From the NCBI GenBank assembly GCA_014534425.1, contig JACVRN010000016.1:1-64000 (forward strand): 64,000 nucleotides of DNA. Direction: 5' to 3'. A program made the position numbers and the translations under genes. The notes under the pieces were generated by a model. That model was not told the origin of the DNA. It made no database searches and was given only the letters and a program-made list of their open reading frames with translations. Shown here piece after piece: positions 1 to 64,000 of this stretch. Source of the DNA: Pyrinomonadaceae bacterium. GTDB lineage: Bacteria; Acidobacteriota; Blastocatellia; Pyrinomonadales; Pyrinomonadaceae. How positions within the stretch are numbered: the stretch's first letter is position 1; every line of letters starts with the position of its first letter.

Positions 1-174
1 GGACTAAGCTCCGTTAATCGCCTGATGCTGTTTCTGGTACGCGTGACGGAGCCTGTGCTGGCTCCCTTTCGTCGTCTCATTCCGCCCGTAGGCATGTTCG
101 ACATCTCGCCCATCATCGTTCTGATTCTGCTCAGATTGCTGCAAGAGTTCGTCGCGGGCACTCTGATACGCTAA
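1..174 (+). CDS. YggT family membrane protein, C-terminal part
   Basis: The frame is open from the first base of the window to a TAA at 172-174, so only the last 57 residues are visible. They contain an Arg/Pro-rich turn (EPVLAPFRRLIPPVGMFDIS) followed by a hydrophobic helix. This is the repeat pattern of YggT proteins, small inner-membrane proteins linked in other bacteria to division and osmotic tolerance. A DUF167 (YggU) gene follows 12 bases downstream, and YggT-YggU is a common gene pair, which supports the call. The start lies outside the window. Confidence 0.8.
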   Translation, partial: GLSSVNRLMLFLVRVTEPVLAPFRRLIPPVGMFDISPIIVLILLRLLQEFVAGTLIR

Positions 175-186
175 AAGCAAAAGGGA

Positions 187-489
187 TTGGCGCAAGAGAC
201 CATTAATTGTACTTCGCAAGGTGACGCGATTATCTTCGCCGTGCGCGTAGTCCCGCGCGCCAGCCGAAGCCAGATAGTCGGCGCTCATGACGGCGCGCTT
301 CGCGTGCGCGTCGCTGCGCCTCCGGTTGAAGGCGCTGCCAACGAAGAACTGGCGCGCACACTCGCACGCGCGCTCAATGTGCCTCGCCGCGCCGTAGAGA
401 TTACCGGCGGTCGCGCTTCAAAGCTTAAACACGTACGCGTCTACGGCGTAGACTGCTCAAAGCTTGAAAGCCTTGCTCATTCGAAGTAG
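187..489 (+). CDS. DUF167 (YggU) family protein
   Basis: A 100-residue protein starting at TTG. The residues VRVVPRASRS, LRVRVAAPPVEGAANEEL and ITGGRASKLKHVRV are the conserved core of the small DUF167/YggU alpha-beta fold. Its biochemical function is unknown. It follows the YggT gene by 12 bases and is probably co-transcribed with it. The TTG start fits the domain boundary because no ATG or GTG precedes the conserved core, but a downstream GTG cannot be excluded. Confidence 0.85.
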   Translation: MAQETINCTSQGDAIIFAVRVVPRASRSQIVGAHDGALRVRVAAPPVEGAANEELARTLARALNVPRRAVEITGGRASKLKHVRVYGVDCSKLESLAHSK

Positions 490-571
490 GCAATGGTTGC
501 GAGGCTGAAAAAGCGCGTGATATATTCCATGCCCGCATCAATCAAACAAATCTCATAAGGAATTTATTGAA

Positions 572-1309
572 ATGTCTGGACACTCTAAGTGGCATACTAT
601 TAAGCATAAGAAGGGCGCGCTCGACGCCAAGCGCGGCAAGCTCTTCACCAAATTGATTAAAGAGATAACGGTCGCTGCGCGAACGGGCGGCGGCGATGTG
701 AACGCGAACGCCCGTCTCAGGAAAGCCGTCTCGGATGCCAAGGGCGCGAACATGCCTAATGATACGATTGACCGTGCCATCAAACGCGGCACAGGCGAAC
801 TCGAAGGCGTCAATTATGAAGAGATAACTTATGAAGGCTTTGGGCCGGGCGGCGTTGCCGTCATGGTCGATTCCATGACTGACAACCGCAATCGAACGGT
901 CGCTGAGATACGTCACATCTTCTCAAAGAACGGCGGCAACATGGGATCATCAGGTTCCGTTAGTTACCTCTTCGACAAGAAGGGTTACATTGTGGTGGAT
1001 AAAGCCTCTAAGTCCGAGGACGAGTTGTTCGAGTTGGTCATAGAAGCTGGCGCGGAAGATTTGCGCGACGATGAAGACAACTTCGAGATTATCACCGCGC
1101 CGGAGAGTTTCGACGCTGTGCTCTCAGCCGTCAAAGGCGCGGGCATAGAGCCGCAGGTCGCGGAAGTCGAGATGGTTCCGCAGAACTACGTCAAGCTGGA
1201 AGGCCAGGACGCCAAACAGATGCTCAAGCTCATGGAGTCCCTGGAAGACCACGACGACGTGCAGAAAGTCTCAGCCAACTTCGACATCAGCGAAGCTGAC
1301 ATGGAGTAA
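572..1309 (+). CDS. yebC: YebC/PmpR (TACO1) family protein
   Basis: A 245-residue protein beginning [15 protein letters not shown], the invariant N-terminus of the YebC/TACO1 family, and close to the usual length of about 240-250. The start follows an AAGGA ribosome-binding site (555-560). Members have been described as DNA-binding regulators and, more recently, as factors that relieve ribosome stalling. In many genomes yebC lies next to ruvC, and here ruvC follows at 2302 with only one opposite-strand gene between. This suggests the ancestral order was interrupted by the MBL gene. Confidence 0.95.
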
Positions 1310-1356
1310 AGAGCCGAATTTTTATCACTGCAGTCCAGAAGCGAGAGGGCACGCCT

Positions 1357-2208
1357 TTAACTTAAAAGCGCGCCTTCTTTCAGATGGATTATAAACTCGT
1401 CGTGAACGTCCTCGCGCGCATCGTCGCCCATAGCCTCGCACGCATCTCGTAACTGAAAGATGGCCCGCGCGCCCAGTTGCAAGACGTGCTCTTCGGGTTG
1501 ATAGGTCGTGCCTATGGGGTAAAGCTGGCGCGGCTCGCGCTTCATTTCTATGTGACAGCCAAGAACGTAAGAGACGGCATGAGACTCCGCGAAGCGTGCC
1601 AGCCTGCGAGCGCTCTCTCTAAATGCGTGCCAGTCTTCAACCGTCAGGAGTCCCGCGTAAAGCATGTCGCCCGTGAACATAATCCTGGTGCGCTTGTCAT
1701 AGATAGCGATATGAGACTCTTCGTGCCCTGGCGTCGGGATGATTGACAGCATGTGCCCGCCCAAATCAAATGTCGAGCGACAATCGGGCCAGCCCTTCAG
1801 TTTGAAAAATTCTCGCACCGCCGCCACACCCGGCTCAATCACAATCGTCCCAGGTCTTTCTACAAACTGATAATCCGCGAAGATGTGGTCTAGATGGCCG
1901 TGTGTGTGCGCTACTACAAGCTCTACGGGCGGTGTATGTGTGGCGGCGGCGCGCTTGGTAATCAGTTTGTCTACGACTTTGCGAAGCGGGAGCGTGACAC
2001 TCTGTGGCGGCGCTGAGCCTGTATCGAGCAGCAATGCCTTCCGCTTGCCGAACAACAGGTAGATGAAATTGCCCTCGTAATTGAGACACTTATTCTCGCG
2101 CAATATGAAGGTGCTCTCGTCGAAGCTGTGAACCTGAAGCGGCGGGTCTGTATTAGACGCGCAGTCGGCAGACCCATGTATCCAACGCGCAGCAAAAGAG
2201 CCGCCCAT
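1357..2208 (-). CDS. MBL-fold metallo-hydrolase
   Basis: The metallo-beta-lactamase signature is present: AHTHGHLDHI (HxHxDH) near residue 105, a later PTPGHEESH histidine, and FTGDMLY for the bridging aspartate. The family includes glyoxalase II, lactonases and other Zn hydrolases. The substrate cannot be told from sequence. I chose the ATG at 2208 because a perfect AGGAGG lies 5 bases upstream; a longer frame exists but has no ribosome-binding site. The protein has 283 residues, no signal peptide, and stands alone between yebC and ruvC on the opposite strand. Confidence 0.88.
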   Translation of the reverse strand: MGGSFAARWIHGSADCASNTDPPLQVHSFDESTFILRENKCLNYEGNFIYLLFGKRKALLLDTGSAPPQSVTLPLRKVVDKLITKRAAATHTPPVELVVAHTHGHLDHIFADYQFVERPGTIVIEPGVAAVREFFKLKGWPDCRSTFDLGGHMLSIIPTPGHEESHIAIYDKRTRIMFTGDMLYAGLLTVEDWHAFRESARRLARFAESHAVSYVLGCHIEMKREPRQLYPIGTTYQPEEHVLQLGARAIFQLRDACEAMGDDAREDVHDEFIIHLKEGALLS

Positions 2209-2301
2209 CTTAAACCTCCTGGCCCGGCAGTGTAGCACTTACACTGGCCTACGCATTTGATTTTGTTTGTAGACATCTGAGTTTTGTGGTATTTGAAAGT
2301 C

Positions 2302-2856
2302 ATGCGTGTGTTGGGCATTGACCCTGGAAGCGAGACGACCGGCTGGGGCGTGGTTGAGACGGAAGGACGCGGGCTTAAGCTGGTAGAGTTCGGCGTCATC
2401 CGTGCCAGCGCTAGGGAAAGTTTTCCGGCTCGGCTGCTGAAGATTTTCAACGGCATTGAAGAGATAATCGCGCGCCTCAGGCCCGATGCCTGCTCGGTTG
2501 AGGAAGCCTTTTATGCGGCCAATGTTAAGACGGCTCTTAAACTGGGACAGGTCAGGGGCGTGGTGCTGGTGGCAGCAGAGCGCGCACGCCTTGAGGTCAA
2601 TGAGTACAGCCCTAGGCTGGTCAAGCAAACGGTCGTGGGCTACGGCAACGCGGAGAAGCATCAGGTGCAGGAGATGGTGCGCGTGCTTCTGTCGCTCTCA
2701 ACTGTGCCTGAGCCGCATGATGCTGCGGACGCTTTAGCCAACGCCATCTGTCACGTTCATCACGCAGGCTCACGCGACCGCATTCTGGCTGCGGAGGCCC
2801 GCATCAAGGTAGCAAGTCGTACGTCAAACGCGACTCGTCGCCGCGCTCCACGTTAG
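2302..2856 (+). CDS. ruvC: Holliday junction endodeoxyribonuclease RuvC
   Basis: A 184-residue protein starting MRVLGIDPGSETTGWG, the RuvC N-terminus with the first catalytic aspartate (Asp7). The second acidic residue lies in SVEEAFYAANVKTALKLGQ and the final catalytic aspartates in EPHDAADALANAICH. RuvC resolves Holliday junctions together with RuvAB. An upstream in-frame TTG would add six residues, but the ATG at 2302 matches the family start. No ruvA or ruvB lies within the window. Confidence 0.95.
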   Translation: MRVLGIDPGSETTGWGVVETEGRGLKLVEFGVIRASARESFPARLLKIFNGIEEIIARLRPDACSVEEAFYAANVKTALKLGQVRGVVLVAAERARLEVNEYSPRLVKQTVVGYGNAEKHQVQEMVRVLLSLSTVPEPHDAADALANAICHVHHAGSRDRILAAEARIKVASRTSNATRRRAPR

Positions 2857-2931
2857 CTTCTATCACCTCATCACGCAGGCTCGCGCCGCAAGTCGCCTCT
2901 AATTCACCTCATCGAAACGGAGGCTCAATTT

Positions 2932-3669
2932 ATGTCCTTACTTTCTTCAAAGAGAACCATCTTTGCTTTCAGCTTTCTAGTCCTTTCAACTTTCTCCCAG
3001 TCGTTTGCTCAAACTCCAAGGCGTGCTCCTGCAGGGGGCATGCGCGCCGTCGTCGTAGACGAAAGGCTGGCGGTGCTGCGCGACGAGCCGGATTTTTCGG
3101 CGCGGCTGTTGCAGCGCATGAGCCGTGGTCGAATGGTCGCAATCCTCGGACAGAGGCGCACGCCCGAAGGAGTCACCTTCTATCGCGTGGCCGTTACGCG
3201 TCGCACGCGCGGGTGGCTGCAAGGCGACGCGGTCGTAGTGCCGGGGCGCGCTGGCGATGATGAAAGACTGCTGCGTCTCATACGCGGCTCCGAAGATTTT
3301 GACCGTATAGTGCGCGCTCGAATCTTTCTGGACATGTTCACAAGGTCGCCCTTGCGCCCGACGGTGCTTATGCTCTACGGCATGGAGGCCGAGGCGGCTG
3401 CCGTCCGGCTCTCGCGCGATGCTGTGAGAAGACTGGAAGAGCGAGAGATGACTGCGGGCGGCGCTCCCGTCTTCAGCTACTTCATGAACTACAACGGACT
3501 GGACAGATACAGGAGACAGGAGATCGTCTTCACCTTTGACCCAGCCAGAAAGCAGTATCGCTATAACGGCGCAGCCTGGCGCGAAATTCTGCGCCGCTAC
3601 CCGCAGAGCGGCGAAGCCGCAGAAGCACGCAAACGGCTGGAAGCGCTCTCTGTAATACCCGGCAGATAG
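2932..3669 (+). CDS. secreted SH3-like domain protein
   Basis: A 245-residue protein with a Sec signal peptide (residues 1-26, ending SQSFAQ). Residues 35-100 (VVVDERLAVLRDEPDFSARLLQRMSRG... GWLQGDAVVVPG) form a bacterial SH3 (SH3b) pattern: paired variable strands ending in a GWL motif. Residues 190-240 carry a helix ending YPQSGEAAEARKRLE, typical of a tetratricopeptide or outer-membrane lipoprotein tail. SH3b domains often bind the cell wall, so a periplasmic or cell-wall role is likely, but no enzymatic motif is visible. Confidence 0.7.
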   Translation: MSLLSSKRTIFAFSFLVLSTFSQSFAQTPRRAPAGGMRAVVVDERLAVLRDEPDFSARLLQRMSRGRMVAILGQRRTPEGVTFYRVAVTRRTRGWLQGDAVVVPGRAGDDERLLRLIRGSEDFDRIVRARIFLDMFTRSPLRPTVLMLYGMEAEAAAVRLSRDAVRRLEEREMTAGGAPVFSYFMNYNGLDRYRRQEIVFTFDPARKQYRYNGAAWREILRRYPQSGEAAEARKRLEALSVIPGR

Positions 3670-3690
3670 AAACTGGCGGAAACAAACTCG

Positions 3691-3770
3691 AACAGGATGG
3701 ACAGAGATTGTCAGGATAAAGAAAGATTAATTGCTTTGCTTTTATCCTGACAATCTCTGTCCGTCCTGTT
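3691..3770. repeat. long imperfect palindrome, REP-like
   Basis: Two 30-base arms (3691-3720 and 3741-3770) are reverse complements at 29 of 30 positions, with a 20-base loop. They contain the subunits ACAGGATGGACAG and GTCAGGATAAA. A related but distinct copy lies at 25690-25763. It sits in the 321-base gap between 2932-3669 and the LysW-like gene. The rest of the gap shows no gene. The palindrome could terminate transcription, but its recurrence marks it as a dispersed repeat. Confidence 0.85.
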
Positions 3771-3990
3771 AATTCTTCTCCAGGTGCTTCGGGAGGCTTA
3801 GGAGTTTGGCGGAAGTTTCCTTTATTCGTGGCGGCTTTGTCCGTTTGAAAAATGTGTGTTGCAATTCTCGGCAGGCGCAGGTAGATTGTCGGCGTTCAAA
3901 GAAAATCAAGGTAGAGGTTCTCCCCCCTCTGTAGATTCAAGCGGGTGCGCCACTGCCATTAATATTTAATGCGCTGGAGGAAAAGGAAAA

Positions 3991-4179
3991 GTGCCGACCG
4001 GAAATTGCCCCGAATGCGACGCCGACGTTCACGTTGATACGGACGCCGACAAGGGCGACATAGTCTCATGCGAAGAGTGCGGGACTGACCTGGAAATCGT
4101 AGGACTCGACCCCGTCGAACTGGACATCGTCGAAGAGGACGAACTGGACGACGATATGGACGAAGACGAGGACTACTAA
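3991..4179 (+). CDS. LysW-like zinc-ribbon acidic protein
   Basis: A 62-residue protein from a GTG start with a GGAGG ribosome-binding site (3975-3980). CPEC (residues 7-10) and CEEC (28-31) form a zinc ribbon, followed by GTDLEIVGLDPVELDI and a very acidic tail. This matches LysW/ArgW, the amino-group carrier protein of alpha-aminoadipate lysine biosynthesis. LysW ends in EDWGE, whose terminal glutamate carries the substrate. Here the tail ends EDEDY, so carrier function is doubtful. No LysX, LysZ or LysY gene is nearby. Confidence 0.75.
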   Translation: MPTGNCPECDADVHVDTDADKGDIVSCEECGTDLEIVGLDPVELDIVEEDELDDDMDEDEDY

Positions 4180-4181
4180 AA

Positions 4182-4254
4182 ACAGTTTTCAGTAATCAGT
4201 TTTCAGTCTTCGGCCGAGAAGCAACTCGCGCTTTTTCTGAAAACTGAAAACTGC
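4182..4254. repeat. palindrome of CAGTTTTCAG-type sub-repeats
   Basis: CAGTTTTCAGTAATCAG at 4183-4199 and its complement-like partner CTGAAAACTGAAAACTG at 4237-4253 form a hairpin just after the LysW-like gene. It faces the convergent VWFA gene, so it may act as a bidirectional terminator. The same style (CAGT/TCAG units) recurs at 62734-62815 inside the prophage. Confidence 0.7.
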
Positions 4255-4259
4255 CCTTC

Positions 4260-5309
4260 TCACTTGTCACTGTATTTATAGCTGGGGCGGCTCTGGCGGA
4301 TTGTGAGGCCGGGCGGCCCCTCTATGCGAATGGTGTGCTGGCGACCGTCGCGGCGCTTTTCGTCTGACGGATAAAAGGCCAGCACATAGCTTGAGGTTAC
4401 TTCTTCTGCGAGGGCGCGGAAGAGCGGCTGGAAATCCTTGTCGGTCGCGTAGACGCTCAGGCCGCCCGTCTTCTCCGCCAGCCCGCTCACGTCCAGAGGC
4501 GTGGGCAAAGGCTGACGCTCGCTAGATGCAATCATCCTTGAAAAAGATGGAAGCGTGACGGTGTAAACGCTCACGTCCGCAGAATTGGCGCGCTCTATCA
4601 CGGTGCGAGGGCTTACGGTGTCGCCTACGGGGAAGCCGTCTGTAATGACTATGACGGCGCGCTTCAAGAGCCTGCGCTCGCGCGTGCGCGGGGCGCTTCT
4701 GACCAGCAGCCGCACGGCATCGTCAACAGCATCGAAGGTGTGCGTGGAAAGCCCGCTCGGCTCGCCCTCCAAGCGGTCGAAGGCGCGCGACAACTTCTGC
4801 GCGTCAGAGGTGAAGGACTGAAGCGTCTTGACCCTCATGCCGAAGGTCATGATGGCGAAGGTGGACGAAGTTGTTTCGGAGAGACGAGCGGAGAACATCT
4901 GCATGGCTACGCGCAGCCGTCCAATCTCTTCCGCAGTCATGCTGCCCGAAACGTCCAGGGCGAAGACGACCGCTATGGGACGCTTCGCTCCGAACTTGCG
5001 CTCCACGTTGAAGAAGGCTATGGGGCGTTCCGTGTTGTCCTCGTAGAGCTTGAAATCCTTCGCGCTCAAACCGCGAACGGGCCTGCCTTCTGCGTCCGTG
5101 ACGCTCGTGTCCACCATCACAAGGTCTGTGTCTATGCGAAGGATTTCATCCGGCTCGCCCTGCGACTCTTCGGCCTCGCGCGGCTGTTGCTGCTGCGCCT
5201 GAAGCGCAGTCGCCATAGAGATGCTTAGAAGAAGCGCGCAGACCAGAGAGACGAGCAGCGTGCGCCCGCGAGTAAAAGCGTAGGGGATGGGGTCAACGAA
5301 GGATGACAT
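4260..5309 (-). CDS. VWFA-related acidobacterial domain protein, secreted
   Basis: A 349-residue protein with a signal peptide (residues 12-38, LLVSLVCALLLSISMATALQ). It then has a strand-rich region (LRIDTDLVMVDTSVTDAEGRPVRGL, about 58-82), typical of this family, and a von Willebrand A domain. The MIDAS motif DVSGSMT is in AVVFALDVSGSMTAEE, and the later Asp is in VIVITDGFPVGD. The combination is the architecture called the VWFA-related acidobacterial domain and is the best taxonomic clue in the window. It probably binds metal and a ligand outside the cytoplasmic membrane. The start at 5309 is chosen for the signal peptide; a longer frame exists. Confidence 0.9.
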   Translation of the reverse strand: MSSFVDPIPYAFTRGRTLLVSLVCALLLSISMATALQAQQQQPREAEESQGEPDEILRIDTDLVMVDTSVTDAEGRPVRGLSAKDFKLYEDNTERPIAFFNVERKFGAKRPIAVVFALDVSGSMTAEEIGRLRVAMQMFSARLSETTSSTFAIMTFGMRVKTLQSFTSDAQKLSRAFDRLEGEPSGLSTHTFDAVDDAVRLLVRSAPRTRERRLLKRAVIVITDGFPVGDTVSPRTVIERANSADVSVYTVTLPSFSRMIASSERQPLPTPLDVSGLAEKTGGLSVYATDKDFQPLFRALAEEVTSSYVLAFYPSDEKRRDGRQHTIRIEGPPGLTIRQSRPSYKYSDK

Positions 5310-5453
5310 AAAACAACCGCCACGCATTATACAAGGGATTCGCTTCGGGTTTCCAGATGCGCTCTTATTTAAGCAACACGAAGGGGGGCGGGGCGCATCA
5401 ACCTCTAGCGGCGAGCGCCCGCTAATGAGTCCTGCTGATAGGCGGCGAAGGCG

Positions 5454-5462
5454 TGCTATAAT
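5454..5462 (+). promoter_or_regulatory. extended -10 promoter
   Basis: TGC followed by TATAAT (5457-5462) is a perfect extended -10 element. It lies about 60 bases upstream of the start at 5529 on the same strand. No good -35 is seen 17 bases upstream, which is normal for extended -10 promoters. Confidence 0.6.
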
Positions 5463-5528
5463 CACCGGAACTGGCGCGCTCCCTTAAACTCTTTTCCCCG
5501 TCGGGGGAGCAATCACATTGGAGAAGTA

Positions 5529-6161
5529 ATGAGCAGATTCAAATCAATCGCGGCGGCTGTCTTCGTACTCTTTGTGCTGGCGGCGAGCGCCGCAATAGCA
5601 GCGCAGGATAAAACGACCGGCAGCATCAAGGGGCGCGTCCGCGTAGAGACCGGAAAGCCTTCGGGCGTCGCGGTCATAGTCCGCCAGGGCGAGCGAGAGA
5701 TAACGCATGGCGTGACGGACTCGAAAGGCGAGTTCACTGTTAACGGCCTTCAGCCGGGCGTCTACAGCGTCACCTTCAGGAAGCCCGGCCTGAGCGTGGG
5801 CACCGTCAACAACGTGGAGGTGCGAGCAGGAAAGGTGCGCCCCTTGGGCGACCGGCTGGTGCTGACGATTGACGAAGGCTCAATCGCTTTCCTGAAGGGC
5901 AGCGTCTTTGACCTTTCGGGCCGCAGCGTTCCGGGCGCACGCGTAGACCTGGCGCGCATTGAAGCGGACGGCAGCGCGAAAAAGATTGCAGACCGCATCA
6001 CGACAGAGACGGGACAGTTCGCTTTTCGTCTTCCGCCTGAAAAGGCCAGGTATCGCGTGACGGTGAAAGCTGGCGGCGCGCAGGACGCCACGCAGGAGAT
6101 AACCATAGACGATGCGGTCGTCTATCGCATAGCGCTCACGCTCGAACCGGCGCAGAAGTAA
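5529..6161 (+). CDS. secreted carboxypeptidase-regulatory-like (Ig-fold) protein
   Basis: A 210-residue protein with a signal peptide (1-25). Two beta-sandwich repeats follow: residues 30-112 (GSIKGRVRVETGKPSGVAVIV... TDSKGEFTVNGLQPGVYSVTF) and 120-205 (FLKGSVFDLSGRSVPGARVDL... TETGQFAFRLPPEKARYRVTV). These are the G-x-V...G-x-F-x-x-x-L-x-P-G-x-Y pattern of CarboxypepD_reg-like domains, common in surface and TonB-linked proteins of Acidobacteriota. There is no catalytic domain. It is probably periplasmic or exported. An HTH gene follows 28 bases downstream on the same strand. Confidence 0.8.
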   Translation: MSRFKSIAAAVFVLFVLAASAAIAAQDKTTGSIKGRVRVETGKPSGVAVIVRQGEREITHGVTDSKGEFTVNGLQPGVYSVTFRKPGLSVGTVNNVEVRAGKVRPLGDRLVLTIDEGSIAFLKGSVFDLSGRSVPGARVDLARIEADGSAKKIADRITTETGQFAFRLPPEKARYRVTVKAGGAQDATQEITIDDAVVYRIALTLEPAQK

Positions 6162-6189
6162 ATTCTATTTAGAGGGGTGAGTTTACGGG

Positions 6190-6459
6190 ATGAAGGATGC
6201 AACACCCCATACGGATGAGACGCAGGAGCAGTTCCTGACGGCGCGGCAGCTTGCGGCAATCCTTCAGGTGAGCGAGGCGACCGTCAGACGACTTGCGCGC
6301 AAAGGACGCCTCCCCTCGATTCGTCTCACCCCGCGCATAGTGCGCTTTCATCTACAATCCGTCCGCGAAGCCCTGGACGGCGGACGCCCACGCACAAAAC
6401 GCACCGACGCGGAAGCCGAAAACAACACCGCGCAACTTTCATTCTCCGATTTATTCTGA
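6190..6459 (+). CDS. helix-turn-helix (excisionase/MerR-like) protein
   Basis: An 89-residue protein. FLTARQLAAILQVSEATVRRLARKGRLPSIRLTPRIVRF (residues 16-54) is the winged helix-turn-helix of the excisionase/MerR-like family that binds DNA. The C-terminus ends QLSFSDLF. It may be co-transcribed with the preceding Ig-fold gene. No integrase or phage genes lie nearby, so a plain transcriptional role is more likely than excision. Confidence 0.78.
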   Translation: MKDATPHTDETQEQFLTARQLAAILQVSEATVRRLARKGRLPSIRLTPRIVRFHLQSVREALDGGRPRTKRTDAEAENNTAQLSFSDLF

Positions 6460-6463
6460 AAAG

Positions 6464-6535
6464 CAGAACTCAGAATTCAGGAGTCAGAATAAAAGCGACT
6501 GCCTTCTTATTCTGACTCCTGAATTCTGAGTTCTG
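6464..6535. repeat. perfect 29-bp-arm palindrome
   Basis: CAGAACTCAGAATTCAGGAG (start of the left arm, 6464-6492) is exactly mirrored at 6507-6535, leaving a 14-base loop. A further GAATTCTG unit extends the right side. It sits between two convergent genes (6190-6459 and 6547-7074) and could terminate both. The internal repetition of the GAATTC/CAGAA units marks it as one of the dispersed palindromes of this chromosome. Confidence 0.85.
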
Positions 6536-6546
6536 AATTCTGCTTT

Positions 6547-7074
6547 TTAACTTCTGCGTCGTCCGGCTGCCGAGCGCAAGGCGGCGGTGATGTCGACCCA
6601 CCGACCGTCGCGCTTCAGGTAGACGCGTGCGGGACGGCTGCTCAGTCCTGCGCCGGGCGAGGTGCTGGAGACGCGCCACTGGCCGTCCTCGCGCACGAGG
6701 GTCTGCTGCGCGACTATCTTGCCTTCGCCTTCCGTGGGTCTCAAGACGCGCCCGTAGATGACCGTATCGACAATGGCCGTGTTGCCGCGCACGCGCACCG
6801 CGCCGATTTCGATTCTATCAAGCTGGTAATTGTCGTCGGCGCGCCTCATGCTGCTGGTAAAGCGCTGACGCGTGACTCGCTTCTTTGAAGTTTCCGACAG
6901 CGAGTCGTAGAGGTCGTCGTACTGGCGCGCCTTCATCTGGTTAAAGATGCGCTGCACGGTGGAGCGAACTTCCGCCTTATCGTCAGAGGTCGCGCTCAAT
7001 ATCGCCTGCGGCCCCGCTACAATTATTAAAGCCAGAGCAGAGAGCATTATTAATCGTCTATTGGTTCTCATCAT
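6547..7074 (-). CDS. secreted NTF2-like/DUF4440-type protein
   Basis: A 175-residue protein with a signal peptide (residues 5-26). VRSTVQRIFNQMKARQYDDLYDSLSETSKKRVTRQRF, followed by IEIGAVRVRGNTAIVDTVIYG and DGQWRVSST, has the helix-then-strand pattern of the NTF2-like cone fold. It is therefore probably a small binding protein rather than an enzyme. The ATG at 7074 follows GGGAGAAGAAG. It overlaps the stop of the upstream gene 7058-7291 by 17 bases, so the two are translationally coupled. Confidence 0.65.
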   Translation of the reverse strand: MMRTNRRLIMLSALALIIVAGPQAILSATSDDKAEVRSTVQRIFNQMKARQYDDLYDSLSETSKKRVTRQRFTSSMRRADDNYQLDRIEIGAVRVRGNTAIVDTVIYGRVLRPTEGEGKIVAQQTLVREDGQWRVSSTSPGAGLSSRPARVYLKRDGRWVDITAALRSAAGRRRS

Positions 7075-7291
7075 CTTCTTCTCCCGAAACTTCATCCTCT
7101 TCCGTCTCATGGACAATAGTTTTCTTCAAACGATTTCTCATGTTGATAAACCAGCAGACTATTCCAAGCGCGGCGGCTACAAACGCGACCTCCACGTTCC
7201 ATTTCCAGAGCAGAGCGGTTGCGGCCACAATCATGCACGCTCCGGCAAGCATCATCCACAACCGCTCGCCGCGCATAGCCTCAATCAGCAT
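7058..7291 (-). CDS. small two-helix membrane protein
   Basis: 77 residues from the ATG at 7291 (GAGGGG lies upstream). Two hydrophobic segments (WMMLAGACMIVAATALLW and VAFVAAALGIVCWFI) are followed by an acidic tail (EEDEVSGEEDDENQ). The family is not recognised. It lies 23 bases after the DsbD-N lipoprotein gene and overlaps the next gene, so it is the middle gene of a three-gene envelope operon. A frame extending to 7366 exists but overlaps the previous gene. Confidence 0.65.
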   Translation of the reverse strand: MLIEAMRGERLWMMLAGACMIVAATALLWKWNVEVAFVAAALGIVCWFINMRNRLKKTIVHETEEDEVSGEEDDENQ

Positions 7292-7314
7292 CGGAACCAG
7301 AATTCCCCTCGCTC

Positions 7315-7878
7315 TTATTTCACCAGAACCGGAATAGTAAGCTGAAGATTTTTTGGAGGATAGCACACCTGATCGTCGCAGGCTTGGAACCTCAGGCGAG
7401 CAGGCAAAGCGCGTTCGCCCTTGGCAGCGCCCGCAGCCGCGTTCACGGGAACAGTAATCGTAGCCTCCTTTTCATAGACGGCGAGCGGCTTCTCGGAGAA
7501 CGCGAACTTCTTCGTCATGGAAGCAGGATACTTCGGCTGGCCCGCAGTGATGCCTTCCATTTGCTCTAATGTTAACTGCGTGGCGATTTGATATTGCGAA
7601 GGAGGATTGGCGTTGATGTGATAGCCCTCCTTTATAGACAGACTGACCTCCGCCTGCGCGGATTTTCCCGCCTCGACCTCCAACTTCTTCGCGTTCGCTA
7701 CGAGCACGTCTTCCGGCAAAGACGAAGCCTTTGCGCTTTGCGAGTTCGTGTTTGCCGAAGACGACTGCGAGTTCCCAGAAGACTGTGGCGCGGCACTCTT
7801 TTCTGTGCCTGCCGAAGAGCAGGCCGCCAGGACGGATGAAAGAAGAAGGAAGAGAACTGTCAAAAGGTTTCGATTCAT
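7315..7878 (-). CDS. lipoprotein with DsbD N-terminal-like domain
   Basis: A 187-residue protein with lipobox LAAC at about residues 17-20 and a long Ser/Asn-rich linker (21-55). A domain with NAKKLEVEAGKSAQAEVSLSIKEGYHINA and the motif FQACDDQVCYPP follows. Paired cysteines in the ACD-x-x-CYPP context are the hallmark of the DsbD/ScsB N-terminal immunoglobulin-like domain, which passes electrons to periplasmic partners. No DsbD membrane domain is present, so this is a stand-alone periplasmic, membrane-anchored version. It heads the operon with 7058-7291 and 6547-7074. Confidence 0.8.
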   Translation of the reverse strand: MNRNLLTVLFLLLSSVLAACSSAGTEKSAAPQSSGNSQSSSANTNSQSAKASSLPEDVLVANAKKLEVEAGKSAQAEVSLSIKEGYHINANPPSQYQIATQLTLEQMEGITAGQPKYPASMTKKFAFSEKPLAVYEKEATITVPVNAAAGAAKGERALPARLRFQACDDQVCYPPKNLQLTIPVLVK

Positions 7879-7903
7879 ACTCTGCTTACGGTCTGCTTTC
7901 GAT

Positions 7904-8875
7904 TTATGTTGCGGTTGCGGGCGGCGGCGGTGGCTGCGGCACAGTCACGTCGGGCGCTCTTCGCTGCCCGCGCCGAATCCAGTAGCGGATTATCAGGAAA
8001 GCAGGCAGGACTATGAAGAGCAGAATCGGCAGAAGAGAAACGACTAGCTGCACAAGGCCGAGCGTAATCATGGCCGCGAAATCAAGGCCGTCGCTGAAGG
8101 CGCGCTTGACGCTGTAGAAGAAGCCCGTGGAGCTTACTATCTGCGTGGGCGGCCTGATGGTGATGTTGATGGTGGAAAGGCTCGTCTGATTTTCAAGAAA
8201 GCGGCGGCGTCCTTCCAGCCGCTCTATCTCTGCGCGCACGTCCGAGAGTTGTCTTTGAACCTCAAGAGCTTCGGCGACGGTCTTGGCCTGCTTCATTATC
8301 TCCATGAACTGCGTCTCAAGAGCCTGCTTGGCGCGTATGCGTGCTTCGAGGTCTATGTATTCCTCCGTCACGTCCTGCGAAGTCACCTTGTCCTGCGTGA
8401 CGGTGCTGCCGGAGCCTCGAATCTCGTTGACGACCGCGTCGAATTGCGTTGCGGGCACGCGCACGGTGACGGTGATAGTAGTCTCAGGCTTCAACTGTCC
8501 TTGGGCATTCATCTGCTTGGATTCGGAGGTGACGACAAAGCCGCCGTGAGCTTCCGCTATGGAAGAGATGCGGCGCTGGCTCTCCGAAGGATTCGCGGAT
8601 TCAAGGAGCATGTCGGCGTTGCGTATAAGCTTGCGCTCCGTGACTGTGACATTCGGTTGAGAGTTCTGCGCGTTCTGAAGCGAAGCGGGCTTCATCTCGC
8701 CGTCTTGAATCGTAGAGGCGTTGCCCGGCGCAGCGCCCGTAGACTTCTCCTGCGGGACGGGAGCCGTGGCACCTCTTTGAGCAGCAGGCTCCTCAGCCTC
8801 AGACATTCTCCTGCTCGAACAAGCGCCGAGCGCCGCCAGTGCCGCCAGCAATACCACGATAGCTAAAGTTCGCAT
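7904..8875 (-). CDS. DUF4349 lipoprotein
   Basis: A 323-residue protein. The signal peptide ends in the lipobox LGAC (about residue 18). The central region RKLIRNADMLLES... GGFVVTSESKQ... TVTVRVPATQFDAVVNEIRGSG... QDVTEEYIDLEARIRAK is diagnostic of DUF4349. A coiled coil (about residues 190-240) and a C-terminal transmembrane helix (LVQLVVSLLPILLFIVLPAF) follow. Function is unknown; it is probably an inner-membrane-linked envelope protein. The ATG at 8875 has an AAAGGAG site upstream. It lies 25 bases from the DsbD-N gene in the same direction. Confidence 0.85.
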   Translation of the reverse strand: MRTLAIVVLLAALAALGACSSRRMSEAEEPAAQRGATAPVPQEKSTGAAPGNASTIQDGEMKPASLQNAQNSQPNVTVTERKLIRNADMLLESANPSESQRRISSIAEAHGGFVVTSESKQMNAQGQLKPETTITVTVRVPATQFDAVVNEIRGSGSTVTQDKVTSQDVTEEYIDLEARIRAKQALETQFMEIMKQAKTVAEALEVQRQLSDVRAEIERLEGRRRFLENQTSLSTINITIRPPTQIVSSTGFFYSVKRAFSDGLDFAAMITLGLVQLVVSLLPILLFIVLPAFLIIRYWIRRGQRRAPDVTVPQPPPPPATAT

Positions 8876-8957
8876 GAGTAGACTCCTTTGATTTGAATAG
8901 TCGCACACATGCCCTTGAACGCTCACACCCCACGGTTTTTGCAGCCGTCACCCATTT

Positions 8958-10304
8958 TCATTCCTCGTCCTTGCTCTTGGCATCGGATTTCTTGATGCCG
9001 AATTTTTCCAGGCGATACTGGAGCGTGCGGAACGTCAGACCCAGCAGCTTCGCGGCCTTTGTGATGTTGTAGTCGGTCTGCTCCATAGCCTGAATGATAA
9101 GGTCGCGCTCCACGTCTTCAAACGAGATGCCTTCGGGCGGGAGACGGAAAGCGCCCGCAGGGGCGGGCCGCGCCTCCTGCCGGATTTCGAGGGGCAAATC
9201 TTCCACGTCAATCATTGGCCCTTCGCAGAGCAGCAGCGCACGCTCGACCGCAGACTCCAACTGGCGCACGTTGCCGGGCCAACTGTATTCCTGCATCAAC
9301 CTTCTGGTTTCAGGCGTGAGGCCGTTACAGAGCCGCGCGGTGTTGCGCGTGTACTTGTTCAAAAAGTGGTTGATGAGAACGGGGATGTCGTCGCGCCGCT
9401 CGCGCAAGGGCGGCACGTCAATCGACAGGACGTTGATGCGATAGTAGAGGTCTTCGCGGAAACGTTTATCCGCGACCATCGCTCGCAGGTCTCGATTCGT
9501 GGCCGCTATGACGCGCACGTCCACAGGAAGCTCGCGTGTGCCGCCGACGCGTCGTATCTTTCGCTCCTGAAGTGCGCGCAGGAGCTTGGCCTGCATCCCT
9601 ACGTCCAACTCGCCTATCTCGTCCAGAAAGAGCGTGCCACGGTCTGCGACTTCAAAGAGTCCCTTCTTCTCTGCGTGCGCGCCCGTAAAAGAACCTTTCT
9701 CGTGGCCGAAGAGTTCGGATTCCAGAAGGTTCTCGTTGATGGCCGCGCAGTTGACGGCCTGAAACATCTCAGCCGCGCGAGGGCTTTGCGTGTGAATGGC
9801 GCGTGCAATCAACTCCTTGCCGGTGCCGGACTCGCCGCGAATCAGGACGGTTGAATTTGACTTTGCGACTTTGACAATCATCTTCTTAACCGCCTCCATC
9901 TCAGACGAATCCGAGATGATTTCCAAGTCAAGCTCGTCCAGCTTGGAAAGCGAGCGGCGAATGGTTTGAAGTAGCTGGTCGCGGTCATAGGGCTTCTGTA
10001 GATAATCGTACGCGCCGCGCCTGAGAGCCTCTTTCGCAGAATCTATAGAGCCGTGCGCGGTGAGCAGTATGACTATGATGGAAGAATCCTGTGCGAGCAG
10101 GTGTTGCAATAGCTCTATGCCGTCCATGCCCGTCATCTTGAGGTCTGTCAGGACAAGGTCGTAGCGCCTGTCCTTGGCAAACTTCAGAGCGGCTTCGCCA
10201 CTTGCAGCCGTCGTCACGTTGTAGCCCTCGCCCTCAAGAATCATCTCAAGGATTTCGCGCTGCGATTTCTCGTCATCAACCACCAGTATGCTTTTGCGTC
10301 CCAT
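8958..10304 (-). CDS. sigma-54-dependent NtrC-family response regulator
   Basis: A 448-residue protein in three parts. The receiver domain (1-120) has the phosphoacceptor Asp54 in VLTDLKMTGMDG. The AAA+ ATPase domain (about 138-370) has Walker A GESGTGKE and the sigma-54 contact loop GSFTGAH. The C-terminal Fis-type HTH (about 403-440) includes NITKAAKLLGLTFRTLQYRLEK. It activates RpoN promoters after phosphorylation, almost certainly by the kinase encoded 75 bases upstream at 10380-11933. The target genes are not evident. Confidence 0.94.
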   Translation of the reverse strand: MGRKSILVVDDEKSQREILEMILEGEGYNVTTAASGEAALKFAKDRRYDLVLTDLKMTGMDGIELLQHLLAQDSSIIVILLTAHGSIDSAKEALRRGAYDYLQKPYDRDQLLQTIRRSLSKLDELDLEIISDSSEMEAVKKMIVKVAKSNSTVLIRGESGTGKELIARAIHTQSPRAAEMFQAVNCAAINENLLESELFGHEKGSFTGAHAEKKGLFEVADRGTLFLDEIGELDVGMQAKLLRALQERKIRRVGGTRELPVDVRVIAATNRDLRAMVADKRFREDLYYRINVLSIDVPPLRERRDDIPVLINHFLNKYTRNTARLCNGLTPETRRLMQEYSWPGNVRQLESAVERALLLCEGPMIDVEDLPLEIRQEARPAPAGAFRLPPEGISFEDVERDLIIQAMEQTDYNITKAAKLLGLTFRTLQYRLEKFGIKKSDAKSKDEE

Positions 10305-10379
10305 TTCAACTCCGAATTTTGAATTAGAGTGCCGTTGCCGGATGCTTAGATAATAACTGTTAATTAACGACTATGCACA

Positions 10380-11933
10380 TCATCGTGCAGCAGGTTTGAC
10401 GGGCAGCGTGATGGTGAAGGTCGTGCCCGCGCCGGGCGAAGAGCGGACGCTGATTGTGCCGCCATGATCGTCAACAGCCTTTTTGACGATTGCCAAGCCC
10501 AGCCCCGTGCCGGTTTCTTTGGTGGAAAAGTACGGCTCGAAAATCTGCGGGATGTTTTCGGGCGAAATGCCGCGACCCGTGTCCGTGAACTCTATTCGCG
10601 CATTGCCGTTCTCTCTGGCAAGATGAATAGTTAGGCTGCCGCCTCCGCCGTCTATGGCCTGAAGGCCGTTGATGATTAGATTGGTGAAGACCGAGCGCAG
10701 GGAATCTTCGTCGCCCATAATCGCGGGCACGTCTCCTTCCGCTTCGACGCGCGTTTCAATGCCGCACTCCACGGCCTGCACTTCCACCATCCTCAGCGCG
10801 TCTTCACTCAGGCTCTTGAGGTTGAGCGGCTGAAGCTCAAGGCGCGTAGGGCGAGAGTACTTGAGAAACTCCGTGATGCGCGTGTTGATGCGCGCGACTT
10901 CTTTCTTAAGCTGCACGGCGAGTCGCTCGAAGGTCTCGCGCTTACTTAAATCTTCCGGCGCGAAGGCTGTGCGAAGATGGTCAAGCGTGAGGTTGATGTA
11001 GTTCAAGGGGTTTCTGATTTCGTGCGCGATGGCAGAGGCCAGTCGGCCCACTACTGCGGAGCGCTCGGCCTGATTGAGACGCGATTCAAGCTCGCGCGTG
11101 CGGCCCAATCCGGCAATCATCTCGTTAAAGCGAGCGCCCAACGCTCCCATCTCGTCGCGTCTTTCGGCAGGCACACGAAAATCAAGCTCGCCTGCCGCGA
11201 CACGGCGCGCGGCCTCGGACAAATCTTTGATGGGACGCGTGAAGCGCCACACCAGAAGCGTCGTCAGAAAGGCCATCAGTAAAAAGACCGCAAGCGTGTA
11301 GAGGACGCTGCTGGCCTCTTCACGATTGACCATGCCGCTAGGCGCGTTGGCTGAGCCTAAGGCTACGATGATGTAGTTGCGGCCTCTCTTGTCTGTCTCG
11401 ACGGGGAGGACGAAGGCGCGCGGCTCGCCCGCTCCCTGCGGGGCAGGGGCCGTGCTTGATTGCGGCAACTGCGCCGTGGTGTCGCCTTCCAGTTCCACAG
11501 GGGTAATCAGAGGCGGCAGCTTGACCTCGTGCAGGTAGAAGTATTCGAGCGTGCCGTCGGGCTTCTGAATCGGGTTGTAGTCCTTGAGACTATCTAGCAC
11601 TCGCCCGTCGCTGGCGACTACCAGAATGTTCGTGATGCGCCCGGCCTTTTCATCCAGGAGAGGCTGCTTGGCCTTGGCATGCTCATAAAGATTGTAGAGC
11701 CACTCGCGCTGAGAAATGCTTTTGATGCCGAGAGCGGTCGCAGCCGAAAGCGCCTGCTCCTGCTCGGCTATCACGCGGTCGGTCTCCTGACGTGCGCGCT
11801 CGTTCAATTCGGCCTGCTTACGCTCTGCGCGGCGATTCAAATAGTATTGAAGACCGAGCGTAGCCACCAGCAGGGCGGCCAGCACAAGCAGCAGCCGTAT
11901 GCGAAAACTGTAGAAGAGATTCAGCGCGCTCAT
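10380..11933 (-). CDS. NtrB/ZraS-type sensor histidine kinase
   Basis: A 517-residue protein. TM1 is at about 12-30, a periplasmic sensor region spans 31-205, and TM2 is at about 210-230 (ASSVLYTLAVFLLMAFLTTLLVW). HAMP (233-285), a HisKA domain with the phosphorylated His in AIAHEIRNPLNYINL, and an HATPase (N-box NLIINGLQAI, DTGRGIS, GTGLGLAI) follow. It faces the same way as the sigma-54 regulator and is its likely partner. The periplasmic part contains a double-Cache/PAS-like pattern, so a small ligand may be sensed. Confidence 0.93.
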   Translation of the reverse strand: MSALNLFYSFRIRLLLVLAALLVATLGLQYYLNRRAERKQAELNERARQETDRVIAEQEQALSAATALGIKSISQREWLYNLYEHAKAKQPLLDEKAGRITNILVVASDGRVLDSLKDYNPIQKPDGTLEYFYLHEVKLPPLITPVELEGDTTAQLPQSSTAPAPQGAGEPRAFVLPVETDKRGRNYIIVALGSANAPSGMVNREEASSVLYTLAVFLLMAFLTTLLVWRFTRPIKDLSEAARRVAAGELDFRVPAERRDEMGALGARFNEMIAGLGRTRELESRLNQAERSAVVGRLASAIAHEIRNPLNYINLTLDHLRTAFAPEDLSKRETFERLAVQLKKEVARINTRITEFLKYSRPTRLELQPLNLKSLSEDALRMVEVQAVECGIETRVEAEGDVPAIMGDEDSLRSVFTNLIINGLQAIDGGGGSLTIHLARENGNARIEFTDTGRGISPENIPQIFEPYFSTKETGTGLGLAIVKKAVDDHGGTISVRSSPGAGTTFTITLPVKPAAR

Positions 11934-12406
11934 AAAAAGCCTTCAGCCTGTTAACCCGTCAGCGTTCAGCCGCAGAGAGTTTCGCAGAATTTGGAAATCT
12001 TGTTCCATGCTTTAGTAAAATTTTAATACACCTTCATGGTCAGCTTGACCGTTTGTTATTTAACCCTTACCGGCGGCTGATATTTTTATTGCTGACGGCT
12101 TAGCTCAGATGTTATAGTTCAAATTGGTCTCGACGCAAACTCCCCAGAGGCCGCCACTTTTGGGAACTCTCCCACTTCACCGAAACGCGAGAGCTTAGAA
12201 GAAACCGGAATCCGGTCGTCAGACTATTTTGATGCAGACTTTCAACGTTACGAAACCCTTCAATCTTCCGTGCCGCTTGAGTGGCGGCGCACACGGGCTT
12301 GCGCTTTCTGCGAGCGCTGTAGCCGTCTTCCGTGGCGATTCGTACGGGAAGCGAACCGCTAATACATAAACCCTGAAAATTTTTTATAGAAGAGAGGCCC
12401 TTGCAG
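11934..12406. other. intergenic region between divergent genes
   Basis: 473 bases between the kinase operon (leftward) and the transpeptidase gene (rightward). I see no supported gene. A short palindrome, GGTCA-gct-TGACC (12038-12050), is a candidate operator. A+T-rich stretches near 12010-12035 and 12375-12390 could hold promoters for the two divergent genes, but no pair of boxes is convincing. Confidence 0.5.
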
Positions 12407-14053
12407 ATGACCTTGATTAATCGTACCCCTACGCGCTTAGCGTTTAGTCTCCTCCTTCTTTCGCTCTTATTCTCAATCTCAGTTCCAGCCCAGAAACGGC
12501 GCGCCGCCGTCACCAAAAAAGAGACCTCCAGAAAAGAAAGCTCCAGAAAAGAGAGTTCAAAGAGAGACACGGCAAGAAACTCTCGCGCCGAGCGTAATCG
12601 AGAGAAAACGGCCAGAGACAGGCGCGACGACAAGAGGCGCGGCAAAGAGAGTGCACGCGACGAGCGCACCGCCCGCCGCGACAGCAACAAGCGTGACGAC
12701 AAACGTGGGCGCGCAGCATCTCGTCTTGAGGCACGCCGCGAGGCAGAGCGCCGCCGCCGCGAAGCCATAGAGGCCGCGCGCCGCGCAGAGATTGCAAGAC
12801 AGGCGGCCATCGCACGCCAGCGCGCAGCCGACCAGGCTCTACGCGATGAAGCTATGGCTAACATAGCCAAAGATTCTATCGTGGGCGAAGACATGGAAGT
12901 GCGCCGCGTGGCCGTGGCCGCGCTCGGTGGCCGCGCCGGAACGGTCGTCGTCATGGATCCGAAGACAGGACAGGTCTACTCGGTCGTCAATCAGGAGTGG
13001 GCCTTGCGACGCGGCTTCAAGCCTTGCTCGACCGTGAAGCTGGTGACGGGACTCGCCGGTTTGACCGAGAAGGTGATTGACCCTAACTCCACCGTCAACA
13101 TCTCTTCAAGCTCCATAGACCTGACGGATTCACTCGCCTACTCGAACAACGGATACTTTCAGAATGTCGGAGGTCGCGTAGGCTTCGAGCGAATGATTCA
13201 ATACGCGCGCGAGCTTGGATTGGGCGAGCGCACGGGGATTAATTATCCTATGGAGTATGAGGGGCGCGTGCCGGTCTACAAGACAGGCTATGCCGTCAAT
13301 CACATGTGCTCGCACGGCGACGATTTTGAGGTGACGCCGATTCAGCTTGCGAACATGGTTTCGGCCATAGCTAACGGCGGCAAGCTGATGGTTCCGCGCC
13401 TGCCGCGAACTCCGCAGGAGACCTTCCAGTTCAAGCCGGAAGTCAAACGCAAGCTCAACATTCCGCAGGACGCCTTGCAGCGTATGATTCCCGGCATGAT
13501 TGGCGCGGTCAATTACGGCACGGGCAAGGGAGCCTATGACTCTATGCTTCCGGCAGCCGGAAAGACGGGCACCTGCAGTGGGCAGGGACGCTGGCTAGGT
13601 TTGTTCGGCTCATTCGCGCCCGTGGGAAATCCCAGGCTGGCGGTCGTGGTCATCACTCGCGGCTCAAGCGAGCGCGGTCGCATCGCCGCTTCAATCGCGG
13701 GGAAGATTTACAAGGGGCTTGAGTCACGCTTCGGCGTCTTGAGCAACGGCAGGGAGAATCAGAATCTAGCTACGACGCCTGCGGGCCTGACGCCGCGTCC
13801 GAAGATTGACGCGAAGACGGCTGCGGCCCTAAGCGACGAGGAAGAGGGCGACGTGGGCCAGGAGCCGGGCGGAGTAACAACGGACTCGCTGCCTTCCACT
13901 AGCGGCGCGAGCAAGAACAAGAGCGTCGTCATGACGGCTCCTACGCGCCCGACCGAAACGACCACGCGGCCTGCCGCTTCCACGCAGCAGGGTAGCGGCG
14001 GCGGCAACTCCGTCAACGAACGCCCGCGCCGCGTGCTGACCACCAGACCTTAA
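12407..14053 (+). CDS. penicillin-binding protein transpeptidase domain protein
   Basis: A 548-residue protein with a signal peptide or anchor (1-28). A highly charged Lys/Arg/Glu-rich region follows (about 30-145). The penicillin-binding transpeptidase domain has all three active-site motifs: S208-T-V-K211, S246-N-N248 and K386-T-G. The acyl-enzyme serine is thus intact. The C-terminal 70 residues are Pro/Thr/Ser-rich. It is a monofunctional D,D-transpeptidase or class D-like enzyme without the usual class B pedestal. The ATG at 12407 has an AGAGAGG site; a TTG six bases earlier is in frame. Confidence 0.88.
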   Translation: MTLINRTPTRLAFSLLLLSLLFSISVPAQKRRAAVTKKETSRKESSRKESSKRDTARNSRAERNREKTARDRRDDKRRGKESARDERTARRDSNKRDDKRGRAASRLEARREAERRRREAIEAARRAEIARQAAIARQRAADQALRDEAMANIAKDSIVGEDMEVRRVAVAALGGRAGTVVVMDPKTGQVYSVVNQEWALRRGFKPCSTVKLVTGLAGLTEKVIDPNSTVNISSSSIDLTDSLAYSNNGYFQNVGGRVGFERMIQYARELGLGERTGINYPMEYEGRVPVYKTGYAVNHMCSHGDDFEVTPIQLANMVSAIANGGKLMVPRLPRTPQETFQFKPEVKRKLNIPQDALQRMIPGMIGAVNYGTGKGAYDSMLPAAGKTGTCSGQGRWLGLFGSFAPVGNPRLAVVVITRGSSERGRIAASIAGKIYKGLESRFGVLSNGRENQNLATTPAGLTPRPKIDAKTAAALSDEEEGDVGQEPGGVTTDSLPSTSGASKNKSVVMTAPTRPTETTTRPAASTQQGSGGGNSVNERPRRVLTTRP

Positions 14054-14099
14054 CCCGGACACGACGGTTCTTCACTGACTGCCGTCCAAAGCAAACCGC

Positions 14100-14142
14100 T
14101 TAGCGCCCGGCTCTCGTAAAATTACAGAGAGCCGGGCGCTAA
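14100..14142 (+). terminator. rho-independent terminator after the transpeptidase gene
   Basis: Perfect 16-base arms (14100-14115 and 14127-14142, core GCGCCCGGCTCTC) are separated by 11 bases and followed by TGTTTTG. It lies 47 bases after the stop of the upstream gene. The remaining bases up to 14467 hold no supported gene. Confidence 0.8.
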
Positions 14143-14467
14143 TGTTTTGTGCGGAAAAGAGAAAGTATTCTCATTATTGATTCAGTTCGGGCGGCTTGAC
14201 AGAGGGGCGAATGTTGCAGGATTATTGCGCGTCCCGAATTTTTGGTTTGCTTCGGTTATCAAAGCGCTTTTTCGTGGCATACTCTCAAGATGCCGCCCAA
14301 GTCCAGAGACGGTCGTGGCCGCCAGGTTGAACGGCAACCGGCTGCACGGCCAGAGCATCTGAATGGTGGCGTGATGCTGAAGTAAATAAGGCCCGCTCGC
14401 TTTCGGGAACCCCCGTTAGAAAATTTAAGAGAGAGAGAAAAGATACGGCTTGGAGGATATGCGCCCG

Positions 14468-15559
14468 ATGAAAAAGTTAGCTCAAACGATTGCCCTGAGC
14501 GCGCTTGTCGCAACCCTTTGGTTGCCAGCGCTGGCAACGAATACACTATCGCTTACTGCGACCTCGGTTTTAACAGTTCAAACTCAAGATGAAGAGGCCA
14601 AGGCCGCGCTCTATAATGATTTCCTGGGTAAATACAAGACAGACCCGAAGGCTGCTTACGCAGTCGCCAAAGAGTACTTGCAGAAGTACCCTGCCGAAAG
14701 CGACCAGACCAAGTACCTTCAGAAGTGGATAGCCGCTTACGAGGCCAAGGAGAAAGAGGGTCGCAAAGCGCAGGTCGAAGATTTGCTTCGCCAGCAGAAG
14801 TACGCAGAAGCTTTCAACGCGGCCAAGGTGATTCTGGCCGAAGAGCCTGCCGATGTTCGCACGCTGAACAACGCCGTCTTCGCAGCCCTCTATGCTGCGG
14901 GCGTCAACAAGAACGAGAGCTTCAACGCCGAAGCCGCTAACTACGCGCGCAAGTCCATTCAGATTATCCAGGGCGGCCAGCCTTTCGATAAGAAAGACGA
15001 CACGCTCGGCTGGCTCAATTCGGCGCTCGGCTTCTTCTCCCTGAAGACGAATCCGTCCGAAGCCGTCAACTACTACATCAAGGCCGCAGGCTTTGAAGGC
15101 GCAGCCAAGAAAGACCCGCAGACCTATCTCTTCCTGGCGGACGCTTATCGCAACGCCGAGTACACGAAGCTTGCCACGGACATCAAGACGCGCTGCACTA
15201 CTGCGGAGCAGCAGGCCACGCCCGATTGTAAAGCTCTTTCGGACAGGCTGAATGCCGTGGTCGACCGCATGATTGATGCTTATGCACGCGCCATTGCGCT
15301 CGCCACCGATCCGAAGTTCGCGCAGGCGAAAGCCTCCTGGATGTCCGAGCTAACGACCTTCTACAAGTTCCGTCACGAGAATTCCGAAGCCGGACTGAGC
15401 GAGCTTATAGCGGGTATCCTGGCGAAGCCTCTGCCGACAGGCGCAATCACGACCGGCACGGCCAGCAGCACCACGCCCGCGCCGCAGTCGAACAATGGCG
15501 CTGCAACCGGCACACAGACCGGCACCAACACCACAGCGACGGGTAAAACTCCAAGATAG
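14468..15559 (+). CDS. secreted TPR-like repeat protein
   Basis: A 363-residue protein with a signal peptide (KKLAQTIALSALVATLWLPALA). The mature part is nearly all alpha-helical with 30-40-residue repeats, for example YNDFLGKYKTDPKAAYAVAKEYLQKYP and LRQQKYAEAFNAAKVILAEEPAD, which suggests tetratricopeptide repeats. The C-terminus is a low-complexity Thr/Gly/Ala tail. It probably acts as a periplasmic scaffold; no catalytic residues are visible. I chose the ATG at 14468, 11 bases after GGAGG; the ATG at 14459 is too close to the site. Confidence 0.75.
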   Translation: MKKLAQTIALSALVATLWLPALATNTLSLTATSVLTVQTQDEEAKAALYNDFLGKYKTDPKAAYAVAKEYLQKYPAESDQTKYLQKWIAAYEAKEKEGRKAQVEDLLRQQKYAEAFNAAKVILAEEPADVRTLNNAVFAALYAAGVNKNESFNAEAANYARKSIQIIQGGQPFDKKDDTLGWLNSALGFFSLKTNPSEAVNYYIKAAGFEGAAKKDPQTYLFLADAYRNAEYTKLATDIKTRCTTAEQQATPDCKALSDRLNAVVDRMIDAYARAIALATDPKFAQAKASWMSELTTFYKFRHENSEAGLSELIAGILAKPLPTGAITTGTASSTTPAPQSNNGAATGTQTGTNTTATGKTPR

Positions 15560-15612
15560 CGCTCGCCGACAGGGCGCTTCTCTCTCTCCTGTAAGGAGCA
15601 GACCTGAAGAAG

Positions 15613-15661
15613 GAGAAAGCCGCGCGTGGGTCTTTCGGAAAGATTCGCGCGCGGCTTTCTC
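15613..15661 (+). terminator. hairpin terminator before rnc
   Basis: Arms GAGAAAGCCGCGCG (15613-15626) and its exact complement (15648-15661) have a 21-base loop. No strong T run follows. It separates the TPR protein gene from rnc, whose start lies 20 bases beyond, so it may instead shape the rnc leader (RNase III often processes its own leader). Confidence 0.6.
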
Positions 15662-15681
15662 ATGCTACAATCCTTTGCGTC

Positions 15682-16437
15682 GTGAAAAAACGCAAAGCGG
15701 GCAACACAGACCTTCAGGAGCTTGAAGAAATCCTGGCTTACGAGTTTGAGGACAGGAGCCTGCTTGAGAGAGCCGTCACGCATCGCTCCTGGGCACACGA
15801 GAAGGTCGCGCAAGGCTCGGAAGAGGAAGCGCGCCGCCTTCACAACGAGGCCCTGGAATTCATGGGCGATTCCGTGCTAGGCATGATAGTAGCCAGCCAT
15901 CTCTTCCTCTCTAATCCGAACACAACCGAGGGCGAGTTGTCGCGCATGAAGCATCGTCTGGTGAGCGCCGCAACACTGGCGCGCTTGGCCGAAGAGATGG
16001 GCCTCGGCGAATTCCTGCGCTTAGGCGTTGGCGAAGAGAAGACGGGCGGGCGCGCCAAGCGCGCTCTTCTGGCGGACACCTTCGAAGCCGTGCTCGGCGC
16101 AATCTTTATGGACGGAGGATTGCAGGCCGCTACAGACTTTGTCATTCACATGTTCGGCGCAGAGCTTGAGAGCGCAAGCCCCGAGCAGGCAGCCGCCGAC
16201 GATTACAAGACCCTTTTACAGGAGCGCCTTCAGGCCGAGCGCCACGTAGCGCCGCAGTACGACGTTGTGAAAACCGAAGGCCCTCCGCACCGCAGAGTCT
16301 TTCATGTAGAAGTAAGTTGGGAAGGCGGCAGCGTGCGCGCTACGGGCCGCACCATCAAGTCCGCAGAAACACAGGCCGCGCGACTGGCCCTGAAAAAAAT
16401 GGGCGAAGGCTCGCAAGCCGAGCAGGCTGCTGATTAA
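15682..16437 (+). CDS. rnc: ribonuclease III
   Basis: A 251-residue protein starting at GTG. The RNase III signature NEALEFMGDSVLG (residues 54-66) contains the catalytic acidic residues. LADTFEAVLGAIFMDGG carries the second set. The double-stranded RNA-binding domain occupies about 172-243 (DDYKTLLQERLQAE... AETQAARLALKKM). It processes rRNA precursors and structured RNAs. The long hairpin directly upstream of the start could be an autoregulatory target. lepB follows on the same strand. Confidence 0.95.
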   Translation: MKKRKAGNTDLQELEEILAYEFEDRSLLERAVTHRSWAHEKVAQGSEEEARRLHNEALEFMGDSVLGMIVASHLFLSNPNTTEGELSRMKHRLVSAATLARLAEEMGLGEFLRLGVGEEKTGGRAKRALLADTFEAVLGAIFMDGGLQAATDFVIHMFGAELESASPEQAAADDYKTLLQERLQAERHVAPQYDVVKTEGPPHRRVFHVEVSWEGGSVRATGRTIKSAETQAARLALKKMGEGSQAEQAAD

Positions 16438-16536
16438 AGGCTTTAGATAGGGGAAAGAAGAGAAACAAAAACTGATGGCCTGCGTATTTCATGCGGGGCT
16501 TGACCGCATGAGCGATGCGCGTCTAGGATGATTTTT

Positions 16537-17478
16537 ATGAGCAAGGATTATACGACGAGCGCGAGTGTGGCCGAGCCGCCCGCCGAAACAGAAGAGGTGG
16601 GCACTGGCCGGGCCAAAAGGGAACGCGACGGCGGCGCTGCGGGGCGCAACGGTCGTGAGGGGTCTGTGAAAGAGACGGAGACTGCTCGCAAGGGGCCGCC
16701 CAAGAGCATCTGGCGCGAATATTTTGAATCGGCTGTGGTGACGGTCATCATGGCGCTCTTCGGCATGGCCTTTATAGTGCAGGCTGTCAAAGTCCCCACA
16801 GGCTCCATGCAGAACACCATCCTCATAGGCGACCACCTGCTCGTCAACAAGTTCATCTTCGCCCCCGGCCCATCTTTGCCTTTTCTTCCGCAGAGAGATA
16901 TACGTCGCGGCGACATAATAGTCTTCAAGTATCCAGGCAATCCCAACAATCGCATGGGCGACAATCGCCCTGACAACCAGCCCTTCAAGACCAACTACGT
17001 CAAGCGCGTCATAGGACTGCCGGGCGATAAAGTGGAAGTCAGAGGCGAGCACGTCTATATCAACGACAAGCTTCTGGACGAGCACCGCGTGACGGCGGAC
17101 GACCCCGGCCACAACGCGCCGCTTGAGATAAAGAACGATCCTGCCCCTTCAGGCACAGGGCCGTACACTGTCTATTATGACCCGATTACGCGCGACGGCG
17201 GCGAAGACCTCTCCTCCTTTTCCGGCTTCAACTACGCCGTCAACGGCCAGCCCTTCAATGTTCCCGCCGACTCCTATTTTGTCATGGGCGACAACCGCAA
17301 CAACTCCGCAGACAGCCGCGAGTGGGGAGTCGTCAAGCGCGAATACGTCATAGGCCGCGCCATGTTCGTCTACTGGTCTTACGACGAGAGCCTGCCCGTC
17401 GGCAACGACATCATGGACAAAATCGGAGCCTTCTTCTCCAACACACGCTGGAGCCGCACGGGCACTATGGTCAAGTAA
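16537..17478 (+). CDS. lepB: signal peptidase I
   Basis: A 313-residue protein. Signal peptidase I boxes are all present: the catalytic Ser in VPTGSMQNTI, the catalytic Lys in NYVKRVIGLPGDKVEV, and box E in YFVMGDNRNNSADSREWG. A long charged cytoplasmic N-terminus (about 60 residues) precedes a single membrane anchor (VVTVIMALFGMAFIVQAV). It cleaves Sec signal peptides on the outer face of the cytoplasmic membrane. The ATG at 16537 has AGGA eight bases upstream; another ATG nine bases earlier is in frame. Confidence 0.95.
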   Translation: MSKDYTTSASVAEPPAETEEVGTGRAKRERDGGAAGRNGREGSVKETETARKGPPKSIWREYFESAVVTVIMALFGMAFIVQAVKVPTGSMQNTILIGDHLLVNKFIFAPGPSLPFLPQRDIRRGDIIVFKYPGNPNNRMGDNRPDNQPFKTNYVKRVIGLPGDKVEVRGEHVYINDKLLDEHRVTADDPGHNAPLEIKNDPAPSGTGPYTVYYDPITRDGGEDLSSFSGFNYAVNGQPFNVPADSYFVMGDNRNNSADSREWGVVKREYVIGRAMFVYWSYDESLPVGNDIMDKIGAFFSNTRWSRTGTMVK

Positions 17479-17508
17479 AGACAAGACAGAAGCGCTCCAA
17501 ACAACAAT

Positions 17509-17614
17509 AGCTCCGTAGGAGCGATATGTTCTACGCCAACTCACATGTCGCTCCTACGGAGCTTAATCTATGTTCGGCTTCGATGAGCTATAGACATCTA
17601 GCTCCTACGGAGCT
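17509..17614. repeat. triple palindromic repeat GCTCCGTAGGAGC
   Basis: AGCTCCGTAGGAGCGA (17509-17524) is perfectly complemented at 17548-17563. A third, self-complementary copy, AGCTCCTACGGAGCT, lies at 17600-17614. It occupies the 322-base gap after lepB. The rest of the gap (to 17800) contains no gene. This resembles known dispersed extragenic palindromes; an RNA structure is likely if it is transcribed. Confidence 0.85.
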
Positions 17615-17800
17615 AAGAATGCACAAAAATTCTTAGCTTGAATCTTGATTGATGTTAAGCGCGCACTTTCTCTTTCATCGTCTCCCTTCAACATTTCGTG
17701 TCATACGCGCTTCATCTCGTGTTAAGATTCGCATCCATTCGTGGGGCGTGACCTGAAGGGAGCGCGGACTCCTCTTACTCCACATTAAAGCTTATCTTCT

Positions 17801-19363
17801 ATGAGCTTCTGGCAGAACGTTCAACAAGCGGCGGGCATGTCCGGCTACTTCTGGGTAGTGTTGGGATTTCTCGTGGCCGCTTTTGTGCTCTTCGCCCTTG
17901 TCCCTGCCGAGCGCAGGCGCGTTCGCGGCAGCGTCCTGTTGTTCGCGCTCTCTTTCGCAGGGATGCTGGCGGGCGGGACGCTCATGTCTTACGGGGCAGG
18001 CGAGCATGGGCCTGCGAGTCCTCTGAACACGGCCCTTCGCTGGACGGTGTGGCTCGCGCGCTTTATAGAAGCCGTCGCCATCATTAACCTGACGAGCGTG
18101 CTGCTCTTTGACGTGCTGCTCGATGCTATTCGGCTGAAGCCGCCGCGCATCATGCGCGACCTGCTGATTGCTTTCACTTATATAGTAGCCGCCATCACAC
18201 TGCTTTCTCAGAGCGGAGTTGACCTGACGGGCATCGTGGCAACCTCGGCAGTTATTACGGCGGTCGTGGGCTTTTCTTTACAGGACACCCTGGGAAACAT
18301 CATGGGCGGCATGGCGCTTCAGATGGAGCGCACGATTGGAGTCGGCGACTGGGTTCGCATAGACCAGCAGGAGGGAATGGTCAAGGAGATACGCTGGCGG
18401 CAGACCTCCATAGAGACGCGCAACTGGGACACAATCGTTATCCCGAACAGCGTGCTGATGAAAGGTCAAGTGACCCTGCTGGGCCGCCGCACAGGAAGCC
18501 CCCGCCAGCATCGCCAGTGGGTCTACTTCAACGTGGACTTTCGCTTTGCGCCCGTCGATGTCATTGACGCTGTGGAAAGAGCGCTTCAGGCCGAGCCGAT
18601 TCCGAACGTCGCGCTGGAGCCGAAGCCGCACTGCATCGTAGTAGATTTCATGGACAGCTATGCACGCTATGCCGCGCGCTACTGGTTGACGGATTTGGCG
18701 CTCACAGACCCCACGGATTCCGTCGTGCGCTCGCGCATCTACTTCGCGCTGCGCCGCGCAGGCATACGTCTCTCCATCCCTGCCCAGTCGCTCTTCATAA
18801 CGGAAGAGGACTCAAAGCGGCGCGAGCGCAAGCGCGATGAAGAGATAGAGCGTCGCCTTGAGACTCTCTCTCGCGTGGAGCTTTTCCAGTCGTTGACCGA
18901 TGAAGAGAGAAAGCAACTAGCCGCAGGCATGAGCGTCGTCCCCTTCGCGCGCGGCGAAGCCATTACCAGACAGGGCGCGGAAGCGCACTGGCTCTACATC
19001 ATGACGAAAGGCGAGGCGGAAGTGCGCGTCGCCGTCGACGGCAATCTCTCCAAGAAGGTTGCAACGCTTCATGAAGGAGACTTCTTCGGAGAGATGGGCT
19101 TGATGACGGGCGAGCCGCGAGCCGCAACTATCATCGCGCTCACGAGCGTCGAATGCTACAGGCTTGATAAAGAGTCTTTCCACGCGATTATCAGCAGCCG
19201 CCCGGAAATAGCCGAAGACATCTCGCACGTTCTGGCGCGTCGCCGCGTTGAACTGGACGCCGTGCGCCTCGGCCTCAACGAAGAGGCCAAACGCCAGCGC
19301 ATGAAGCACGCCCAGGGCGACCTCCTCCGCCGCATCACAAGCTTCTTCACACTTGAAAAATAG
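17801..19363 (+). CDS. MscS-type mechanosensitive channel with cyclic-nucleotide-binding domain
   Basis: A 520-residue protein with five or six hydrophobic segments in residues 15-165. The MscS pore helix and beta domain follow (VGFSLQDTLGNIMGGMALQMERTIGVGDWV..., about 160-280). A C-terminal cNMP-binding domain spans about 350-465, with FARGEAITRQGAEAHWLYIMTKGEAEV and GDFFGEMGLMTGEPRAATI (the phosphate-binding cassette with the expected Glu and Arg). Such fusions are known as bacterial cyclic-nucleotide-gated channels of the MscS superfamily. It probably opens on cyclic nucleotide binding rather than on tension. Confidence 0.92.
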   Translation: MSFWQNVQQAAGMSGYFWVVLGFLVAAFVLFALVPAERRRVRGSVLLFALSFAGMLAGGTLMSYGAGEHGPASPLNTALRWTVWLARFIEAVAIINLTSVLLFDVLLDAIRLKPPRIMRDLLIAFTYIVAAITLLSQSGVDLTGIVATSAVITAVVGFSLQDTLGNIMGGMALQMERTIGVGDWVRIDQQEGMVKEIRWRQTSIETRNWDTIVIPNSVLMKGQVTLLGRRTGSPRQHRQWVYFNVDFRFAPVDVIDAVERALQAEPIPNVALEPKPHCIVVDFMDSYARYAARYWLTDLALTDPTDSVVRSRIYFALRRAGIRLSIPAQSLFITEEDSKRRERKRDEEIERRLETLSRVELFQSLTDEERKQLAAGMSVVPFARGEAITRQGAEAHWLYIMTKGEAEVRVAVDGNLSKKVATLHEGDFFGEMGLMTGEPRAATIIALTSVECYRLDKESFHAIISSRPEIAEDISHVLARRRVELDAVRLGLNEEAKRQRMKHAQGDLLRRITSFFTLEK

Positions 19364-19393
19364 AAAAGCGAAGAAAAGGAAGTAGTAAATATT

Positions 19394-19451
19394 AAATGGT
19401 AAATAGTGAATAGACGAAGCGGCTCTTTCTATTTACCATTTACTATTCACT
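19394..19451. repeat. AAATGGTAAATAG palindrome
   Basis: AAATGGTAAATAG (19394-19406) is complemented at 19429-19441, and GTGAATAG/CTATTCAC units add to the stem. It lies directly upstream of the ribosome-binding site of 19475-20440. A sister element at 20437-20481 flanks the other side of the same gene. Confidence 0.8.
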
Positions 19452-19474
19452 TTCTTTGGAGGTTAAACCCGACA

Positions 19475-20440
19475 ATGTCGCTTGAGAGAGAAAAGAAGGG
19501 CCTGGAGTCCATGTGGTCTCTGGGGGGGCTGTCGTGGAAAGAGTTGGGCAAGCGCGTCTGGGGGCAGATGAACGAAGATGACCTCTGGGGACGCGCCGCT
19601 CAGCTTTCATACTACTTTCTGCTGGCGCTCTTTCCGCTTCTGATTTTCCTGACCTCCGTCATAGGCATCATCATGGGTTCGGGCACCGGCCTTCGCCACA
19701 GCCTCTTCAATTATCTGAGCCAGGTCATGCCGCCTTCTGCTTTCAAGCTGGTTGACGACACCATGTACGAGGTGAGCCGTTCGAGCGGCGGCGGCAAGAT
19801 TTCCTTCGGCATACTCGCCGCGCTCTGGGCCGCATCGAACGGCATGGGCGCAATCAGCGAATCTCTCAACGCCGCGTATAACGTGAAAGAGACAAGGCCC
19901 TACTGGAAGGCAAGGCTCTCGTCCATCCTGCTCACCATAGCCATAGCGCTTCTGACCATGACCGCGCTCGTGCTGATACTCTACGGCGGAACGATTGCGG
20001 AGAAGGTTGCGGCCAGCTACGGCTTCGGCGACCTCTTCACGGTGCTCTGGAAGATTTTGCAGTGGCCGATTGTGCTCTTCTTTATACTTCTCTCCTTCAG
20101 CCTCATCTACTTCTTTGCGCCCGACCTGAAGGATCAGGACTGGAAGTGGGTCACGCCGGGTTCTATGATTGGCGTGGGATTGTGGCTGCTGGTCTCGTTT
20201 CTCTTCCGAGTCTACCTGGACTTCTTCGATTCATACAGCGCCACCTACGGCTCACTCGGCGCTGTCATCATACTCATGCTCTGGTTCTACCTCACGGGCC
20301 TGGCTATCCTGATAGGCGGCGAGATTAATTCCGAGATAGAGAACGCCGCCGCACAAAAAGGCGCGCCCGACGCCAAGGAACGCGGCGAAAAAGCGCCGGA
20401 CGATAATGAGAAGAAAGGGAAGAAGAGAAGTAAAAAGTGA
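19475..20440 (+). CDS. YihY/virulence factor BrkB family membrane protein
   Basis: A 321-residue protein with six predicted membrane helices (for example FLLALFPLLIFLTSVIGIIMG, IALLTMTALVLILYGGTI, PIVLFFILLSFSLIYFFAPDL). It carries the YihY/BrkB features AAQLSYYFLLALFPLLIFL and SYSATYGSLGAVIILMLWFYLTGLAILIGGEIN. A Lys-rich cytoplasmic tail follows. The biochemical role of this family is not settled. The ATG at 19475 is preceded by TTGGAGG. It is flanked on both sides by the same type of palindrome. Confidence 0.92.
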   Translation: MSLEREKKGLESMWSLGGLSWKELGKRVWGQMNEDDLWGRAAQLSYYFLLALFPLLIFLTSVIGIIMGSGTGLRHSLFNYLSQVMPPSAFKLVDDTMYEVSRSSGGGKISFGILAALWAASNGMGAISESLNAAYNVKETRPYWKARLSSILLTIAIALLTMTALVLILYGGTIAEKVAASYGFGDLFTVLWKILQWPIVLFFILLSFSLIYFFAPDLKDQDWKWVTPGSMIGVGLWLLVSFLFRVYLDFFDSYSATYGSLGAVIILMLWFYLTGLAILIGGEINSEIENAAAQKGAPDAKERGEKAPDDNEKKGKKRSKK

Positions 20441-20481
20441 ATGGTAAATAGAAGAACCGTTTCGTCTATTCACCATTTACT
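20437..20481. repeat. second AAATGGTAAATAG-type palindrome
   Basis: AGTGAATGGTAAATAG (20437-20451) and CTATTCACCATTTACT (20466-20481) pair at 14 of 16 positions. It lies between two convergent genes (YihY and the response regulator) and may serve as their shared terminator. It belongs to the same repeat family as 19394-19451. Confidence 0.75.
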
Positions 20482-21127
20482 CGATTCTTATCAGCCCTAT
20501 GCGTATGGCGTAGCGTGTGAGTCCGGCCTTGTCGTGTATGTCCAGCTTTTCCATGATGTGGTTGCGGTGGCTTTTGACGGTCGTGGCGCTGATTCCGAGA
20601 AGGCTCGCCACTTCTTTTGAGGTGCGGCCTTCGGCTATGAGTTGCAGGACTTCGCGCTCGCGTGTGGAGAGGGGGCGTGTGCCGGAGCCTGCGCCCGTTT
20701 GCCCGTCAGACTTTCTGGTGCCGGTTGCTATAACGGAAACCGCGTCGCTTAAATAGACGTGCGAGCGCGTGCCCGTTCGCACGGCCTGTATGAGGTCGTT
20801 TGCCGCGCCGCTTTTGACTATGTAGCCGACCGCACCGGCCTTCAGCGTCTCTCTCACGTAAGTCGCGTCGGCGTAGTTGGACAAAACTATGATACGCGTG
20901 GCCGGACTCAACTCGCGTATGCGCCTGGTGGCCTCTACGCCGTTTAGCTCAGGCATGGCGACATCGACTATGGCGACGGCAGGCTTGAGAGTTGCGACCA
21001 GTTCCAGCAACTCTCGACCGTTTGAGCATTCCGCGACCACCTCGAAATCCGTTTCGTCACGCAGCAGGGCCGCTATACTTTTTCTCACAAGCTCGTGGTC
21101 GTCGGCCAGGATTATCGTTGTCTTCAT
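20477..21127 (-). CDS. NarL/LuxR-family response regulator
   Basis: A 216-residue protein. The receiver domain (1-120) has phosphoacceptor Asp55 in AIVDVAMPELNG and the conserved Lys in GAVGYIVKSGA. The C-terminal LuxR HTH (about 148-210) has LSTREREVLQLIAEGRTSKEVASLLGIS and TVKSHRNHIMEKL. It regulates transcription upon phosphorylation, most likely by the PAS kinase encoded 70 bases upstream on the same strand. Confidence 0.94.
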   Translation of the reverse strand: MKTTIILADDHELVRKSIAALLRDETDFEVVAECSNGRELLELVATLKPAVAIVDVAMPELNGVEATRRIRELSPATRIIVLSNYADATYVRETLKAGAVGYIVKSGAANDLIQAVRTGTRSHVYLSDAVSVIATGTRKSDGQTGAGSGTRPLSTREREVLQLIAEGRTSKEVASLLGISATTVKSHRNHIMEKLDIHDKAGLTRYAIRIGLIRIE

Positions 21128-21197
21128 GGCTCAGCTTTTAACTCGCAGCTTAAAAGTTTCAGGCCCACTCTTTCTGACGTGACGAATTCAAGAGACT

Positions 21198-23105
21198 CTA
21201 TTGCCTGCGCTCGGACGAAGTCGGGAACCTAAGCGTGACGGTCGTGCCTCTGCCTTTGACGGACGAGATGAGAAGCTGGCCGCCTATCATCTCCGCGCGC
21301 TCGCGCATGCTGACCAGCCCTATGCCGCTCATGGCCGCAGTGCTTTGTGTGTCAAAGCCGCGCCCGTCGTCCTCTATAGTGATAATCGCTTCCCCGTTAT
21401 CGCACTTGAAAATGACGCGGATGCGTTTTGCTTCGGCGTGACGCAGAGCGTTTGTGACGGCTTCCTGTATGATTCTGTAGATGGCGCTCTCAGTCGTGGG
21501 CGCGCAGCGCGGAAAGCCTCGCGCCACTTCCATCTCAAGCTCGACCTCGGAATTCTCGCCCACGTCATGCAGAAAGCCGCGCACGGCTTCGGTCAGACCG
21601 AAGTGCTCAAGCGCGGAAGGATGCAGCGTGTGCGCCATGTTGCGTAGCCCTTCCTGCGTCGATTGGGCTATCTGTCTAAGTTCGGCGAGTTCATTGCGTA
21701 CGTGGCCGTCGTCGCCGTTCTGCTCCAGGAATCTCTTTTCCAGTCGATGCAGGCGCACGGAAAGAGCCGTCAACGCCTGGCCCGCTTCGTCATGGAGCGT
21801 GCGAGAAATGCGGCGGTGCTCGTCCTCCTGAGCGGTCGTCAGACGGTCTGCCAGCCGGTGCAAAGCCTCTTCGGCCTGCTTGCGCGCGGTGATGTCCTCG
21901 ACCGTTCCTTCGTAATAGAGAACGTGGCCGCTCGCGTCTCGTATAGTGCGTGCGCTCTCGCGTACAGAGATGATTGTGCCGTCCCGCTTCGTCCATGATG
22001 ATTCAAGACCGATGATTAAATCCGCGCGCTCAAGCGAGGCTCGAAACTGCTCGCGCAGATAGTCAGGCTCGAACCCTTCCGTCTCAAGATTGCGCCGCGA
22101 AATCTCCTCAAAGGTTTTGTAGCCGAGCATGCGAATCAAGGTCGGGTTAGCCAGCAGTATTCGACCGTCCGGCGTGGTGCGGTAAAGACCTATGGTCGCG
22201 TTTTCAAAGAGGCTGCGAAAGCGCGCCTCGGATTCTCGCAGAGCCTCTTCGACGCGCTCGCGCTCGAGTATCTGCTCTTGCAGGACGCGGTTCGCTTCCC
22301 TCAACTCCGCCGTGCGGTCTGTGACGCTCAACTCCAACTCGTCGCGCGCACTACGCAGAGCCTCTTCGGCGCGCACGCGCTCCGTGATGTCCTGCGCGTG
22401 GCCTATGACATAAGAGGCGCGGCCTTCCTCGTCATAACGCATGTTGCGATACATCCAGATGCGCTCTTCGCCAGCGCGCGTGACTACGCGCATAAGGCCC
22501 TGGCCCGCGCGCTCGTGTTTGAGTTGCGCCAGGTAAAGTGGGACGCGCGAGCGCATCGCGGGAGCTATGAAGTCCGCGAAATCACGGCCCACCATCTCTT
22601 CCGGCCTGTAGCCGAGCATGCGCGCGGCGGCAGGGTTGACGGAAAGCAGCTCGCCCTTCATGTCGTGCGTGGAGATGAGGCCGAGGCTGTTTTCCACAAG
22701 GTCTCGGTAGAGTTTTTCGCTGGCGCGCAGCGCGTCTTCGGCGCGCGTCTGCTCCGTGACATCGCGCACGATGGCAAAGCCGCCTACTATCTCTCCCACA
22801 GTGTCGTAAAGCGGCGAATAGTGTCCCTCGTAAAAACCTTCTCTGCCGATTTGCGCGACCGTGTAGGGGCGTTTGTGCGTGATGCTGCTTGTGCCTTCCA
22901 GGGCTTCGTGAAAAAATTTGTCTTCGCCCGTTTCCCTGAGGAAAGGAAAGAGCTTGAAGGCGCAACGGCCAAGCACATCCTCCGCCTTCATCCCGGAAAT
23001 GCGCTCCATGGCCGGGTTCCAGAGGATGTAGCGACAGTCGCGGTCGAAAGCCAGTATGCCGTCCACGCTGCTGTTAATCAGGATTTCGTAGAACTCTTTC
23101 TGCAC
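21198..23105 (-). CDS. multi-PAS NarX-type sensor histidine kinase
   Basis: A 635-residue soluble protein. It has three PAS domains (about 1-115, 118-250 and 285-410) separated by coiled coil, then a HisKA_3 dimerisation/phosphoacceptor domain with His in ISRTLHDEAGQALTAL (about 438). An HATPase follows, with NALRHAEAKRI, IEDDGRGFD and SGIGLVSMRERAEMIGG. No transmembrane segment is seen, so it senses a cytoplasmic signal. I chose the GTG at 23105 with AAGGA eight bases upstream; an ATG at 23150 is in frame but has no such site. Confidence 0.9.
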   Translation of the reverse strand: MQKEFYEILINSSVDGILAFDRDCRYILWNPAMERISGMKAEDVLGRCAFKLFPFLRETGEDKFFHEALEGTSSITHKRPYTVAQIGREGFYEGHYSPLYDTVGEIVGGFAIVRDVTEQTRAEDALRASEKLYRDLVENSLGLISTHDMKGELLSVNPAAARMLGYRPEEMVGRDFADFIAPAMRSRVPLYLAQLKHERAGQGLMRVVTRAGEERIWMYRNMRYDEEGRASYVIGHAQDITERVRAEEALRSARDELELSVTDRTAELREANRVLQEQILERERVEEALRESEARFRSLFENATIGLYRTTPDGRILLANPTLIRMLGYKTFEEISRRNLETEGFEPDYLREQFRASLERADLIIGLESSWTKRDGTIISVRESARTIRDASGHVLYYEGTVEDITARKQAEEALHRLADRLTTAQEDEHRRISRTLHDEAGQALTALSVRLHRLEKRFLEQNGDDGHVRNELAELRQIAQSTQEGLRNMAHTLHPSALEHFGLTEAVRGFLHDVGENSEVELEMEVARGFPRCAPTTESAIYRIIQEAVTNALRHAEAKRIRVIFKCDNGEAIITIEDDGRGFDTQSTAAMSGIGLVSMRERAEMIGGQLLISSVKGRGTTVTLRFPTSSERRQ

Positions 23106-23210
23106 GCTTAAAATCCTTAAGGAGCGCGAACCGAGGGCGCGCTGGCACATATGGTTTTTTTAGAGGAAGCTAGTGGCGGCTCGCGCCCTCTAACGGGGCT
23201 TAATAATGCG

Positions 23211-23233
23211 AGAGCGATGACGGTCATCGCTCT
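23211..23233. promoter_or_regulatory. 11-bp-arm palindrome AGAGCGATGAC
   Basis: AGAGCGATGAC (23211-23221) and its exact complement (23223-23233) surround a single central G. It is in the 291-base gap between the divergent kinase and psuG genes, so it may be an operator or a hairpin; no T run follows. The rest of the gap holds nothing that I recognise. Confidence 0.5.
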
Positions 23234-23396
23234 AAAGATAGGTATAAGTAAAAGGCCCGGCGCGACGGATGCCGTTTCGGAGAATTCTGTAACACGCGCC
23301 GCTCGCCGGAAATCTATTTTATAGCAGATGTGGCCCAGGCGTTAAGCCAATCGGGAATGACGTGTGCTATTTTGTCTTCCATCTTTTTGAATACTT

Positions 23397-24302
23397 ATGT
23401 CCGAATCAAATCCATTTCGCATCAGCCGCGAGGTCACAGAGGCTCTGGCCGAAGGCCGCGCCGTAGTCGCTCTTGAATCCACGGTCATAGCGCACGGCCT
23501 TCCGCGCCCTTTGAATCTCGAAACGGCGCTCCGTCTTGAAGCGATTGTGCGCGAAGCTGGCGCTGTGCCTGCCACCATAGCCATCCTTGAGGGCATGCTC
23601 TCGGTCGGATTAACCGAGGCAGAGGTCAGGCACATTGCCGAAAGCGACAGGATTAAAAAGATAAGTCGCAGAGACCTCGCGCTGGCCTTGGCGGAAAAGT
23701 GGGACGGAGCGACCACGGTCGCCTCAACCATGTGGATTGCCCACAGGGCGGGCATCAGGGTTTTCGCCACGGGCGGAATCGGAGGCTGTCATCGAGGCTC
23801 GTTGCCGGACGTTTCGGCTGACCTGCCGGAGCTTGCGAGTACGCCTATGCTGGTCGTCTGTTCCGGCGCGAAGGTTGTGTTAGACCTGCCCGCCACACGC
23901 GAATGGCTTGAGACCTACGGTGTGACGCTTCTGGGTTATGGTGTGGAAGAGATGCCAGCCTTTTATTCGCGCACGAGCGGCCTCATGGTAGACGCGCGCG
24001 TGGACTCGCCCGAAGAAGTCGCGCGTGTGGCCGCAGCACAGCGTGCTCTCAAAATGGAAGGCGCGATTCTGGTCACTGTGCCTGTGCCAGTGGATGCGGA
24101 AGTGCCTGCGGCGCTCTTGGAAGAAGTGCTCGGCGCGGCGATTGACGAAGCGGAACGCGCAGGCATTAAGGGGCGAGAGTTGACGCCGTTTCTGCTCTCG
24201 CGCATGAGCGAACAGAGTGGCGGCGCAACGCTTCGAGCCAACATAGCGCTTCTTGAGAATAACGCTCGCGTGGCCGCTAGCGTTGCCCGCGCTTTGTCCT
24301 GA
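23397..24302 (+). CDS. psuG: pseudouridine-5'-phosphate glycosidase
   Basis: A 301-residue protein matching PsuG along its length: VALESTVIAHGLPRPLN near the start, then EGMLSVGLT, KISRRDLALALA, TTVASTMWIAHRAGIRVFATGGIGG and PAFYSRTSG. It cleaves pseudouridine-5'-phosphate reversibly to uracil and ribose-5-phosphate. The usual partner kinase PsuK is not seen next to it. The next gene on the strand is a methyltransferase 63 bases away, so it appears to be a stand-alone gene. Confidence 0.94.
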   Translation: MSESNPFRISREVTEALAEGRAVVALESTVIAHGLPRPLNLETALRLEAIVREAGAVPATIAILEGMLSVGLTEAEVRHIAESDRIKKISRRDLALALAEKWDGATTVASTMWIAHRAGIRVFATGGIGGCHRGSLPDVSADLPELASTPMLVVCSGAKVVLDLPATREWLETYGVTLLGYGVEEMPAFYSRTSGLMVDARVDSPEEVARVAAAQRALKMEGAILVTVPVPVDAEVPAALLEEVLGAAIDEAERAGIKGRELTPFLLSRMSEQSGGATLRANIALLENNARVAASVARALS

Positions 24303-24365
24303 AAAAGCTTCTTGGTTACACTCTCTTTATAGACAGCTTCAATTTATCAACGGAGAACAGGAAAG

Positions 24366-25391
24366 ATGACTACACAAGCCGCACAGCAGCCCCAGGGCGA
24401 ATTAGGCCCGGAGCAGCTTTTACAGATGAGCCTTTCTTTTACCCCTTCGCGCGTGCTCTCAAGCGCGCTGCAACTGGATGTCTTCTCGCACATCGCTGCC
24501 GGGAAACGAACCGCAGACGACGTTGCTAGCGCAGCCGGAGCGAACGCTCGCGCCATGCGTATGCTGCTCGACGCGCTTGCAGGACTTCAACTGCTCGTCA
24601 AGAAGAATGAGGGTTACGAGTTGACGCCCGCCTCGGAAAACTTTCTGGTGCGCTCAAGCCCTACGTACCTGGGCACCATGATGGAGAACGACCAGATATG
24701 GAACTCCTGGACGAATCTGACCGAAGTGGTTCGCACAGGTAAGCCCGTGCGCCTAGTCGAAGACCAAAGGGTCGCGGAAGATTTCTTCCCCATGCTGGTC
24801 AGAAGCCTTCATATCATGAACTCGGAGCCTGCGCGCCGTTTGGCCGAAGCCCTGGGCGCTGGCACAAGCTCTAACGGCTTGCGCGTAGTTGATGTTGCCT
24901 GCGGCTCCGGCGTCTGGGGCATAGCCATCGCGGAAGCAGACCGCAGTGCGCGCGTCACGGCGCAGGATTTTCCGGGCGTCTTCAACGTCACGCGCGAATT
25001 CGTCAAGCGTCACAACCTGGAAGACCGCTTCGATTATCTGCCCGGCGACCTCAAGGAAGTGGACTTCGGAGAAGAGCGTTACGACCTGGCTATCCTCGGC
25101 AACATAGTCCACTCGGAGGGCGAGCGCTCTTCGCGCGACCTCTTCAAGCGGCTTCATAAAGCGCTGGCCCCGGGCGGTCGCATAGCCATTCTTGAGATGG
25201 TACCGAACGACGAGCGAACCGGCCCGCCTTTCGCGCTCCTCTTCGCGCTCAACATGCTCGTCAACACGGAAGAGGGCGGCACCTACACGCTGGCCGAATA
25301 CACAGACTGGTTGAAGACGGCGGGCTTCTCCCGCGTAGAGACCGCAGACATTGGCTCTCATTCACCGGCCATCATAGGAATCAAAGAGTAA
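24366..25391 (+). CDS. SAM-dependent O-methyltransferase, family 2 type
   Basis: A 341-residue protein. The N-terminal dimerisation winged helix (about 20-100) includes VLSSALQLDVFSHIAAGKRTADDVASAAG. The Rossmann methyltransferase domain includes VVDVACGSGVWGIAIAEADRSARVTAQDFP (motif I) and LAILGNIVHSEGERSSRDLFKRLHKALAPGGRIAILEMVPND. This is the acetylserotonin/plant O-methyltransferase-like architecture, used on small aromatic or polyketide substrates. The catalytic His is plausibly the one in NIVHSEG. The substrate is unknown. Confidence 0.88.
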   Translation: MTTQAAQQPQGELGPEQLLQMSLSFTPSRVLSSALQLDVFSHIAAGKRTADDVASAAGANARAMRMLLDALAGLQLLVKKNEGYELTPASENFLVRSSPTYLGTMMENDQIWNSWTNLTEVVRTGKPVRLVEDQRVAEDFFPMLVRSLHIMNSEPARRLAEALGAGTSSNGLRVVDVACGSGVWGIAIAEADRSARVTAQDFPGVFNVTREFVKRHNLEDRFDYLPGDLKEVDFGEERYDLAILGNIVHSEGERSSRDLFKRLHKALAPGGRIAILEMVPNDERTGPPFALLFALNMLVNTEEGGTYTLAEYTDWLKTAGFSRVETADIGSHSPAIIGIKE

Positions 25392-25405
25392 GGAAGGGTA
25401 AAGGT

Positions 25406-25675
25406 ATGAGCCAGAATTGCACGCATCTGTCCGAAGTTCAGAACGTCGCCCCGCGCACGCCTGAGGGCTGCGAGGAATGTTTGAAGATGGGCGATAGGTG
25501 GATGCACTTGAGATTGTGCGAGACCTGCGGCCACGTGGGCTGCTGCGATTCTTCCAAGAACAAGCACGCGACCAAGCACTTTCACGCCACACGCCACCCC
25601 ATAATCAAATCCCTTGAGCCGGGCGAAGAGTGGGGCTGGTGCTACGTGGACGAACTCTTCTTCGAGAAGCTTTGA
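25406..25675 (+). CDS. UBP-type zinc finger domain protein
   Basis: An 89-residue protein containing CTHLSEVQNVAPRTPEGCEEC, LRLCETCGHVGCCDSSKNKHATKHFHATRHP and GEEWGWCYVDE, an intact UBP-type (ZnF-UBP) zinc-binding module. In eukaryotes this domain binds the C-terminus of ubiquitin; in bacteria its role is unclear. Here it forms a whole stand-alone protein. It lies 14 bases after the methyltransferase gene and is probably co-transcribed with it. Confidence 0.9.
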   Translation: MSQNCTHLSEVQNVAPRTPEGCEECLKMGDRWMHLRLCETCGHVGCCDSSKNKHATKHFHATRHPIIKSLEPGEEWGWCYVDELFFEKL

Positions 25676-25689
25676 AGCGAAGGAAGAAA

Positions 25690-25763
25690 TTAACAGGGAT
25701 GGACAGGATAAATAGGATAAAAAGAGAAAGAGTCTCTTCTTCTTTATCCTGTCCATCCTGTTT
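25690..25763. repeat. ACAGGATGGACAGGATAAA palindrome
   Basis: Units GGATGGACAGGATAAA (left, from 25697) and TTTATCCTGTCCATCC (right, 25742-25759) are complementary. The left arm carries an extra AGGATAAA copy. It belongs to the same family as 3691-3770. It follows the UBP gene and precedes the Rrf2 promoter. Confidence 0.8.
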
Positions 25764-25777
25764 GAAACTTGCTGAGC

Positions 25778-25817
25778 TTGACAATCGTTCATTTGTAACT
25801 ATAATTGTTACTAATAC
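25778..25817 (+). promoter_or_regulatory. sigma-70 promoter with overlapping palindromic operator for the Rrf2 gene
   Basis: TTGACA (25778-25783), a 16-base spacer and TATAAT (25800-25805) form a near-consensus promoter. Overlapping the -10 box is GTAAC-tataatt-GTTAC (25796-25812), an inverted repeat suited to a dimeric regulator. Autorepression by the adjacent Rrf2 protein is the simplest reading. Confidence 0.75.
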
Positions 25818-25835
25818 TGAAGCAGTTTAAGGTAC

Positions 25836-26276
25836 ATGCCAGCCAACAGCCGTTTCGCCATTGCCGTTCACATTCTGACACTGATGGCGCGTGCCGACGC
25901 AAAGCCTTTGAAGTCGGATGAAGTGGCTTGCAGCGTCAACACCAATCCGGTCGTCATACGACGCATCCTCTGCGCGCTCTCTAAAGCCGGGCTGGTGGTT
26001 TCGCAGACGGGGGCTTCCGGCGGCTCGCGCCTTGCCATGAAGCCCAACCAGATAACGCTTCTTGCGGTCTATCGCGCAGTGGACGCGGGCGACGTTTTCG
26101 CGCTTCACCCGCAGCCGCCGAATGCCAAGTGTCCCGTCGGCATGAATATAGAAGGAGCGCTCGACAGAATCCTTGACGAAGTCGAGCAGGGCGTGGAGCG
26201 CGTGCTGGAAAAAATTACGATTGAGAAAGTCTTGAGGTCTATAGAGCCGCGAGGCAGCGCACGCCGCGCCTCGTAA
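25836..26276 (+). CDS. Rrf2-family transcriptional regulator
   Basis: A 146-residue protein with the Rrf2 winged helix: RFAIAVHILTLMARADAKPLKSDEVACSVNTNPVVIRRILCALSKAGLVVSQTGASGGSRLA (residues 5-67). A dimerisation helix follows. Only scattered cysteines are present (two or three, not the three-Cys IscR cluster), so it is closer to the YwnA/NsrR-lacking-cluster type and may sense redox state through thiols. Its own operator overlaps the promoter. Thioredoxin follows 24 bases downstream, which supports a redox link. Confidence 0.9.
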   Translation: MPANSRFAIAVHILTLMARADAKPLKSDEVACSVNTNPVVIRRILCALSKAGLVVSQTGASGGSRLAMKPNQITLLAVYRAVDAGDVFALHPQPPNAKCPVGMNIEGALDRILDEVEQGVERVLEKITIEKVLRSIEPRGSARRAS

Positions 26277-26300
26277 CGCATAAAAGAAGGAAAGGAAATT

Positions 26301-26642
26301 ATGAGCAAACTGGTGAATGATATAACCGACAGCAATTTCGAGAGCGAGGTGCTGAACTCGGATAAGCCCGTGCTGGTGGATTTCTGGGCCGTCTGGTGTG
26401 CGCCGTGTATCGCGCTCACGCCGACGATAGAAGCGCTGGCAGAGAAGTACGATGGCGCGGCGCGCGTGGTTAAAATCAACGTGGACGAGAATCCGGCTGT
26501 AACGAACCGCTACGGCATACGCGGGATGCCTACGCTGATTCTCTTCAAGAACGGCAGGGAAGAAGAGCGCGTGCTAGGCGCAGTCAGCCGCGATGCGCTC
26601 GCGCGCATGATGGACAAGCACGTCAAGACAGCCGCCGCTTAA
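26301..26642 (+). CDS. trxA: thioredoxin
   Basis: A 113-residue protein with DFWAVWCAPCIALTPTIEALA, containing the WCAPC active site in place of the usual WCGPC. It also has the cis-proline loop GIRGMPTLILFKNG. It reduces disulfides in cytoplasmic proteins. It has a good ribosome-binding site (AGAAGGAAAGGAA). It lies between the Rrf2 regulator and the NRDE gene on one strand, with its stop adjacent to the next start. Expression under Rrf2 control is an inference from position. Confidence 0.93.
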   Translation: MSKLVNDITDSNFESEVLNSDKPVLVDFWAVWCAPCIALTPTIEALAEKYDGAARVVKINVDENPAVTNRYGIRGMPTLILFKNGREEERVLGAVSRDALARMMDKHVKTAAA

Positions 26643-27410
26643 ATGTGCATTATTCTTCTGGCTCACGAGGCTCATCCTGAGTACACGCTTGTGCTGGCTG
26701 CCAACCGCGATGAGTTTTACGGGCGGCCCACGCGCGAGGCGCATTTCTGGAAGGATGCACCGGACACGCTCGCGGGCCGTGACCTTGAGCGCGGGGGAAC
26801 CTGGCTGGGCGTGACGCGCACGGGGCGCATAGCCGCCGTCACAAATTACCGCGAGCCTGGAGCGAGGATTGAGAATGCGCCCTCGCGCGGGCTTCTGGTC
26901 AGCGACTTTCTGGCCGCAGACGAGGGGGCCTATGAATACCTCGCAAGGCTCCAGCCGCGCGCCTCTCTCTACAACGGATTTAATTTGATAGTCGGCGATG
27001 GCTGCGAGCTTTGCTACTTTTCCAATAGAGGCGGCGAGCCGCAAACTATCCGGTCGGGCGTTCACGGCCTGAGCAATCACCTCTTGGACACTCCCTGGCC
27101 CAAAGTCGAGCGGGGACGCGAGGCTCTCGAAAAGGTTCTTGAAAGCGACGCTCTTTCCATAGAAGCCATCTTCAAAGTGCTGGCCGATGACGCTCGCGCG
27201 CAGGACGAAGCGTTGCCGGAGACGGGCGTGGGCCTTGAGCTTGAGCGCATGCTCTCGCCGCTCTTCATAGAGAGTCAGGTTTACGGCACGCGCTCTTCCA
27301 CTGTCATACTCTTCAATCGTCAAGGGGAAGTCATCTTCATAGAGCGCACCTTTAACCGCTCAAGCGGCGGGCGCGAAGACGTGCGCTACGAATTCAAGAT
27401 AAGGAGCTAG
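26643..27410 (+). CDS. NRDE/TANGO2 family protein
   Basis: A 255-residue protein beginning MCIILLAHEAHPEYTLVLAANRDEFYGRPT, the NRDE motif family (TANGO2 in animals). GRDLERGGTWLGVTRTGRIAAVTNYR is the second conserved block. The N-terminal Cys2 and the N-terminal-nucleophile-like fold suggest an Ntn-hydrolase relative; haem trafficking has been proposed for eukaryotic members. Start and stop abut the thioredoxin and quinone-reductase genes, which indicates an operon. Confidence 0.92.
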   Translation: MCIILLAHEAHPEYTLVLAANRDEFYGRPTREAHFWKDAPDTLAGRDLERGGTWLGVTRTGRIAAVTNYREPGARIENAPSRGLLVSDFLAADEGAYEYLARLQPRASLYNGFNLIVGDGCELCYFSNRGGEPQTIRSGVHGLSNHLLDTPWPKVERGREALEKVLESDALSIEAIFKVLADDARAQDEALPETGVGLELERMLSPLFIESQVYGTRSSTVILFNRQGEVIFIERTFNRSSGGREDVRYEFKIRS

Positions 27411-27412
27411 AG

Positions 27413-28375
27413 ATGAAGGCCATACGCATTCTGGAGTTCGGCGGGCCGGAACAGTTGAAGCTGGAAGAAGTCCCAGATCCGCAGCCACAGGCGGGGCAAG
27501 TGCTGGTGCGCGTTCACGCGGCGGGCATCAATCCGGTTGACGCTTACATACGCTCCGGCGCTCACGTAGTAAAGCCTGCGCTGCCTTACACGCCGGGCAT
27601 GGACTCGGCGGGCGTCGTAGAAGCCTTGGGCGAAGGCGTCACGCGTGTTCGCGCAGGCGATAGAGTCTACGTCGCGGGTTCTCTCTCAGGCACTTATGCA
27701 GAGTTGACGCTCTGTGGCGAGCATCAGGCGCATCCTTTGCCAGCGTCTTTATCTTTCCAGCAGGGCGCAGCCGTGGGCGTGCCTTATGCCACGGCTTACC
27801 GCGCGCTCTTTCTTCGCGCGCATGCCATGCCGGGTGAGACGGTCTTTGTGCACGGGGCCACCGGCGGAGTCGGCCTAGCCGCTATACAGCTTGCGCGTGC
27901 GGCGGGCATGCGCGTCATAGGAACGGGCGGCACGGAAGAAGGACGGCGACTGGCCCTTGAGCAGGGAGCGCACGAGGTTCTGGATCATCACGCGGAAGGC
28001 TATCTGGAAAAGCTCTCATGGCTTTCGGGCGGGCAGGGTGCGGACGTGATTCTTGAGATGCTCGCCAACGTGAATCTAAACAGAGACCTTGAGATCGTGG
28101 CGCGTAAAGGGCGCGTGGTGGTCATTGGCAGCCGAGGGAAGATTGAGATTGACCCGCGCCTGACCATGACGCGCGACGCGAGCATACTTGGCATGTCGCT
28201 CATCAACGCCACGAAAGAGGAGCTTTCAAGCATACACGCGGCGCTCGTGGCGGGCCTTGAAAGCAGAACGCTTCGCCCCGTCGTGGGCCGCGAGATACCT
28301 CTACGGGATGCCGCACGCGCGCACGAGGCCGTCATGGAGCCGGGCGCTCACGGCAAGATAGTCCTCGTTCCATAA
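27413..28375 (+). CDS. NADPH:quinone reductase, zeta-crystallin type
   Basis: A 320-residue protein with the medium-chain dehydrogenase/reductase layout: a GroES-like N-terminal domain (LVRVHAAGINPVDAYIRSG, TPGMDSAGVVEALGEGVTRVRAGDRVYV) and a Rossmann domain with VFVHGATGGVGLAAIQLARAAGMRVIGT. No structural zinc cysteines are present, which indicates the quinone oxidoreductase branch that uses NADPH to reduce quinones. It starts two bases after the NRDE gene and ends the operon. Confidence 0.92.
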   Translation: MKAIRILEFGGPEQLKLEEVPDPQPQAGQVLVRVHAAGINPVDAYIRSGAHVVKPALPYTPGMDSAGVVEALGEGVTRVRAGDRVYVAGSLSGTYAELTLCGEHQAHPLPASLSFQQGAAVGVPYATAYRALFLRAHAMPGETVFVHGATGGVGLAAIQLARAAGMRVIGTGGTEEGRRLALEQGAHEVLDHHAEGYLEKLSWLSGGQGADVILEMLANVNLNRDLEIVARKGRVVVIGSRGKIEIDPRLTMTRDASILGMSLINATKEELSSIHAALVAGLESRTLRPVVGREIPLRDAARAHEAVMEPGAHGKIVLVP

Positions 28376-28483
28376 AGAGTAATCGCAGACATAACAGAAA
28401 TTGTAGGGGCAGGGCTTGACAGAAACTTTTAATCGAGTACGGTCATGTTAACTTGAAACCGGAGTTCAGGAGCGGCGACGATT

Positions 28484-28786
28484 ATGAGAGATGACGAATT
28501 GCAGATGAAGGCGCAGCGCAGCCTACAGGAGTTCGACGATGCTGTGGAGCGTTTGGACTCGAATTATACAGAGCTTGGGCAGAAGTCTCTGGCCGCGCTC
28601 GACGAGTTCATAGAGTTCTGGAAAAGCCATCCCGAATCTCCGCAGTCCCGGGCAAGTGAAGCGGAAGCTTCTTCTGTTGACAGCCTGGAAGACGATAACG
28701 AGATGCGACGCTTTGTGGAGCGGCAACTGGAATGGGGCGAGGCGCAGCGAGAGAGAGTTCGCGCGCACCTCTCAAAAGAGGGTTGA
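28484..28786 (+). CDS. small hypothetical helical protein
   Basis: A 100-residue, strongly acidic and helical protein (for example LQMKAQRSLQEFDDAVERLDSNYTELGQKSLAALDEFIEFWK). The family is not recognised. The ATG has AGGAGCGG upstream (28468-28476). It is the last intact host gene before the prophage insertion; the interrupted dinB gene starts 15 bases downstream and would be in the same operon. Confidence 0.65.
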   Translation: MRDDELQMKAQRSLQEFDDAVERLDSNYTELGQKSLAALDEFIEFWKSHPESPQSRASEAEASSVDSLEDDNEMRRFVERQLEWGEAQRERVRAHLSKEG

Positions 28787-28801
28787 TGAAAGGAACTGGT
28801 C

Positions 28802-28966
28802 ATGAGCACGGATAATTCGCTCAGGGAGCATCTGCTTTATCTACTGCAGGGCGGCGGCGCGCACGTTGACTTCGAGTCGGTCGTCAAAGACTTTCCGCTA
28901 GAGATTATCAATCTCAAGGCGGAGCATGTGCCCTATACGCCGTGGCACGTTCTGGAGCACATGTGA
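28802..28966 (+). pseudogene. dinB-like gene interrupted by the prophage
   Basis: An ATG-initiated frame (ribosome-binding site AAAGGAA) encodes 54 residues, from MSTDNSLREHLLYLLQGGG to PYTPWHVLEHM. It stops where the prophage end begins (TGA, 28964-28966). The same 54 residues occur at the start of the complete dinB-family protein at 29158-29634, with 45 identities. The remaining 100 or so residues of this copy are missing here and should lie beyond the right end of the prophage. DinB-fold proteins are four-helix metal-binding proteins, often thiol-dependent transferases. Confidence 0.9.
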
Positions 28967-29013
28967 GGGGATACACGATAAACTTTATCAATGATTCACG
29001 ATAATCGAAGGAA
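28964..29013 (+). repeat. prophage left terminus with two CACGATAA sites
   Basis: From the TG at 28964, two copies of CACGATAA occur at 28975-28982 and 28997-29004. The second continues into GAAGGAATCTTA, which resembles AGCAGAATCCTA in the two inner repeats (29059-29085 and 29648-29674, read on the minus strand). An ordered set of such sites at a transposon end is typical of MuA/TnsB-family transposases, which bind several copies at each end. The binding role is inferred, not shown. Confidence 0.65.
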
Positions 29014-29058
29014 TCTTAGTACGCTGAAGGTATAACATAGGATGAGAATATTGACAGA

Positions 29059-29085
29059 GTCAAAATAGGATTCTGCTAGTTATCG
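29059..29085 (-). repeat. inner end repeat, copy 1
   Basis: Read on the minus strand this is CGATAACTAGCAGAATCC followed by TATTTTGAC. It matches 29648-29674 at 26 of 27 bases in the same orientation. It is a probable transposase-binding site of the left end. A small hairpin with a following T run (GAGTAGCT arms at 29091-29098 and 29113-29120, then AATAAATTTTTT) lies just beyond and looks like a rightward terminator. Confidence 0.7.
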
Positions 29086-29157
29086 CCTCTGAGTAGCTTT
29101 CAACTCTCCGGGAGCTACTCAATAAATTTTTTCCGCCGCGCCGCAAATTTTTTGTCC

Positions 29158-29634
29158 TTACTTCCCGCCCTTGAGAATCCGCTTGAGTGTGACAAGCACG
29201 CCCAGATGGTAGGCATTGTGGTCTGCTACGAGCAGGGCTTCGCGTAGGATTGTCTGCCCTGTGCCGTGCTCTAAAGGTGCGAAGAGGTCTGTGGAAGGGT
29301 CTTCGATAAGGCGCTTCATCGCTTCTAGGTCAGAGAGGAAAGCCTCCACGCTCTTGTTCCAGGCGACCTCGTCCGCCTCCGCGCTGCTCTCAGGCCAGTA
29401 GCCTTCGGGCCAGGGCGGCGAGATATGAGAAGGGTTACGGCTGAATTCAAGTATATCGAACTGGGCGATCCTCATGTGCTCCAGCACCTGCCAGGGCGTG
29501 TAGGGAATATTCTCCGCCTTGCTGTTGATTATCTCAAGCGGGAAATCCTTCACGACCGTCTCGAAATCAACATGCGCGCCCCCGCCGCCCAAAAGATAAA
29601 GTAGATGCTCCTTGAGCGCCCCGTCCGTGCTCAT
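29158..29634 (-). CDS. DinB-family protein, intact copy carried in the left end
   Basis: A 158-residue protein with a DinB/YfiT-like four-helix pattern: PYTPWQVLEHMRIAQFDILEF (first metal-type His) and VADHNAYHLGVLVTLKRILK (paired His near the C-terminus). These are the expected three histidines of the metal site. Its first 54 residues match the interrupted host gene at 28802 with 45 identities, but it is on the opposite strand. It lies between two 27-base end repeats. It may supply the function lost through insertion, or it may be a host paralogue trapped by rearrangement. Confidence 0.82.
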   Translation of the reverse strand: MSTDGALKEHLLYLLGGGGAHVDFETVVKDFPLEIINSKAENIPYTPWQVLEHMRIAQFDILEFSRNPSHISPPWPEGYWPESSAEADEVAWNKSVEAFLSDLEAMKRLIEDPSTDLFAPLEHGTGQTILREALLVADHNAYHLGVLVTLKRILKGGK

Positions 29635-29647
29635 GGTCTAATCACCT

Positions 29648-29674
29648 GTCAAAATAGGATTCTGCTGGTTATCG
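29648..29674 (-). repeat. inner end repeat, copy 2
   Basis: The same 27-base unit as 29059-29085 with one mismatch. On the minus strand it is preceded by AAACA, giving ACACGATAACC, the same ACACGATAA as the terminal site at 28974-28982. Together the two copies bracket the intact dinB-like gene, so that gene was probably inserted within the transposase-binding region. Confidence 0.7.
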
Positions 29675-29719
29675 TGTTTAGCTTGATTCAAGATTAAGTG
29701 GATTACTCAACCTATTGAA

Positions 29720-30148
29720 TCAGCTTTCAGCATCTAATATTTGAACAACTCTATCGCCTTTTTTTACATAACTTTCTTCTTCTGAAAGCGGAGGGAGCAT
29801 GGCCGAGTCTTCAGCTTTTAGAGTTTTAGGAATCGTGCGGGGAGGGCCTAGTATACTAACCAAACTCGTTATCCCTGCAATCGCATATGTCTCATAGGTT
29901 CTACAAAGAGAAAATTTATCTTCAACACTTGTAGCCTTTACGCGCACCTTAACTTGATCCACATAACCTAATACTTCATTGGTTTCAGGGTCACGTACCT
30001 CAGTTGGCTTATCTGACAGCACTTTAAACTTCATTCCGACTTCTACACCACTGTTTTTCCCTATATTGATGGCTAGTTCGCGCTCCGTTACAACTCCCGC
30101 GACCTTACCTACTATGGGCTTTTTCTGATTCGCAAGCTCTTCTGTCAT
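29720..30148 (-). CDS. small beta-rich protein, last gene of cargo operon 1
   Basis: A 142-residue protein. IVGKVAGVVTERELAINIGKNSGVEVGMKFKVL (residues 12-44) has the alternating pattern of a small beta-barrel domain seen at the C-terminus of FlgT-like and some outer-membrane-assembly proteins. VKKGDRVVQI near the end closes the barrel. No catalytic residues are visible and there is no signal peptide. Its start overlaps the stop of the preceding gene by ATGA, so it is co-translated. The function is not known. Confidence 0.6.
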   Translation of the reverse strand: MTEELANQKKPIVGKVAGVVTERELAINIGKNSGVEVGMKFKVLSDKPTEVRDPETNEVLGYVDQVKVRVKATSVEDKFSLCRTYETYAIAGITSLVSILGPPRTIPKTLKAEDSAMLPPLSEEESYVKKGDRVVQILDAES

Positions 30149-30783
30149 TGCTTTTCTCCTGAAGGTCTATAGATAGCAGTCATATACGGCAGCAGTGCAG
30201 TCTCTCCGTGCTCCTTCATAAACCCTAACCATAATCCGTCTATACCCTTTACACCAATAGCATGATATTCGCCAGAACGCTCTTCAGTAACCTCAAATTG
30301 CCCCATAGCAAGCCCATCCTCTTTATGAATAGCTATGAGTGTGTCCCCCGTAGCTAACTTGGGAGATTTTCGCCTCTTTAGAGCAATATATAATTTGCCC
30401 TGCTCATATTTGGCTCGCATTATCTCAAACTCACGACTTTCAATATCATGTTCTACAACACTAAAAAGAGCCTTTTTAGTATCCATCAACTCATTCGCAT
30501 GGTGTTGAATGCGCTGCTGCAAAGGGGAGTAATAAATACATCTGAGATACGCCACACGGCCAGTTCCACAAAGCCAAATAACTATAGGAATAATAACTGG
30601 CGTTAATAGCAAAGGGAGACCAATTAGCAGGCGAAACTTTAGTGGGAACTCCTTTTCATTAAGATAAGGAAAGATGAAGATAAATAGGCCAAACAAAGAA
30701 GAAATAATGGATAACAAGTTGTTCCCTAGCCTCCACTGCACCTGCGGCCATTCCAAGCTGGGCAAGGGTGTATCCTGCTTCAT
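30145..30783 (-). CDS. membrane protein with cytoplasmic domain, cargo operon 1
   Basis: A 212-residue protein. Two adjacent membrane helices (LLSIISSLFGLFIFIFPYL and LLIGLPLLLTPVIIPIVIWL, about residues 22-70) are followed by a soluble domain of about 135 residues. Short beta segments (GKLYIALKRR, TGDTLIAIHKEDGLAMGQFEV) suggest a barrel related to the one encoded next. Both gene junctions are overlapping (TAATG upstream, ATGA downstream). I recognise no family. Base composition is A+T-rich relative to the phage structural genes. Confidence 0.6.
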   Translation of the reverse strand: MKQDTPLPSLEWPQVQWRLGNNLLSIISSLFGLFIFIFPYLNEKEFPLKFRLLIGLPLLLTPVIIPIVIWLCGTGRVAYLRCIYYSPLQQRIQHHANELMDTKKALFSVVEHDIESREFEIMRAKYEQGKLYIALKRRKSPKLATGDTLIAIHKEDGLAMGQFEVTEERSGEYHAIGVKGIDGLWLGFMKEHGETALLPYMTAIYRPSGEKQ

Positions 30784-31364
30784 TATCGTCGCCTTACATT
30801 TAAGTATTCGTTTAATACTTCCCTAGCGTAATAGTAGCCATTCTGTTTACAACGTAACCAAATAACCAACAAAATGGGAAGCAGAAAAGCATAGTATCTC
30901 CAATTATTATAATTTTGAATAAGTAAGGTTATCGTTCCTATAAGAGCAGTAGTTAATAACCCTCTGGAAAAGGCATAAAGAGCATTGAAATCTTCAATAC
31001 GCGAATCTTTAAGCCCAGTTACATTTCGCATCGCAATTGAGAAAAGTTCATCGTTAGTCGCTTCGGTATTTTCAGTCTCGGACATTAAGAGAGTTCTGGC
31101 TCGCGCACTGTCATAGAAATTAACCTTCCAGATATCTTTACCGGCTAATAGGTTGCTAGATGGTTTTCCACCCCACGTAAAAAAATAAAAACCTTCTAAC
31201 CAACTACCAATTGCATTCATTAGATATCCAAAAAGAAAAGCAATAGCGGTGTACGCGATAATCAGGTCTTTGTCATACTTTATGCCGAATGCAGTAAATA
31301 AAATCAGAAGGAATAAAAAGCCTGGTATTAATGATGCTAAAATGTCGTATGCTTTGAAGTTCAT
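30783..31364 (-). CDS. four-helix membrane protein, cargo operon 1
   Basis: A 193-residue protein with four predicted membrane helices: YDILASLIPGFLFLLILFTAF, LIIAYTAIAFLFGYLMNAIGSW, GLLTTALIGTITLLIQ and YYAFLLPILLVIWLRC. A cytoplasmic loop of about 80 residues lies in the middle. I chose the ATG at 31364 (AGAAG upstream); a TTG at 31388 overlaps the MBL stop and is an alternative. No family is recognised. It is tightly placed between the MBL hydrolase and the next membrane protein, so a joint complex is likely. Confidence 0.6.
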   Translation of the reverse strand: MNFKAYDILASLIPGFLFLLILFTAFGIKYDKDLIIAYTAIAFLFGYLMNAIGSWLEGFYFFTWGGKPSSNLLAGKDIWKVNFYDSARARTLLMSETENTEATNDELFSIAMRNVTGLKDSRIEDFNALYAFSRGLLTTALIGTITLLIQNYNNWRYYAFLLPILLVIWLRCKQNGYYYAREVLNEYLNVRRR

Positions 31365-31384
31365 AAAGTTACTTCTAATCGCTA

Positions 31385-32404
31385 TCAAGCATCAAACTTA
31401 AAGAGTCCATATGCCTTAAACTTACTGTTATACACTGGTTCGCCCCAGCCTCTATGGCTTTTATAATCTCTAGCGAAGTCATAGTTTTTTACATAGAAAG
31501 TCATAGCACTACTTGAAATATCAATAATCACGTAGCCAGCTTGATTATTGGTTATTCTAATAGGAGGATAACAGCTATAAGCCAAATGATTTGAGCTGGC
31601 ATTTCCTAACAGAGTAACTCGCGGCTTCAAGGTTTTCAGAAACTCATAACTCCTACCTGAATCTCGACCATGATGTGGGGCGAAAAGAACATCAATATTT
31701 GAAACCCGAGCTTTGTAATTCTTAAGGATATACTCCCAAGAGTGATCGTCACTATCACCTGCAAATATTATTTTCCAAGACTTGCCTTCGTTTTTAGTAA
31801 CAGTATAAAGAAGAACATAAGAGGCATCATTATAATCACCTGATTCATTAGCCCTTTTGACTAATTCTTTGCTAGGACAGAGAATTTTTATTCCATCTTT
31901 ATTCCAATATAAAGCATTGTCAGAATCGTAATAAGTTAATCGGTTGGTATCTGTGACTTTTCCCGCTCTTAATTGGGTGTAAAACTGCCAATCTTCTTTA
32001 TTGTAGCCCGCAAAATAACTGTTCAGGTTTATGCTTTTATTATTGTCTGTATCCCAAGCGTTCAAAATTTTGAACTCAGTAAATAAGTCCTTGATTCCAT
32101 CTATATGATCCATGTCAGGATGCGAAATAATAAACCTGAAAATGTCTGAGGTTCCAATATTCTCCTTTAAATAGGCAATAGGATTATCGGGGGTTTGTTT
32201 TTGTCGGTAGTCTATTTTGTTGGAAGGTACATTAGTGCGCTTTCTCATCTCTTCTCGCTGTTTTGAAGCTTTAACAGCCTTCTCTTCGGGCGTATCTTCA
32301 TCATTATAGGCATTACTGACATCTATCACAGTAATGCGTTCAGAGTAGTGTTGAATTATATTGCAGTCGCCTTCAAGTACGTTTAAGAAATGAATTGTTG
32401 GCAT
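31385..32404 (-). CDS. ComEC-type metallo-beta-lactamase hydrolase, cargo operon 1
   Basis: A 339-residue protein starting MPTIHFLNVLEGDC, the strand-turn start of the ComEC/Rec2 C-terminal hydrolase group. Metal ligands are in SHPDMDH (His95, Asp97, Asp99, His100), AGDSDDHSW and APHHGRDSG. Such stand-alone MBL proteins are predicted nucleases or phosphodiesterases and are often found next to defence genes. No membrane segment is present. It is the only clear enzyme of this five-gene operon, so it is the likely effector or signal-processing part. Confidence 0.78.
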   Translation of the reverse strand: MPTIHFLNVLEGDCNIIQHYSERITVIDVSNAYNDEDTPEEKAVKASKQREEMRKRTNVPSNKIDYRQKQTPDNPIAYLKENIGTSDIFRFIISHPDMDHIDGIKDLFTEFKILNAWDTDNNKSINLNSYFAGYNKEDWQFYTQLRAGKVTDTNRLTYYDSDNALYWNKDGIKILCPSKELVKRANESGDYNDASYVLLYTVTKNEGKSWKIIFAGDSDDHSWEYILKNYKARVSNIDVLFAPHHGRDSGRSYEFLKTLKPRVTLLGNASSNHLAYSCYPPIRITNNQAGYVIIDISSSAMTFYVKNYDFARDYKSHRGWGEPVYNSKFKAYGLFKFDA

Positions 32405-32440
32405 GAATATTAGTGTTCGCCTTTCTTAGAGTAATGAACT

Positions 32441-33745
32441 TTAACTGGCCTTGTTTTGCTTGTCTGATATACCCGCTTCAATTTGTTTTACTATTTCCTG
32501 GTGCATAGCTTCCAAGTTAAAATATTGCTTATCTGATAACTCAATTCTCGAACGTAGGAGTTGTTCCATTTGATTGACAGCAGGTCTGCCCGCAGGCATG
32601 TTTCTTACTATGCTCCGCGCGTCCTTGTAAAAACTGTCAAGTTGTTTCTTGAACAATTCCACGTATTTATCTCTTTCCCCAATAAAGTATCTATATCCCC
32701 CTTCAATCGAAATTAGGGTTTTCTTTTTATCATCAACAATTGTTTTATCCTCATTCTGGGAATCTGGGATATTAGCCTCCATAGCTTGCACTGATACAGT
32801 AGCGTTTTGAATTTGTTCATTTATTCTATCTACTAAGAAAATTAAATTGAAAAAGCTGTCCCTTAATGCATCAACTGCTGTCATCCCACCCAATATAATC
32901 TCAGTTTGTAGAATGGCTTCATTAAGGCTTATTTTCCCTAACACAAATCTTCTTCTCAGATTGATTAAAGGTAATAGTTTTGATGGAGTAGTTAATACAC
33001 TCATGAGAATGACAAGCAAATAACTTGCTATAGCTAGTAGTCCACCAACACGGAAATCTGAAATAACAGTACCTAATGGGTGCGGAAGAGAGGCGAATAA
33101 TAAAGCAAGAAATACCAACATCGGTACAGTTAATAATAGCCCCCATATAATTGCAGAGACTTTAGCTGGCTTAGGTAGGTCGACAGGCTGTATAAAATCC
33201 GGCTTTAAGATAGGTAGCAAAAGAGGTAGCAGATTAGCGGCCCCCCATACACCATAGCTAAATATAAAAAGGGCGAGTAAAGGCCAACTAAATGTGCTCC
33301 CAAGTAATGCAAGCGTGATGAGGAGGATCGCGCGCAACAGCTCAAATGCTGATTGCATTCTGCTATTAGAGAATAAAGTTCGCCAAGAATAGAATCTTGG
33401 CTCTTCGTCAATTGATTGAGATGAGAAAGTAAACCCTCTATATATCCAGGATAGAAGATCAGCAAGAGCAATCCCCCCCAGAAATATCTTCAAGGAAGTT
33501 ATTGTATTAAATGAAGCTGCTTTCAACTCATCTGTAAGAAGCCAGAGAGCGCCAGCGATGGCAGCTAATATTGCCCATTGTGACCAACCACTTCTTTTAT
33601 TTTCATTTTCTAACTCTTCAATCTCGAAATCTAAGAGACTTAGCAGGCTTTCTGGCGTAGGAGTAGCTGGCTTCTCGGAGACAAGAGCTTCTTCCTTTTG
33701 TGAGGGATCGGGTTGAGTTTGTTCTTGAGAAGGCGGGGCGCTCAT
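32441..33745 (-). CDS. polytopic membrane protein with coiled-coil tail, first gene of cargo operon 1
   Basis: A 434-residue protein with a Pro/Gln/Glu-rich cytoplasmic start. About seven membrane helices lie in residues 55-265 (for example WAILAAIAGALWLLTD, LLRAILLITLALLGSTFSW, AIIWGLLLTVPMLVFLALLFA, LLAIASYLLVILMSVL). A 160-residue helical, probably coiled-coil, cytoplasmic tail follows. No known channel or transporter signature was found. It is separated by 36 bases from the MBL gene. It may be a membrane anchor or a pore component of an abortive-infection-type complex. Confidence 0.6.
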   Translation of the reverse strand: MSAPPSQEQTQPDPSQKEEALVSEKPATPTPESLLSLLDFEIEELENENKRSGWSQWAILAAIAGALWLLTDELKAASFNTITSLKIFLGGIALADLLSWIYRGFTFSSQSIDEEPRFYSWRTLFSNSRMQSAFELLRAILLITLALLGSTFSWPLLALFIFSYGVWGAANLLPLLLPILKPDFIQPVDLPKPAKVSAIIWGLLLTVPMLVFLALLFASLPHPLGTVISDFRVGGLLAIASYLLVILMSVLTTPSKLLPLINLRRRFVLGKISLNEAILQTEIILGGMTAVDALRDSFFNLIFLVDRINEQIQNATVSVQAMEANIPDSQNEDKTIVDDKKKTLISIEGGYRYFIGERDKYVELFKKQLDSFYKDARSIVRNMPAGRPAVNQMEQLLRSRIELSDKQYFNLEAMHQEIVKQIEAGISDKQNKAS

Positions 33746-33839
33746 GTTCTTTCCTTATTTCTAACTAGGTTGTTGCAGCTAGGTTAGCGATCTGATATCA
33801 GAGTCTCCAAACAGGCAGGAGTGGGAGTAAATCGAGTGA

Positions 33840-33870
33840 ATTATACGATAATTGAGCCTGCTTAAGTCAA
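33840..33870 (-). promoter_or_regulatory. candidate promoter of cargo operon 1
   Basis: On the minus strand TTGACT (33865-33870) and TATAAT (33840-33845) are separated by 19 bases, about 95 bases upstream of the first start at 33745. The boxes are good but the spacing is long. The -10 region overlaps an ACGATAA sequence similar to the end sites, so a transposase-binding function is an alternative. Confidence 0.45.
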
Positions 33871-33953
33871 TGCAAATTAGGTGTTTAGACTCGCTCTTAT
33901 GCCATGGCCCCTTGACGTAGATATAGTTCTCAGGATTTCGATATCGTAGATGA

Positions 33954-34226
33954 TTATCCGTAAGTTTCCTTTACTAGCTGCTGAAGCTCTAGCGCCCTCT
34001 CCAAGCTGTAAGGCTCGACCGTGTAATCGTCGCCAGTGTCAAACTGCTCGTACCTGGTCTTATGGCATAGGCACATGACAGCAAAGCCGACGCGGGATTT
34101 AGTCACGATAAGGAACTCAGGAGGGTGCGGGCAGGGCTGCCCGTTCCAGAGGCTGAGGCATTTATCAGGAGTTTGGGAGTCGTCAGTGAACTCTGTGGCG
34201 CGGTCGAATTCAACTTGCTGTCTCAT
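33954..34226 (-). CDS. early-operon hypothetical protein, Cys/His-containing
   Basis: 90 residues from the ATG at 34226 (GAGGAACAAT upstream). SLWNGQPCPHPPEFLIVTKSRVGFAVMCLCHKTRYE contains CPH and CLCH pairs that could bind zinc. A longer frame to 34496 exists but overlaps the well-supported upstream gene, so I rejected it. It is the last gene of the leftward early operon. The function is not known. Confidence 0.6.
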   Translation of the reverse strand: MRQQVEFDRATEFTDDSQTPDKCLSLWNGQPCPHPPEFLIVTKSRVGFAVMCLCHKTRYEQFDTGDDYTVEPYSLERALELQQLVKETYG

Positions 34227-34500
34227 ATTGTTCCTCATACTTTGAAGCCCAGCCAGGCCATTGAAGGCTTGATGCCCTTTTAAGCGCCTGCTCAATGGAG
34301 TCTGAGTTTTGAGCAATCCGCTCGCGCCTGCACCATGTCTGCTTGTCCGGTACATCCCCCGGCTCAGCATTGGCCGCACATTCCAGGCAGCAGGCCACAT
34401 CCTTCGGCTTGTACCAAAAGGCTGTAGGCTTCCGGCAGAAACAGCAGTTCTCAACTTCGATGGTTGATTGCTCCAGGTCTTCTTTTTCAACTTCAATCAT
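34210..34500 (-). CDS. early-operon zinc-ribbon protein
   Basis: A 96-residue protein with NCCFCRKPTAFWYKPKDVACCLECAANAEPGDVPDKQTWCRR, a treble-clef or ribbon arrangement of paired cysteines (C-x2-C and C-x2-C). It has a good GGAGAACACC start context at 34500. Small zinc-ribbon proteins are common in phage early regions and may bind host factors or DNA. It overlaps the next gene by about 17 bases. A GC-rich hairpin lies just upstream (34522-34546). Confidence 0.68.
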   Translation of the reverse strand: MIEVEKEDLEQSTIEVENCCFCRKPTAFWYKPKDVACCLECAANAEPGDVPDKQTWCRRERIAQNSDSIEQALKRASSLQWPGWASKYEEQYETAS

Positions 34501-34521
34501 GGTGTTCTCCTGGTGAAAAGT

Positions 34522-34546
34522 GGGAGCGGTTTTCCAGGCCGCTCCC
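34522..34546 (-). other. GC-rich hairpin in the early operon
   Basis: Arms GGGAGCGG (34522-34529) and CCGCTCCC (34539-34546) have a 9-base loop. No T run follows in the leftward direction, so it is not a standard terminator. Similar hairpins directly precede other genes of this element (39983-40017, 45668-45702, 54386-54420), which suggests RNA processing or stability punctuation. Confidence 0.5.
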
Positions 34547-34689
34547 TGTAAGCTTCCACAAAATCCTTAGAGGCATTCTTTCCTTTCTTAGAATTCTGAT
34601 GATGCGGTCTAGCTTGTCATCATTCAGCTATGCAGGAGCTACCGTGCATAGGAGCTGCTCGCGCAGCTTTCGACGGTTGACCGCTTTAA

Positions 34690-35118
34690 TCAGTTAGCTT
34701 TGTGCGTAAGGGCTAAGTAGGCAGCTTTGCACCGTTGCCCTGATGTGGCATGAATAACTGAAAAAACTTTTTCCCATGAGAATTCCTTGCTAGGAAACAG
34801 CACTTTCCAAAGCTTCTGCGCGTATAGGCTGCTCACTACTTGTTCGCGGATTTTGTCTTCGACTTGGAATGCATGCTCAATATTCCGGGTCGGACTCCAG
34901 ATGATGCCGTCAGAAGGGATGCCGCGCGGATGATAAATGCGTATGCCTTCACAGGGGTCTTTAATTGCTCTCCGGTCATACACGGCAAACGGATATGTAT
35001 CGCCGCCACTTCGCTCAACTAAAGTCCACGAAGCAAATACTGGAATTACGAATAGATGCTGAACGAACCAAGCATCGCGTTCGACACCGCTCATCTTGTC
35101 CCATTCCGCTGTGAGCAT
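34690..35118 (-). CDS. early-operon hypothetical protein
   Basis: A 142-residue protein. The start at 35118 has a perfect GAGGAGG site. It contains no recognised domain. It starts MLTAEWDKMSGVERDAWFVQHLF and has mixed alpha-beta character with few charged repeats. It sits 14 bases after the MuB-type ATPase gene and is probably translated from the same message. Similar small open frames of unknown role follow gene B in many Mu-like phages. Confidence 0.6.
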   Translation of the reverse strand: MLTAEWDKMSGVERDAWFVQHLFVIPVFASWTLVERSGGDTYPFAVYDRRAIKDPCEGIRIYHPRGIPSDGIIWSPTRNIEHAFQVEDKIREQVVSSLYAQKLWKVLFPSKEFSWEKVFSVIHATSGQRCKAAYLALTHKAN

Positions 35119-35132
35119 GATTACCTCCTCAA

Positions 35133-36641
35133 TTATTTAGCCTGGCGAATCGCACGCACGCGCGGCTCGTCATCAGGGTCGTTAAGGAAAGCAGCGAGCA
35201 CCTTCTTCTGTCCAACTATGTATGCTTTCAGAAGGGCCACGTTGGCGAGATTGCCGAGCGCCAGAGGCGTATCAACTTGCCTGGCGAGGATGTCTATAGC
35301 CTTGCGCTCGAAAAGCCGGTCTATATCCCCGCCAGCGAATTTGAGGCGATGTTTCAGATAGTCATAGGCGCACTTTTTGTAGTTAGGCATCTCCACTACT
35401 TCAAGGCGCTCAAAGATTTCTCTGAAGTCCTCTTCTTGAAGGCGGAACTTAAACTGTGGCTGGCCGAATAGAACTATGCCTAAGTAGCGGTCGTAGCCTC
35501 CACTGCCCATCTCCCAAAAGTTCTTGAGGGCAGTAAGCACTCTATCGTCCAGGTGATGGCACTCATCGAAGCAGAGGGCCACGCGCACGCCGCTCGTGGA
35601 CTGCTCTTCAAGGATGTCTCTTATCTTCTCGGCGCGTGCTACAAGGTCATGTGGCATTCGCTGGCCGAAGGCTCTCAAAAAGAAAGCTGAGATAGAGCCG
35701 GTGTGAACGCGATCCATGTTGAAGAATTCAGGAAAGAGCAGGCGCATCTTTCCATCTGACTTCTTCACGGTCTCCATCGTGCGGCGCTTGAGGATGGTCT
35801 TGCCAGAGCCGATGTCTCCGATGACGGCCAGCATCCCTTGGTAGTTGATAGCGTCTTCAATCTGCTCCGCAATCTTGTCGAGTTGGCGCGTGGTGAATAC
35901 CTCTTCGGCTGAGCGGGGGTCTCCGGTAAAGGGGTCACGCTTGAGGCCGAAGAAGTGCAGGACTTCTTCCTTCAAAGTTGTGCGTTGAGCGAACATCTCT
36001 ATCTCCTGATCATCGAATATGAGGCTAAGCTCGGCCTCAATCTCTTCTGTCGTTCTGCCCTTCTGAGTGAGAAAGCGGCGCAGCCCTTCAGCTGCCAGAG
36101 GCTTGATGCGTGCGGCGAAGCGAGAGTCTTTTTGTCCTCCAGCGCTTATGCGTTGGAATGTTGAACGGCTGATGCCCCAGGCGCGATCCCTTCCGCAGAT
36201 GTCGGCTATCGTGTCGTAAGAGAGCCTGTAGTGGCGGCGGAAGGCGTCCAGGCGCATCCCCCAGGTAGTCAGTTCATCAAGCTGCTCGTCCGTGAGCGTG
36301 AAGGGCACGTCGGGTCTTTCAAGTATGTCCTTTAGTTGCTCTTCGATTCTGGCCTTAGACCAATGCTTGTGTTTGCTCAAAAAATGACGCAGGCCGTCCA
36401 GCACCTTCGGCTTCAGCTTATGGAGCATTTCGTCTGAGATAGTGCCGTTGAGAAGATAGGCGAGCGTGGTTTTGCTAACGCCGTTTGCTGAACCTCCGCA
36501 GATATTCGCCAGGTCACGGACGGAAAGGTCTAAGCTGATGCGTAGGTCGTCCAGCCTTGTGTTAGGTGGGCCAGCGTGCTTTTTGTAGCCCCTCTTCTTA
36601 GAGCCTAAGTGTGAAACTATTCTTTGTGGCGGGCGTCGCAT
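35133..36641 (-). CDS. MuB/TnsC-like AAA ATPase with duplicated N-terminal HTH
   Basis: A 502-residue protein, well above the 312 of Mu B. Residues 31-108 and 121-205 are two related HTH units: LSVRDLANICGG... GVSKTTLAYLLNG... HFLSKHKHWSKARIEEQLKDIL and LSYDTIADICGR... GISRSTFQRISAG... RFLTQKGRTTEEIEAEL. The AAA domain (about 225-470) has Walker A GDIGSGKT (275-282) and Walker B VALCFDE. It should choose the target DNA and activate the transposase. The transposase gene stop at 36647 lies six bases upstream, so the genes are coupled. A TTG at 36650 is an alternative start. Confidence 0.88.
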   Translation of the reverse strand: MRRPPQRIVSHLGSKKRGYKKHAGPPNTRLDDLRISLDLSVRDLANICGGSANGVSKTTLAYLLNGTISDEMLHKLKPKVLDGLRHFLSKHKHWSKARIEEQLKDILERPDVPFTLTDEQLDELTTWGMRLDAFRRHYRLSYDTIADICGRDRAWGISRSTFQRISAGGQKDSRFAARIKPLAAEGLRRFLTQKGRTTEEIEAELSLIFDDQEIEMFAQRTTLKEEVLHFFGLKRDPFTGDPRSAEEVFTTRQLDKIAEQIEDAINYQGMLAVIGDIGSGKTILKRRTMETVKKSDGKMRLLFPEFFNMDRVHTGSISAFFLRAFGQRMPHDLVARAEKIRDILEEQSTSGVRVALCFDECHHLDDRVLTALKNFWEMGSGGYDRYLGIVLFGQPQFKFRLQEEDFREIFERLEVVEMPNYKKCAYDYLKHRLKFAGGDIDRLFERKAIDILARQVDTPLALGNLANVALLKAYIVGQKKVLAAFLNDPDDEPRVRAIRQAK

Positions 36642-36646
36642 TCCCC

Positions 36647-38353
36647 TCAAGCCCTCCTTTGTAGGTCAAGAATCGTGGCCGTTGCAGGCCGCTCAGCCAG
36701 GCGCTCGCGCAGCTCCGTGTCGAGGATTTCATCGCGGCCCGCAAAGACCGCTTTGAGCCATTCCTTTTCATGGTCTGCTGCGGGCGTGGAGAAGACCTCC
36801 TCTTCGACAAGCAGAGCAACGGCAGTCCAGTAATCAATGAGATGGCCGCTCATTGAAGGCGGCACTATGCCAGGGCCTAGCGCGGCCAGCAGATCAGGGT
36901 TGGTTTTCTCTCTCTTCTTAGGAAAGAGTGGAGGTCTATTTGCTGCCTCTTCTTCCTGGACAAGCGGAGTTTCAAAGCCTGGCGTGATGAGGTCTGTGCC
37001 CTCTTCCATGTGGGCCTGCTTGCGTTCCTGTGTAGAGGCGCGAAGGTTTTTGAGTGTCTTCTGACGTGTGGTTTCAGGCGTAGCTTTGAACTCGCCTGCA
37101 ACGTCCGCGCGGGCCAGCTTCCGCTCTATCTCGTACTCGTTTCCATCAAGACCGACAATCCAATAGTAGCTCTCATCAGGAGGCCAGATGACTTTGATGG
37201 TTTTGTTAATCCAGTCAACGAAGGGAGACTTGCGCGGCAGTTGATACTCCGCGCCCTGGAAGCTGATGGTGACTTTCGCTGTAAGCTTGCATTCAAACTC
37301 GTCTGCCTTGAACGCTGAATCTAAGAGCTTATCTGGAGGGATACGCAGAGCCTTGTGTCCGGCCTGCCATCTAATCATAGGCTTCTCGCCGGTCGCGCGA
37401 TTCTCTCTCCAGTTGTAATGGTCGCAGAGTTGCACGCAGAACGCATTCAACTCTTCCAGCGTGCGCTGCCTGTAACTGACTCCTATGAGCTTCTCGTACT
37501 CTTCCACAATCCTGTGGCCCACTTCGACCTTACCCGTCGCCTGCGGGTTTCCGGCCTGATGCTGGTCAAGCTTGAAGCCGCCAAGGTTGAAGTATTCAAA
37601 GTAGCGATTCAGGATGCTCTCAGCCCGCGCCATGCGCTTAGAGAGAATGATGCGGTCACGATCCGAGTAAAGGACGCGAGGGATGCCGAGCGTGCGGAAA
37701 GCTTCCAACAGAAAATCAATTACATGGATAGACGTAGGTTTAAGACACGCGACGAAGCGCACATATTTCAGGCGAGAGAAGTCGTCAACAAGTCCGAACT
37801 TCCAGAGCGGTATGCGATTGGGGTTAGAATTAGGATGGTTCTTTGAAACATCTAGGGTTGAGACATGCAGGATGCGCCTCGTCTTGTGATCAATCCAGCG
37901 CTCTTTCACGCCGGAAATATCGAACTGAAAAATGTGTCCCGGATATTCAGCTTCAAAAGGTCTATAGGGTCGCACGTTCGCGCGGTTGGAAGCGCGGCTG
38001 ATGCCCTTCTCGCGCAGGTTGCGACGGAACGTGCCGAGTGATACGGGGATATGATGACCATTATCTTGCGCCGTTCTGAGCGCCCAAAATGGCGAGAGAT
38101 GGCGGGTGATGACAAGCTCTGCGGCCAGGCGCGTGCCCGGATGCTCTAACAGGTCTGCGCGGCGCTTGCCCTTGTCCGCGCGCTCGTCTCTGCGCGGGCG
38201 AACCTCGCGCGAGATTTCATAGACGCGCGAGAGGGATATGCCGAAGCGGGTAGCCAGGGCCTGAGCTTCTGCTTTCGCAGGCGCACCCTTGAGGCCGCGC
38301 ATCGAATCTATAATCTCTTGTCTTGTTAGGTGTCCTACTGTTATCTTTGGCAT
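36647..38353 (-). CDS. MuA/TniA-type DDE transposase
   Basis: A 568-residue protein from the ATG at 38353 (GGAG upstream). The N-terminal HTH (1-55) and a middle DNA-binding region precede the retroviral-type integrase core. The catalytic triad is visible: Asp145 in IFQFDISG, Asp231 in LYSDRDRI and Glu277 in ATGKVEVGHRIVEEYE. The C-terminal beta-barrel and a charged tail that would contact the ATPase follow. It catalyses strand transfer for integration and replicative transposition. An earlier ATG at 38518 would overlap tnpB and is less likely. Confidence 0.92.
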   Translation of the reverse strand: MPKITVGHLTRQEIIDSMRGLKGAPAKAEAQALATRFGISLSRVYEISREVRPRRDERADKGKRRADLLEHPGTRLAAELVITRHLSPFWALRTAQDNGHHIPVSLGTFRRNLREKGISRASNRANVRPYRPFEAEYPGHIFQFDISGVKERWIDHKTRRILHVSTLDVSKNHPNSNPNRIPLWKFGLVDDFSRLKYVRFVACLKPTSIHVIDFLLEAFRTLGIPRVLYSDRDRIILSKRMARAESILNRYFEYFNLGGFKLDQHQAGNPQATGKVEVGHRIVEEYEKLIGVSYRQRTLEELNAFCVQLCDHYNWRENRATGEKPMIRWQAGHKALRIPPDKLLDSAFKADEFECKLTAKVTISFQGAEYQLPRKSPFVDWINKTIKVIWPPDESYYWIVGLDGNEYEIERKLARADVAGEFKATPETTRQKTLKNLRASTQERKQAHMEEGTDLITPGFETPLVQEEEAANRPPLFPKKREKTNPDLLAALGPGIVPPSMSGHLIDYWTAVALLVEEEVFSTPAADHEKEWLKAVFAGRDEILDTELRERLAERPATATILDLQRRA

Positions 38354-38422
38354 TGAGGGTCTCCAACCTCTTCTGCGAAATTTAATTACCCAACCAACCT
38401 GATTCACTTTCACTTTTAACCT

Positions 38423-38477
38423 TGCGCAGCTTTTTAATTTCTGCGCAGATGGTGATTGCCACGCTAAAGAAAGCGGC
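38423..38477 (-). ncRNA. candidate TnpB right-end/omega-RNA hairpins
   Basis: Downstream of tnpB on its strand, GCCGCT-ttcttt-AGCGTGGC (38477-38458) forms an imperfect stem with a two-base bulge. This is the terminal hairpin position of IS605-type right ends (usually GCCCCACGC/GCGTGGGG). A second stem, TGCGCAG/CTGCGCA (38447-38423), follows before the transposase start. TnpB guide RNAs end in such a hairpin just past the gene. Whether a functional guide is made is unknown. Confidence 0.35.
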
Positions 38478-38480
38478 TTC

Positions 38481-39602
38481 TCATGCAACGCATTCCGTAA
38501 TCGGAGACGTTGGCGCATGAAGGCTCAATCCGAGCCGAAGTATTTCCATAGCAGAGGCATGGTCACGCGAGACGGATAGCCCGCATGACTGGCACTCATG
38601 CCAGCGTTGCGCGAGTGTCTTAGGTACATCTGCTCCGCATACGCATCTCTGCGATGTGCCGCGAGGGTCAACTTTTATCAGCACGCGGGCAGCTTCTTCC
38701 GCTTTCTCCGCAAGCTTGTTGATGAACGCTGACCATCCGGCATCATTGACTTGTTTAGCTAAGTGAGATTTAGCTAAACCTTTGACGTTCAAATTCTCTA
38801 TTGCTATGAGTCCGTATTGATTAACGAGTGCGTGTGAGACTTTGTGATGAAAGTCCGCGCGCTGGTTTCTAATGTGAGCGTGAATGCGTTGTAAGAGTTG
38901 AATAGCTTTGCGTCTGCGATTGCTACCCTTTTTACGGCGAGAGACTTTACGCTGCGCTTTTCTGAGCTTCGCTTGTGACTGCTCAAAGTATCTTGGGTTA
39001 GCTATCTCTGTTCCATCTGAGAGAGTAGCGAAAGCAGAGATGCCGACATCTAGGCCGATAGTCTTAGAAGATAGCGGTAATGGATTCTCTTCACATTCAA
39101 CAACAAAGCAGGCATACCACTTGCCCGCATCGCGCCTGACGGTGAGGGTTTTAATCTTCCCTTCTATTGAACGGTGAAGCTTGAGTTTAACCTGACCGAT
39201 GCCCTGCAATCGAAGCTTATTATTATCTAATAGTCTGCATCCCCTTCCGTAGTGAGTAAAGGTGAAACTATCGTAGCGAGACAGAGACTTGAAGCGCGGG
39301 AAGCCTGCGCGCTCTCCACGCTTAACACGACGAAAGAAACCTTTGAAAGCTTTATCTACTCTCTGTAAAACCTCTTGAGCTACATCGTAACCCTGTATAT
39401 CCGTATCGCCTGCTGCGCGAATATCTTTTAATTGATACGTTTGGTCAAAACAGGTGATTGACTTTCTCTCTAATCTCCAAGCATCACGTCTTTCCTGCAA
39501 TGCTGCATTGTAGAGCCGACACGCTTCACTAAGCTGACTCTCTAACAGAGCTACCTGTGAGCGTGTCGGATACAACCTGTATTTGTAAGTCTTTCGAATC
39601 AC
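38481..39602 (-). CDS. tnpB: TnpB (IS605 OrfB) RNA-guided nuclease-family protein
   Basis: A 373-residue protein with the full TnpB layout. The N-terminus (1-170) carries MIRKTYKYRLYPT. A RuvC-like nuclease has Asp185 (TIGLDVGISAF), Glu269 (IAIENLNVKGL) and Asp347 (SRDHASAMEIL), and a zinc finger has Cys320, Cys322, Cys337 and Cys340. All catalytic residues are intact. It starts at a GTG two bases after the stop of 39605-39943, so it is coupled within the early operon. No TnpA and no clear left end are present. Family members cut DNA guided by an RNA made from the element end. Confidence 0.9.
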   Translation of the reverse strand: MIRKTYKYRLYPTRSQVALLESQLSEACRLYNAALQERRDAWRLERKSITCFDQTYQLKDIRAAGDTDIQGYDVAQEVLQRVDKAFKGFFRRVKRGERAGFPRFKSLSRYDSFTFTHYGRGCRLLDNNKLRLQGIGQVKLKLHRSIEGKIKTLTVRRDAGKWYACFVVECEENPLPLSSKTIGLDVGISAFATLSDGTEIANPRYFEQSQAKLRKAQRKVSRRKKGSNRRRKAIQLLQRIHAHIRNQRADFHHKVSHALVNQYGLIAIENLNVKGLAKSHLAKQVNDAGWSAFINKLAEKAEEAARVLIKVDPRGTSQRCVCGADVPKTLAQRWHECQSCGLSVSRDHASAMEILRLGLSLHAPTSPITECVA

Positions 39603-39604
39603 TC

Positions 39605-39943
39605 TTATTTCCAGTTAGCTACTTTCAGATGGACTATGTATTCACCTACTTCATTATGTGAGCGTGTGGTGTAAGTGAAGGCTTGGAAGAGTGCCGCTAT
39701 GCCCGCAGCGTAGCGGTCGTTTAGAGTGTCTTCACTCTCGCCGCACTCAGGCATTAGCCCGCAGATTAGCTCTATCAATGCATCTGTTACGTGGTCTGAA
39801 TCGTAGTTAGTGAGAAGAGAGACAATCTCTCTGGCTCTCTCTTCTGATATGGGAGTAGTTGACCAGTATCTAACAGGCTCGTTGTGGAAAGACTCGCGGT
39901 TCTGTCTGATGGCAGCCCGCTTCGTGCTATCATCGTTCTGCAT
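39605..39943 (-). CDS. early-operon hypothetical protein upstream of tnpB
   Basis: A 112-residue protein from the ATG at 39943 with GAGGGG seven bases upstream. PISEERAREIVSLLTNYDSDHVTDALIELICGLMPECGESEDTLNDRYAAGIAALFQAF is helical and suggests a small bundle; VGEYIVHLKVANWK ends it. I recognise no family. Its stop (TAA) is two bases before the GTG of tnpB, so the two are translated together. It is the second gene after the early promoter. Confidence 0.65.
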   Translation of the reverse strand: MQNDDSTKRAAIRQNRESFHNEPVRYWSTTPISEERAREIVSLLTNYDSDHVTDALIELICGLMPECGESEDTLNDRYAAGIAALFQAFTYTTRSHNEVGEYIVHLKVANWK

Positions 39944-39982
39944 CGTTTCCCCTCTATGTGCATGGATGGTGGATGATGTAAA

Positions 39983-40017
39983 GGGCTTTCTTGAGGCCGC
40001 AATCCTCAAGAAAGCCC
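39983..40017 (-). other. perfect 14-bp-arm hairpin in the early leader
   Basis: GGGCTTTCTTGAGG (39983-39996) and its exact complement (40004-40017) leave a 7-base loop. It lies between the 41-residue leader gene and 39605-39943. No T run follows, so termination is not certain. A hairpin of the same kind and position exists in the second cassette (54386-54420), and both are followed by TCCACCATCCA on the transcribed strand. Confidence 0.65.
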
Positions 40018-40024
40018 ACTTCAT

Positions 40025-40150
40025 TTAGACTCTGATGCCGCGCCTGTGTTCGACACTCTTGAGATTGCTAGGCTTGACTAACACGGCCTCGTCCATCTTC
40101 TTATTGATTTCTTCTCGCTGCTTTTGCTCGGCTGATTTCTGCTCTTTCAT
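40025..40150 (-). CDS. 41-residue leader protein of the early operon
   Basis: A small frame with a strong GGCAGGAG site six bases before the ATG at 40150. The protein is very charged (starts MKEQKSAEQKQREEINKK, ends VEHRRGIRV). Its length and ending resemble the 40-residue protein at 54256-54378, which ends VEKVRGIAI. Each is the first gene after a palindromic promoter and precedes a hairpin. That arrangement suggests a real early gene, or a regulatory leader, rather than chance. Confidence 0.6.
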   Translation of the reverse strand: MKEQKSAEQKQREEINKKMDEAVLVKPSNLKSVEHRRGIRV

Positions 40151-40188
40151 CTGATTAGCTCCTGCCCTAGTGGTTGACTGATGGGAAA

Positions 40189-40232
40189 ATTATAGCGCCG
40201 ACACAACAATTTTGTCAATAAAATTGTTGTGT
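40189..40232 (-). promoter_or_regulatory. early promoter with 13-bp-arm palindromic operator
   Basis: On the minus strand TTGACA (40213-40218) and TATAAT (40189-40194) are 18 bases apart, a consensus sigma-70 promoter reading into the transposition operon. A perfect palindrome, ACACAACAATTTT (40201-40213) and AAAATTGTTGTGT (40220-40232), covers the -35 box and spacer. A bound dimer would block RNA polymerase. The HTH protein encoded divergently at 40268 is the obvious candidate ligand. Confidence 0.85.
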
Positions 40233-40267
40233 GTACGGAATAATTTTTCATGTTAGAATGCGGCGCT

Positions 40268-40492
40268 ATGAGTAAAGACTTGCTTACTACGGAAGAGGCC
40301 GCAGAGCGTTTAGGTGTTACAGCTACGCGGGTGCGAGCGATGATAACGGCAAAGAGGCTGCCTGCCGAAAAGTACGGGACTGTCTATCTAATTAAAGAGG
40401 CAGACCTAAAGCTAGTAGAGAATCGAAAGGTAGGCAGGCCGCCGAAGGCTAAAGCAGAGAAGACTTCAAAAAGGGCAAAGGGCAAAGAATAG
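40268..40492 (+). CDS. excisionase-like HTH regulator, cassette 1
   Basis: A 74-residue protein. LLTTEEAAERLGVTATRVRAMITAKRLPAEKYGTVYLIKEADLKLV (residues 4-49) is a MerR/excisionase-type winged HTH, followed by ENRKVGRPPKAKAEK, a basic AT-hook-like tail (GRP core). A paralogue with the same IKE-DLKLVENRKVGRP block is at 53930-54136. It diverges from the early promoter and probably controls it. Its stop overlaps the GTG of the next gene by one base. Confidence 0.82.
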   Translation: MSKDLLTTEEAAERLGVTATRVRAMITAKRLPAEKYGTVYLIKEADLKLVENRKVGRPPKAKAEKTSKRAKGKE

Positions 40493-41256
40493 TGTCAGAA
40501 GTAATAAAGAGAAATCCAGCTACAAAATTGTTTGAAGTTATTGATGAAGCTCGTTCGTATGATATGGGTGTATTCACCAAAGATGTATGGTCAGGTGTTT
40601 TTGATATGCCCGATGAATTAGACCAAGATGATGTCTTATTCAAGGTCTTAGAATCTTTGGTGGCGTTACGCAAGCTATTCAATGAGACTATAAATTCACT
40701 TCATCAAATCCCAGATATTAATGAAGAGTTATTTATTGAACCGATAAGAAGGCTTGCGCGAATCGTAGACCTGCACGGCTTACACAAGGAATGGGGGGAT
40801 TACAAAAAATATATTCTACCGCAGGATATGCACTCGCTGAAATACTGCGAATTTCTACTGTCAAGACATACCGAATATCAAGAAAATATAGTTCCCGATG
40901 AAGAATTAAAGGCCATTCTTAAGGGGCTTAATGAACTGTATGAATCCGTAATAGCATCTTCGCTTCCAAGTGAACTCAAGCAGTCTATACTTACCCTAAT
41001 ACAAGATATAAGACAGGCGATTCATCTTTATCGTATTAATGGAGCAGAAGCGTTGCGTGAAGCATTGACGAAAAGCATGGGTGTAATTATTGCTAATAAG
41101 GATTCCTTTGAAGAGAACAAAGACGCAAGTGAAGTTCAATCGCTGATGAATATGCTCGTCAGGATAGATAAACTCTATACCTTTGCAATTAAAATGAAGC
41201 CAGTACTTGAAGCGGCGGCGAATATTATCCCGGCACTGGCTGCTCATATTAAATAA
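40492..41256 (+). CDS. cargo module 2 protein A, unknown
   Basis: A 254-residue, almost entirely alpha-helical protein starting at GTG (overlaps the previous stop by one base). It contains LFEVIDEARSYDMGVFTKDVWSGVFDMPDEL near the start and a hydrophobic C-terminal helix (MKPVLEAAANIIPALAAHI), but no catalytic motif. I recognise no family. It is co-translated with the HTH protein and precedes two more genes on the strand. The composition is A+T-rich compared with the phage operons, which suggests separate acquisition. Confidence 0.65.
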   Translation: MSEVIKRNPATKLFEVIDEARSYDMGVFTKDVWSGVFDMPDELDQDDVLFKVLESLVALRKLFNETINSLHQIPDINEELFIEPIRRLARIVDLHGLHKEWGDYKKYILPQDMHSLKYCEFLLSRHTEYQENIVPDEELKAILKGLNELYESVIASSLPSELKQSILTLIQDIRQAIHLYRINGAEALREALTKSMGVIIANKDSFEENKDASEVQSLMNMLVRIDKLYTFAIKMKPVLEAAANIIPALAAHIK

Positions 41257-41281
41257 TCAACAATGAGAAAGGCAGTAAGAA

Positions 41282-42205
41282 GTGAGAGAGTCCATTGGTG
41301 TCATAGAATTGATTGAGGTATTTGACTCCGCATCCGTCAAGCAGGAAGCTTTATTGTTCGACCGCATTGCTGCACTACGTTTTAATTTTACTGTTCAATT
41401 TATGCGTGAGAGAACTAAACCTCCTAATGATGATTATTATGACACTCTTGAATGGTTATTTGATAAAGGGATTATTTTTGAGCCGGAGCAATTTGCTATT
41501 GATGAGGATACGGCAGCTAAGCCTGATTACAAGCAATTTTTAGCCTTAACAAAACATTATGCTGACAAAATTAGGGAGTTAGCGGACGCTGTAGAGAAAA
41601 GCGCTCATAAGTTGGAAGGTGATTTTATTCCTGTTGATGCTTCTCCGCTTTTTCTCGGCCTTCAATATAACGTCAGATTATATAGCGCCCTGCTTAGAGA
41701 TAAGAAAGGATTGGACGCTCATCCTGTCATTCATCGAAACTTTCAATCTACTGAGAATCCTCTTGCTAAAAAGAGTGATATTGTTCAGATAACCCTTAAT
41801 GCTTTACCAGTACCGGATGAGTCAATAGCATGGGAACAGATAATCGAATATCGAAGCGACCCCGATTCTCGAAACAAATTCCTAGACCTTCGCCACTGGA
41901 TGAGTGAAGTGGCTAGAGGGGAACTTACTCCAATAGAGGTAGAAGAAAAGCTTGAGTATTTAATCAGTCAGTATCAGAGGCACATGAAGATTCATAAGAT
42001 GAAAGCTAATCAAGGAGTGCTGCAAACTATCATCGTCTCGCCTGCTGAGCTTGCGGAGAATCTTATTAAGTTCAAATGGGGGCAGATTGCTAAAGACTTA
42101 TTCTCTATCAAACAAAGAAAGATAGCTTTAATGGAGGGCGAGCTAACATCCCCTGGCAGCGAAGTAGCATACATAGTTAAAGCTAGAGAGACATTTTCCG
42201 GCTAA
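41282..42205 (+). CDS. cargo module 2 protein B, unknown
   Basis: A 307-residue soluble protein starting at GTG, with helical and mixed segments (for example ALLFDRIAALRFNFTVQFMRER and PDYKQFLALTKHYADKIRELADAVEK). No motif was recognised. The conserved-looking HPVIHRNFQSTENPLAKKSDIVQITLNALPVPDESIAWEQIIEYR region in the middle may be an interaction domain. It is 25 bases after protein A and 17 before protein C, which indicates one transcript. Its function is unknown. Confidence 0.65.
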   Translation: MRESIGVIELIEVFDSASVKQEALLFDRIAALRFNFTVQFMRERTKPPNDDYYDTLEWLFDKGIIFEPEQFAIDEDTAAKPDYKQFLALTKHYADKIRELADAVEKSAHKLEGDFIPVDASPLFLGLQYNVRLYSALLRDKKGLDAHPVIHRNFQSTENPLAKKSDIVQITLNALPVPDESIAWEQIIEYRSDPDSRNKFLDLRHWMSEVARGELTPIEVEEKLEYLISQYQRHMKIHKMKANQGVLQTIIVSPAELAENLIKFKWGQIAKDLFSIKQRKIALMEGELTSPGSEVAYIVKARETFSG

Positions 42206-42222
42206 TCACTCATATAATTATT

Positions 42223-43041
42223 ATGAATGAAGAGTTACGCAATAAGATTCTGGCAGACTTAGACAAGACCGGCTTTGGCTCTGAAATGCGTGCTCTGAAG
42301 GTTTTTAGTCAAGCGCAGTGGTTAGTATCAGGGGCTTCAAGTTATTACGACTTGGATTCGAGCATTACTCGCGAAATAGACATCCAAGCCCATATAAGGC
42401 GTGCTGAAACTCTGGATAACGGTAAAAAGATTGAATGCTTCTATCAACTTGTCGCTGAAGTTAAAAAATCGAAAAGTCCTTGGATAGTTTTTAAGAGTAT
42501 TACATCTTGGGATAAGTTATTATTGGATGCTTGGCAGAATCTAATCTTTGATGTCAATTTACCTGCCGAGACGACGCTCACCAAAAGCATCTCAGACCTT
42601 TCTTTGGTTGGAACTTTGGGATGGAGAGGCTCAAGCATTCACGAAGGATTTAAAGAGCCTACAGCGCCTTCTCGGTGGTATCCGGCATTCGTTGCCGCGT
42701 GCAAAGCTTCTGAATCTTCTCTTGAGGCAAATAGTTGGGCGGAAGAGGCGCAAGCCAAAGAAAGTAAGAACAGCATTCACCTTTTCTTTGTGAAGCCATT
42801 GGTGATTTTCGACGGGATTTTAATTTCCGCAGAATTGACCGATAACGGTGAAGTTTTACTAAATGAGATTGATAGTGCTCCATTCGATTTCTCTTATCAA
42901 TCACAACATTATACTAGGCGAAGGTATTCTGTTGACGTTGTAAAGCTCTCTGCTCTGAGCGATTATTTGCAATTATCAAAGACCAGACTTGACGCCATTT
43001 TTAATTCAATAAAAGATGGCGCGTTGTCTGATAATTCCTAA
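42223..43041 (+). CDS. cargo module 2 protein C, PD-(D/E)XK nuclease-like
   Basis: A 272-residue protein. Residues 38-90 read SSYYDLDSSITREIDIQAHIRR... CFYQLVAEVKKSKSPWIVF. That is Asp53 after a strand, then Glu79-x-Lys81 in the next strand, the core of PD-(D/E)XK restriction-type nucleases. The remainder is alpha-beta and unassigned. It ends the operon. A nuclease in a prophage module with two unknown partners and an HTH regulator fits an anti-phage or toxin-type system, but this is inference. No methyltransferase is nearby, so classic restriction-modification is unlikely. Confidence 0.7.
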   Translation: MNEELRNKILADLDKTGFGSEMRALKVFSQAQWLVSGASSYYDLDSSITREIDIQAHIRRAETLDNGKKIECFYQLVAEVKKSKSPWIVFKSITSWDKLLLDAWQNLIFDVNLPAETTLTKSISDLSLVGTLGWRGSSIHEGFKEPTAPSRWYPAFVAACKASESSLEANSWAEEAQAKESKNSIHLFFVKPLVIFDGILISAELTDNGEVLLNEIDSAPFDFSYQSQHYTRRRYSVDVVKLSALSDYLQLSKTRLDAIFNSIKDGALSDNS

Positions 43042-43237
43042 ATTACTTTCCTCTCAAACCATCCTCACAAGCAGCCAATCACTCACAGCATCTACAGCGA
43101 ATCTCAACCATCGCTGTACTCGTCAAGGTTAAGTAAAGCCAACAAGCCAGCTAACCCGTCCCTAGCGTCCCTGTACGCCTTTAAATCAAAAACACATACG
43201 CAACTATAGCTTTACCACTTCCAAGCGGTTGTAGAGC

Positions 43238-43260
43238 GATTCTGAGCGAGAATCATTTTT
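43238..43260 (+). terminator. short hairpin with T run after cargo module 2
   Basis: GATTCT (43238-43243) and AGAATC (43249-43254) are followed by ATTTTT. The stem is only six base pairs, so it is a weak candidate. The rest of the gap from 43042 to 43315 has no supported gene. Confidence 0.4.
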
Positions 43261-43315
43261 GACGTTTGAAGTAGTAGTCGGCGGAGATTTGAAATCCTTT
43301 CTTCCGGCCATTGCT

Positions 43316-43849
43316 TTAAGTTACAACTATCCCGTCCCTGTCAAGAACTATCAAATCTTCTCCGAACACTTCCGATGCTATAGCGCGGTAGTATTCAATC
43401 AATCGCTGCACATCTTCTGAGTTTTCCAAAGGCATGACCACGGAGGGCGTTCTTTTCTTACCTGCACCCATGTTCACAGGGGCAGGCAGAAACAGCGTAA
43501 AATCGCTTGGCGGGTAAGGCGTTGGCGTCACATCAATTCGTCTCTTAAGAGCAGAGCGCCATACAACATGACCCGTAGCAAACAAGAGCATCCCGCGTGT
43601 TTCAAGAATCATGTAGCCGACTTCTGCATGACCGCCCTTTAGCTTTACCATGCACATACAATTTGCAATGCATTGGTTAGGCGCAGCCCACGGCTGCGGG
43701 CAGTGGTCAATCAGGACGGGTGCGGATTTAGGGTTAATACGTGAGCAAAAGCGTTTGACTTCATCCGTGATAGCCTGCGGAAAGCAAGTCGGATTGTGGG
43801 TGTTAATCTCTCGTGCAAAGTTTCTTAGTGTGTCGTTCATCAATTGCAT
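43316..43849 (-). CDS. hypothetical protein with Cys/His cluster
   Basis: A 177-residue protein. LIDHCPQPWAAPNQCIANCMCMVKLKGGHAEVGYMI has a His-Cys / Cys-x3-Cys-x-Cys cluster that could bind metal; the rest is alpha-beta. The start at 43849 has GGAGTCACT upstream. I recognise no family. It stands alone on the minus strand between cargo module 2 and the membrane protein gene at 44137, so it may be a further accessory gene. Confidence 0.55.
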   Translation of the reverse strand: MQLMNDTLRNFAREINTHNPTCFPQAITDEVKRFCSRINPKSAPVLIDHCPQPWAAPNQCIANCMCMVKLKGGHAEVGYMILETRGMLLFATGHVVWRSALKRRIDVTPTPYPPSDFTLFLPAPVNMGAGKKRTPSVVMPLENSEDVQRLIEYYRAIASEVFGEDLIVLDRDGIVVT

Positions 43850-44136
43850 AGTGACTCCTATGGATTAGGGGTCAACGCAAAGCGTCTCTAACTGTGTATG
43901 GAGTTAGAAATGGAGTGACTTCGTGCGTTGTGCCAGTTATGGGGGCTGGAACAACCTGAGACGCAACCGAGCGGCGTCTCTAATGATTGAACCTATATGA
44001 AATGGAAGGAGTGAGTCAATTGTGCCTTATGTTAACCATTGACTTTCTTTATAACGAGGGAATACTGTGCGTTTATGATTGAGTGTTTTAGCTTCACTTT
44101 ATTACTCAGAAGATAGCCGTACAAATACGGTTTACA
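43850..44136. other. intergenic region with repeated GCGTCTCTAA and GGGGGCTGG
   Basis: 287 bases between divergent genes. GCGTCTCTAA occurs twice (near 43882 and 43974), and GAGACGC (around 43959) is its partial complement, so a fold is possible. ATGGGGGCTGGAA near 43939 matches a motif at 50221-50235. No gene is supported here. Confidence 0.4.
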
Positions 44137-44691
44137 ATGACAAAGAGAAGAAAGCGCAAACACCCACCTAAAACATTAGTCAGGCCGCAGCCAGCCGATA
44201 ATCCAGCCGCCTTATCTTGGATAAAGCGCATACGCATATTTTTCGCTTCAATTTTTATTCTGATGACTATCGTCGTCATTTATAACTGGCGGCATGGCTA
44301 CACCTTTAAATATATTTATGAACTCCCTTTCTACATAGTTAGCTTATATATCTTTGCCTTCATATTATCTGCTTCAATACTCCATTTAATTGTTAATAAG
44401 TTTGAGCAGACAATGCCAAGAATGAAGACTGACCTTATTTACGCCCGTAAATTTGCCCTTATTCTTATAACTTACTCTTTAATACCGACCGCTTTATTTT
44501 GTATGCCGTTGATTTACTCTTCCGGCATAGTTTACACACTGGCTGTCTACTTGAACTCACGTATGCTAGCCCTCGGGGTAAAATTCTATAACTTGTTTTT
44601 GAGCTTCTTGTCGCTTCTTATCTCAGGCATTGTGGGGAATGCTGCTTATGATTTATTGAAGAGAATTATTAGGGGTTTTAGGAAGTCTTGA
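44137..44691 (+). CDS. polytopic membrane protein
   Basis: A 184-residue protein with a Lys/Arg-rich N-terminus (MTKRRKRKHPPK). About five hydrophobic segments follow: FFASIFILMTIVVIYNW, LPFYIVSLYIFAFILSASIL, FALILITYSLIPTALFCMPLI, SGIVYTLAVYL and FLSFLSLLISGIVG. No family is recognised. Phage genes of this type sometimes act in superinfection exclusion, but nothing here proves that. It is A+T-rich and lies at the boundary of an inverted repeat (44706). Confidence 0.6.
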   Translation: MTKRRKRKHPPKTLVRPQPADNPAALSWIKRIRIFFASIFILMTIVVIYNWRHGYTFKYIYELPFYIVSLYIFAFILSASILHLIVNKFEQTMPRMKTDLIYARKFALILITYSLIPTALFCMPLIYSSGIVYTLAVYLNSRMLALGVKFYNLFLSFLSLLISGIVGNAAYDLLKRIIRGFRKS

Positions 44692-44705
44692 GCTTCACTT
44701 AAATC

Positions 44706-44726
44706 TAAAATCATTACGCGGGACAC
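44706..44726 (+). repeat. 21-bp inverted repeat, left copy
   Basis: CATTACGCGGGACAC (44712-44726) with TAAAAT before it is complementary at 20 of 21 bases to 49904-49924. The two copies face each other across the whole leftward early operon and the repressor gene (5.2 kb). A partial third copy, CCCGCGTAAT, is at 44773-44782. The pair could be recombination sites of an invertible or exchanged segment, or paired 3'-end structures. Confidence 0.6.
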
Positions 44727-44841
44727 TCCCTTACGCCATCAGCCCCCAAGTCTAGCGCCACACTAGGAGCGCCCCGCGTAATCTAAAGTATTTCGATTGT
44801 CAAAGAACTCTTGTGAATAGATTTTCTAAACGACTAAATAT

Positions 44842-44883
44842 GAAGAGCGGCGTTGCATGGTCATAAGAGCAACGCCGCTCTTC
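44842..44883 (-). terminator. bidirectional terminator at the end of the 45-49 kb operon
   Basis: Perfect 15-base arms (44842-44856, 44869-44883; core AGAGCGGCGTTGC) have a 12-base loop. It lies 10 bases after the stop of 44894-45628 in the leftward direction. The rightward side is followed by GTGTTTTG. It probably ends the early replication operon. Confidence 0.75.
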
Positions 44884-44893
44884 GTGTTTTGAT

Positions 44894-45628
44894 TCATGAT
44901 GCAGGTGCTGCTTGCGCGTTTCGTTCAAGCGCAGAAGCAGTAGCTTGAGGGTGTGAACTTTTCAGACCGCGCAAGCGAGCCACGAAGATGACAAGCTCTT
45001 CATCCGACAATTCGGCGGATGAAGCTCTGCCGCCGAACCAGATGCTGATGAGCCTTGACCAGAGAGTTTTGTCTCCGCCCTGTATCAGCCCCATCTCTTT
45101 GCCGAGTATGTGAGCTTGCGCCAGGTCTTTCGTGCGCGAATCTGTCTCTGACACCATGTTGAGAGTCAGAGGCGCTTCGCTGCTCTGACGATGCGCGCGA
45201 ACTACATCGAAGCCCACGGCGCGAAGTCCCTTGCGGAGCGCCCGCGCCTGAGCCACATTCAAAGCCTGCGTGTAGTTGCCTACAATTGAGCCGCCCGGCA
45301 GTGTCTCTCCAATGAAGGATGCGGCTGTGACGTGCCTCATGCGGTTATCAGGCACGGTGATGTCACAGGTTGCAGTGACGAGACCTGTTTTCTCCTCAAC
45401 CTTGTCCAGGTCTGTAGAGATCACGGGGAAGTTGCCGAGCGTGTGAACTAAAAGATTGAGCGCATCGAAGTCGAAAATGGGATCGGGACTATCAACATCG
45501 AAGCTAATCTGCTGGCGTTCGATGCCGTAAGCCTCCATGAACTCGCGCGCTACATCCTCTTGTTGAAGCGTCCAGCGCGGCGGCTGAGTAATTCCAGCCG
45601 AATATTGTCCAGGTGCTGCTTGAACCAT
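44894..45628 (-). CDS. phage recombination-associated protein, putative
   Basis: A 244-residue protein, last gene of the leftward operon. FDALNLLVHTLGNFPVISTDLD... SIVGNYTQALNVAQARALRKGLRAVGFDVVRAH resembles the pattern in Rad52/ERF-type single-strand annealing proteins, where a conserved helix ends in a run like A-x-x-R-A-L-x-x-x-L-R-A-x-G. The C-terminal domain (about 190-235) is helical. The match is weak, so DNA recombination is only a suggestion. Its ribosome-binding site is GAGGAGGC upstream of 45628. Confidence 0.5.
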   Translation of the reverse strand: MVQAAPGQYSAGITQPPRWTLQQEDVAREFMEAYGIERQQISFDVDSPDPIFDFDALNLLVHTLGNFPVISTDLDKVEEKTGLVTATCDITVPDNRMRHVTAASFIGETLPGGSIVGNYTQALNVAQARALRKGLRAVGFDVVRAHRQSSEAPLTLNMVSETDSRTKDLAQAHILGKEMGLIQGGDKTLWSRLISIWFGGRASSAELSDEELVIFVARLRGLKSSHPQATASALERNAQAAPAS

Positions 45629-45667
45629 AAAATTAAAGCCTCCTCAGATGGTGAACGGTTAATGAAA

Positions 45668-45702
45668 CTACGGGCGCTCAATAGGCAGTCGAGCGCCCGT
45701 AG
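45668..45702 (-). other. 12-bp-arm hairpin between early genes
   Basis: CTACGGGCGCTC (45668-45679) and its complement (45691-45702) overlap the end of 45668-46033 and precede the gene at 45628. No T run follows. It belongs to the set of GC-rich intergenic hairpins in this element. Confidence 0.55.
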
Positions 45703-46033
45703 AAGGCATGTAATCATCAGAAAGGATGTCCGTCTTATTAGTCTCTAGGCTATTTCCTCCTCTCAGGGGCTGAGTGTTTAGACGAGAGCCAGGTCTGCCC
45801 CCTTGACCGGCCCTCGTCACGGCGCACCTATAGCGAAAAGGAGCAGCGCCGAAAAGATTTATTTGAGCAATTAGAAATCTCGTGTGCTGGCGCACGCGCT
45901 CTTCGGCGCACTGTTCGTAGTGGTTACGAAACCAGTTGATGAGCGGCCAGTTGACGCGCGCCGCTCCTATGGCGTAGCCAATGGCTAGCGCGAGCGCGAG
46001 AATTAAAGTTGCTGCAAAAAGTTCAAAGGTCAT
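45668..46033 (-). CDS. single-span membrane protein in the early operon
   Basis: 121 residues from the ATG at 46033 (GAGG six bases upstream). One hydrophobic helix lies at the start (FELFAATLILALALAIGYAIGA), followed by a basic, soluble tail (NHYEQCAEERVRQHTRFLIAQ). I recognise no family. It follows the preceding gene by seven bases. Its role in a replication operon is unclear; a membrane-directed anti-host factor is one option. Confidence 0.55.
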   Translation of the reverse strand: MTFELFAATLILALALAIGYAIGAARVNWPLINWFRNHYEQCAEERVRQHTRFLIAQINLFGAAPFRYRCAVTRAGQGGRPGSRLNTQPLRGGNSLETNKTDILSDDYMPSTGARLPIERP

Positions 46034-46040
46034 GACGGCC

Positions 46041-46859
46041 TCACATCTCGTCGCCAATCTCGTCAATCGTTTCGCCGGTAACGGGGAATTTGTGATTGCC
46101 GTTGGAGCGGCCATTGAAACCGAATGCCTCTTCCAGGCGCAGGCGCTGGTTAGCTATCTGCGGCAGCGCGATCTGGAGCTTCTCCTCGCGCTCTTCATCG
46201 GAGAGGGTTTCGACTTCCGTGATAAGTTGATTGAAAGCACCTAGCAGAGTGAGCAGTGCCAGATCGAATGGCGACCCCGCAGTCGCGCCAGATCGCTTGG
46301 CATCGTCCAGCTTTTTTTTGTATTTCTTGACCTCTGACTCTCCGCGTTCAATGGTGTGTTTATTCGTGGCGACTTCATTAACGAGTTCCTGTACTACTGC
46401 TTTGACCCGCTTCGTATCACTAACGGGAATCTCTTCTTCTCCGATAATGATTTTGTCGCCTTCAATCTTGATGTTGCCGTTGCCTATCTGCTTTCGGGCA
46501 GCGACGGGAATTCGCATCTGATTCAGAAGGTCGAAGGTCGCGTCGCCCTCACGCTTCAATATCTCCAAGCGGTCGTAATACTGGTTCTTGCTCATAGGAG
46601 AGTGCGGCGAGTTGTCGAGGAAATCCTTCAGGCTATCGTGGCCTAAGACCTTGTAGCCTTCTGCATCAAGGAAAGACTGAAGCACTCGGATTGATCTGGC
46701 CGATACGGACTTGCCGATGTTGAGGCCAGCCTGGACAGCGCCGAGGAGCTTCAGCCCTTCAGCCGCTTCTTCAGTGAGTTGAACAGAGGCGAGCTTTTCG
46801 CTAGCTTTCACAGCTACGATTTCCTTGCCTCTCTCGACTGCGGTTTCTTTCTTTTTCAT
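46041..46859 (-). CDS. early-operon coiled-coil protein
   Basis: A 272-residue protein. Its N-terminal half is hydrophilic and helical (EAAEGLKLLGAVQAGLNIGKSVSARSIRVLQ). A central segment KVLGHDSLKDFLDNSPHSPMSKNQYYDRLEILKREG is followed by a small beta part (NGNIKIEGDKIIIGEEEIPV) and a coiled coil (about 165-185). The central part resembles a replication-initiation or ParB-like helical region, but no known domain is certain. It is shared with genes of unknown role in Mu-like early regions. Confidence 0.5.
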   Translation of the reverse strand: MKKKETAVERGKEIVAVKASEKLASVQLTEEAAEGLKLLGAVQAGLNIGKSVSARSIRVLQSFLDAEGYKVLGHDSLKDFLDNSPHSPMSKNQYYDRLEILKREGDATFDLLNQMRIPVAARKQIGNGNIKIEGDKIIIGEEEIPVSDTKRVKAVVQELVNEVATNKHTIERGESEVKKYKKKLDDAKRSGATAGSPFDLALLTLLGAFNQLITEVETLSDEEREEKLQIALPQIANQRLRLEEAFGFNGRSNGNHKFPVTGETIDEIGDEM

Positions 46860-46928
46860 TGAGCCTCCGATTCTGAAAAAAGGAACTGGAAAATAGGCAT
46901 AAAATCCCGTAAGTCTTTTATTTCTCGT

Positions 46929-47246
46929 CTAAGGTTCGTTTTTCGATTCTGAAATTTCAGAATCCTGATCGTGGATTGTTGCCAGGCAGAGGTCGTTGAA
47001 CCGCTCGGAAAAGCGGAGAATCTTCGGCCCCGCCTGCCAGCCCTTTGCCGTCTCAGTCGCAAAGCCTCTGAGCTTCAGAGTGAGCAGAGCGCGCCTGCAA
47101 AAGTCGTAAGGCAAGTCCGCGCGCTCGGCTACACGCCTGATTGATACAGGCTCGAAATTCGTTCCTTCTAAAGCCTCCAAGACTTTCAAACCGCGCAGGA
47201 GCGACTCATTGGCATAGTCATCGTCAGAGCGTTGAGTGCGTTTCAC
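46929..47246 (-). CDS. IclR-type winged-helix protein
   Basis: 105 residues from the GTG at 47246, which overlaps the upstream stop (GTGA). LLRGLKVLEALEGTNFEPVSIRRVAERADLPYDFCRRALLTLKLRGFATETAKGWQAGPKI (residues 15-75) is an IclR-like winged helix. Small proteins of this type occur among Mu-like early genes and probably regulate transcription. A longer frame begins at 47390 but runs inside the upstream gene. Confidence 0.72.
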   Translation of the reverse strand: MKRTQRSDDDYANESLLRGLKVLEALEGTNFEPVSIRRVAERADLPYDFCRRALLTLKLRGFATETAKGWQAGPKILRFSERFNDLCLATIHDQDSEISESKNEP

Positions 47247-47821
47247 TTCATCGCCTCCTTCAATTCGTCGTTGATGTGGTTTAGAAAATCGAAATCTGCT
47301 TGACCGTAGAGGCGCGGATACCACTGGCGCTGGAGTCTGTACAGTGTGACGAGTTGCGTGATGGCCTGCGCGCGATACGGGCGAGACCAATCACGAAACT
47401 GCTCCGCGCTATTTATCCAATAAGCGCCGTAGGGCGGGTTTCGAAGAGAGCCGATAGGCAGAACCCATTCGTCACGAAGGAGCGCGATAGTCCCTTTTGC
47501 CAGGCGTGCCTCCGTCTTCCAATAGTGGATGATGAATTTAAGTTGAAGAGGAGCTGCGACATTAAAGTGTGTGAGTACGCGCGCCAGTGAGAGCGCCTGC
47601 TTATCTACTAACTGCTTCTTCTCTAAGCGCATCTGCACGCACTGCTGAAGCTGAATGGCAGCGCTGCTCCACTGTCTTTTCTGCGCGGAGCAGTCCACAC
47701 ACCTATCAGGCCCATGAAGCATGATGGCAACATTAGTATCCATGCAGTTCTGACACTTAATGCCTTTCATCAGCAGGTAGATGGGATCGTCTTCCATCGG
47801 TTTTTTTTTCTCAGCCATCAT
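47243..47821 (-). CDS. early-operon protein with N-terminal zinc ribbon
   Basis: A 192-residue protein. CQNCMDTNVAIMLHGPDRCVDC (near residues 20-45) is a C-x2-C...C-x2-C zinc ribbon. The following region (HYWKTEARLAKGTIALLRDEWVLP and DWSRPYRAQAITQLVTLYRLQRQWYPRLYG) is helical and rich in aromatic residues. The start at 47821 overlaps the GemA stop (ATGATG), and its end overlaps the next start. I recognise no named family; a DNA- or RNA-binding role is plausible. Confidence 0.6.
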   Translation of the reverse strand: MMAEKKKPMEDDPIYLLMKGIKCQNCMDTNVAIMLHGPDRCVDCSAQKRQWSSAAIQLQQCVQMRLEKKQLVDKQALSLARVLTHFNVAAPLQLKFIIHYWKTEARLAKGTIALLRDEWVLPIGSLRNPPYGAYWINSAEQFRDWSRPYRAQAITQLVTLYRLQRQWYPRLYGQADFDFLNHINDELKEAMK

Positions 47822-48255
47822 GCCGCCCACAATCCCTCTCGTTTGTTCATGGATTTCAAGGCTTCAATCACCTTGTTGGCATCTGAGGTTGTTCGCAGGG
47901 GGAAGTGGCCGCACTGGCGGCGGCAGAACTTTTCGAGCGTCTCTGCGCTCCAGTGACGCTGGCTGGCGAGCGAAGCTATCAGCTCAAGCTGGCCTTGCTG
48001 GACAACCTGATTGATGCCCGCGCGCATGCGCCTGTGCTGGACTGTGCGGCGCGGCGTAGGCGTGAAGCTATCGCCCTTGAGATGCGCGATGATAGCTTCG
48101 GCTTCCCTGAAGGTGAGAGCGGCGATGGAGCGCGTGCGCTTGGTCACAGACTCGACAGTGTCATGGAGCAGTTCCTCGTCAAGACCGTTCTTGCGCGCAA
48201 GGCCGAAGATAGCGCGCACCTGATTTGTAGTTTTGGGCTGGAGGCGTGCGCTCAT
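47818..48255 (-). CDS. GemA/gp16 (Mu host-modulation) family protein
   Basis: A 145-residue protein. QPKTTNQVRAIFGLARKNGLDEELLHDTVESVTKRTRSIAALTFREAEAIIAHLKG (residues 6-62) is the conserved core of DUF1018, the GemA/gp16 family of Mu-like phages. In Mu, GemA affects host gene expression and DNA gyrase/supercoiling. The protein also carries a second repeat of the same helical pattern near its C-terminus. Four-base overlaps at both ends show translational coupling in the leftward operon. Confidence 0.85.
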   Translation of the reverse strand: MSARLQPKTTNQVRAIFGLARKNGLDEELLHDTVESVTKRTRSIAALTFREAEAIIAHLKGDSFTPTPRRTVQHRRMRAGINQVVQQGQLELIASLASQRHWSAETLEKFCRRQCGHFPLRTTSDANKVIEALKSMNKREGLWAA

Positions 48256-48710
48256 CTGTGATGGCCCCCGTTGTTGTTTGTCGTGACGTAGTTCTCTGAG
48301 GCTGAGGCACGAAACTGCTGCATCAGGATTTGAATATAGTCATTCAGCGCACGCTGAGCTTTGAATGCCTCACTCAACTTTTCATCCACTTCAGCCGGGC
48401 TGAGAGCAGTGGCGAGACTCATGCCGCTTGTGCGAGCTACATCGCTGAGAATCTTTTCAACCGAAGGAAGCGCACGCTTCATCATGAGACCGTCATGGAC
48501 GGAGTTGAAGTAGACGGCTATCTGCTCCGCACGTTCCGGCGCGACAGGCACGAGCGCGCGGTGAAGCCTCATGTGCTTGGCGAAGGGGTCACTGGCTATG
48601 AGTTGATGAATTCTCTGCTGAGAGACTTGAAGCTGAAGCGATAGAGGTTTGATGTATCCGTCAACCGCAGCAGCGAGGACGCCTTCATCAAGTAGTTGCT
48701 CTTCAATCAT
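48252..48710 (-). CDS. early phage regulatory-type protein
   Basis: A 152-residue, helical protein; LQVSQQRIHQLIASDPFAKHMRLHRAL looks like an HTH recognition region. SVEKILSDVARTSGMSLATALSPAEVDEKLSEAFKAQRAL suggests a helical bundle. It overlaps GemA by four bases. DNA binding or a scaffold role in replication is possible. No family name is supported. Confidence 0.55.
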   Translation of the reverse strand: MIEEQLLDEGVLAAAVDGYIKPLSLQLQVSQQRIHQLIASDPFAKHMRLHRALVPVAPERAEQIAVYFNSVHDGLMMKRALPSVEKILSDVARTSGMSLATALSPAEVDEKLSEAFKAQRALNDYIQILMQQFRASASENYVTTNNNGGHHR

Positions 48711-48761
48711 GGCTCTTGAAAAATTCTCCTTCCAACAAGTTCACAAGGGAGCGAATAAGAA

Positions 48762-48971
48762 TTAAGCTGCGCTGCGTTGTGAGGTCTGACGGTCGAAAGT
48801 GATGCCGAGCCTGCGTTCAATCTTTCTGCGAACACGCTCATTAGTACGTAGGTAGTTGATGACCTGCGAAACAGTGTCGCGGCGCTCTTCAATCGCGTCT
48901 GCAAACTCTTCGATAGTCCGATAGCCCTTTAGGAGAATGTAGCCTCGGATTTTTTCAGGAGGCATATTCAT
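48762..48971 (-). CDS. Ner/Cro-like HTH protein
   Basis: A 69-residue protein: RGYILLKGYRTIEEFADAIEERRDTVSQVINYLRTNERVRRKIERRLGITF (residues 9-59) is a compact lambda-repressor-type HTH. Its position, first gene of the leftward operon and divergent from the LexA-type repressor gene with an operator between, is that of Mu ner/lambda cro. It should shut down early transcription and antagonise the repressor. The start has no strong ribosome-binding site. Confidence 0.78.
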   Translation of the reverse strand: MNMPPEKIRGYILLKGYRTIEEFADAIEERRDTVSQVINYLRTNERVRRKIERRLGITFDRQTSQRSAA

Positions 48972-49016
48972 AGAGTTTCTTCCGTGTCTGTGACCTCGTG
49001 TGCTAATCTCCCTTTG

Positions 49017-49031
49017 GTAACGCTATGTTAC
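49017..49031. promoter_or_regulatory. operator palindrome GTAAC-N5-GTTAC
   Basis: GTAAC (49017-49021) and GTTAC (49027-49031) flank GCTAT in the 86-base space between the divergent ner-like and repressor genes. The dyad is perfect and lies where a CI/Cro-type protein would control both promoters. No second copy is obvious nearby. Confidence 0.65.
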
Positions 49032-49057
49032 AGCCGGAATATAGCCAAAATGACTAG

Positions 49058-49897
49058 ATGAGTCAACGTAAATCTGCCGTTTTGACCAATTCGGATGAGC
49101 TAAATGGATTCAAAACGCGAGTTTTGGATGCTTTTGGGGGGATTTCTATAGAGCAGATAGCCGAATTGACTAATATCAACCATCATACTTTAGGTAACTA
49201 CTTAAGAAGAAAACGGGATATTCCGACAGAGGAGTTGATTAAACTTTCAAAGGTTTCCGGTGCATCTATTGATTGGCTACTTACGGGTGAAGGCTCTAGA
49301 TACATAAGCGCCTCGGTTCTTCCGGTGGGAGAATCGTCTGTGTATTTTGGAGAGATGGAGCATGAAATTATTGAAGACTTAGCAGAGAAGGAAGGCCGTG
49401 CTTTTGATGAACAAGTTAGGGAGTTAGTTTTAGAATCGCTGAAAGCACGCGGCTTAATTACAGACCAAGTCCAAGGGATCGACCTCATCTTCTTTGGCAA
49501 AGAAGTGCCTACCCTAAAACCCATGCGGCTGCTTGGGGAAATAGCAGCAGGTAGGCCCATAGGAGTTTTTGAGGTGGATGAGACGGTACTTGTTCCAGAG
49601 GAGTTTTTTGTTCAAGGTCGAAGGAACTTTGCTCTTCGTGTCAAGGGGGACAGCATGGAGGATGAAGGGATTTTAGACGGCGATATTATCATCTGCTACG
49701 AATCCCAGACTGCTGGAAATGGAGATACTGTTGTAGCTCTGATAGATGGCTCGCAAGCTACAGTGAAGAAATTCTATAAAGAACGGAATAGAATCAGACT
49801 ACAGCCAATGAGTAAGAAACATAAACCCATTCTCTTAGAGCCTGAGAAGGTGAAGATTCAAGGTGTTGTAGTTGGCATCTTTCGCAAGACTCAATAA
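49058..49897 (+). CDS. LexA/CI-type self-cleaving phage repressor (S24 family)
   Basis: A 279-residue protein. The N-terminal HTH (about 28-75) contains ISIEQIAELTNINHHTLGNYLRRKRDIPTEELIKLSKVSGASIDWLL. The C-terminal S24 peptidase has the Ala164-Gly165 cleavage site (GEIAAGRP), nucleophile Ser199 (KGDSMEDEGI) and general-base Lys237 (ATVKKF). A typical SOS-induced repressor would hold the prophage silent until RecA triggers self-cleavage. It diverges from the leftward early operon. A linker of about 80 residues between the domains is longer than in LexA. Confidence 0.9.
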   Translation: MSQRKSAVLTNSDELNGFKTRVLDAFGGISIEQIAELTNINHHTLGNYLRRKRDIPTEELIKLSKVSGASIDWLLTGEGSRYISASVLPVGESSVYFGEMEHEIIEDLAEKEGRAFDEQVRELVLESLKARGLITDQVQGIDLIFFGKEVPTLKPMRLLGEIAAGRPIGVFEVDETVLVPEEFFVQGRRNFALRVKGDSMEDEGILDGDIIICYESQTAGNGDTVVALIDGSQATVKKFYKERNRIRLQPMSKKHKPILLEPEKVKIQGVVVGIFRKTQ

Positions 49898-49903
49898 GTG
49901 AAG

Positions 49904-49924
49904 GTGTCCCGCGTAATGGTTTTA
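49904..49924 (-). repeat. 21-bp inverted repeat, right copy
   Basis: GTGTCCCGCGTAATG (49904-49918) continuing GTTTTA. It is the complement of 44706-44726 with one mismatch. It starts seven bases after the repressor stop and overlaps the end of the small minus-strand frame 49922-50077. Confidence 0.6.
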
Positions 49925-50077
49925 TGAATTGGACTTCTCCGTTTTCTTTTTGACCTTCCATAAAAAATACATGTCTTCACTTCTTATTGCCTTTTGTGTG
50001 TTAGTTAGAGAAATTGTTCGCTCTAGCACATCATAAACAACCTTTGATACTCCTACCGCTTGAGCCAGCGTTGGCAT
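49922..50077 (-). CDS. 51-residue hypothetical protein
   Basis: A short frame from an ATG (50077) preceded by a good GGCGGAG site five to seven bases upstream. It encodes MPTLAQAVGVSKVVYDVLER followed by a charged tail (WKVKKKTEKSN). The start resembles the first helix-turn of a small HTH domain (VGVSKVVYDVL). It faces leftward, convergent with the repressor. It is supported mainly by its ribosome-binding site; no homologue is known to me. Confidence 0.45.
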   Translation of the reverse strand: MPTLAQAVGVSKVVYDVLERTISLTNTQKAIRSEDMYFLWKVKKKTEKSNS

Positions 50078-50220
50078 GATTGCTCCGCCTGTGGTCTATT
50101 CGTTGGCCGCGACCATGCATCTGCTTTAGAAGTCTTGAGGCTTGGGCTAAGCCTACAGGCGCTAACGTATCCGGTTACGGAAAGCGTTGCTTGTGAAGTC
50201 GCTTGATTGCGGCGTGTCAC

Positions 50221-50332
50221 TATTGGGGGCTGGAAACTTAAGCCCTTGATAAATTTTAGCGCATCGCATATTTTGCTGTAGGGTGAATTTGTAACGCCCC
50301 GTTGACTCAATTAATCCGGCCAGCCCCCAATA
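50221..50332 (+). repeat. 13-bp inverted repeat GGGGGCTGG upstream of the first paralogue
   Basis: TATTGGGGGCTGG (50221-50233) is exactly complemented by CCAGCCCCCAATA (50320-50332), 86 bases apart. The second arm lies just before the start of 50355-50636. GGGGGCTGGAA also occurs near 43939. The arms could fold a leader RNA or serve as protein-binding sites. The rest of the 49925-50354 gap holds only the 51-residue frame. Confidence 0.55.
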
Positions 50333-50354
50333 CTGGAACGGAGAATTCATTTTA

Positions 50355-50636
50355 ATGCCGAAGAATTTTAAGTTAGGCTTTAACGCAAGGCCGTGTATTC
50401 GACTCTCGCGGGTAGAAGAAATTCTGAAAGACACGCAAATCATCACGCCCGTCCCCTCACGCCAGACGCTCATCAATTTAATTCTCAGTGGTAAGTTGGA
50501 AGGCAAGAAAACGGACTTGGGCTATATCGTCTATGAGGATTCATTGAAGGATTGGATTCGCTCCTTTCAGCCAGAGGCTTTTGGAGAAGTCCAGGCGACG
50601 CCGGAAAAAACCAGCCCTCCCTCGTCTATCATATAA
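50355..50636 (+). CDS. small DNA-binding-like protein, PSRQTL family, copy 1
   Basis: A 93-residue protein: LGFNARPCIRLSRVEEILKD... PVPSRQTLINLILSGKLEGKKTDLGYIVYEDSLKDWIRSFQP. The pattern (R-P-C-I-x-x-S-R-x-x-x-I-L, then P-S-R-Q-T-L, G-x-L-E-G, a strand, and W-I-x-S-F) is that of an excisionase-like winged HTH. Two paralogues lie at 50699-51022 and 53261-53536. It is read rightward after the repressor. It could be a middle-gene regulator that replaces Mu Mor/C. Confidence 0.65.
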   Translation: MPKNFKLGFNARPCIRLSRVEEILKDTQIITPVPSRQTLINLILSGKLEGKKTDLGYIVYEDSLKDWIRSFQPEAFGEVQATPEKTSPPSSII

Positions 50637-50659
50637 AGGGCGGCATCTAAAAAATACGC

Positions 50660-50687
50660 TTGCGTTATAACGACATAAGAGTATAAT
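50660..50687 (+). promoter_or_regulatory. promoter with CGTTATAACG palindrome
   Basis: TTGCGT (50660-50665), a 16-base spacer and TATAAT (50682-50687) lie about 12 bases before the start of 50699-51022. The self-complementary CGTTATAACG (50663-50672) overlaps the -35 box and is a plausible operator for one of the small regulators. Confidence 0.65.
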
Positions 50688-50698
50688 CCGCGCCCATC

Positions 50699-51022
50699 AT
50701 GAGCGATGACAATAAGAACCTCCACTTGATTTCTACGTCTGAAGCTGAAGAACTAGATTCTACAGACGCCGCCAATTACGACTTCGGTTTCGAGATTCGT
50801 CCTGCGCTCAGGCTTGGCTACATCGAACAGATAATCAAAGAGAAGCATATCCTCAAGCCTGCTCCATCTCGTCAGAGTTTGATCAAAATGATTAGGAAGG
50901 GCGAGTTAGAGGGGAAGCTTGTTAGAAATATGTGGATCGTGTACGAAGATTCTTTCCAAGCATGGGTACACGCTCTCTCAGAAACCAGCGAGCAGGCGAC
51001 AATTCAGAAGCCTGCTGTTTAA
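50699..51022 (+). CDS. small DNA-binding-like protein, PSRQTL family, copy 2
   Basis: A 107-residue protein with an extra acidic N-terminus (about 25 residues). FGFEIRPALRLGYIEQIIKEKHILKPAPSRQSLIKMIRKGELEGKLVRNMWIVYEDSFQAWVHALSE follows. It shares the R-P-x-I-R...P-S-R-Q-S-L...G-E-L-E-G...W-I-V-Y-E-D-S-F layout of copies 1 and 3. It has its own promoter with a palindrome and begins about 12 bases after the -10 box, so the message is nearly leaderless. Confidence 0.68.
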   Translation: MSDDNKNLHLISTSEAEELDSTDAANYDFGFEIRPALRLGYIEQIIKEKHILKPAPSRQSLIKMIRKGELEGKLVRNMWIVYEDSFQAWVHALSETSEQATIQKPAV

Positions 51023-51122
51023 CACCTTCCATATCTTCCAAATTAACTATATTCACTATCTTCACAATATACCCCTGAAGTCACAAATCCACCGTACCAG
51101 CTTTTTCTAATCTTGCCGTAGT

Positions 51123-51863
51123 GTGCCTCTTGTGAGACGCACGGTGGAACAAGGAGAAGGAGCCGCAGCACTTAAGGAAGGGGCTGCGGGTCTGCTGGCA
51201 GGAGAGGGGCGCATCCTGGCGGAACGTGAGGAATCGCCAATCGAAAGAAAATGCGCCCCTCTTTCTGATCAAAGCTTAACCCTGTTGCTTGATGCTCTCT
51301 GCTTTCAGCAGGCCACGGCTCTACTGCTCGCACTCGAATTAAAGAGTGAGGAGACGAGCGCACATAGCCTGCGCGTGGCATCTCTCAGTCTGCGGATCGG
51401 GCGCAAGTTAGCATTATCTCCAGAGCAGCTTGCGACTCTCAAGTACGGCGCGCTCCTTCATGACATCGGGAAGCTCAGCGTGCCGGAATCAATTCTCGAA
51501 AAGACAGAGCGCCTATCAGAAGAAGAGTGGATGCGCCTGCGCTTGCATCCCTCGCGCGGCGAAAACCTGCTCGCCACTTTGGATTTCCCCCAACCCATCT
51601 GCCAGGCCGTGGGCCAGCATCATGAAAGCTTTAATGGCTCAGGCTATCCCTTCGGCATACGCGGCTTAGCAATCAGCTTTGAGGCGCGCATCATCGCCGT
51701 CGCAGATACATTCGACACCATTTTTAAGGGGCGCTGCTTCCGTAAGGCTGAATGCTACGAAGTAGCTCTGCACGAGGTTGTGAGTTGTTCGGGCAGTCAG
51801 TTCGATCCAGTAGTAGTGAACGCTCTTGTAGGGATTCCGAAGGAAGAGATAGAGGCGTTATGA
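51123..51863 (+). CDS. HD-GYP domain phosphodiesterase
   Basis: A 246-residue protein. The HD-GYP domain spans about residues 75-240, with HSLRVASLSLRIGRKLAL, YGALLHDIGKLSVPESILEK (His113-Asp114) and QHHESFNGSGYPFGI (His166-His167-Glu168, Gly174-Tyr175-Pro176). All metal-binding residues and the GYP loop are intact. Family members hydrolyse cyclic di-GMP and some cleave 3',3'-cGAMP. It starts at GTG; the first 70 residues are less certain. It lies immediately before three putative lysis genes, with an ATGA overlap. Confidence 0.88.
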   Translation: MPLVRRTVEQGEGAAALKEGAAGLLAGEGRILAEREESPIERKCAPLSDQSLTLLLDALCFQQATALLLALELKSEETSAHSLRVASLSLRIGRKLALSPEQLATLKYGALLHDIGKLSVPESILEKTERLSEEEWMRLRLHPSRGENLLATLDFPQPICQAVGQHHESFNGSGYPFGIRGLAISFEARIIAVADTFDTIFKGRCFRKAECYEVALHEVVSCSGSQFDPVVVNALVGIPKEEIEAL

Positions 51864-52210
51864 GGCTGGCCTTACTCCTTGCAGTGTCACCTGCTGACAT
51901 AAAGCAGTTGGCAGAAACCATCGCGCTCTATCTGACTGCTCTCAGCGTCGTGCTCACAGTCATTACTTCGGCTGTGGTTTCCGGCGCAACAGGTCTTCTG
52001 CGGTTTCTGCATTTGACTGTTCCAATTCTTGAAAAGTTTTATCCGCGCGAAGGCGCAGGCGAATGGAGGCCGAAGGTCTGGGGCTTTCTCGACAAAGCTA
52101 CTTGGGCGATCCAAAGGGTATCAGGCGCAGGACATCTTCCGCGTCAGACGACGGTGCATGAAGTGCGGCGCAGGCTGGCCGCAGAATTTAAGGAGACGAA
52201 GCTGACATGA
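51860..52210 (+). CDS. single-span membrane protein, possible holin
   Basis: A 116-residue protein whose first segment (ADIKQLAETIALYLTALSVVLTVITSAVVSGATGLLRFL) spans the membrane once or twice. A basic amphipathic tail follows. The ATG overlaps the HD-GYP stop. Its position, ahead of a lipoprotein and another small membrane protein and just before the terminase block, is where Mu-like phages carry lysis genes. Holin function is inferred only from size and position. Confidence 0.5.
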   Translation: MRLALLLAVSPADIKQLAETIALYLTALSVVLTVITSAVVSGATGLLRFLHLTVPILEKFYPREGAGEWRPKVWGFLDKATWAIQRVSGAGHLPRQTTVHEVRRRLAAEFKETKLT

Positions 52211-52812
52211 AAATAAATTGGAAGTGGTTGACCCTGATAATTGTCCTAGACGCTATGCTTGCTATGCTTGTTGCTTGCGCCCCTGCGAAGGCCATCTACG
52301 GCGCGTCCGTAGGGATTGGCGAGGCCATTGACGTTAAGCGCGACCTCGCGCAGGCCGGGGAGCTTCGGCCTGATGACGAGCGCCGTATCACGCAAGCCCT
52401 GCTTGACAGCAATCGCGCGCTTCTCCAGGTGACTGACACGGCAGACTGCTTTACTCAATTTACATCTGACGTGAAAGAGAACGTGCTGCGAGCGGCGGAC
52501 AATACAATAACGTCGCTAGACAATCTACAAAAACAGGGCGCGCTACGAATCAAAAGCGAAAAGGCGAAGAAGAGATTTGATGAGAAGATTCTCTACGCCA
52601 AGCTTGGCGTCAGAAGCTTTCGCACGGCGCTCGCGCTCATGCCTGCTACAAAACCTTCCCCTAGTGGCGCATCTGCTTTAACTGAAAAACAGCAACGACA
52701 GCTTGACGAATTGCGCGACCTCTGTAGAAAGGCGAGCGCGCAACTACGGCTGAACGACTCAAGGCTGGTAGATGATTTGGCGCGTCTCAACGGCACTAAT
52801 CCTGAGCGGTGA
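52207..52812 (+). CDS. phage lipoprotein
   Basis: A 201-residue protein with signal sequence MKINWKWLTLIIVLDAMLAM and lipobox LVAC (Cys at about 24). The mature part is helical (VKRDLAQAGELRPDDERRITQALLDSNRALL and EKQQRQLDELRDLCRKASAQLR). It would be anchored in the inner or outer membrane. Size and position fit an outer spanin subunit, although it is longer than the usual Rz1 and no Rz partner with a clear coiled coil precedes it. It overlaps the previous gene by four bases. Confidence 0.6.
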   Translation: MKINWKWLTLIIVLDAMLAMLVACAPAKAIYGASVGIGEAIDVKRDLAQAGELRPDDERRITQALLDSNRALLQVTDTADCFTQFTSDVKENVLRAADNTITSLDNLQKQGALRIKSEKAKKRFDEKILYAKLGVRSFRTALALMPATKPSPSGASALTEKQQRQLDELRDLCRKASAQLRLNDSRLVDDLARLNGTNPER

Positions 52813-52847
52813 CACCTAACCTCTAACACAAACTGACGGCGGCAATA

Positions 52848-53123
52848 ATGGCAGTGGAAACTCACATGAATAACGGGACGGGCGCGAACGGCGTGATTAT
52901 GCTCCTTGCTTTTGTGTCGGGCCTCTCGGTCTCAGGCATTCTTCTCTCTCTGCTCGCCACTGTTGCCGTGGGTCTCATGGGCAAAGCGGTAGATGGTTTG
53001 ATTCGTTGGGGCGTAGCCACGTACACGAATCACTGGAGAAAGAAATATCTCCAGATGGAGGCGCGGGCCGAAGACGCTGAGCGTCGCCTGCACGCTCTGC
53101 AAGGAAAGACGGATGGGGTTTAG
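52848..53123 (+). CDS. small membrane protein with coiled-coil tail
   Basis: A 91-residue protein. It has two hydrophobic segments (GVIMLLAFVSGLSVSGILLSLLATVAVGLM) and a heptad-like tail (KKYLQMEARAEDAERRLHALQ). That is the layout of an inner-membrane spanin (Rz-like) or a small holin. It follows the lipoprotein gene by 35 bases. The pair could therefore be a spanin complex in reversed order. Confidence 0.5.
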   Translation: MAVETHMNNGTGANGVIMLLAFVSGLSVSGILLSLLATVAVGLMGKAVDGLIRWGVATYTNHWRKKYLQMEARAEDAERRLHALQGKTDGV

Positions 53124-53238
53124 CTATCCACAGGAAGCAGTAGACGACGCCCACCGGCTCTATCTCAAATACAACGGCCAGCAGCACGACCGCATTGAAG
53201 CCGAGATGCGGAGAGCAGGCTGGCCGAAAATTTATTGA
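53113..53238 (+). pseudogene. truncated small-terminase fragment
   Basis: 41 residues: AVDDAHRLYLKYNGQQHDRIEAEMRRAGWPKIY and then a TGA. It aligns with residues 17-52 of the intact small terminase at 56030-56629 (AIEMCHRLYLRFNGQNHDAIEREMRRHFPNW). It stops exactly where that protein continues. The insertion of the 53.24-55.98 kb module probably cut an original gene here, and a diverged full copy now lies on its other side. It overlaps the previous gene by 11 bases. Confidence 0.75.
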
Positions 53239-53260
53239 CTTTATCTAGGATGAATCAAGT

Positions 53261-53536
53261 ATGCGGAATCGCTTTGACTTTGGCTTTAAGCCCCGTCCTT
53301 GCATAAAGATTTCTCGCGCTCAAGAGATACTACGCGAGCAGCAAGTCTTTGACCCTGTACCTTCCCGCCAAACATTAGTTAATAAAATTCAGGATGGCAC
53401 ATTAGACGGCATTTGCACGGCCTCTGGACACTGGATTTATACGGATTCATTCATCGCATGGGTTAAATCCTTTCAGCCTCAAAGTCAGATAGCCTGCACT
53501 TCAAAGCCGAAGCTCAGACTTGCGATTTCACGATAG
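53261..53536 (+). CDS. small DNA-binding-like protein, PSRQTL family, copy 3
   Basis: A 91-residue protein: FGFKPRPCIKISRAQEILREQQVFDPVPSRQTLVNKIQDGTLDGICTASGHWIYTDSFIAWVKSFQP. It is closest to copy 1 (50355-50636) in the RPCI and PVPSRQTL blocks. It begins 22 bases after the truncated terminase fragment and is the first gene of the inserted module. Function is unknown; a winged-HTH regulator is the best guess. Confidence 0.65.
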   Translation: MRNRFDFGFKPRPCIKISRAQEILREQQVFDPVPSRQTLVNKIQDGTLDGICTASGHWIYTDSFIAWVKSFQPQSQIACTSKPKLRLAISR

Positions 53537-53544
53537 GAGTCACC

Positions 53545-53691
53545 ATGCAATTACAGGCATTCATCAAGTATAAGGATGAAGCTCCATCCGGCCTCGCCCC
53601 GAAACCGGAGAGCGTCTTTATTATTTATTGCCGCCTTTCTTGCGCCCTATTTAAGAAGGGGCTTCCATATAGCTCGTTTCAGCCAATGTAA
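53545..53691 (+). CDS. 48-residue hypothetical protein
   Basis: A short frame with an excellent ribosome-binding site (AGGAG, five bases before the ATG). It begins MQLQAFIKYKDEAPSGLAPK and ends SSFQPM. It lies eight bases after copy 3 of the PSRQTL family. It is convergent with, and overlaps the end of, 53679-53933 by 13 bases. No family is recognised. Confidence 0.45.
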   Translation: MQLQAFIKYKDEAPSGLAPKPESVFIIYCRLSCALFKKGLPYSSFQPM

Positions 53692-53933
53692 AGGACGCTA
53701 TCTAATTTTAAGACCAACATGGTAGGCACGAGATTGCCGCCGGTGCTGTCGCGTTGAACCTCGCATTTGTACGCCCCTCCAGATGGAGTTGAAGCTGCTA
53801 TAGATTTCAAAAAATCGTTTTGTAATCTTTCAAATTCTGATTTCTCGAATACGTAAGAATGAAGGGACTTAGGGCCTTCGTTTGTGTGGAAAAATATCCG
53901 TACTCTTATCTTTGGCTCTTTCTGCTCACTCAT
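53679..53933 (-). CDS. hypothetical protein, partner of the cassette 2 regulator
   Basis: An 84-residue protein. Mixed alpha-beta character (IRVRIFFHTNEGPKSLHSYVFEKSEFERLQNDFLKSIA) suggests a small binding domain. Its start overlaps the stop of the HTH regulator at 53930, so the two are co-translated. By analogy, the first cassette has a larger cargo operon after its HTH gene. Its function is unknown. Confidence 0.6.
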   Translation of the reverse strand: MSEQKEPKIRVRIFFHTNEGPKSLHSYVFEKSEFERLQNDFLKSIAASTPSGGAYKCEVQRDSTGGNLVPTMLVLKLDSVLYIG

Positions 53934-54136
53934 TTCTTTGTTGTACCTTTCTTCTTTGTTGATGGCCTACCTACTTTACGATTCTCCACAAGCTTGAGGT
54001 CTGATTCTTTAATTAAATGGTCGCGACCAAACTGTTGAGAAGGTAAACGTCCAGCCGCTATCAACGCCCTTACGCGCGCCTGACTTACTTTAAGTTCCTC
54101 TGCTACTTCTCTTGTGGTCAGCATCTTCTCAGTCAT
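53930..54136 (-). CDS. excisionase-like HTH regulator, cassette 2
   Basis: A 68-residue protein: MLTTREVAEELKVSQARVRALIAAGRLPSQQFGRDHLIKESDLKLVENRKVGRPSTKKK. It is a clear paralogue of 40268-40492, with the same HTH and the same DLKLVENRKVGRP tail. It is divergent from a strong promoter with an imperfect palindrome (54169-54215), as in cassette 1. It probably represses that promoter. Confidence 0.82.
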   Translation of the reverse strand: MTEKMLTTREVAEELKVSQARVRALIAAGRLPSQQFGRDHLIKESDLKLVENRKVGRPSTKKKGTTKK

Positions 54137-54168
54137 GCTTAACTTTATACCTCAAAAATAACTGTTAC

Positions 54169-54215
54169 GCAACGCAATATTTTCCCTTGACAAAACTATT
54201 GCGCTGCGCTATAGT
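54169..54215 (+). promoter_or_regulatory. consensus promoter with inverted repeat, cassette 2
   Basis: TTGACA (54187-54192), 17 bases, TATAGT (54210-54215). GCAACGCAATA (54169-54179) and TATTGCGCTGC (54197-54207) are complementary at 10 of 11 bases and bracket the -35 box. The layout matches the early promoter of cassette 1, but the operator sequence differs, so each HTH protein probably has its own site. Confidence 0.8.
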
Positions 54216-54255
54216 TTCTCTTGTCAGTAAGACATCAGCAAAAGGAGCAGACAAG

Positions 54256-54378
54256 ATGAAGCGCACCAAAAAACAAACGTGGGAAGAGAAAGCCAAAGCT
54301 ACGGGCATCAACATCGCCATCCTTAAAGCGATGAAGCCAGCCAAACCTGTAGAGAAGGTGCGCGGCATCGCTATCTAA
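54256..54378 (+). CDS. 40-residue leader protein of cassette 2
   Basis: A short basic protein (MKRTKKQTWEEKAKATGIN... VEKVRGIAI) with AAAGGAG upstream. It matches the 41-residue leader protein of cassette 1 in length, charge and the V-E-x-x-R-G-I-x ending, and both are first genes after a palindromic promoter. A hairpin follows eight bases after its stop. Confidence 0.62.
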   Translation: MKRTKKQTWEEKAKATGINIAILKAMKPAKPVEKVRGIAI

Positions 54379-54385
54379 ATGAAGC

Positions 54386-54420
54386 GGGCTAGGAAAGCGC
54401 GCGAACGCTTCTCCTAGCCC
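54386..54420 (+). other. hairpin GGGCTAGGA after leader protein 2
   Basis: GGGCTAGGA (54386-54394) and TCCTAGCCC (54412-54420), with further pairing inside. It is followed by TCCACCATCCA, as in cassette 1. No T run, so a simple terminator is unlikely. Confidence 0.55.
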
Positions 54421-54461
54421 TCCACCATCCACTTGCCTTTAACTAGGAAAGGACAAAGCAG

Positions 54462-54899
54462 ATGTTGAGGGGCGATTTTACCATAGTTCCGCTATCAAGC
54501 GGGCGCATCCACAAACACACCACTACTTACGCTCGCCGCATCATCCACACCATGACGAGCGACCACACTCCGCAACCTACTCGCCGCGCACTTCGCAGAG
54601 CATTACAGAGACTCTTCGACTGTACAGATATAGGAAAGCGCAGGTCTTTAACTCGCGTTGATAACGTCGCTGCGGTACTCGCCTGCACAGGTCTTTATTA
54701 CTTAGACGAGAGATATAGAGCAGCACGCCGCGCTCGCGTTGCTCTATGCAGAGTGATGGAGGCTCACGACTGGGCAACTAACCCTCGCCTGATTCGATTG
54801 AAAGCTTACCTTGAATCACGGAAGCAGCCTCGCGCACGCCGCGCGCAGCACCCCTTCATCGTTCCCTCTAACCCTGTGGTTCAACAGATAGCCGCTTAG
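54462..54899 (+). CDS. basic hypothetical protein
   Basis: A 145-residue protein, very rich in Arg (for example RRALRRALQRLFDCTDIGKRRSL, RYRAARRARVALCRVMEAHDW). It is probably nucleic-acid binding by charge. No domain is recognised. A GC-rich hairpin (54910-54935) follows the stop. It sits in the same slot as 39605-39943 in cassette 1, but the two proteins do not look alike. Confidence 0.6.
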   Translation: MLRGDFTIVPLSSGRIHKHTTTYARRIIHTMTSDHTPQPTRRALRRALQRLFDCTDIGKRRSLTRVDNVAAVLACTGLYYLDERYRAARRARVALCRVMEAHDWATNPRLIRLKAYLESRKQPRARRAQHPFIVPSNPVVQQIAA

Positions 54900-54909
54900 G
54901 TAACTTTAA

Positions 54910-54935
54910 GGGGCGCGTTCCCGCAGACGCGCCCC
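54910..54935 (+). other. hairpin GGGGCGCG before the HNH gene
   Basis: GGGGCGCG (54910-54917) and CGCGCCCC (54928-54935) pair perfectly with a 10-base loop. The following bases (CATCC) contain no T run. It may attenuate or process the transcript entering the HNH gene. Confidence 0.5.
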
Positions 54936-54963
54936 CATCCTTCAAATAAATTAGGTTTAAGTC

Positions 54964-55830
54964 ATGGCTAAATATCTTCCTAGACACCAAAGGCGAATTG
55001 ATAGCAGGCAATGCATCCAGTGTGGAGCACATTTAGAATCAACAGACGGTCTTAGATGTAAAGATTGTGCTGAGAAGTGCCGCAAAGCCACACGCGATAA
55101 TTCGCGCGTTCGTGATGATGTGCCTATTGCCGGAAGGGGAGCTAATAACAGACGGCGCAAATCTAGCGCCGAAAGGAGGCTGCTTTTTTGCTCGCTAGCG
55201 CAAAGGTTCTGCCAGAGGTGTGATGCGCCCATGCCTAAAGAAACTCATCATAGAGTTTGCGATAGCTGTATCATTTGGAGAAGGCGCGAATCTCGTCTTG
55301 AATACATGCGAAATTACCGGCGTCAACGTCGAAGTAAAGGCTATTGTGCGCGTTGTGTATCTCACCGTAAAGCCGAAGGCTCTAAGCTGTGCAAAGAATG
55401 TTCTTCTAACAACCCACTTTCTTTGCGTGAAAGAAGAGAGCTATTAAAGGCTAATGGCTTTTGTCAGGGATGCGGCAAAGTCCCTGCTATTATTCATCCA
55501 CTGAAAGGGTATAAAGCTTACTGCGAAACCTGTTATCTAAAACACAGGTCAATAACTTATTTCAGAGTGAATAAGTATTGGACTGTCTTGAAGGCCAAGC
55601 TAGAGGCGCAAGAGTATAGATGTCCCTATACCGGAGAAACCCTTGCTCTTGGCGTTAATGCTACGATTGACCATATTCTCCCTGTCTCAAGATATAAAGA
55701 GAAGGCGCTGGATTTGGATAACATTCAATGGGTTTCAGACCGCGCTAATCAGGCTAAAGGTCAATTAACGCCGGAAGAGTTTCTGGATTTAGTAAAGGCT
55801 GTAGCTTCACATCGGCTTGGACGTGTATAG
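54964..55830 (+). CDS. HNH endonuclease with multiple zinc ribbons
   Basis: A 288-residue protein. Four paired-cysteine modules run through residues 15-200 (CIQCGAH... CKDC; CQRCDAP... CDSC; CARC... CKEC; CQGCGK... CETC), separated by basic linkers. The C-terminal HNH nuclease contains CPYTGE, ATIDHILPVSRYKEK and DNIQWVSDRANQAKG (catalytic His, Asn and the metal His/Asn). Phage HNH proteins near terminases nick DNA for packaging or act as homing enzymes; this one has its own terminator and a regulatory cassette. The repeated ribbons are unusual. Confidence 0.8.
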   Translation: MAKYLPRHQRRIDSRQCIQCGAHLESTDGLRCKDCAEKCRKATRDNSRVRDDVPIAGRGANNRRRKSSAERRLLFCSLAQRFCQRCDAPMPKETHHRVCDSCIIWRRRESRLEYMRNYRRQRRSKGYCARCVSHRKAEGSKLCKECSSNNPLSLRERRELLKANGFCQGCGKVPAIIHPLKGYKAYCETCYLKHRSITYFRVNKYWTVLKAKLEAQEYRCPYTGETLALGVNATIDHILPVSRYKEKALDLDNIQWVSDRANQAKGQLTPEEFLDLVKAVASHRLGRV

Positions 55831-55855
55831 TCTCGCAAGCGTTCCTAGAACAAAA

Positions 55856-55898
55856 CAAAAGAAGCAGGGAGTGATTGACACCCTCCCTGCTTCTTTTG
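55856..55898 (+). terminator. strong rho-independent terminator after the HNH gene
   Basis: Perfect 16-base arms (55856-55871 and 55883-55898), core GAAGCAGGGAG, 11-base loop, with a T-rich 3' arm (TTCTTTTG). It lies 25 bases after the HNH stop. Because the arms are A- and T-rich at the base it can work in both directions. It isolates the inserted module from the terminase operon. Confidence 0.85.
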
Positions 55899-56029
55899 TG
55901 TCCGCCCTACGTAGACCCGATAACACTAACTTCACCAATATCACCAAACCCGCTAACCCACTCTGCCGCATTTTATCTGCGCTGATATAGGGTGCGATTA
56001 GCACTCAATGTCGCTCTATAGCGGCATGA

Positions 56030-56629
56030 TTGACAGTCCCGATTGAGCAAAGCGAGCGTAGGGAATTGCCTAAATACTACAGCCCCGAAGCTATTGAGAT
56101 GTGTCACCGTCTTTATCTGCGGTTCAATGGTCAAAACCATGATGCGATAGAGCGGGAGATGAGAAGGCATTTTCCAAACTGGTCTAAGCAAAACCTCTAC
56201 ACGAGAGGGCACGGGCCTAATCAGAAAATCGGCTGGATTGAAAAGTACGGCTGGGAGCAGACGCTCAAAGAGAAGATCGCGCAGGCCAATAGTGCGATGG
56301 CCCGCACTTCTGAAGAAGCCCTCTTCATTGAAATTGAGCAGAGCCGCAAGCGACTGCACGAGAAGATTCAAACCGGCAATGCAGACCGCGATGCGGTTTA
56401 CCAGCATCTCGCCTACTGCCGGATGAGCATCACGGCGCTGGCTAATTTGAAGGGCGCGGGTAACACCTTTGAAAGCTTCGTAGCGTTTTGGGAGTTCCTG
56501 CTTGAAGTGCTCGTTGGTCTCTCCGACTCCGCCGCGCGTGCGCTGCTGGATGTAGCGGACGAAGTATTAGCTAAGGCGCGCGAGAAATATGGCGAGCAGG
56601 AAACAGCCGCAGACCAGAGCAATCTTTGA
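56030..56629 (+). CDS. small terminase-like protein (Mu gp27/DUF3486 position)
   Basis: About 199 residues; the start is uncertain (TTG at 56030 or the TTG at 56069). SPEAIEMCHRLYLRFNGQNHDAIEREMRRHFPNWSKQNLY (N-terminal HTH-like) and a long helical C-terminal half fit a phage small-terminase or DUF3486 protein, which recognises DNA for packaging. It is directly upstream of, and overlaps, the large terminase gene. A truncated relative is at 53113-53238. Confidence 0.72.
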   Translation: MTVPIEQSERRELPKYYSPEAIEMCHRLYLRFNGQNHDAIEREMRRHFPNWSKQNLYTRGHGPNQKIGWIEKYGWEQTLKEKIAQANSAMARTSEEALFIEIEQSRKRLHEKIQTGNADRDAVYQHLAYCRMSITALANLKGAGNTFESFVAFWEFLLEVLVGLSDSAARALLDVADEVLAKAREKYGEQETAADQSNL

Positions 56630-58352
56630 CAGGGCACGCGCCGCCGCAGAGCGCATGCGTGCCAAGCTCGCTGAACAGACCGGCGGGCAGTATGAGGTTG
56701 ATTTTCGCACCGCGCCGCTTTCGTGGTGGCGCGAGCGGTGGGCGGATCGAACCATCCGCCGACAGTTCATTGAAAATTTCATCTACATCCGCGACCTGGA
56801 GACTAATCAACTTGTCCTGCTGAAGTACAACGACATGCAGGATGATCTTGATGAGCATCTCACAGGTAAAGACGTAGTCCTGAAGATGCGAAAGGGCGGC
56901 TCTTCTACGCTCCACTTAGCACGCAAGTTTGCTAATGCGGTCGTGCTAGGGGGCCGCACCGTTCGCATCTTCGCGCACAATCCGAAGACGGAAGCCAAGC
57001 TCCGCCGCGACGTGCGCGTGATGTATCGCTACCTTCCATCTCACCTGAAGCCGAAAGCTAAAAAGACTGCTTCAGGCGGGCTGGAGCTTCTGGATGATGA
57101 GCGCGGCGAGAGCACCATAGAGACGATAGGCGTGCAGCCTGGCTTTGAAGATAACCCGCGCGGCGACACCATCACCGATGTTCTCATTACTGAGATGCCT
57201 TACATGCGCGGCGACACGCGCGCTGCACTGACGGCCATCTTGGAAGCTTGCGCGCCTGGCGCAGACATCACGGATGAATCTACAGCCGGGGGCATTGAGG
57301 TCTTTCATAGCGTCTACCAGGATGGAAAGAATAAGAGGGGCGGCTGGACGGCTCACTTTTATGAATGGTGGTGGAGACGCGATTGTCGAAGAGAAGGCGC
57401 TTATATCTTCACAGAGGATAAGCAGTATTTCATCTTCGATCCATCCGAGCCTGACGCAAAGAGGAATGAGCAGCCCATCACCAGCGCAGAGCGCAAGGTC
57501 TGTGCCCGCATTCTTCAGTTCCTCATCAAGCGGAAATATCTGAAGCGCGGCGCTAAGTGGTATGCGCCTGAAGTAGCAGAGTATCTCGCCTGGCGTCGCG
57601 CCAAGATTGAAGAGCGCGGCGAGAAGACCTTCCTGGTTGAGTACCCTGAGAACGACAAGGACTGCTTTGAGCAAACGGGGCGGCCTGTTATCCGCGCTGA
57701 CTATCTCAAAGTCACATGCGACCCATCCGAGCCACTTGAAGGTCACGAATACTGGATAGGCGTTGATACGAGCGCGGGAACTGAGCGCGGCAACCCTGCC
57801 GCTATTCAGGTTATTGATTTCTACGATGGCCGTCAGGTCTATGAGGAGAGACTAAAGCTCTCGCCTGATCTGCTGGCTTACCACGTCGCAAGCATCTGTG
57901 ACCGCTACAGCCGCGCAAAGATAGTTCCCGAAAGAAACAATACGGGTTACGCCACTGTCCTCAAGCTCATAGAACTTGGCTATGAGGATGTTGTCTATAA
58001 GCACTTTGATGCGCCGACGAGGCGGGCGCTCGAAGACGGACGAATCACACCAGAAGAAGCCGCTGCTAAATCACAGTTTGGCTTTCCTACTGACAGAGCG
58101 AATAAGCCCCTTGCAGGTATAGCCCTTGAAGAGGCAGTGCGTAAGGGCGAGTTGGGACTTTCAAGCCAGTTGTTCTGTGACCAGGCGCTCACAGTTGTCT
58201 GGCATGACGACGGCGGGTTTAGCGCGCTATCAGGTTACGAAGATGACCTTTTTATGGCGCTGGCAATTGTGTGGCTCGTCGCGCGGACGATGATGGGAAC
58301 TTTTACAGGATTTATGGACGTGGTGCCTGAAGCGGGGGATGCGAGGGTGTGA
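56589..58352 (+). CDS. terminase large subunit (Mu gp28-like)
   Basis: A 587-residue protein. The ATPase part has a degenerate Walker A (KMRKGGSSTLHLAR, about residues 98-110) and a Walker B-like strand ending in Glu (TDVLITEMPY). The nuclease part (about 390-570) has the RuvC-like acidic residues in YWIGVDTSAGTERGNPAAIQV, IVPERNNTGYATV and GYEDDLFMALAIVW. It packages DNA into the prohead and cuts it. The start lies inside the end of the small-terminase gene (41-base overlap). Size and order match Mu gp28. Confidence 0.9.
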   Translation: MASRKQPQTRAIFDRARAAAERMRAKLAEQTGGQYEVDFRTAPLSWWRERWADRTIRRQFIENFIYIRDLETNQLVLLKYNDMQDDLDEHLTGKDVVLKMRKGGSSTLHLARKFANAVVLGGRTVRIFAHNPKTEAKLRRDVRVMYRYLPSHLKPKAKKTASGGLELLDDERGESTIETIGVQPGFEDNPRGDTITDVLITEMPYMRGDTRAALTAILEACAPGADITDESTAGGIEVFHSVYQDGKNKRGGWTAHFYEWWWRRDCRREGAYIFTEDKQYFIFDPSEPDAKRNEQPITSAERKVCARILQFLIKRKYLKRGAKWYAPEVAEYLAWRRAKIEERGEKTFLVEYPENDKDCFEQTGRPVIRADYLKVTCDPSEPLEGHEYWIGVDTSAGTERGNPAAIQVIDFYDGRQVYEERLKLSPDLLAYHVASICDRYSRAKIVPERNNTGYATVLKLIELGYEDVVYKHFDAPTRRALEDGRITPEEAAAKSQFGFPTDRANKPLAGIALEEAVRKGELGLSSQLFCDQALTVVWHDDGGFSALSGYEDDLFMALAIVWLVARTMMGTFTGFMDVVPEAGDARV

Positions 58353-58480
58353 CCATGTCGAAATAAGCCCGCTAGGCCGCTTTTTAGCGTCCGTGGACAG
58401 CGGTGGACAAGTTCAGGTCGCCAAGGGCGAATAACTAAACCGGCCCTTTGTAGGGCCAGCAAACGCGAAATTCAAAATTG

Positions 58481-59980
58481 ATGCTTTGGAGCTTTATTAA
58501 AGACTGGTTGGCGGCGTCGTTAAGACGCGTAGGCGGCATGGAGTTGCCGGACATGGGGCGCAGCTCCGTGGAGGGCACGCTCTCAGACCGCTTGGCCGGT
58601 GCTATGTCTGGCTTCGGCACCGTCTCTCCGTACATCAGTTTTGAGATGCTCGCTCTCCTGAAGCGTTTTTCAGTCTTCAATCCTGATTTCAGCCAGTACG
58701 TTCAGAACATCATCAATCTCGCCAACACCGGACACAAGATTGTCGTTGATGCCCCTTCCAGCCAGAGGGCTGAAGCTGCCGTGACGCGACTCAACGAAGC
58801 GGCGTCAAGGCTCTATGAGAATGCTGCTGGTGTAGACGGCCTCTTTAATGCCTACTTCAATCAGATAGCCGTGTATGGCGCGGTCTCCTCCGAAGATGTT
58901 GTTGACTTCGGAGGCCGTAGAGTCAAGAAGGTTGTCATTGTTCCGGTTGAGCAGATTCGCTTTCAATACCTGGACGATGAATACGTGCCGCATCAGCAGC
59001 CCAACTCGCTGCTCGGCTTGCAACGCTCTCCGCTCGGTCTCATCCGCCTTAATCCAGAGACCTATCATTACTACGCGCTTCAGACCATAGAGAACAGCCC
59101 GTATGCGCGGCCTCCTGGAAGCGCGGCGGTTGATGCCATCGTCGGCCCTCAGACCGACATGCTGGAGAATCTGAAATACATCGCGCGCAAGTTCGGCATT
59201 CTCGGCTTCATCTCTCTGTTGTGCGCTCCTCCTTCAAAGAAGGCCAACGAAACTGAAGATGAATGGTTCGCGCGCAGCCAGCGTTATCTGAAGAAGGTAG
59301 CCAAAGCCTCTGAAGGCAATCTCAATAAGGGCCTGCTCGTCACCTTCAATAATCAGAAACCCACGCACCATAGCGTGACTGCTGACGGGCGCGGCTTCTA
59401 TGACGTGTGGCGCACGAACGAAGAGCAGGTCATGTCAGGGCTTGCTCAGCAGCCTGTCTTCTTCGGTCGCACGGACTCAACTACAGAGACCTTCGCGGAT
59501 GTCGTCTATAACCTGCTGTTGAGCCAGGCCGGAAACATCCAGCGCCTCGGCAAGCGTCGCCACGAAGCGACGTGCCGCCTTGATCTGCGCTTAGGCGGGA
59601 TTGAGGTTGACGGTCTCTCCGTCCAGTTCAACCGCGCGCACGCCCGCGACCCGCTCAAAGAGGCGCAGGCCGATCAGATTCGATTCCAGGTCACTAAAGA
59701 AAAAGCAGAGTGCGGAATGATTTCGCCGGATGAGGCCGCGCAGGAATGCGGCTATGACTCCGCGTATGACCCCGAGCTGATAGCAGCAGCTCCAGAGTTG
59801 GCTCAAAGCTTGAGGCGCATGCATGGGGGGGCTGGGCATGCGTCGCAGTTTAGAGCCACGTTCCGCTTCAACCGCGACGCGCAACGGTATCAGTTCGTTC
59901 CCCAGAGAATTGAATTGATGAGCGCGCCGGTTGAAGCGGATGACAACGTGTTCTCTCTAAAAAAAAAGAGGGCGGCTTAA
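58481..59980 (+). CDS. portal protein
   Basis: A 499-residue protein following the large terminase in Mu order (gp29). It has ISFEMLALLKRFSVFNPDFSQYVQNIINLANTGHKIVV at the start, a long central body (FNAYFNQIAVYGAVSSEDVVDF, YIARKFGILGFISLL) and LAQQPVFFGRTDSTTETFADVVYNLLLSQAGNIQ, typical of phage portals. It forms the dodecameric entry ring. The 3' end contains the slippery A9 tract. The ATG at 58481 has no clear ribosome-binding site. A GGCCC/GGGCC hairpin lies about 30 bases upstream. Confidence 0.82.
   Translation: MLWSFIKDWLAASLRRVGGMELPDMGRSSVEGTLSDRLAGAMSGFGTVSPYISFEMLALLKRFSVFNPDFSQYVQNIINLANTGHKIVVDAPSSQRAEAAVTRLNEAASRLYENAAGVDGLFNAYFNQIAVYGAVSSEDVVDFGGRRVKKVVIVPVEQIRFQYLDDEYVPHQQPNSLLGLQRSPLGLIRLNPETYHYYALQTIENSPYARPPGSAAVDAIVGPQTDMLENLKYIARKFGILGFISLLCAPPSKKANETEDEWFARSQRYLKKVAKASEGNLNKGLLVTFNNQKPTHHSVTADGRGFYDVWRTNEEQVMSGLAQQPVFFGRTDSTTETFADVVYNLLLSQAGNIQRLGKRRHEATCRLDLRLGGIEVDGLSVQFNRAHARDPLKEAQADQIRFQVTKEKAECGMISPDEAAQECGYDSAYDPELIAAAPELAQSLRRMHGGAGHASQFRATFRFNRDAQRYQFVPQRIELMSAPVEADDNVFSLKKKRAA
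59959..59968 (+). other. putative programmed -1 ribosomal frameshift site
   Basis: Nine A residues (59959-59967) then G give the in-frame heptamer A AAA AAG at 59962-59968, the same as the E. coli dnaX slippery site, 10 bases before the portal stop. A -1 shift resumes at 59968 and stays open through the MuF gene to 60921. The reading frame upstream of MuF looks coding but contains no ATG/GTG/TTG start before 60082. Confidence 0.68.
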
Positions 59981-60921
59981 GTGAGGAAGAGATAGATGCG
60001 CTACTCGACCAATTCACAAACAAGTATCTCAAGCGAGTTAAGTCCATCAAGGACGGAGCGCGTGATGCTGCACTTGAGCGTGTGCGCTCTTTCCTTCGCA
60101 ATGCTGACGCTTCTGATTACTCCTCTGCTGATGATTTCAGCGAGGCAGTCTTTGACGAGATCAAAACCGCTTACAGGGGAGCATTCAGTAGCGCCCGCGC
60201 TCGCGCAACCGTCAAACGAACAACGAAGGAAATCTACTCCTACTATCGCCTGCGCGACGCAACCCCCTTCGGAGAGAAGTCACCCGTCAAGCTCAAGTTC
60301 GGAGCGCCTGACACGCGCGCCATTCGCTTCTTCGACAGCGTTGACAGGTTCTATTTCAGCACCTTCCTGGATAACTCAAAGAAAGAGATCGGAGAGTTCA
60401 TCAAGGAAGAGTATCTGGAGAAAGGCGCTGCGCTCTTCGGACGCGGCACTCGTGAGGAGTTGGACGATTTTCGCAAGGCTGTCGGAGGAAAGCTCGACAA
60501 GATTAATGATTTTCAAGTCGAGACCATTATTCAATCTTCAGTCCAGCGCACGCGAAACTACGCGCACATCAACAGCCTTCGCCAGGCGAAGATCGAGCTG
60601 GCAAAGATTGTCGCCATTCTCGACAACCGATGCACGACAAACATCTGCCCCACTCTTAACGGCAAGCTCATCCGCGTGGGCGTGGCCGCAGAGGCGATTG
60701 ACCGTCTCACGGAGCTTGAGCCAGGCGACTACGCCAAAGAGCTTTACAAAAGTGATTTGGGGCGCGCGTTTGCGAGTGACCCGGTTGGCTATGTCGAAGA
60801 CAGAATCAGCGAAGAGGGTGTGCTGAACGATGACCTTATTGCAGAGGGGCGTGGGTTTCCGCCCCTGCACCCTAGATGTCGTTGTCGTTTAGAGGGAGTA
60901 GTAGAAGGAGCAAGCAAGTGA
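59968..60921 (+). CDS. MuF/SPP1-gp7-type head morphogenesis protein
   Basis: The frame encodes about 317 residues beginning after the slippery site (LSEEEIDALLDQFTNKYLKRVKSIKD...). The first ordinary start is a GTG at 60082. The C-terminal GRGFPPLHPRCRCRL motif and the helical body (IIQSSVQRTRNYAHINSLRQAKIELAKIVAILDNRCTTNIC) are those of the phage Mu F/SPP1 gp7 family. In Mu the family member is gp30; it acts at the portal during head assembly and may be injected. The sequence before 60082 looks coding, so a portal-MuF fusion by frameshift is favoured. Confidence 0.82.
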   Translation, partial: EGGLSEEEIDALLDQFTNKYLKRVKSIKDGARDAALERVRSFLRNADASDYSSADDFSEAVFDEIKTAYRGAFSSARARATVKRTTKEIYSYYRLRDATPFGEKSPVKLKFGAPDTRAIRFFDSVDRFYFSTFLDNSKKEIGEFIKEEYLEKGAALFGRGTREELDDFRKAVGGKLDKINDFQVETIIQSSVQRTRNYAHINSLRQAKIELAKIVAILDNRCTTNICPTLNGKLIRVGVAAEAIDRLTELEPGDYAKELYKSDLGRAFASDPVGYVEDRISEEGVLNDDLIAEGRGFPPLHPRCRCRLEGVVEGASK

Positions 60922-62219
60922 AGAACAAGTTCAGATTTTTAAGCTTATCGGCTGCGGGTGGTCGCGCGAAGTTTACGATGATGCTGCCTTTCGATGGCGC
61001 GCAGCTTTCCCTTGAGGCGGCGATGCGCGGCGAGATTATGGCGGAAATCAGACTGGCCGCTTCCATAGTGGGCCATCAGACGGAGAGCCTGGGTGTAGGT
61101 GTCGTTTCTCAGTATGGCGCGCAACCGGCTCCAATCCAGGTGAACTCCGTTGACGATGTTCTACCGAAAGAGAGCGACTACTACTACAAAGATTATCGTG
61201 CCATCAGCGCAACCCTTTCTCCTTGCTATGCCCTCGACTTTTCAAAGCCAGGCGTGCTTGAAGCAGCCACTCCGCTACTAAAAGGCCAGACGGTCTACAA
61301 AGACCATTGCTTCTATTCTGTGGACTATTGGGTTGGCGTCGTCAGCGAATCCATGTGGGACGCGAAGGGTGAAGCAAGCAGTGGAGTCCCTGGCATCAAC
61401 GTCAGACTAAAGCTAGACGTTAAGAAAGACCCGATGCTCGTGCGCGGCGTGGCAATGGAGCCTCCAGCTATCCATTCCACTTCAAGCACTGTGCTGTTTG
61501 AGTTTGAATTTTCCCATCCTGACTTGGCCGAAGAGGGGCGCTTCTGGGGTCTGCTGGGCGAAGAGGTTAGGGGCGAGTTGGTTCGCCTCGTAGTCACGAA
61601 GATCGAAGGATTTTGGGAGCAGTCGCTAGTCTTTCAGGGCGCGCAGGAAGAGAACAAGCAATTGCCTTCGCCAGAGAGCACAGGCGGTCAAGAAGAGGCT
61701 ATCGGCGAAGGCGAAGAAGAGTTAGGCGCTAAGCGCAAACAAAGGATGAGTGCCGGTGGAGGCAGTCACACAACACAGTTACAAAGGAGTGAGACGGTGA
61801 AGATAAGTGCTGAATTAAGAAAATTGCTGGGCCTCCCCGATGCACAGGGCGAGGACGTAGAGGATGCGGTGCTGCTGCCCGCGATTGAAGGGCTGGGCCG
61901 TCGCGCCGCAGCCGGTGATGCGCTGGTCGAAACTGCCCGCGCGGAATGCCTGCGCGTAGCGACGCTGGCTGAAGGCGGCTCAGGAGACGAACTGCCTGCT
62001 CCGATTGCAACAGCAATCAAGAAAGCAGATGCGACGGAACTGTCAGCCCTGACCGAGATGTACGCGAAGCGCGCGGAGGCACGCTTTACCCGAACGTGCC
62101 AAGACTGCGGCTCGACTAATGTTGGCGGTCGCTCTTCTGTGGAAGACAAAGGCGCTATTGAACAGGCTGGCGGCGTGAAGTCACAGAAACGACAGCGCCC
62201 GCGCAACTCAATCTTCTAA
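60918..62219 (+). CDS. phage prohead protease/scaffold-like protein
   Basis: A 433-residue protein starting at a GTG (60918) that overlaps the previous stop (GTGA), with AAGGAG seven bases upstream. LLKGQTVYKDHCFYSVDYWVGVVSESMWD and EPPAIHSTSSTVLFEFEF (His in KDH, Ser in STSST) match the layout of phage capsid-maturation serine proteases. The C-terminal half is acidic and helical (LPSPESTGGQEEAIGEGEEEL... LPAIEGLGRRAAAGDALVETARAE), as in scaffolds. Mu gp32 is the equivalent. Assignment is moderate because the catalytic residues are inferred. Confidence 0.6.
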   Translation: MKNKFRFLSLSAAGGRAKFTMMLPFDGAQLSLEAAMRGEIMAEIRLAASIVGHQTESLGVGVVSQYGAQPAPIQVNSVDDVLPKESDYYYKDYRAISATLSPCYALDFSKPGVLEAATPLLKGQTVYKDHCFYSVDYWVGVVSESMWDAKGEASSGVPGINVRLKLDVKKDPMLVRGVAMEPPAIHSTSSTVLFEFEFSHPDLAEEGRFWGLLGEEVRGELVRLVVTKIEGFWEQSLVFQGAQEENKQLPSPESTGGQEEAIGEGEEELGAKRKQRMSAGGGSHTTQLQRSETVKISAELRKLLGLPDAQGEDVEDAVLLPAIEGLGRRAAAGDALVETARAECLRVATLAEGGSGDELPAPIATAIKKADATELSALTEMYAKRAEARFTRTCQDCGSTNVGGRSSVEDKGAIEQAGGVKSQKRQRPRNSIF

Positions 62220-62280
62220 ACAATCAACTTTGGAAGTTGCCTGAAGCGGTGATTTCTGAACCTTAGATGGAGAGAAAGCA

Positions 62281-62733
62281 ATGAAACTCAGAAAGCAATT
62301 TGAAGGGCTGTCAATCGGGGTCATCTTCGCCGCTCTGCTCGTGAAGGATGCGCTGGTTGCTATTACAGCCAACGAGACTGTCAACAAAGCCGGTGCCGAC
62401 GCAATCATCATTGGACGCGTCGCGGTGCCTGCGAAAGAAGTGAACGGCAGGGGCACCGTTGAGACCTATTTTAAGGAACTCGTCAGGGTCAAGTTTGACG
62501 GTGCGGTCGCTGCTGGAGATCGCGTAAAGATGGCTGCTGCTGACGGCGGCGGCATCCAGCGCGTAAAGAAGTGGACGGCACAAACCGTCGCCGTTACGAC
62601 CGCAGTGGATGCTGACCTGGTCAACCCTTATGTAACGGCTGTCGCGCTCAATGGCGATTCCCCTGACCTGATCTGTGGCGTCTGCTTAGTGGGCGGTGCT
62701 GATGGGGCTGAGGGTGACGTGTTGATGTACTAG
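62281..62733 (+). CDS. DUF2190-type head decoration protein
   Basis: A 150-residue protein with repeated short beta strands and Gly-Asp turns: FDGAVAAGDRVKMAAADGGGIQRV and VALNGDSPDLICGVCLVGGADGAEGDVLMY. This layout (G-D-x-V with Gly-rich loops) is that of DUF2190/small capsid-decoration proteins that sit between protease and capsid genes. It probably stabilises the head. Its stop is followed by a palindromic repeat. Confidence 0.72.
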   Translation: MKLRKQFEGLSIGVIFAALLVKDALVAITANETVNKAGADAIIIGRVAVPAKEVNGRGTVETYFKELVRVKFDGAVAAGDRVKMAAADGGGIQRVKKWTAQTVAVTTAVDADLVNPYVTAVALNGDSPDLICGVCLVGGADGAEGDVLMY

Positions 62734-62815
62734 GAAGTCATCAGTAGTCAGTGGTCAGTAAATGTGACCGGCCACTGATTTCACTGATTGCTGACAACTG
62801 ATTACTGATTACTTT
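62734..62815. repeat. palindrome of CAGT-type sub-repeats inside the capsid operon
   Basis: The left half (AGTCATCAGTAGTCAGTGGTCAGTA, 62736-62760) and the right half (CACTGATTTCACTGATTGCTGAC..., 62773-62811) contain complementary CAGT/ACTG units. The family resembles the chromosomal palindrome at 4182-4254. It is between the decoration and major capsid genes and would lie inside the late transcript. Confidence 0.7.
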
Positions 62816-62828
62816 TAGGAGAACGAAA

Positions 62829-64000
62829 ATGGCAAACGGTTTGAAAGGTAAAGTTAAGCAGATAGTGATGGAGATGCACGCCATCCGCACGAATCCGAAG
62901 ACGCCGCGCGATATATCTCTGCGCGAGCATTTGGACGAGAAATATGAGCAAGAGCCTGATGCTCTCTTCACCGAGCTTGGCATTGACCCGCATTACACGC
63001 GCGTCGCGGATATTCAGGAAGATGAAGACAATCGCTATCTGATTCCTGAGATTGTGCGTCAGGGCATTCAGCGCGGCGTTGGAGTTCCGACGCAAGCTGC
63101 ACGCGAAGCAGCTTTGCGCGCGGCAATCGTCTCGCAGGCCCCTGTCACTTCCGAGTCCAACGGCGGCCAGCGCTGGATCAGCCCGGAAGTTTATCTTGAC
63201 CCTGTCTATACGGGAGCAGTGCAGGCCGGATTCTGGCAAGACCTGATTGTGCGCGACGAGCCGATCTCTTCGGATACGGTCAACATCCCCTTCATTAATC
63301 TTGGCGACGCCAGCGCGAAGGAGAACGGAGAAGGCGAGACTGTTGAAGAGGGCACAGTTGATTACAACTTTAAGAAAGTGACCATCAAGAAGCGCAAGCG
63401 CGCTTTGAAGATCACGGACGAGGCCATCATGTTCAACTCTCTGAGCCTCCTGTCCGTTTTCTTTGAAGAGTTCGGACGACGCCTAGCACTCGCTCTGTCT
63501 TCGGATGCGGTGAACGTCATAGTTAACGGTGATGTCGCAGGAGGCAGTCAGGCTGCTCCCATCATCGGTGTGACCGATACGGCCAAGGGTTTTCAGTACC
63601 GCGATTTCCTTCGCGTCGGCATTCGCTTTAACCAGTTGGGCCGCGTCGGCATTCAGGCCATCGGCAACGAGGACACCTGCCTTGACTATCTTGATCTGCC
63701 GGAAGTTAAGAACAAGCAGTTCGCCGGTAGCCCACTGCTGGCCGTGAGCTTCAAGTCAGCCGTACAGACGCCGGAAGACCTCTATGCGAGCTACAAGGTG
63801 GACGATGATCAGATCGTCATTCAAGACCCGCGCGTGTCGCTCATCAAGCTAACGGCTGCGCCGTTGATGGTTGAGACAGAGCGCATCGTCATGAAGGGCA
63901 TCAACGGCTCTGTGGCTTCCATCTTCACAGGGTTTGCGAAGCTCCAGCGCAACGCCAGCATCAGAATTGACCGCACGCTGAAGTTCAACGACGCGGGCGC
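62829..64000 (+). CDS. major capsid protein, 5' part
   Basis: The frame runs to the end of the window (390 complete codons, no stop). The start has TAGGAGAACGAAA upstream. Signs of an HK97-fold capsid: an N-terminal helical part (MANGLKGKVKQIVMEMHAIR), then WISPEVYLDPVYTGAVQAGFWQDLIVRDEPISSDTVNIPFINLG, GETVEEGTVDYNFKKVTIKKRKRALKITDEAIM and VVNGDV-type loops, as in phage Mu gpT (gp34). It forms the icosahedral shell. It ends after ASIRIDRTLKFNDAGA. Confidence 0.85.
   Translation, partial: MANGLKGKVKQIVMEMHAIRTNPKTPRDISLREHLDEKYEQEPDALFTELGIDPHYTRVADIQEDEDNRYLIPEIVRQGIQRGVGVPTQAAREAALRAAIVSQAPVTSESNGGQRWISPEVYLDPVYTGAVQAGFWQDLIVRDEPISSDTVNIPFINLGDASAKENGEGETVEEGTVDYNFKKVTIKKRKRALKITDEAIMFNSLSLLSVFFEEFGRRLALALSSDAVNVIVNGDVAGGSQAAPIIGVTDTAKGFQYRDFLRVGIRFNQLGRVGIQAIGNEDTCLDYLDLPEVKNKQFAGSPLLAVSFKSAVQTPEDLYASYKVDDDQIVIQDPRVSLIKLTAAPLMVETERIVMKGINGSVASIFTGFAKLQRNASIRIDRTLKFNDAG

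Follow-up and report, generated by a model that had tools for sequence, protein, structure and literature searches.

Comparison of the portal region of a Mu-like prophage with its relatives makes it likely that one stretch of mRNA yields three products: the portal protein, a portal-MuF fusion made by slippage on a run of nine adenines, and a re-initiated product, ORF0, whose gene is overprinted on MuF. The fuller account, which we favor somewhat less firmly, is that slippage doses MuF on the portal ring, that ORF0 is a de novo exported or membrane protein, and that the arrangement was built stepwise from a fused gene through a slip site to an overprinted gene. The region lies within a window of 64,000 nucleotides, i.e. 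the whole stretch of DNA that was analysed.

The portal gene (58478..59980, + strand, taken as the zero frame; PHROG 3753, E 9e-89) encodes 500 aa from TTG 58478, has the C-terminus ...SLKKKRAA* and was aligned with nine relatives. Its 3' end reads CTA AAA AAA AAG AGG GCG GCT TAA (59957-59980) and contains the slippery A9G tract that forms the recoding site (59959..59968, +; A9 at 59959-59967, G at 59968), with the portal stop TAA (59978-59980) ten bases 3' of the tract, just as the first-pass annotation of this DNA had described. The frame of MuF, a minor head protein, is -1 relative to the portal and is open from 59944, bounded upstream by TGA 59941-59943, to a stop at 60919-60921; the portion reached by the shift (59968..60921, +) comprises 317 codons, in agreement with the open -1 frame of ∼317 codons noted earlier. 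The first ATG, GTG or TTG in this frame is GTG 60082, 38 codons downstream of 59968. MuF matched the head morphogenesis families PHROG 241 (E 4e-10) and PHROG 115 (E 1e-6), and its location after the portal fits a head operon; the match to PF04233 (Phage_Mu_F; E 5.5e-4) was weak and under the gathering threshold. It is 46-69% identical to the MuF proteins of relatives from residue 4 onward, i.e. homology begins immediately 3' of the A tract. ORF0 (59996..60826, +; 276 aa) occupies the portal frame (+1 of MuF) and is preceded by the Shine-Dalgarno-like sequence GTGAGGAAGAGATAG (59981..59995, +), which is of the GGAGG/GAGG type and whose bases also encode the MuF residues SEEEID. The head maturation protease follows (60876..62219, +, the longest ORF, from ATG 60876; phrog_8158, E 6e-38), and an alternative protease start, GTG 60918, overlaps the MuF stop.

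Profile matches to a MuA-type transposase (36647-38518; phrog_310), a MuB-type ATPase (35133-36650; phrog_296) and GemA (47818-48255; PF06252) in the window confirmed the earlier assignment to a Mu-like, transposable prophage. The source assembly consists of 323 contigs; this contig ends at 67,564, and the right part of the prophage lies beyond its end. A TnpB/OrfB_IS605-type gene with a Cas12f1-like TNB domain (38481-39602, -) adjoins the MuA-like transposase of the prophage. Two possible lysis genes were seen upstream of the terminase (52207-53123): one ORF resembles a lipoprotein (52207-52812), and the other (52848-53123) matches a holin weakly (phrog_1129, E 0.004). The window also contains a second A9 run (47801-47809, -), located after the GemA-like gene, where it forms KKK codons near the start of an ORF (47243-47830, -).

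Relatives were gathered from IMG/VR, GTDB genomes and genomes of the same family using protein and alignment searches with portal and MuF. The deduplicated set contained 29 split loci (portal and MuF in different frames), 25 of which constitute the main clade, 26 fused loci (portal and MuF in one ORF) and 13 portals for which no MuF was found; phylum- and class-wide genome searches produced no further split loci. MuF was in the -1 frame relative to the portal in all 29 split loci, and the run at the junction was A9 in 21, A10 in seven and A7 in one (L134), i.e. 28 of the 29 carry A9 or A10 at the same place. In the 26 fused relatives portal and MuF form a single continuous ORF, which indicates that a portal-MuF fusion is a genuine protein. 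At the sequence level, the comparative data show that tract, frame and fusion are conserved, and they support the proposal of the first-pass annotation that programmed recoding into -1 links MuF to the portal. An A9 run by itself is unremarkable in 64 kb (two found against 1.15 expected); what lifts it beyond chance is that 28 of the 29 split relatives keep such a run at this junction, with MuF always in -1. Other runs of at least eight A were seen just four times in 68 portal or portal plus MuF stretches, one of them at a portal/MuF junction (L127).

Homopolymers are prone to error and in-frame fusion does occur in relatives, and a sequencing error in the run had been named at the outset as a possible refutation. 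A single in-frame portal-MuF gene that seems broken because of a sequencing or assembly error is nevertheless next to impossible, given that the same A9/A10 run and frame relation recur in 28 independent genomes and metagenomes at up to ∼70% divergence, that the codon before the run is biased toward ending in A, and that ORF0 is open only where the frames truly separate. The 29 -1 frames, the 28 runs and the 26 fused ORFs together exclude both sequencing error and a plain missing start.

Translation of MuF without recoding would need either a non-AUG start (for instance at a conserved Ile codon, ATA, ATT or ATC, after GGAGG, or at Leu CTA or TTA) or a protein N-terminally truncated to begin at GTG 60082. 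A Shine-Dalgarno-like GGAGG does lie just upstream, and three main-clade loci possess a start codon of their own at the MuF N-terminus (ATG in L004, TTG in L020 and L049), each overlapping the portal stop. The spacing of the Shine-Dalgarno-like sequence suits ATG 59996 better, however, and a start at the junction (ATG, GTG or TTG) was absent from 22 of the 25 main-clade split loci; L002 has an additional GTG far upstream, within the portal. Residues 4-41 of MuF, i.e. the 38 codons that had been described as coding in appearance and lacking a start, align in every split relative, whereas no start codon is conserved at 60082, which argues against the suggestion that MuF simply loses these residues. 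Relatives with an intact MuF start and no A-tract had been put forward as evidence that would count against recoding; starts were indeed found in three of 25 main-clade loci, and 28 of the 29 split loci keep A9 or A10. Translation without recoding also leaves unexplained the 28 runs, the 29 -1 frames and the opening of the frame back through the tract, and fused relatives exist; we consider it very improbable.

The shift into MuF is probably the result of slippage by RNA polymerase on the A run, with the insertion of one A. Normal transcripts would encode the portal and stop ten bases past A9. An occasional slip of RNA polymerase would add an A, no stop would then be met, and the ribosome would read past the portal end into MuF because of the inserted base, generating a portal-MuF fusion that tethers sub-stoichiometric MuF covalently to the portal ring. 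Ribosomes ending at the portal stop would re-initiate about 15-33 nt further on, at a Shine-Dalgarno sequence and ATG in the portal frame, to produce ORF0. The same bases would serve both the MuF N-terminus and the ORF0 start, with the slip giving access to MuF.

The fusion could also be made by programmed -1 ribosomal frameshifting of the dnaX/IS type at A AAA AAG or A AAA AAA, with the remainder of the scheme unchanged. A ribosomal mechanism predicts conservation of the heptamer and a transcriptional one conservation of the run, and it is the run that is kept. The heptamer A AAA AAG requires six A and a G, yet at least nine A are retained, and they are retained in two codon phases (mostly NNA AAA AAA AAG, with four loci NNB AAA AAA AAA B) and before either G or C (AAC in L041, L132 and L135), with 9-10 A at all of the phase-shifted and AAC sites. 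The leading A of the run falls outside the heptamer in phase-1 loci, and all 24 of these take it from the last position of a CTA, GTA, ATA, TTA, GAA or CAA codon; the extra 5' A is thus supplied mostly by codons that make up 2-7% of family usage in these portal genes (CTA 2%, GTA 6%, ATA 7%). The product of probabilities under portal codon usage (P ∼1e-24) is not strict, as the loci are related, though they are 45-80% identical in protein with synonymous sites near saturation. Such a pattern corresponds to the signature published for transcriptional slippage (PMC1088944). The earlier claim that a dnaX-type A AAA AAG is the essential element is consequently not upheld. Furthermore, L127 presents the reverse case, having a fused ORF and yet an A9 at the junction (5306-5314; GAT AAA AAA AAA GTA). 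Slipping there by one base, forward or back, leads to a stop within ∼10 codons and would release the portal alone.

Ribosomal slippage could nevertheless contribute, since every split site holds an in-frame A AAA AAG or A AAA AAA, and both kinds of slippage may be at work. L134, in which the portal ends GAA AAA AAG TAA, has just A7, with a canonical A AAA AAG immediately before the portal stop and MuF in -1, and may represent this switch in a ribosomal form. Stimulators of frameshifting (i.e. a hairpin or pseudoknot 5-9 nt downstream, or a Shine-Dalgarno sequence ∼10 nt upstream) were not a consistent feature of the loci. No internal Shine-Dalgarno sequence was found at the window site, and such sequences occur upstream of the tract in only five of the 29 split loci. 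No stimulatory hairpin follows the tract in the window, as had been remarked before, or in its subclade.

A hairpin 0-4 nt 3' of the tract (0-1 nt in most) was observed in L007-L011, L024, L025, L027, L031, L033 and L047, with stems AGGCT..AGCCT in general, GTCAGCC..GGCTGAC in L009 and, through a double change, AGACTC..GAGTCT in L047. It is too near the tract for a classic frameshift stimulator, and on the minus strand it resembles an intrinsic terminator. A universal 3' stimulatory hairpin was thereby ruled out, the structure being found only in the L007-L033 subclade; of the features that had been proposed for comparison among related prophages, the A-tract (28 of 29) and the open -1 frame are conserved and the 3' structure is confined to this group. 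Its preservation in L047 by a paired change counts in favor of the ribosome and is unaccounted for by slippage, whereas its usual position 0-1 nt from the run means that it would already be melted by a ribosome at the slip site. Considering the run length kept over the heptamer, the window site with neither hairpin nor internal Shine-Dalgarno sequence, and L127, we infer that the polymerase rather than the ribosome is the slipping agent, and likewise infer the ratio of products; a ribosomal shift as the source of the fusion seems unlikely, at perhaps one chance in several.

Of the 25 main-clade split loci, 22 keep ORF0 open over 199-296 codons. No unusual open stretch was detected in any of the 17 fused loci tested or in the basal split loci L029, L049 and L077. 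Its ATG, which is in frame with the portal, lies about 15-33 nt past the portal stop in most main-clade loci, and a purine-rich GGAGG/GAGG-type sequence precedes it in most ORF0 loci; in L018 the usual ATG has been lost and a replacement ATG stands 9 nt 3' of the portal stop. When the MuF protein and its codons were held fixed and a locus's own codons shuffled, 56.7 stops were expected in ORF0 codons 50-198 across the 22 loci (minimum of 500 shuffles, 39) and none was observed. Correspondingly, MuF Leu, Val and Ile codons preceding an A end in A or G in 0 of 182 cases, against 47% in the portal. Residues ∼15-45 of ORF0 form a hydrophobic helix in 22 of 22 loci (p<=0.0065 each under a portal codon usage null, combined 7.5e-41), which is missing from the three split loci without ORF0, and MuF third positions are enriched in T over the helix. 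Selection for openness and for a hydrophobic N-terminus is thus evident from the comparative data. Many ORF0 N-termini resemble signal peptides (e.g. L008, MKYFQNLSVNILGCLALILIVLCVSSLTSYA-DSS); in the window the helix covers approximately residues 23-45 and is followed by a hydrophilic, basic tail rich in S, R and T. Across loci the tail averages S 19%, R 13% and T 10%, with a net charge of +10 to +45. Its sequence showed no conservation (identity at four-fold sites was 0.34 in MuF and 0.36 in the portal) and its hydropathy was neutral under the portal-usage null; hydrophilic selection on the tail, apparent with own-codon shuffles, was rejected because it did not appear under the portal-usage null. 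No match to ORF0 was found in PHROG, Pfam or INPHARED. A chance shadow of codon usage was also rejected, as both nulls (own-codon shuffle and portal usage) and the fused and basal split controls speak against it. The most fitting interpretation of ORF0 is that of a genuine overprinted gene, whose product combines a signal or membrane helix with a basic tail free of constraint, and its overprinting probably goes some way to account for the missing MuF start codon.

The open frame might instead encode no protein of consequence and simply retain ribosomes, countering Rho polarity and passing them to the next head genes. Such a filler would account for a tail that is neutral in sequence and hydropathy with stops alone avoided, for the ∼950 nt that most ribosomes would otherwise leave untranslated, and for the absence of the open frame from fused relatives, where it would be unneeded. 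A pure filler, however, has no need of the N-terminal hydrophobic helix selected in 22 of 22 loci; ORF0 ends 74-362 nt 5' of the MuF stop, short of covering it, and the basal split loci do without ORF0 altogether. We therefore regard the filler as improbable and prefer a putative envelope function for ORF0, such as lysis timing or superinfection exclusion. The separate weak holin match at 52848-53123 argues mildly against ORF0 as the sole lysis gene.

The portal tree places the main split clade among fused loci, and the fused L072, whose MuF is 53% identical to that of the window, belongs to its sister pair. A separate second split clade contains L132, L134, L135 and L138 together with the fused L133. 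ORF0 requires three changes in all on the tree, one gain and two that coincide with loss of MuF, which was lost at least twice within the main clade. This topology fits a history in which a fused portal-MuF suffered a frame break at an A9 run, followed by a single gain of ORF0. Five loci nested in the split clade (L003, L022, L023, L026 and L039) have lost the A tract together with MuF and ORF0, and in two of them (L026 and L039) the protease lies almost directly 3' of the portal.

If correct, this account would add portal/MuF to the structural protein pairs whose ratio is set by recoding, and would render the dose of MuF per portal testable, i.e. why MuF is fused to every subunit in some phages and to a fraction in others. 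The loci would represent an evolutionary series that takes in simple fusion, slippage that either joins or separates the two proteins, perhaps a ribosomal variant, and the loss of MuF. ORF0, unannotated in this family of Mu-like phages from soil bacteria, would be a long overprinted gene kept by selection within the head operon of a tailed phage, of the kind that annotation pipelines are expected to drop.

A run of nine A kept among homologs has been considered very likely to reflect purposeful transcriptional slippage (Baranov 2005, PMC1088944). Known bacterial cases (IS elements with 9A, Shigella mxiE/spa13, Thermus dnaX) share with the present locus ∼9 conserved A or T near the end of the first ORF, a +1 insertion that joins two ORFs, and homologs that vary between slippage, ribosomal shift and plain fusion. 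They differ in that here the pair is a phage portal and MuF, and a third ORF additionally overprints the region 3' of the tract. In Thermus dnaX slippage yields the shorter product (PMC1088944), an arrangement that L127 resembles as the mirror image of the window. Lambda gpG/GT, the T3/T7 capsid, the A2 major head protein and SPP1 17.5 likewise extend a fixed minority of a structural protein at its C-terminus; unlike these -1 frameshifts, the present case involves other genes, a conserved run length rather than a heptamer, and no consistent stimulator. The open recoding papers PMC3711429 and PMC10885494 and the available part of PMC5009743 make no mention of a portal-MuF recoding site; the frameshift predictions of PMC10885494 include MuF-like, listed there because of VIP2-MuF fusions.

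Genetic portal-MuF fusions are found in Microbacterium phage clusters EA3/EA5/EA8 and EB (PMC7302621), and in these phages, as in the 26 fused relatives, one polypeptide carries both domains in identical order. Genetic fusion places MuF on every portal subunit, whereas at the window locus only a recoded fraction would carry it. In SPP1, gp7 (MuF) enters the procapsid in few copies, brought there by the portal, gp6 (PMC6316719). There gp7 is encoded by a separate gene and contacts the portal non-covalently, unlike the covalent fusion proposed here. Among overprinted genes, phiX174 E lies on D and Rz1 within Rz. ORF0 is longer than either (199-296 aa), is located in a tailed-phage head operon and had no detectable homology to known families. 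In phiX174 D/E, the new +1 frame owes its hydrophobic membrane segment to T-rich third positions of the older frame (PMC8227390), and ORF0 bears the same signature, with third-position T of the old frame making the membrane helix of the new one.
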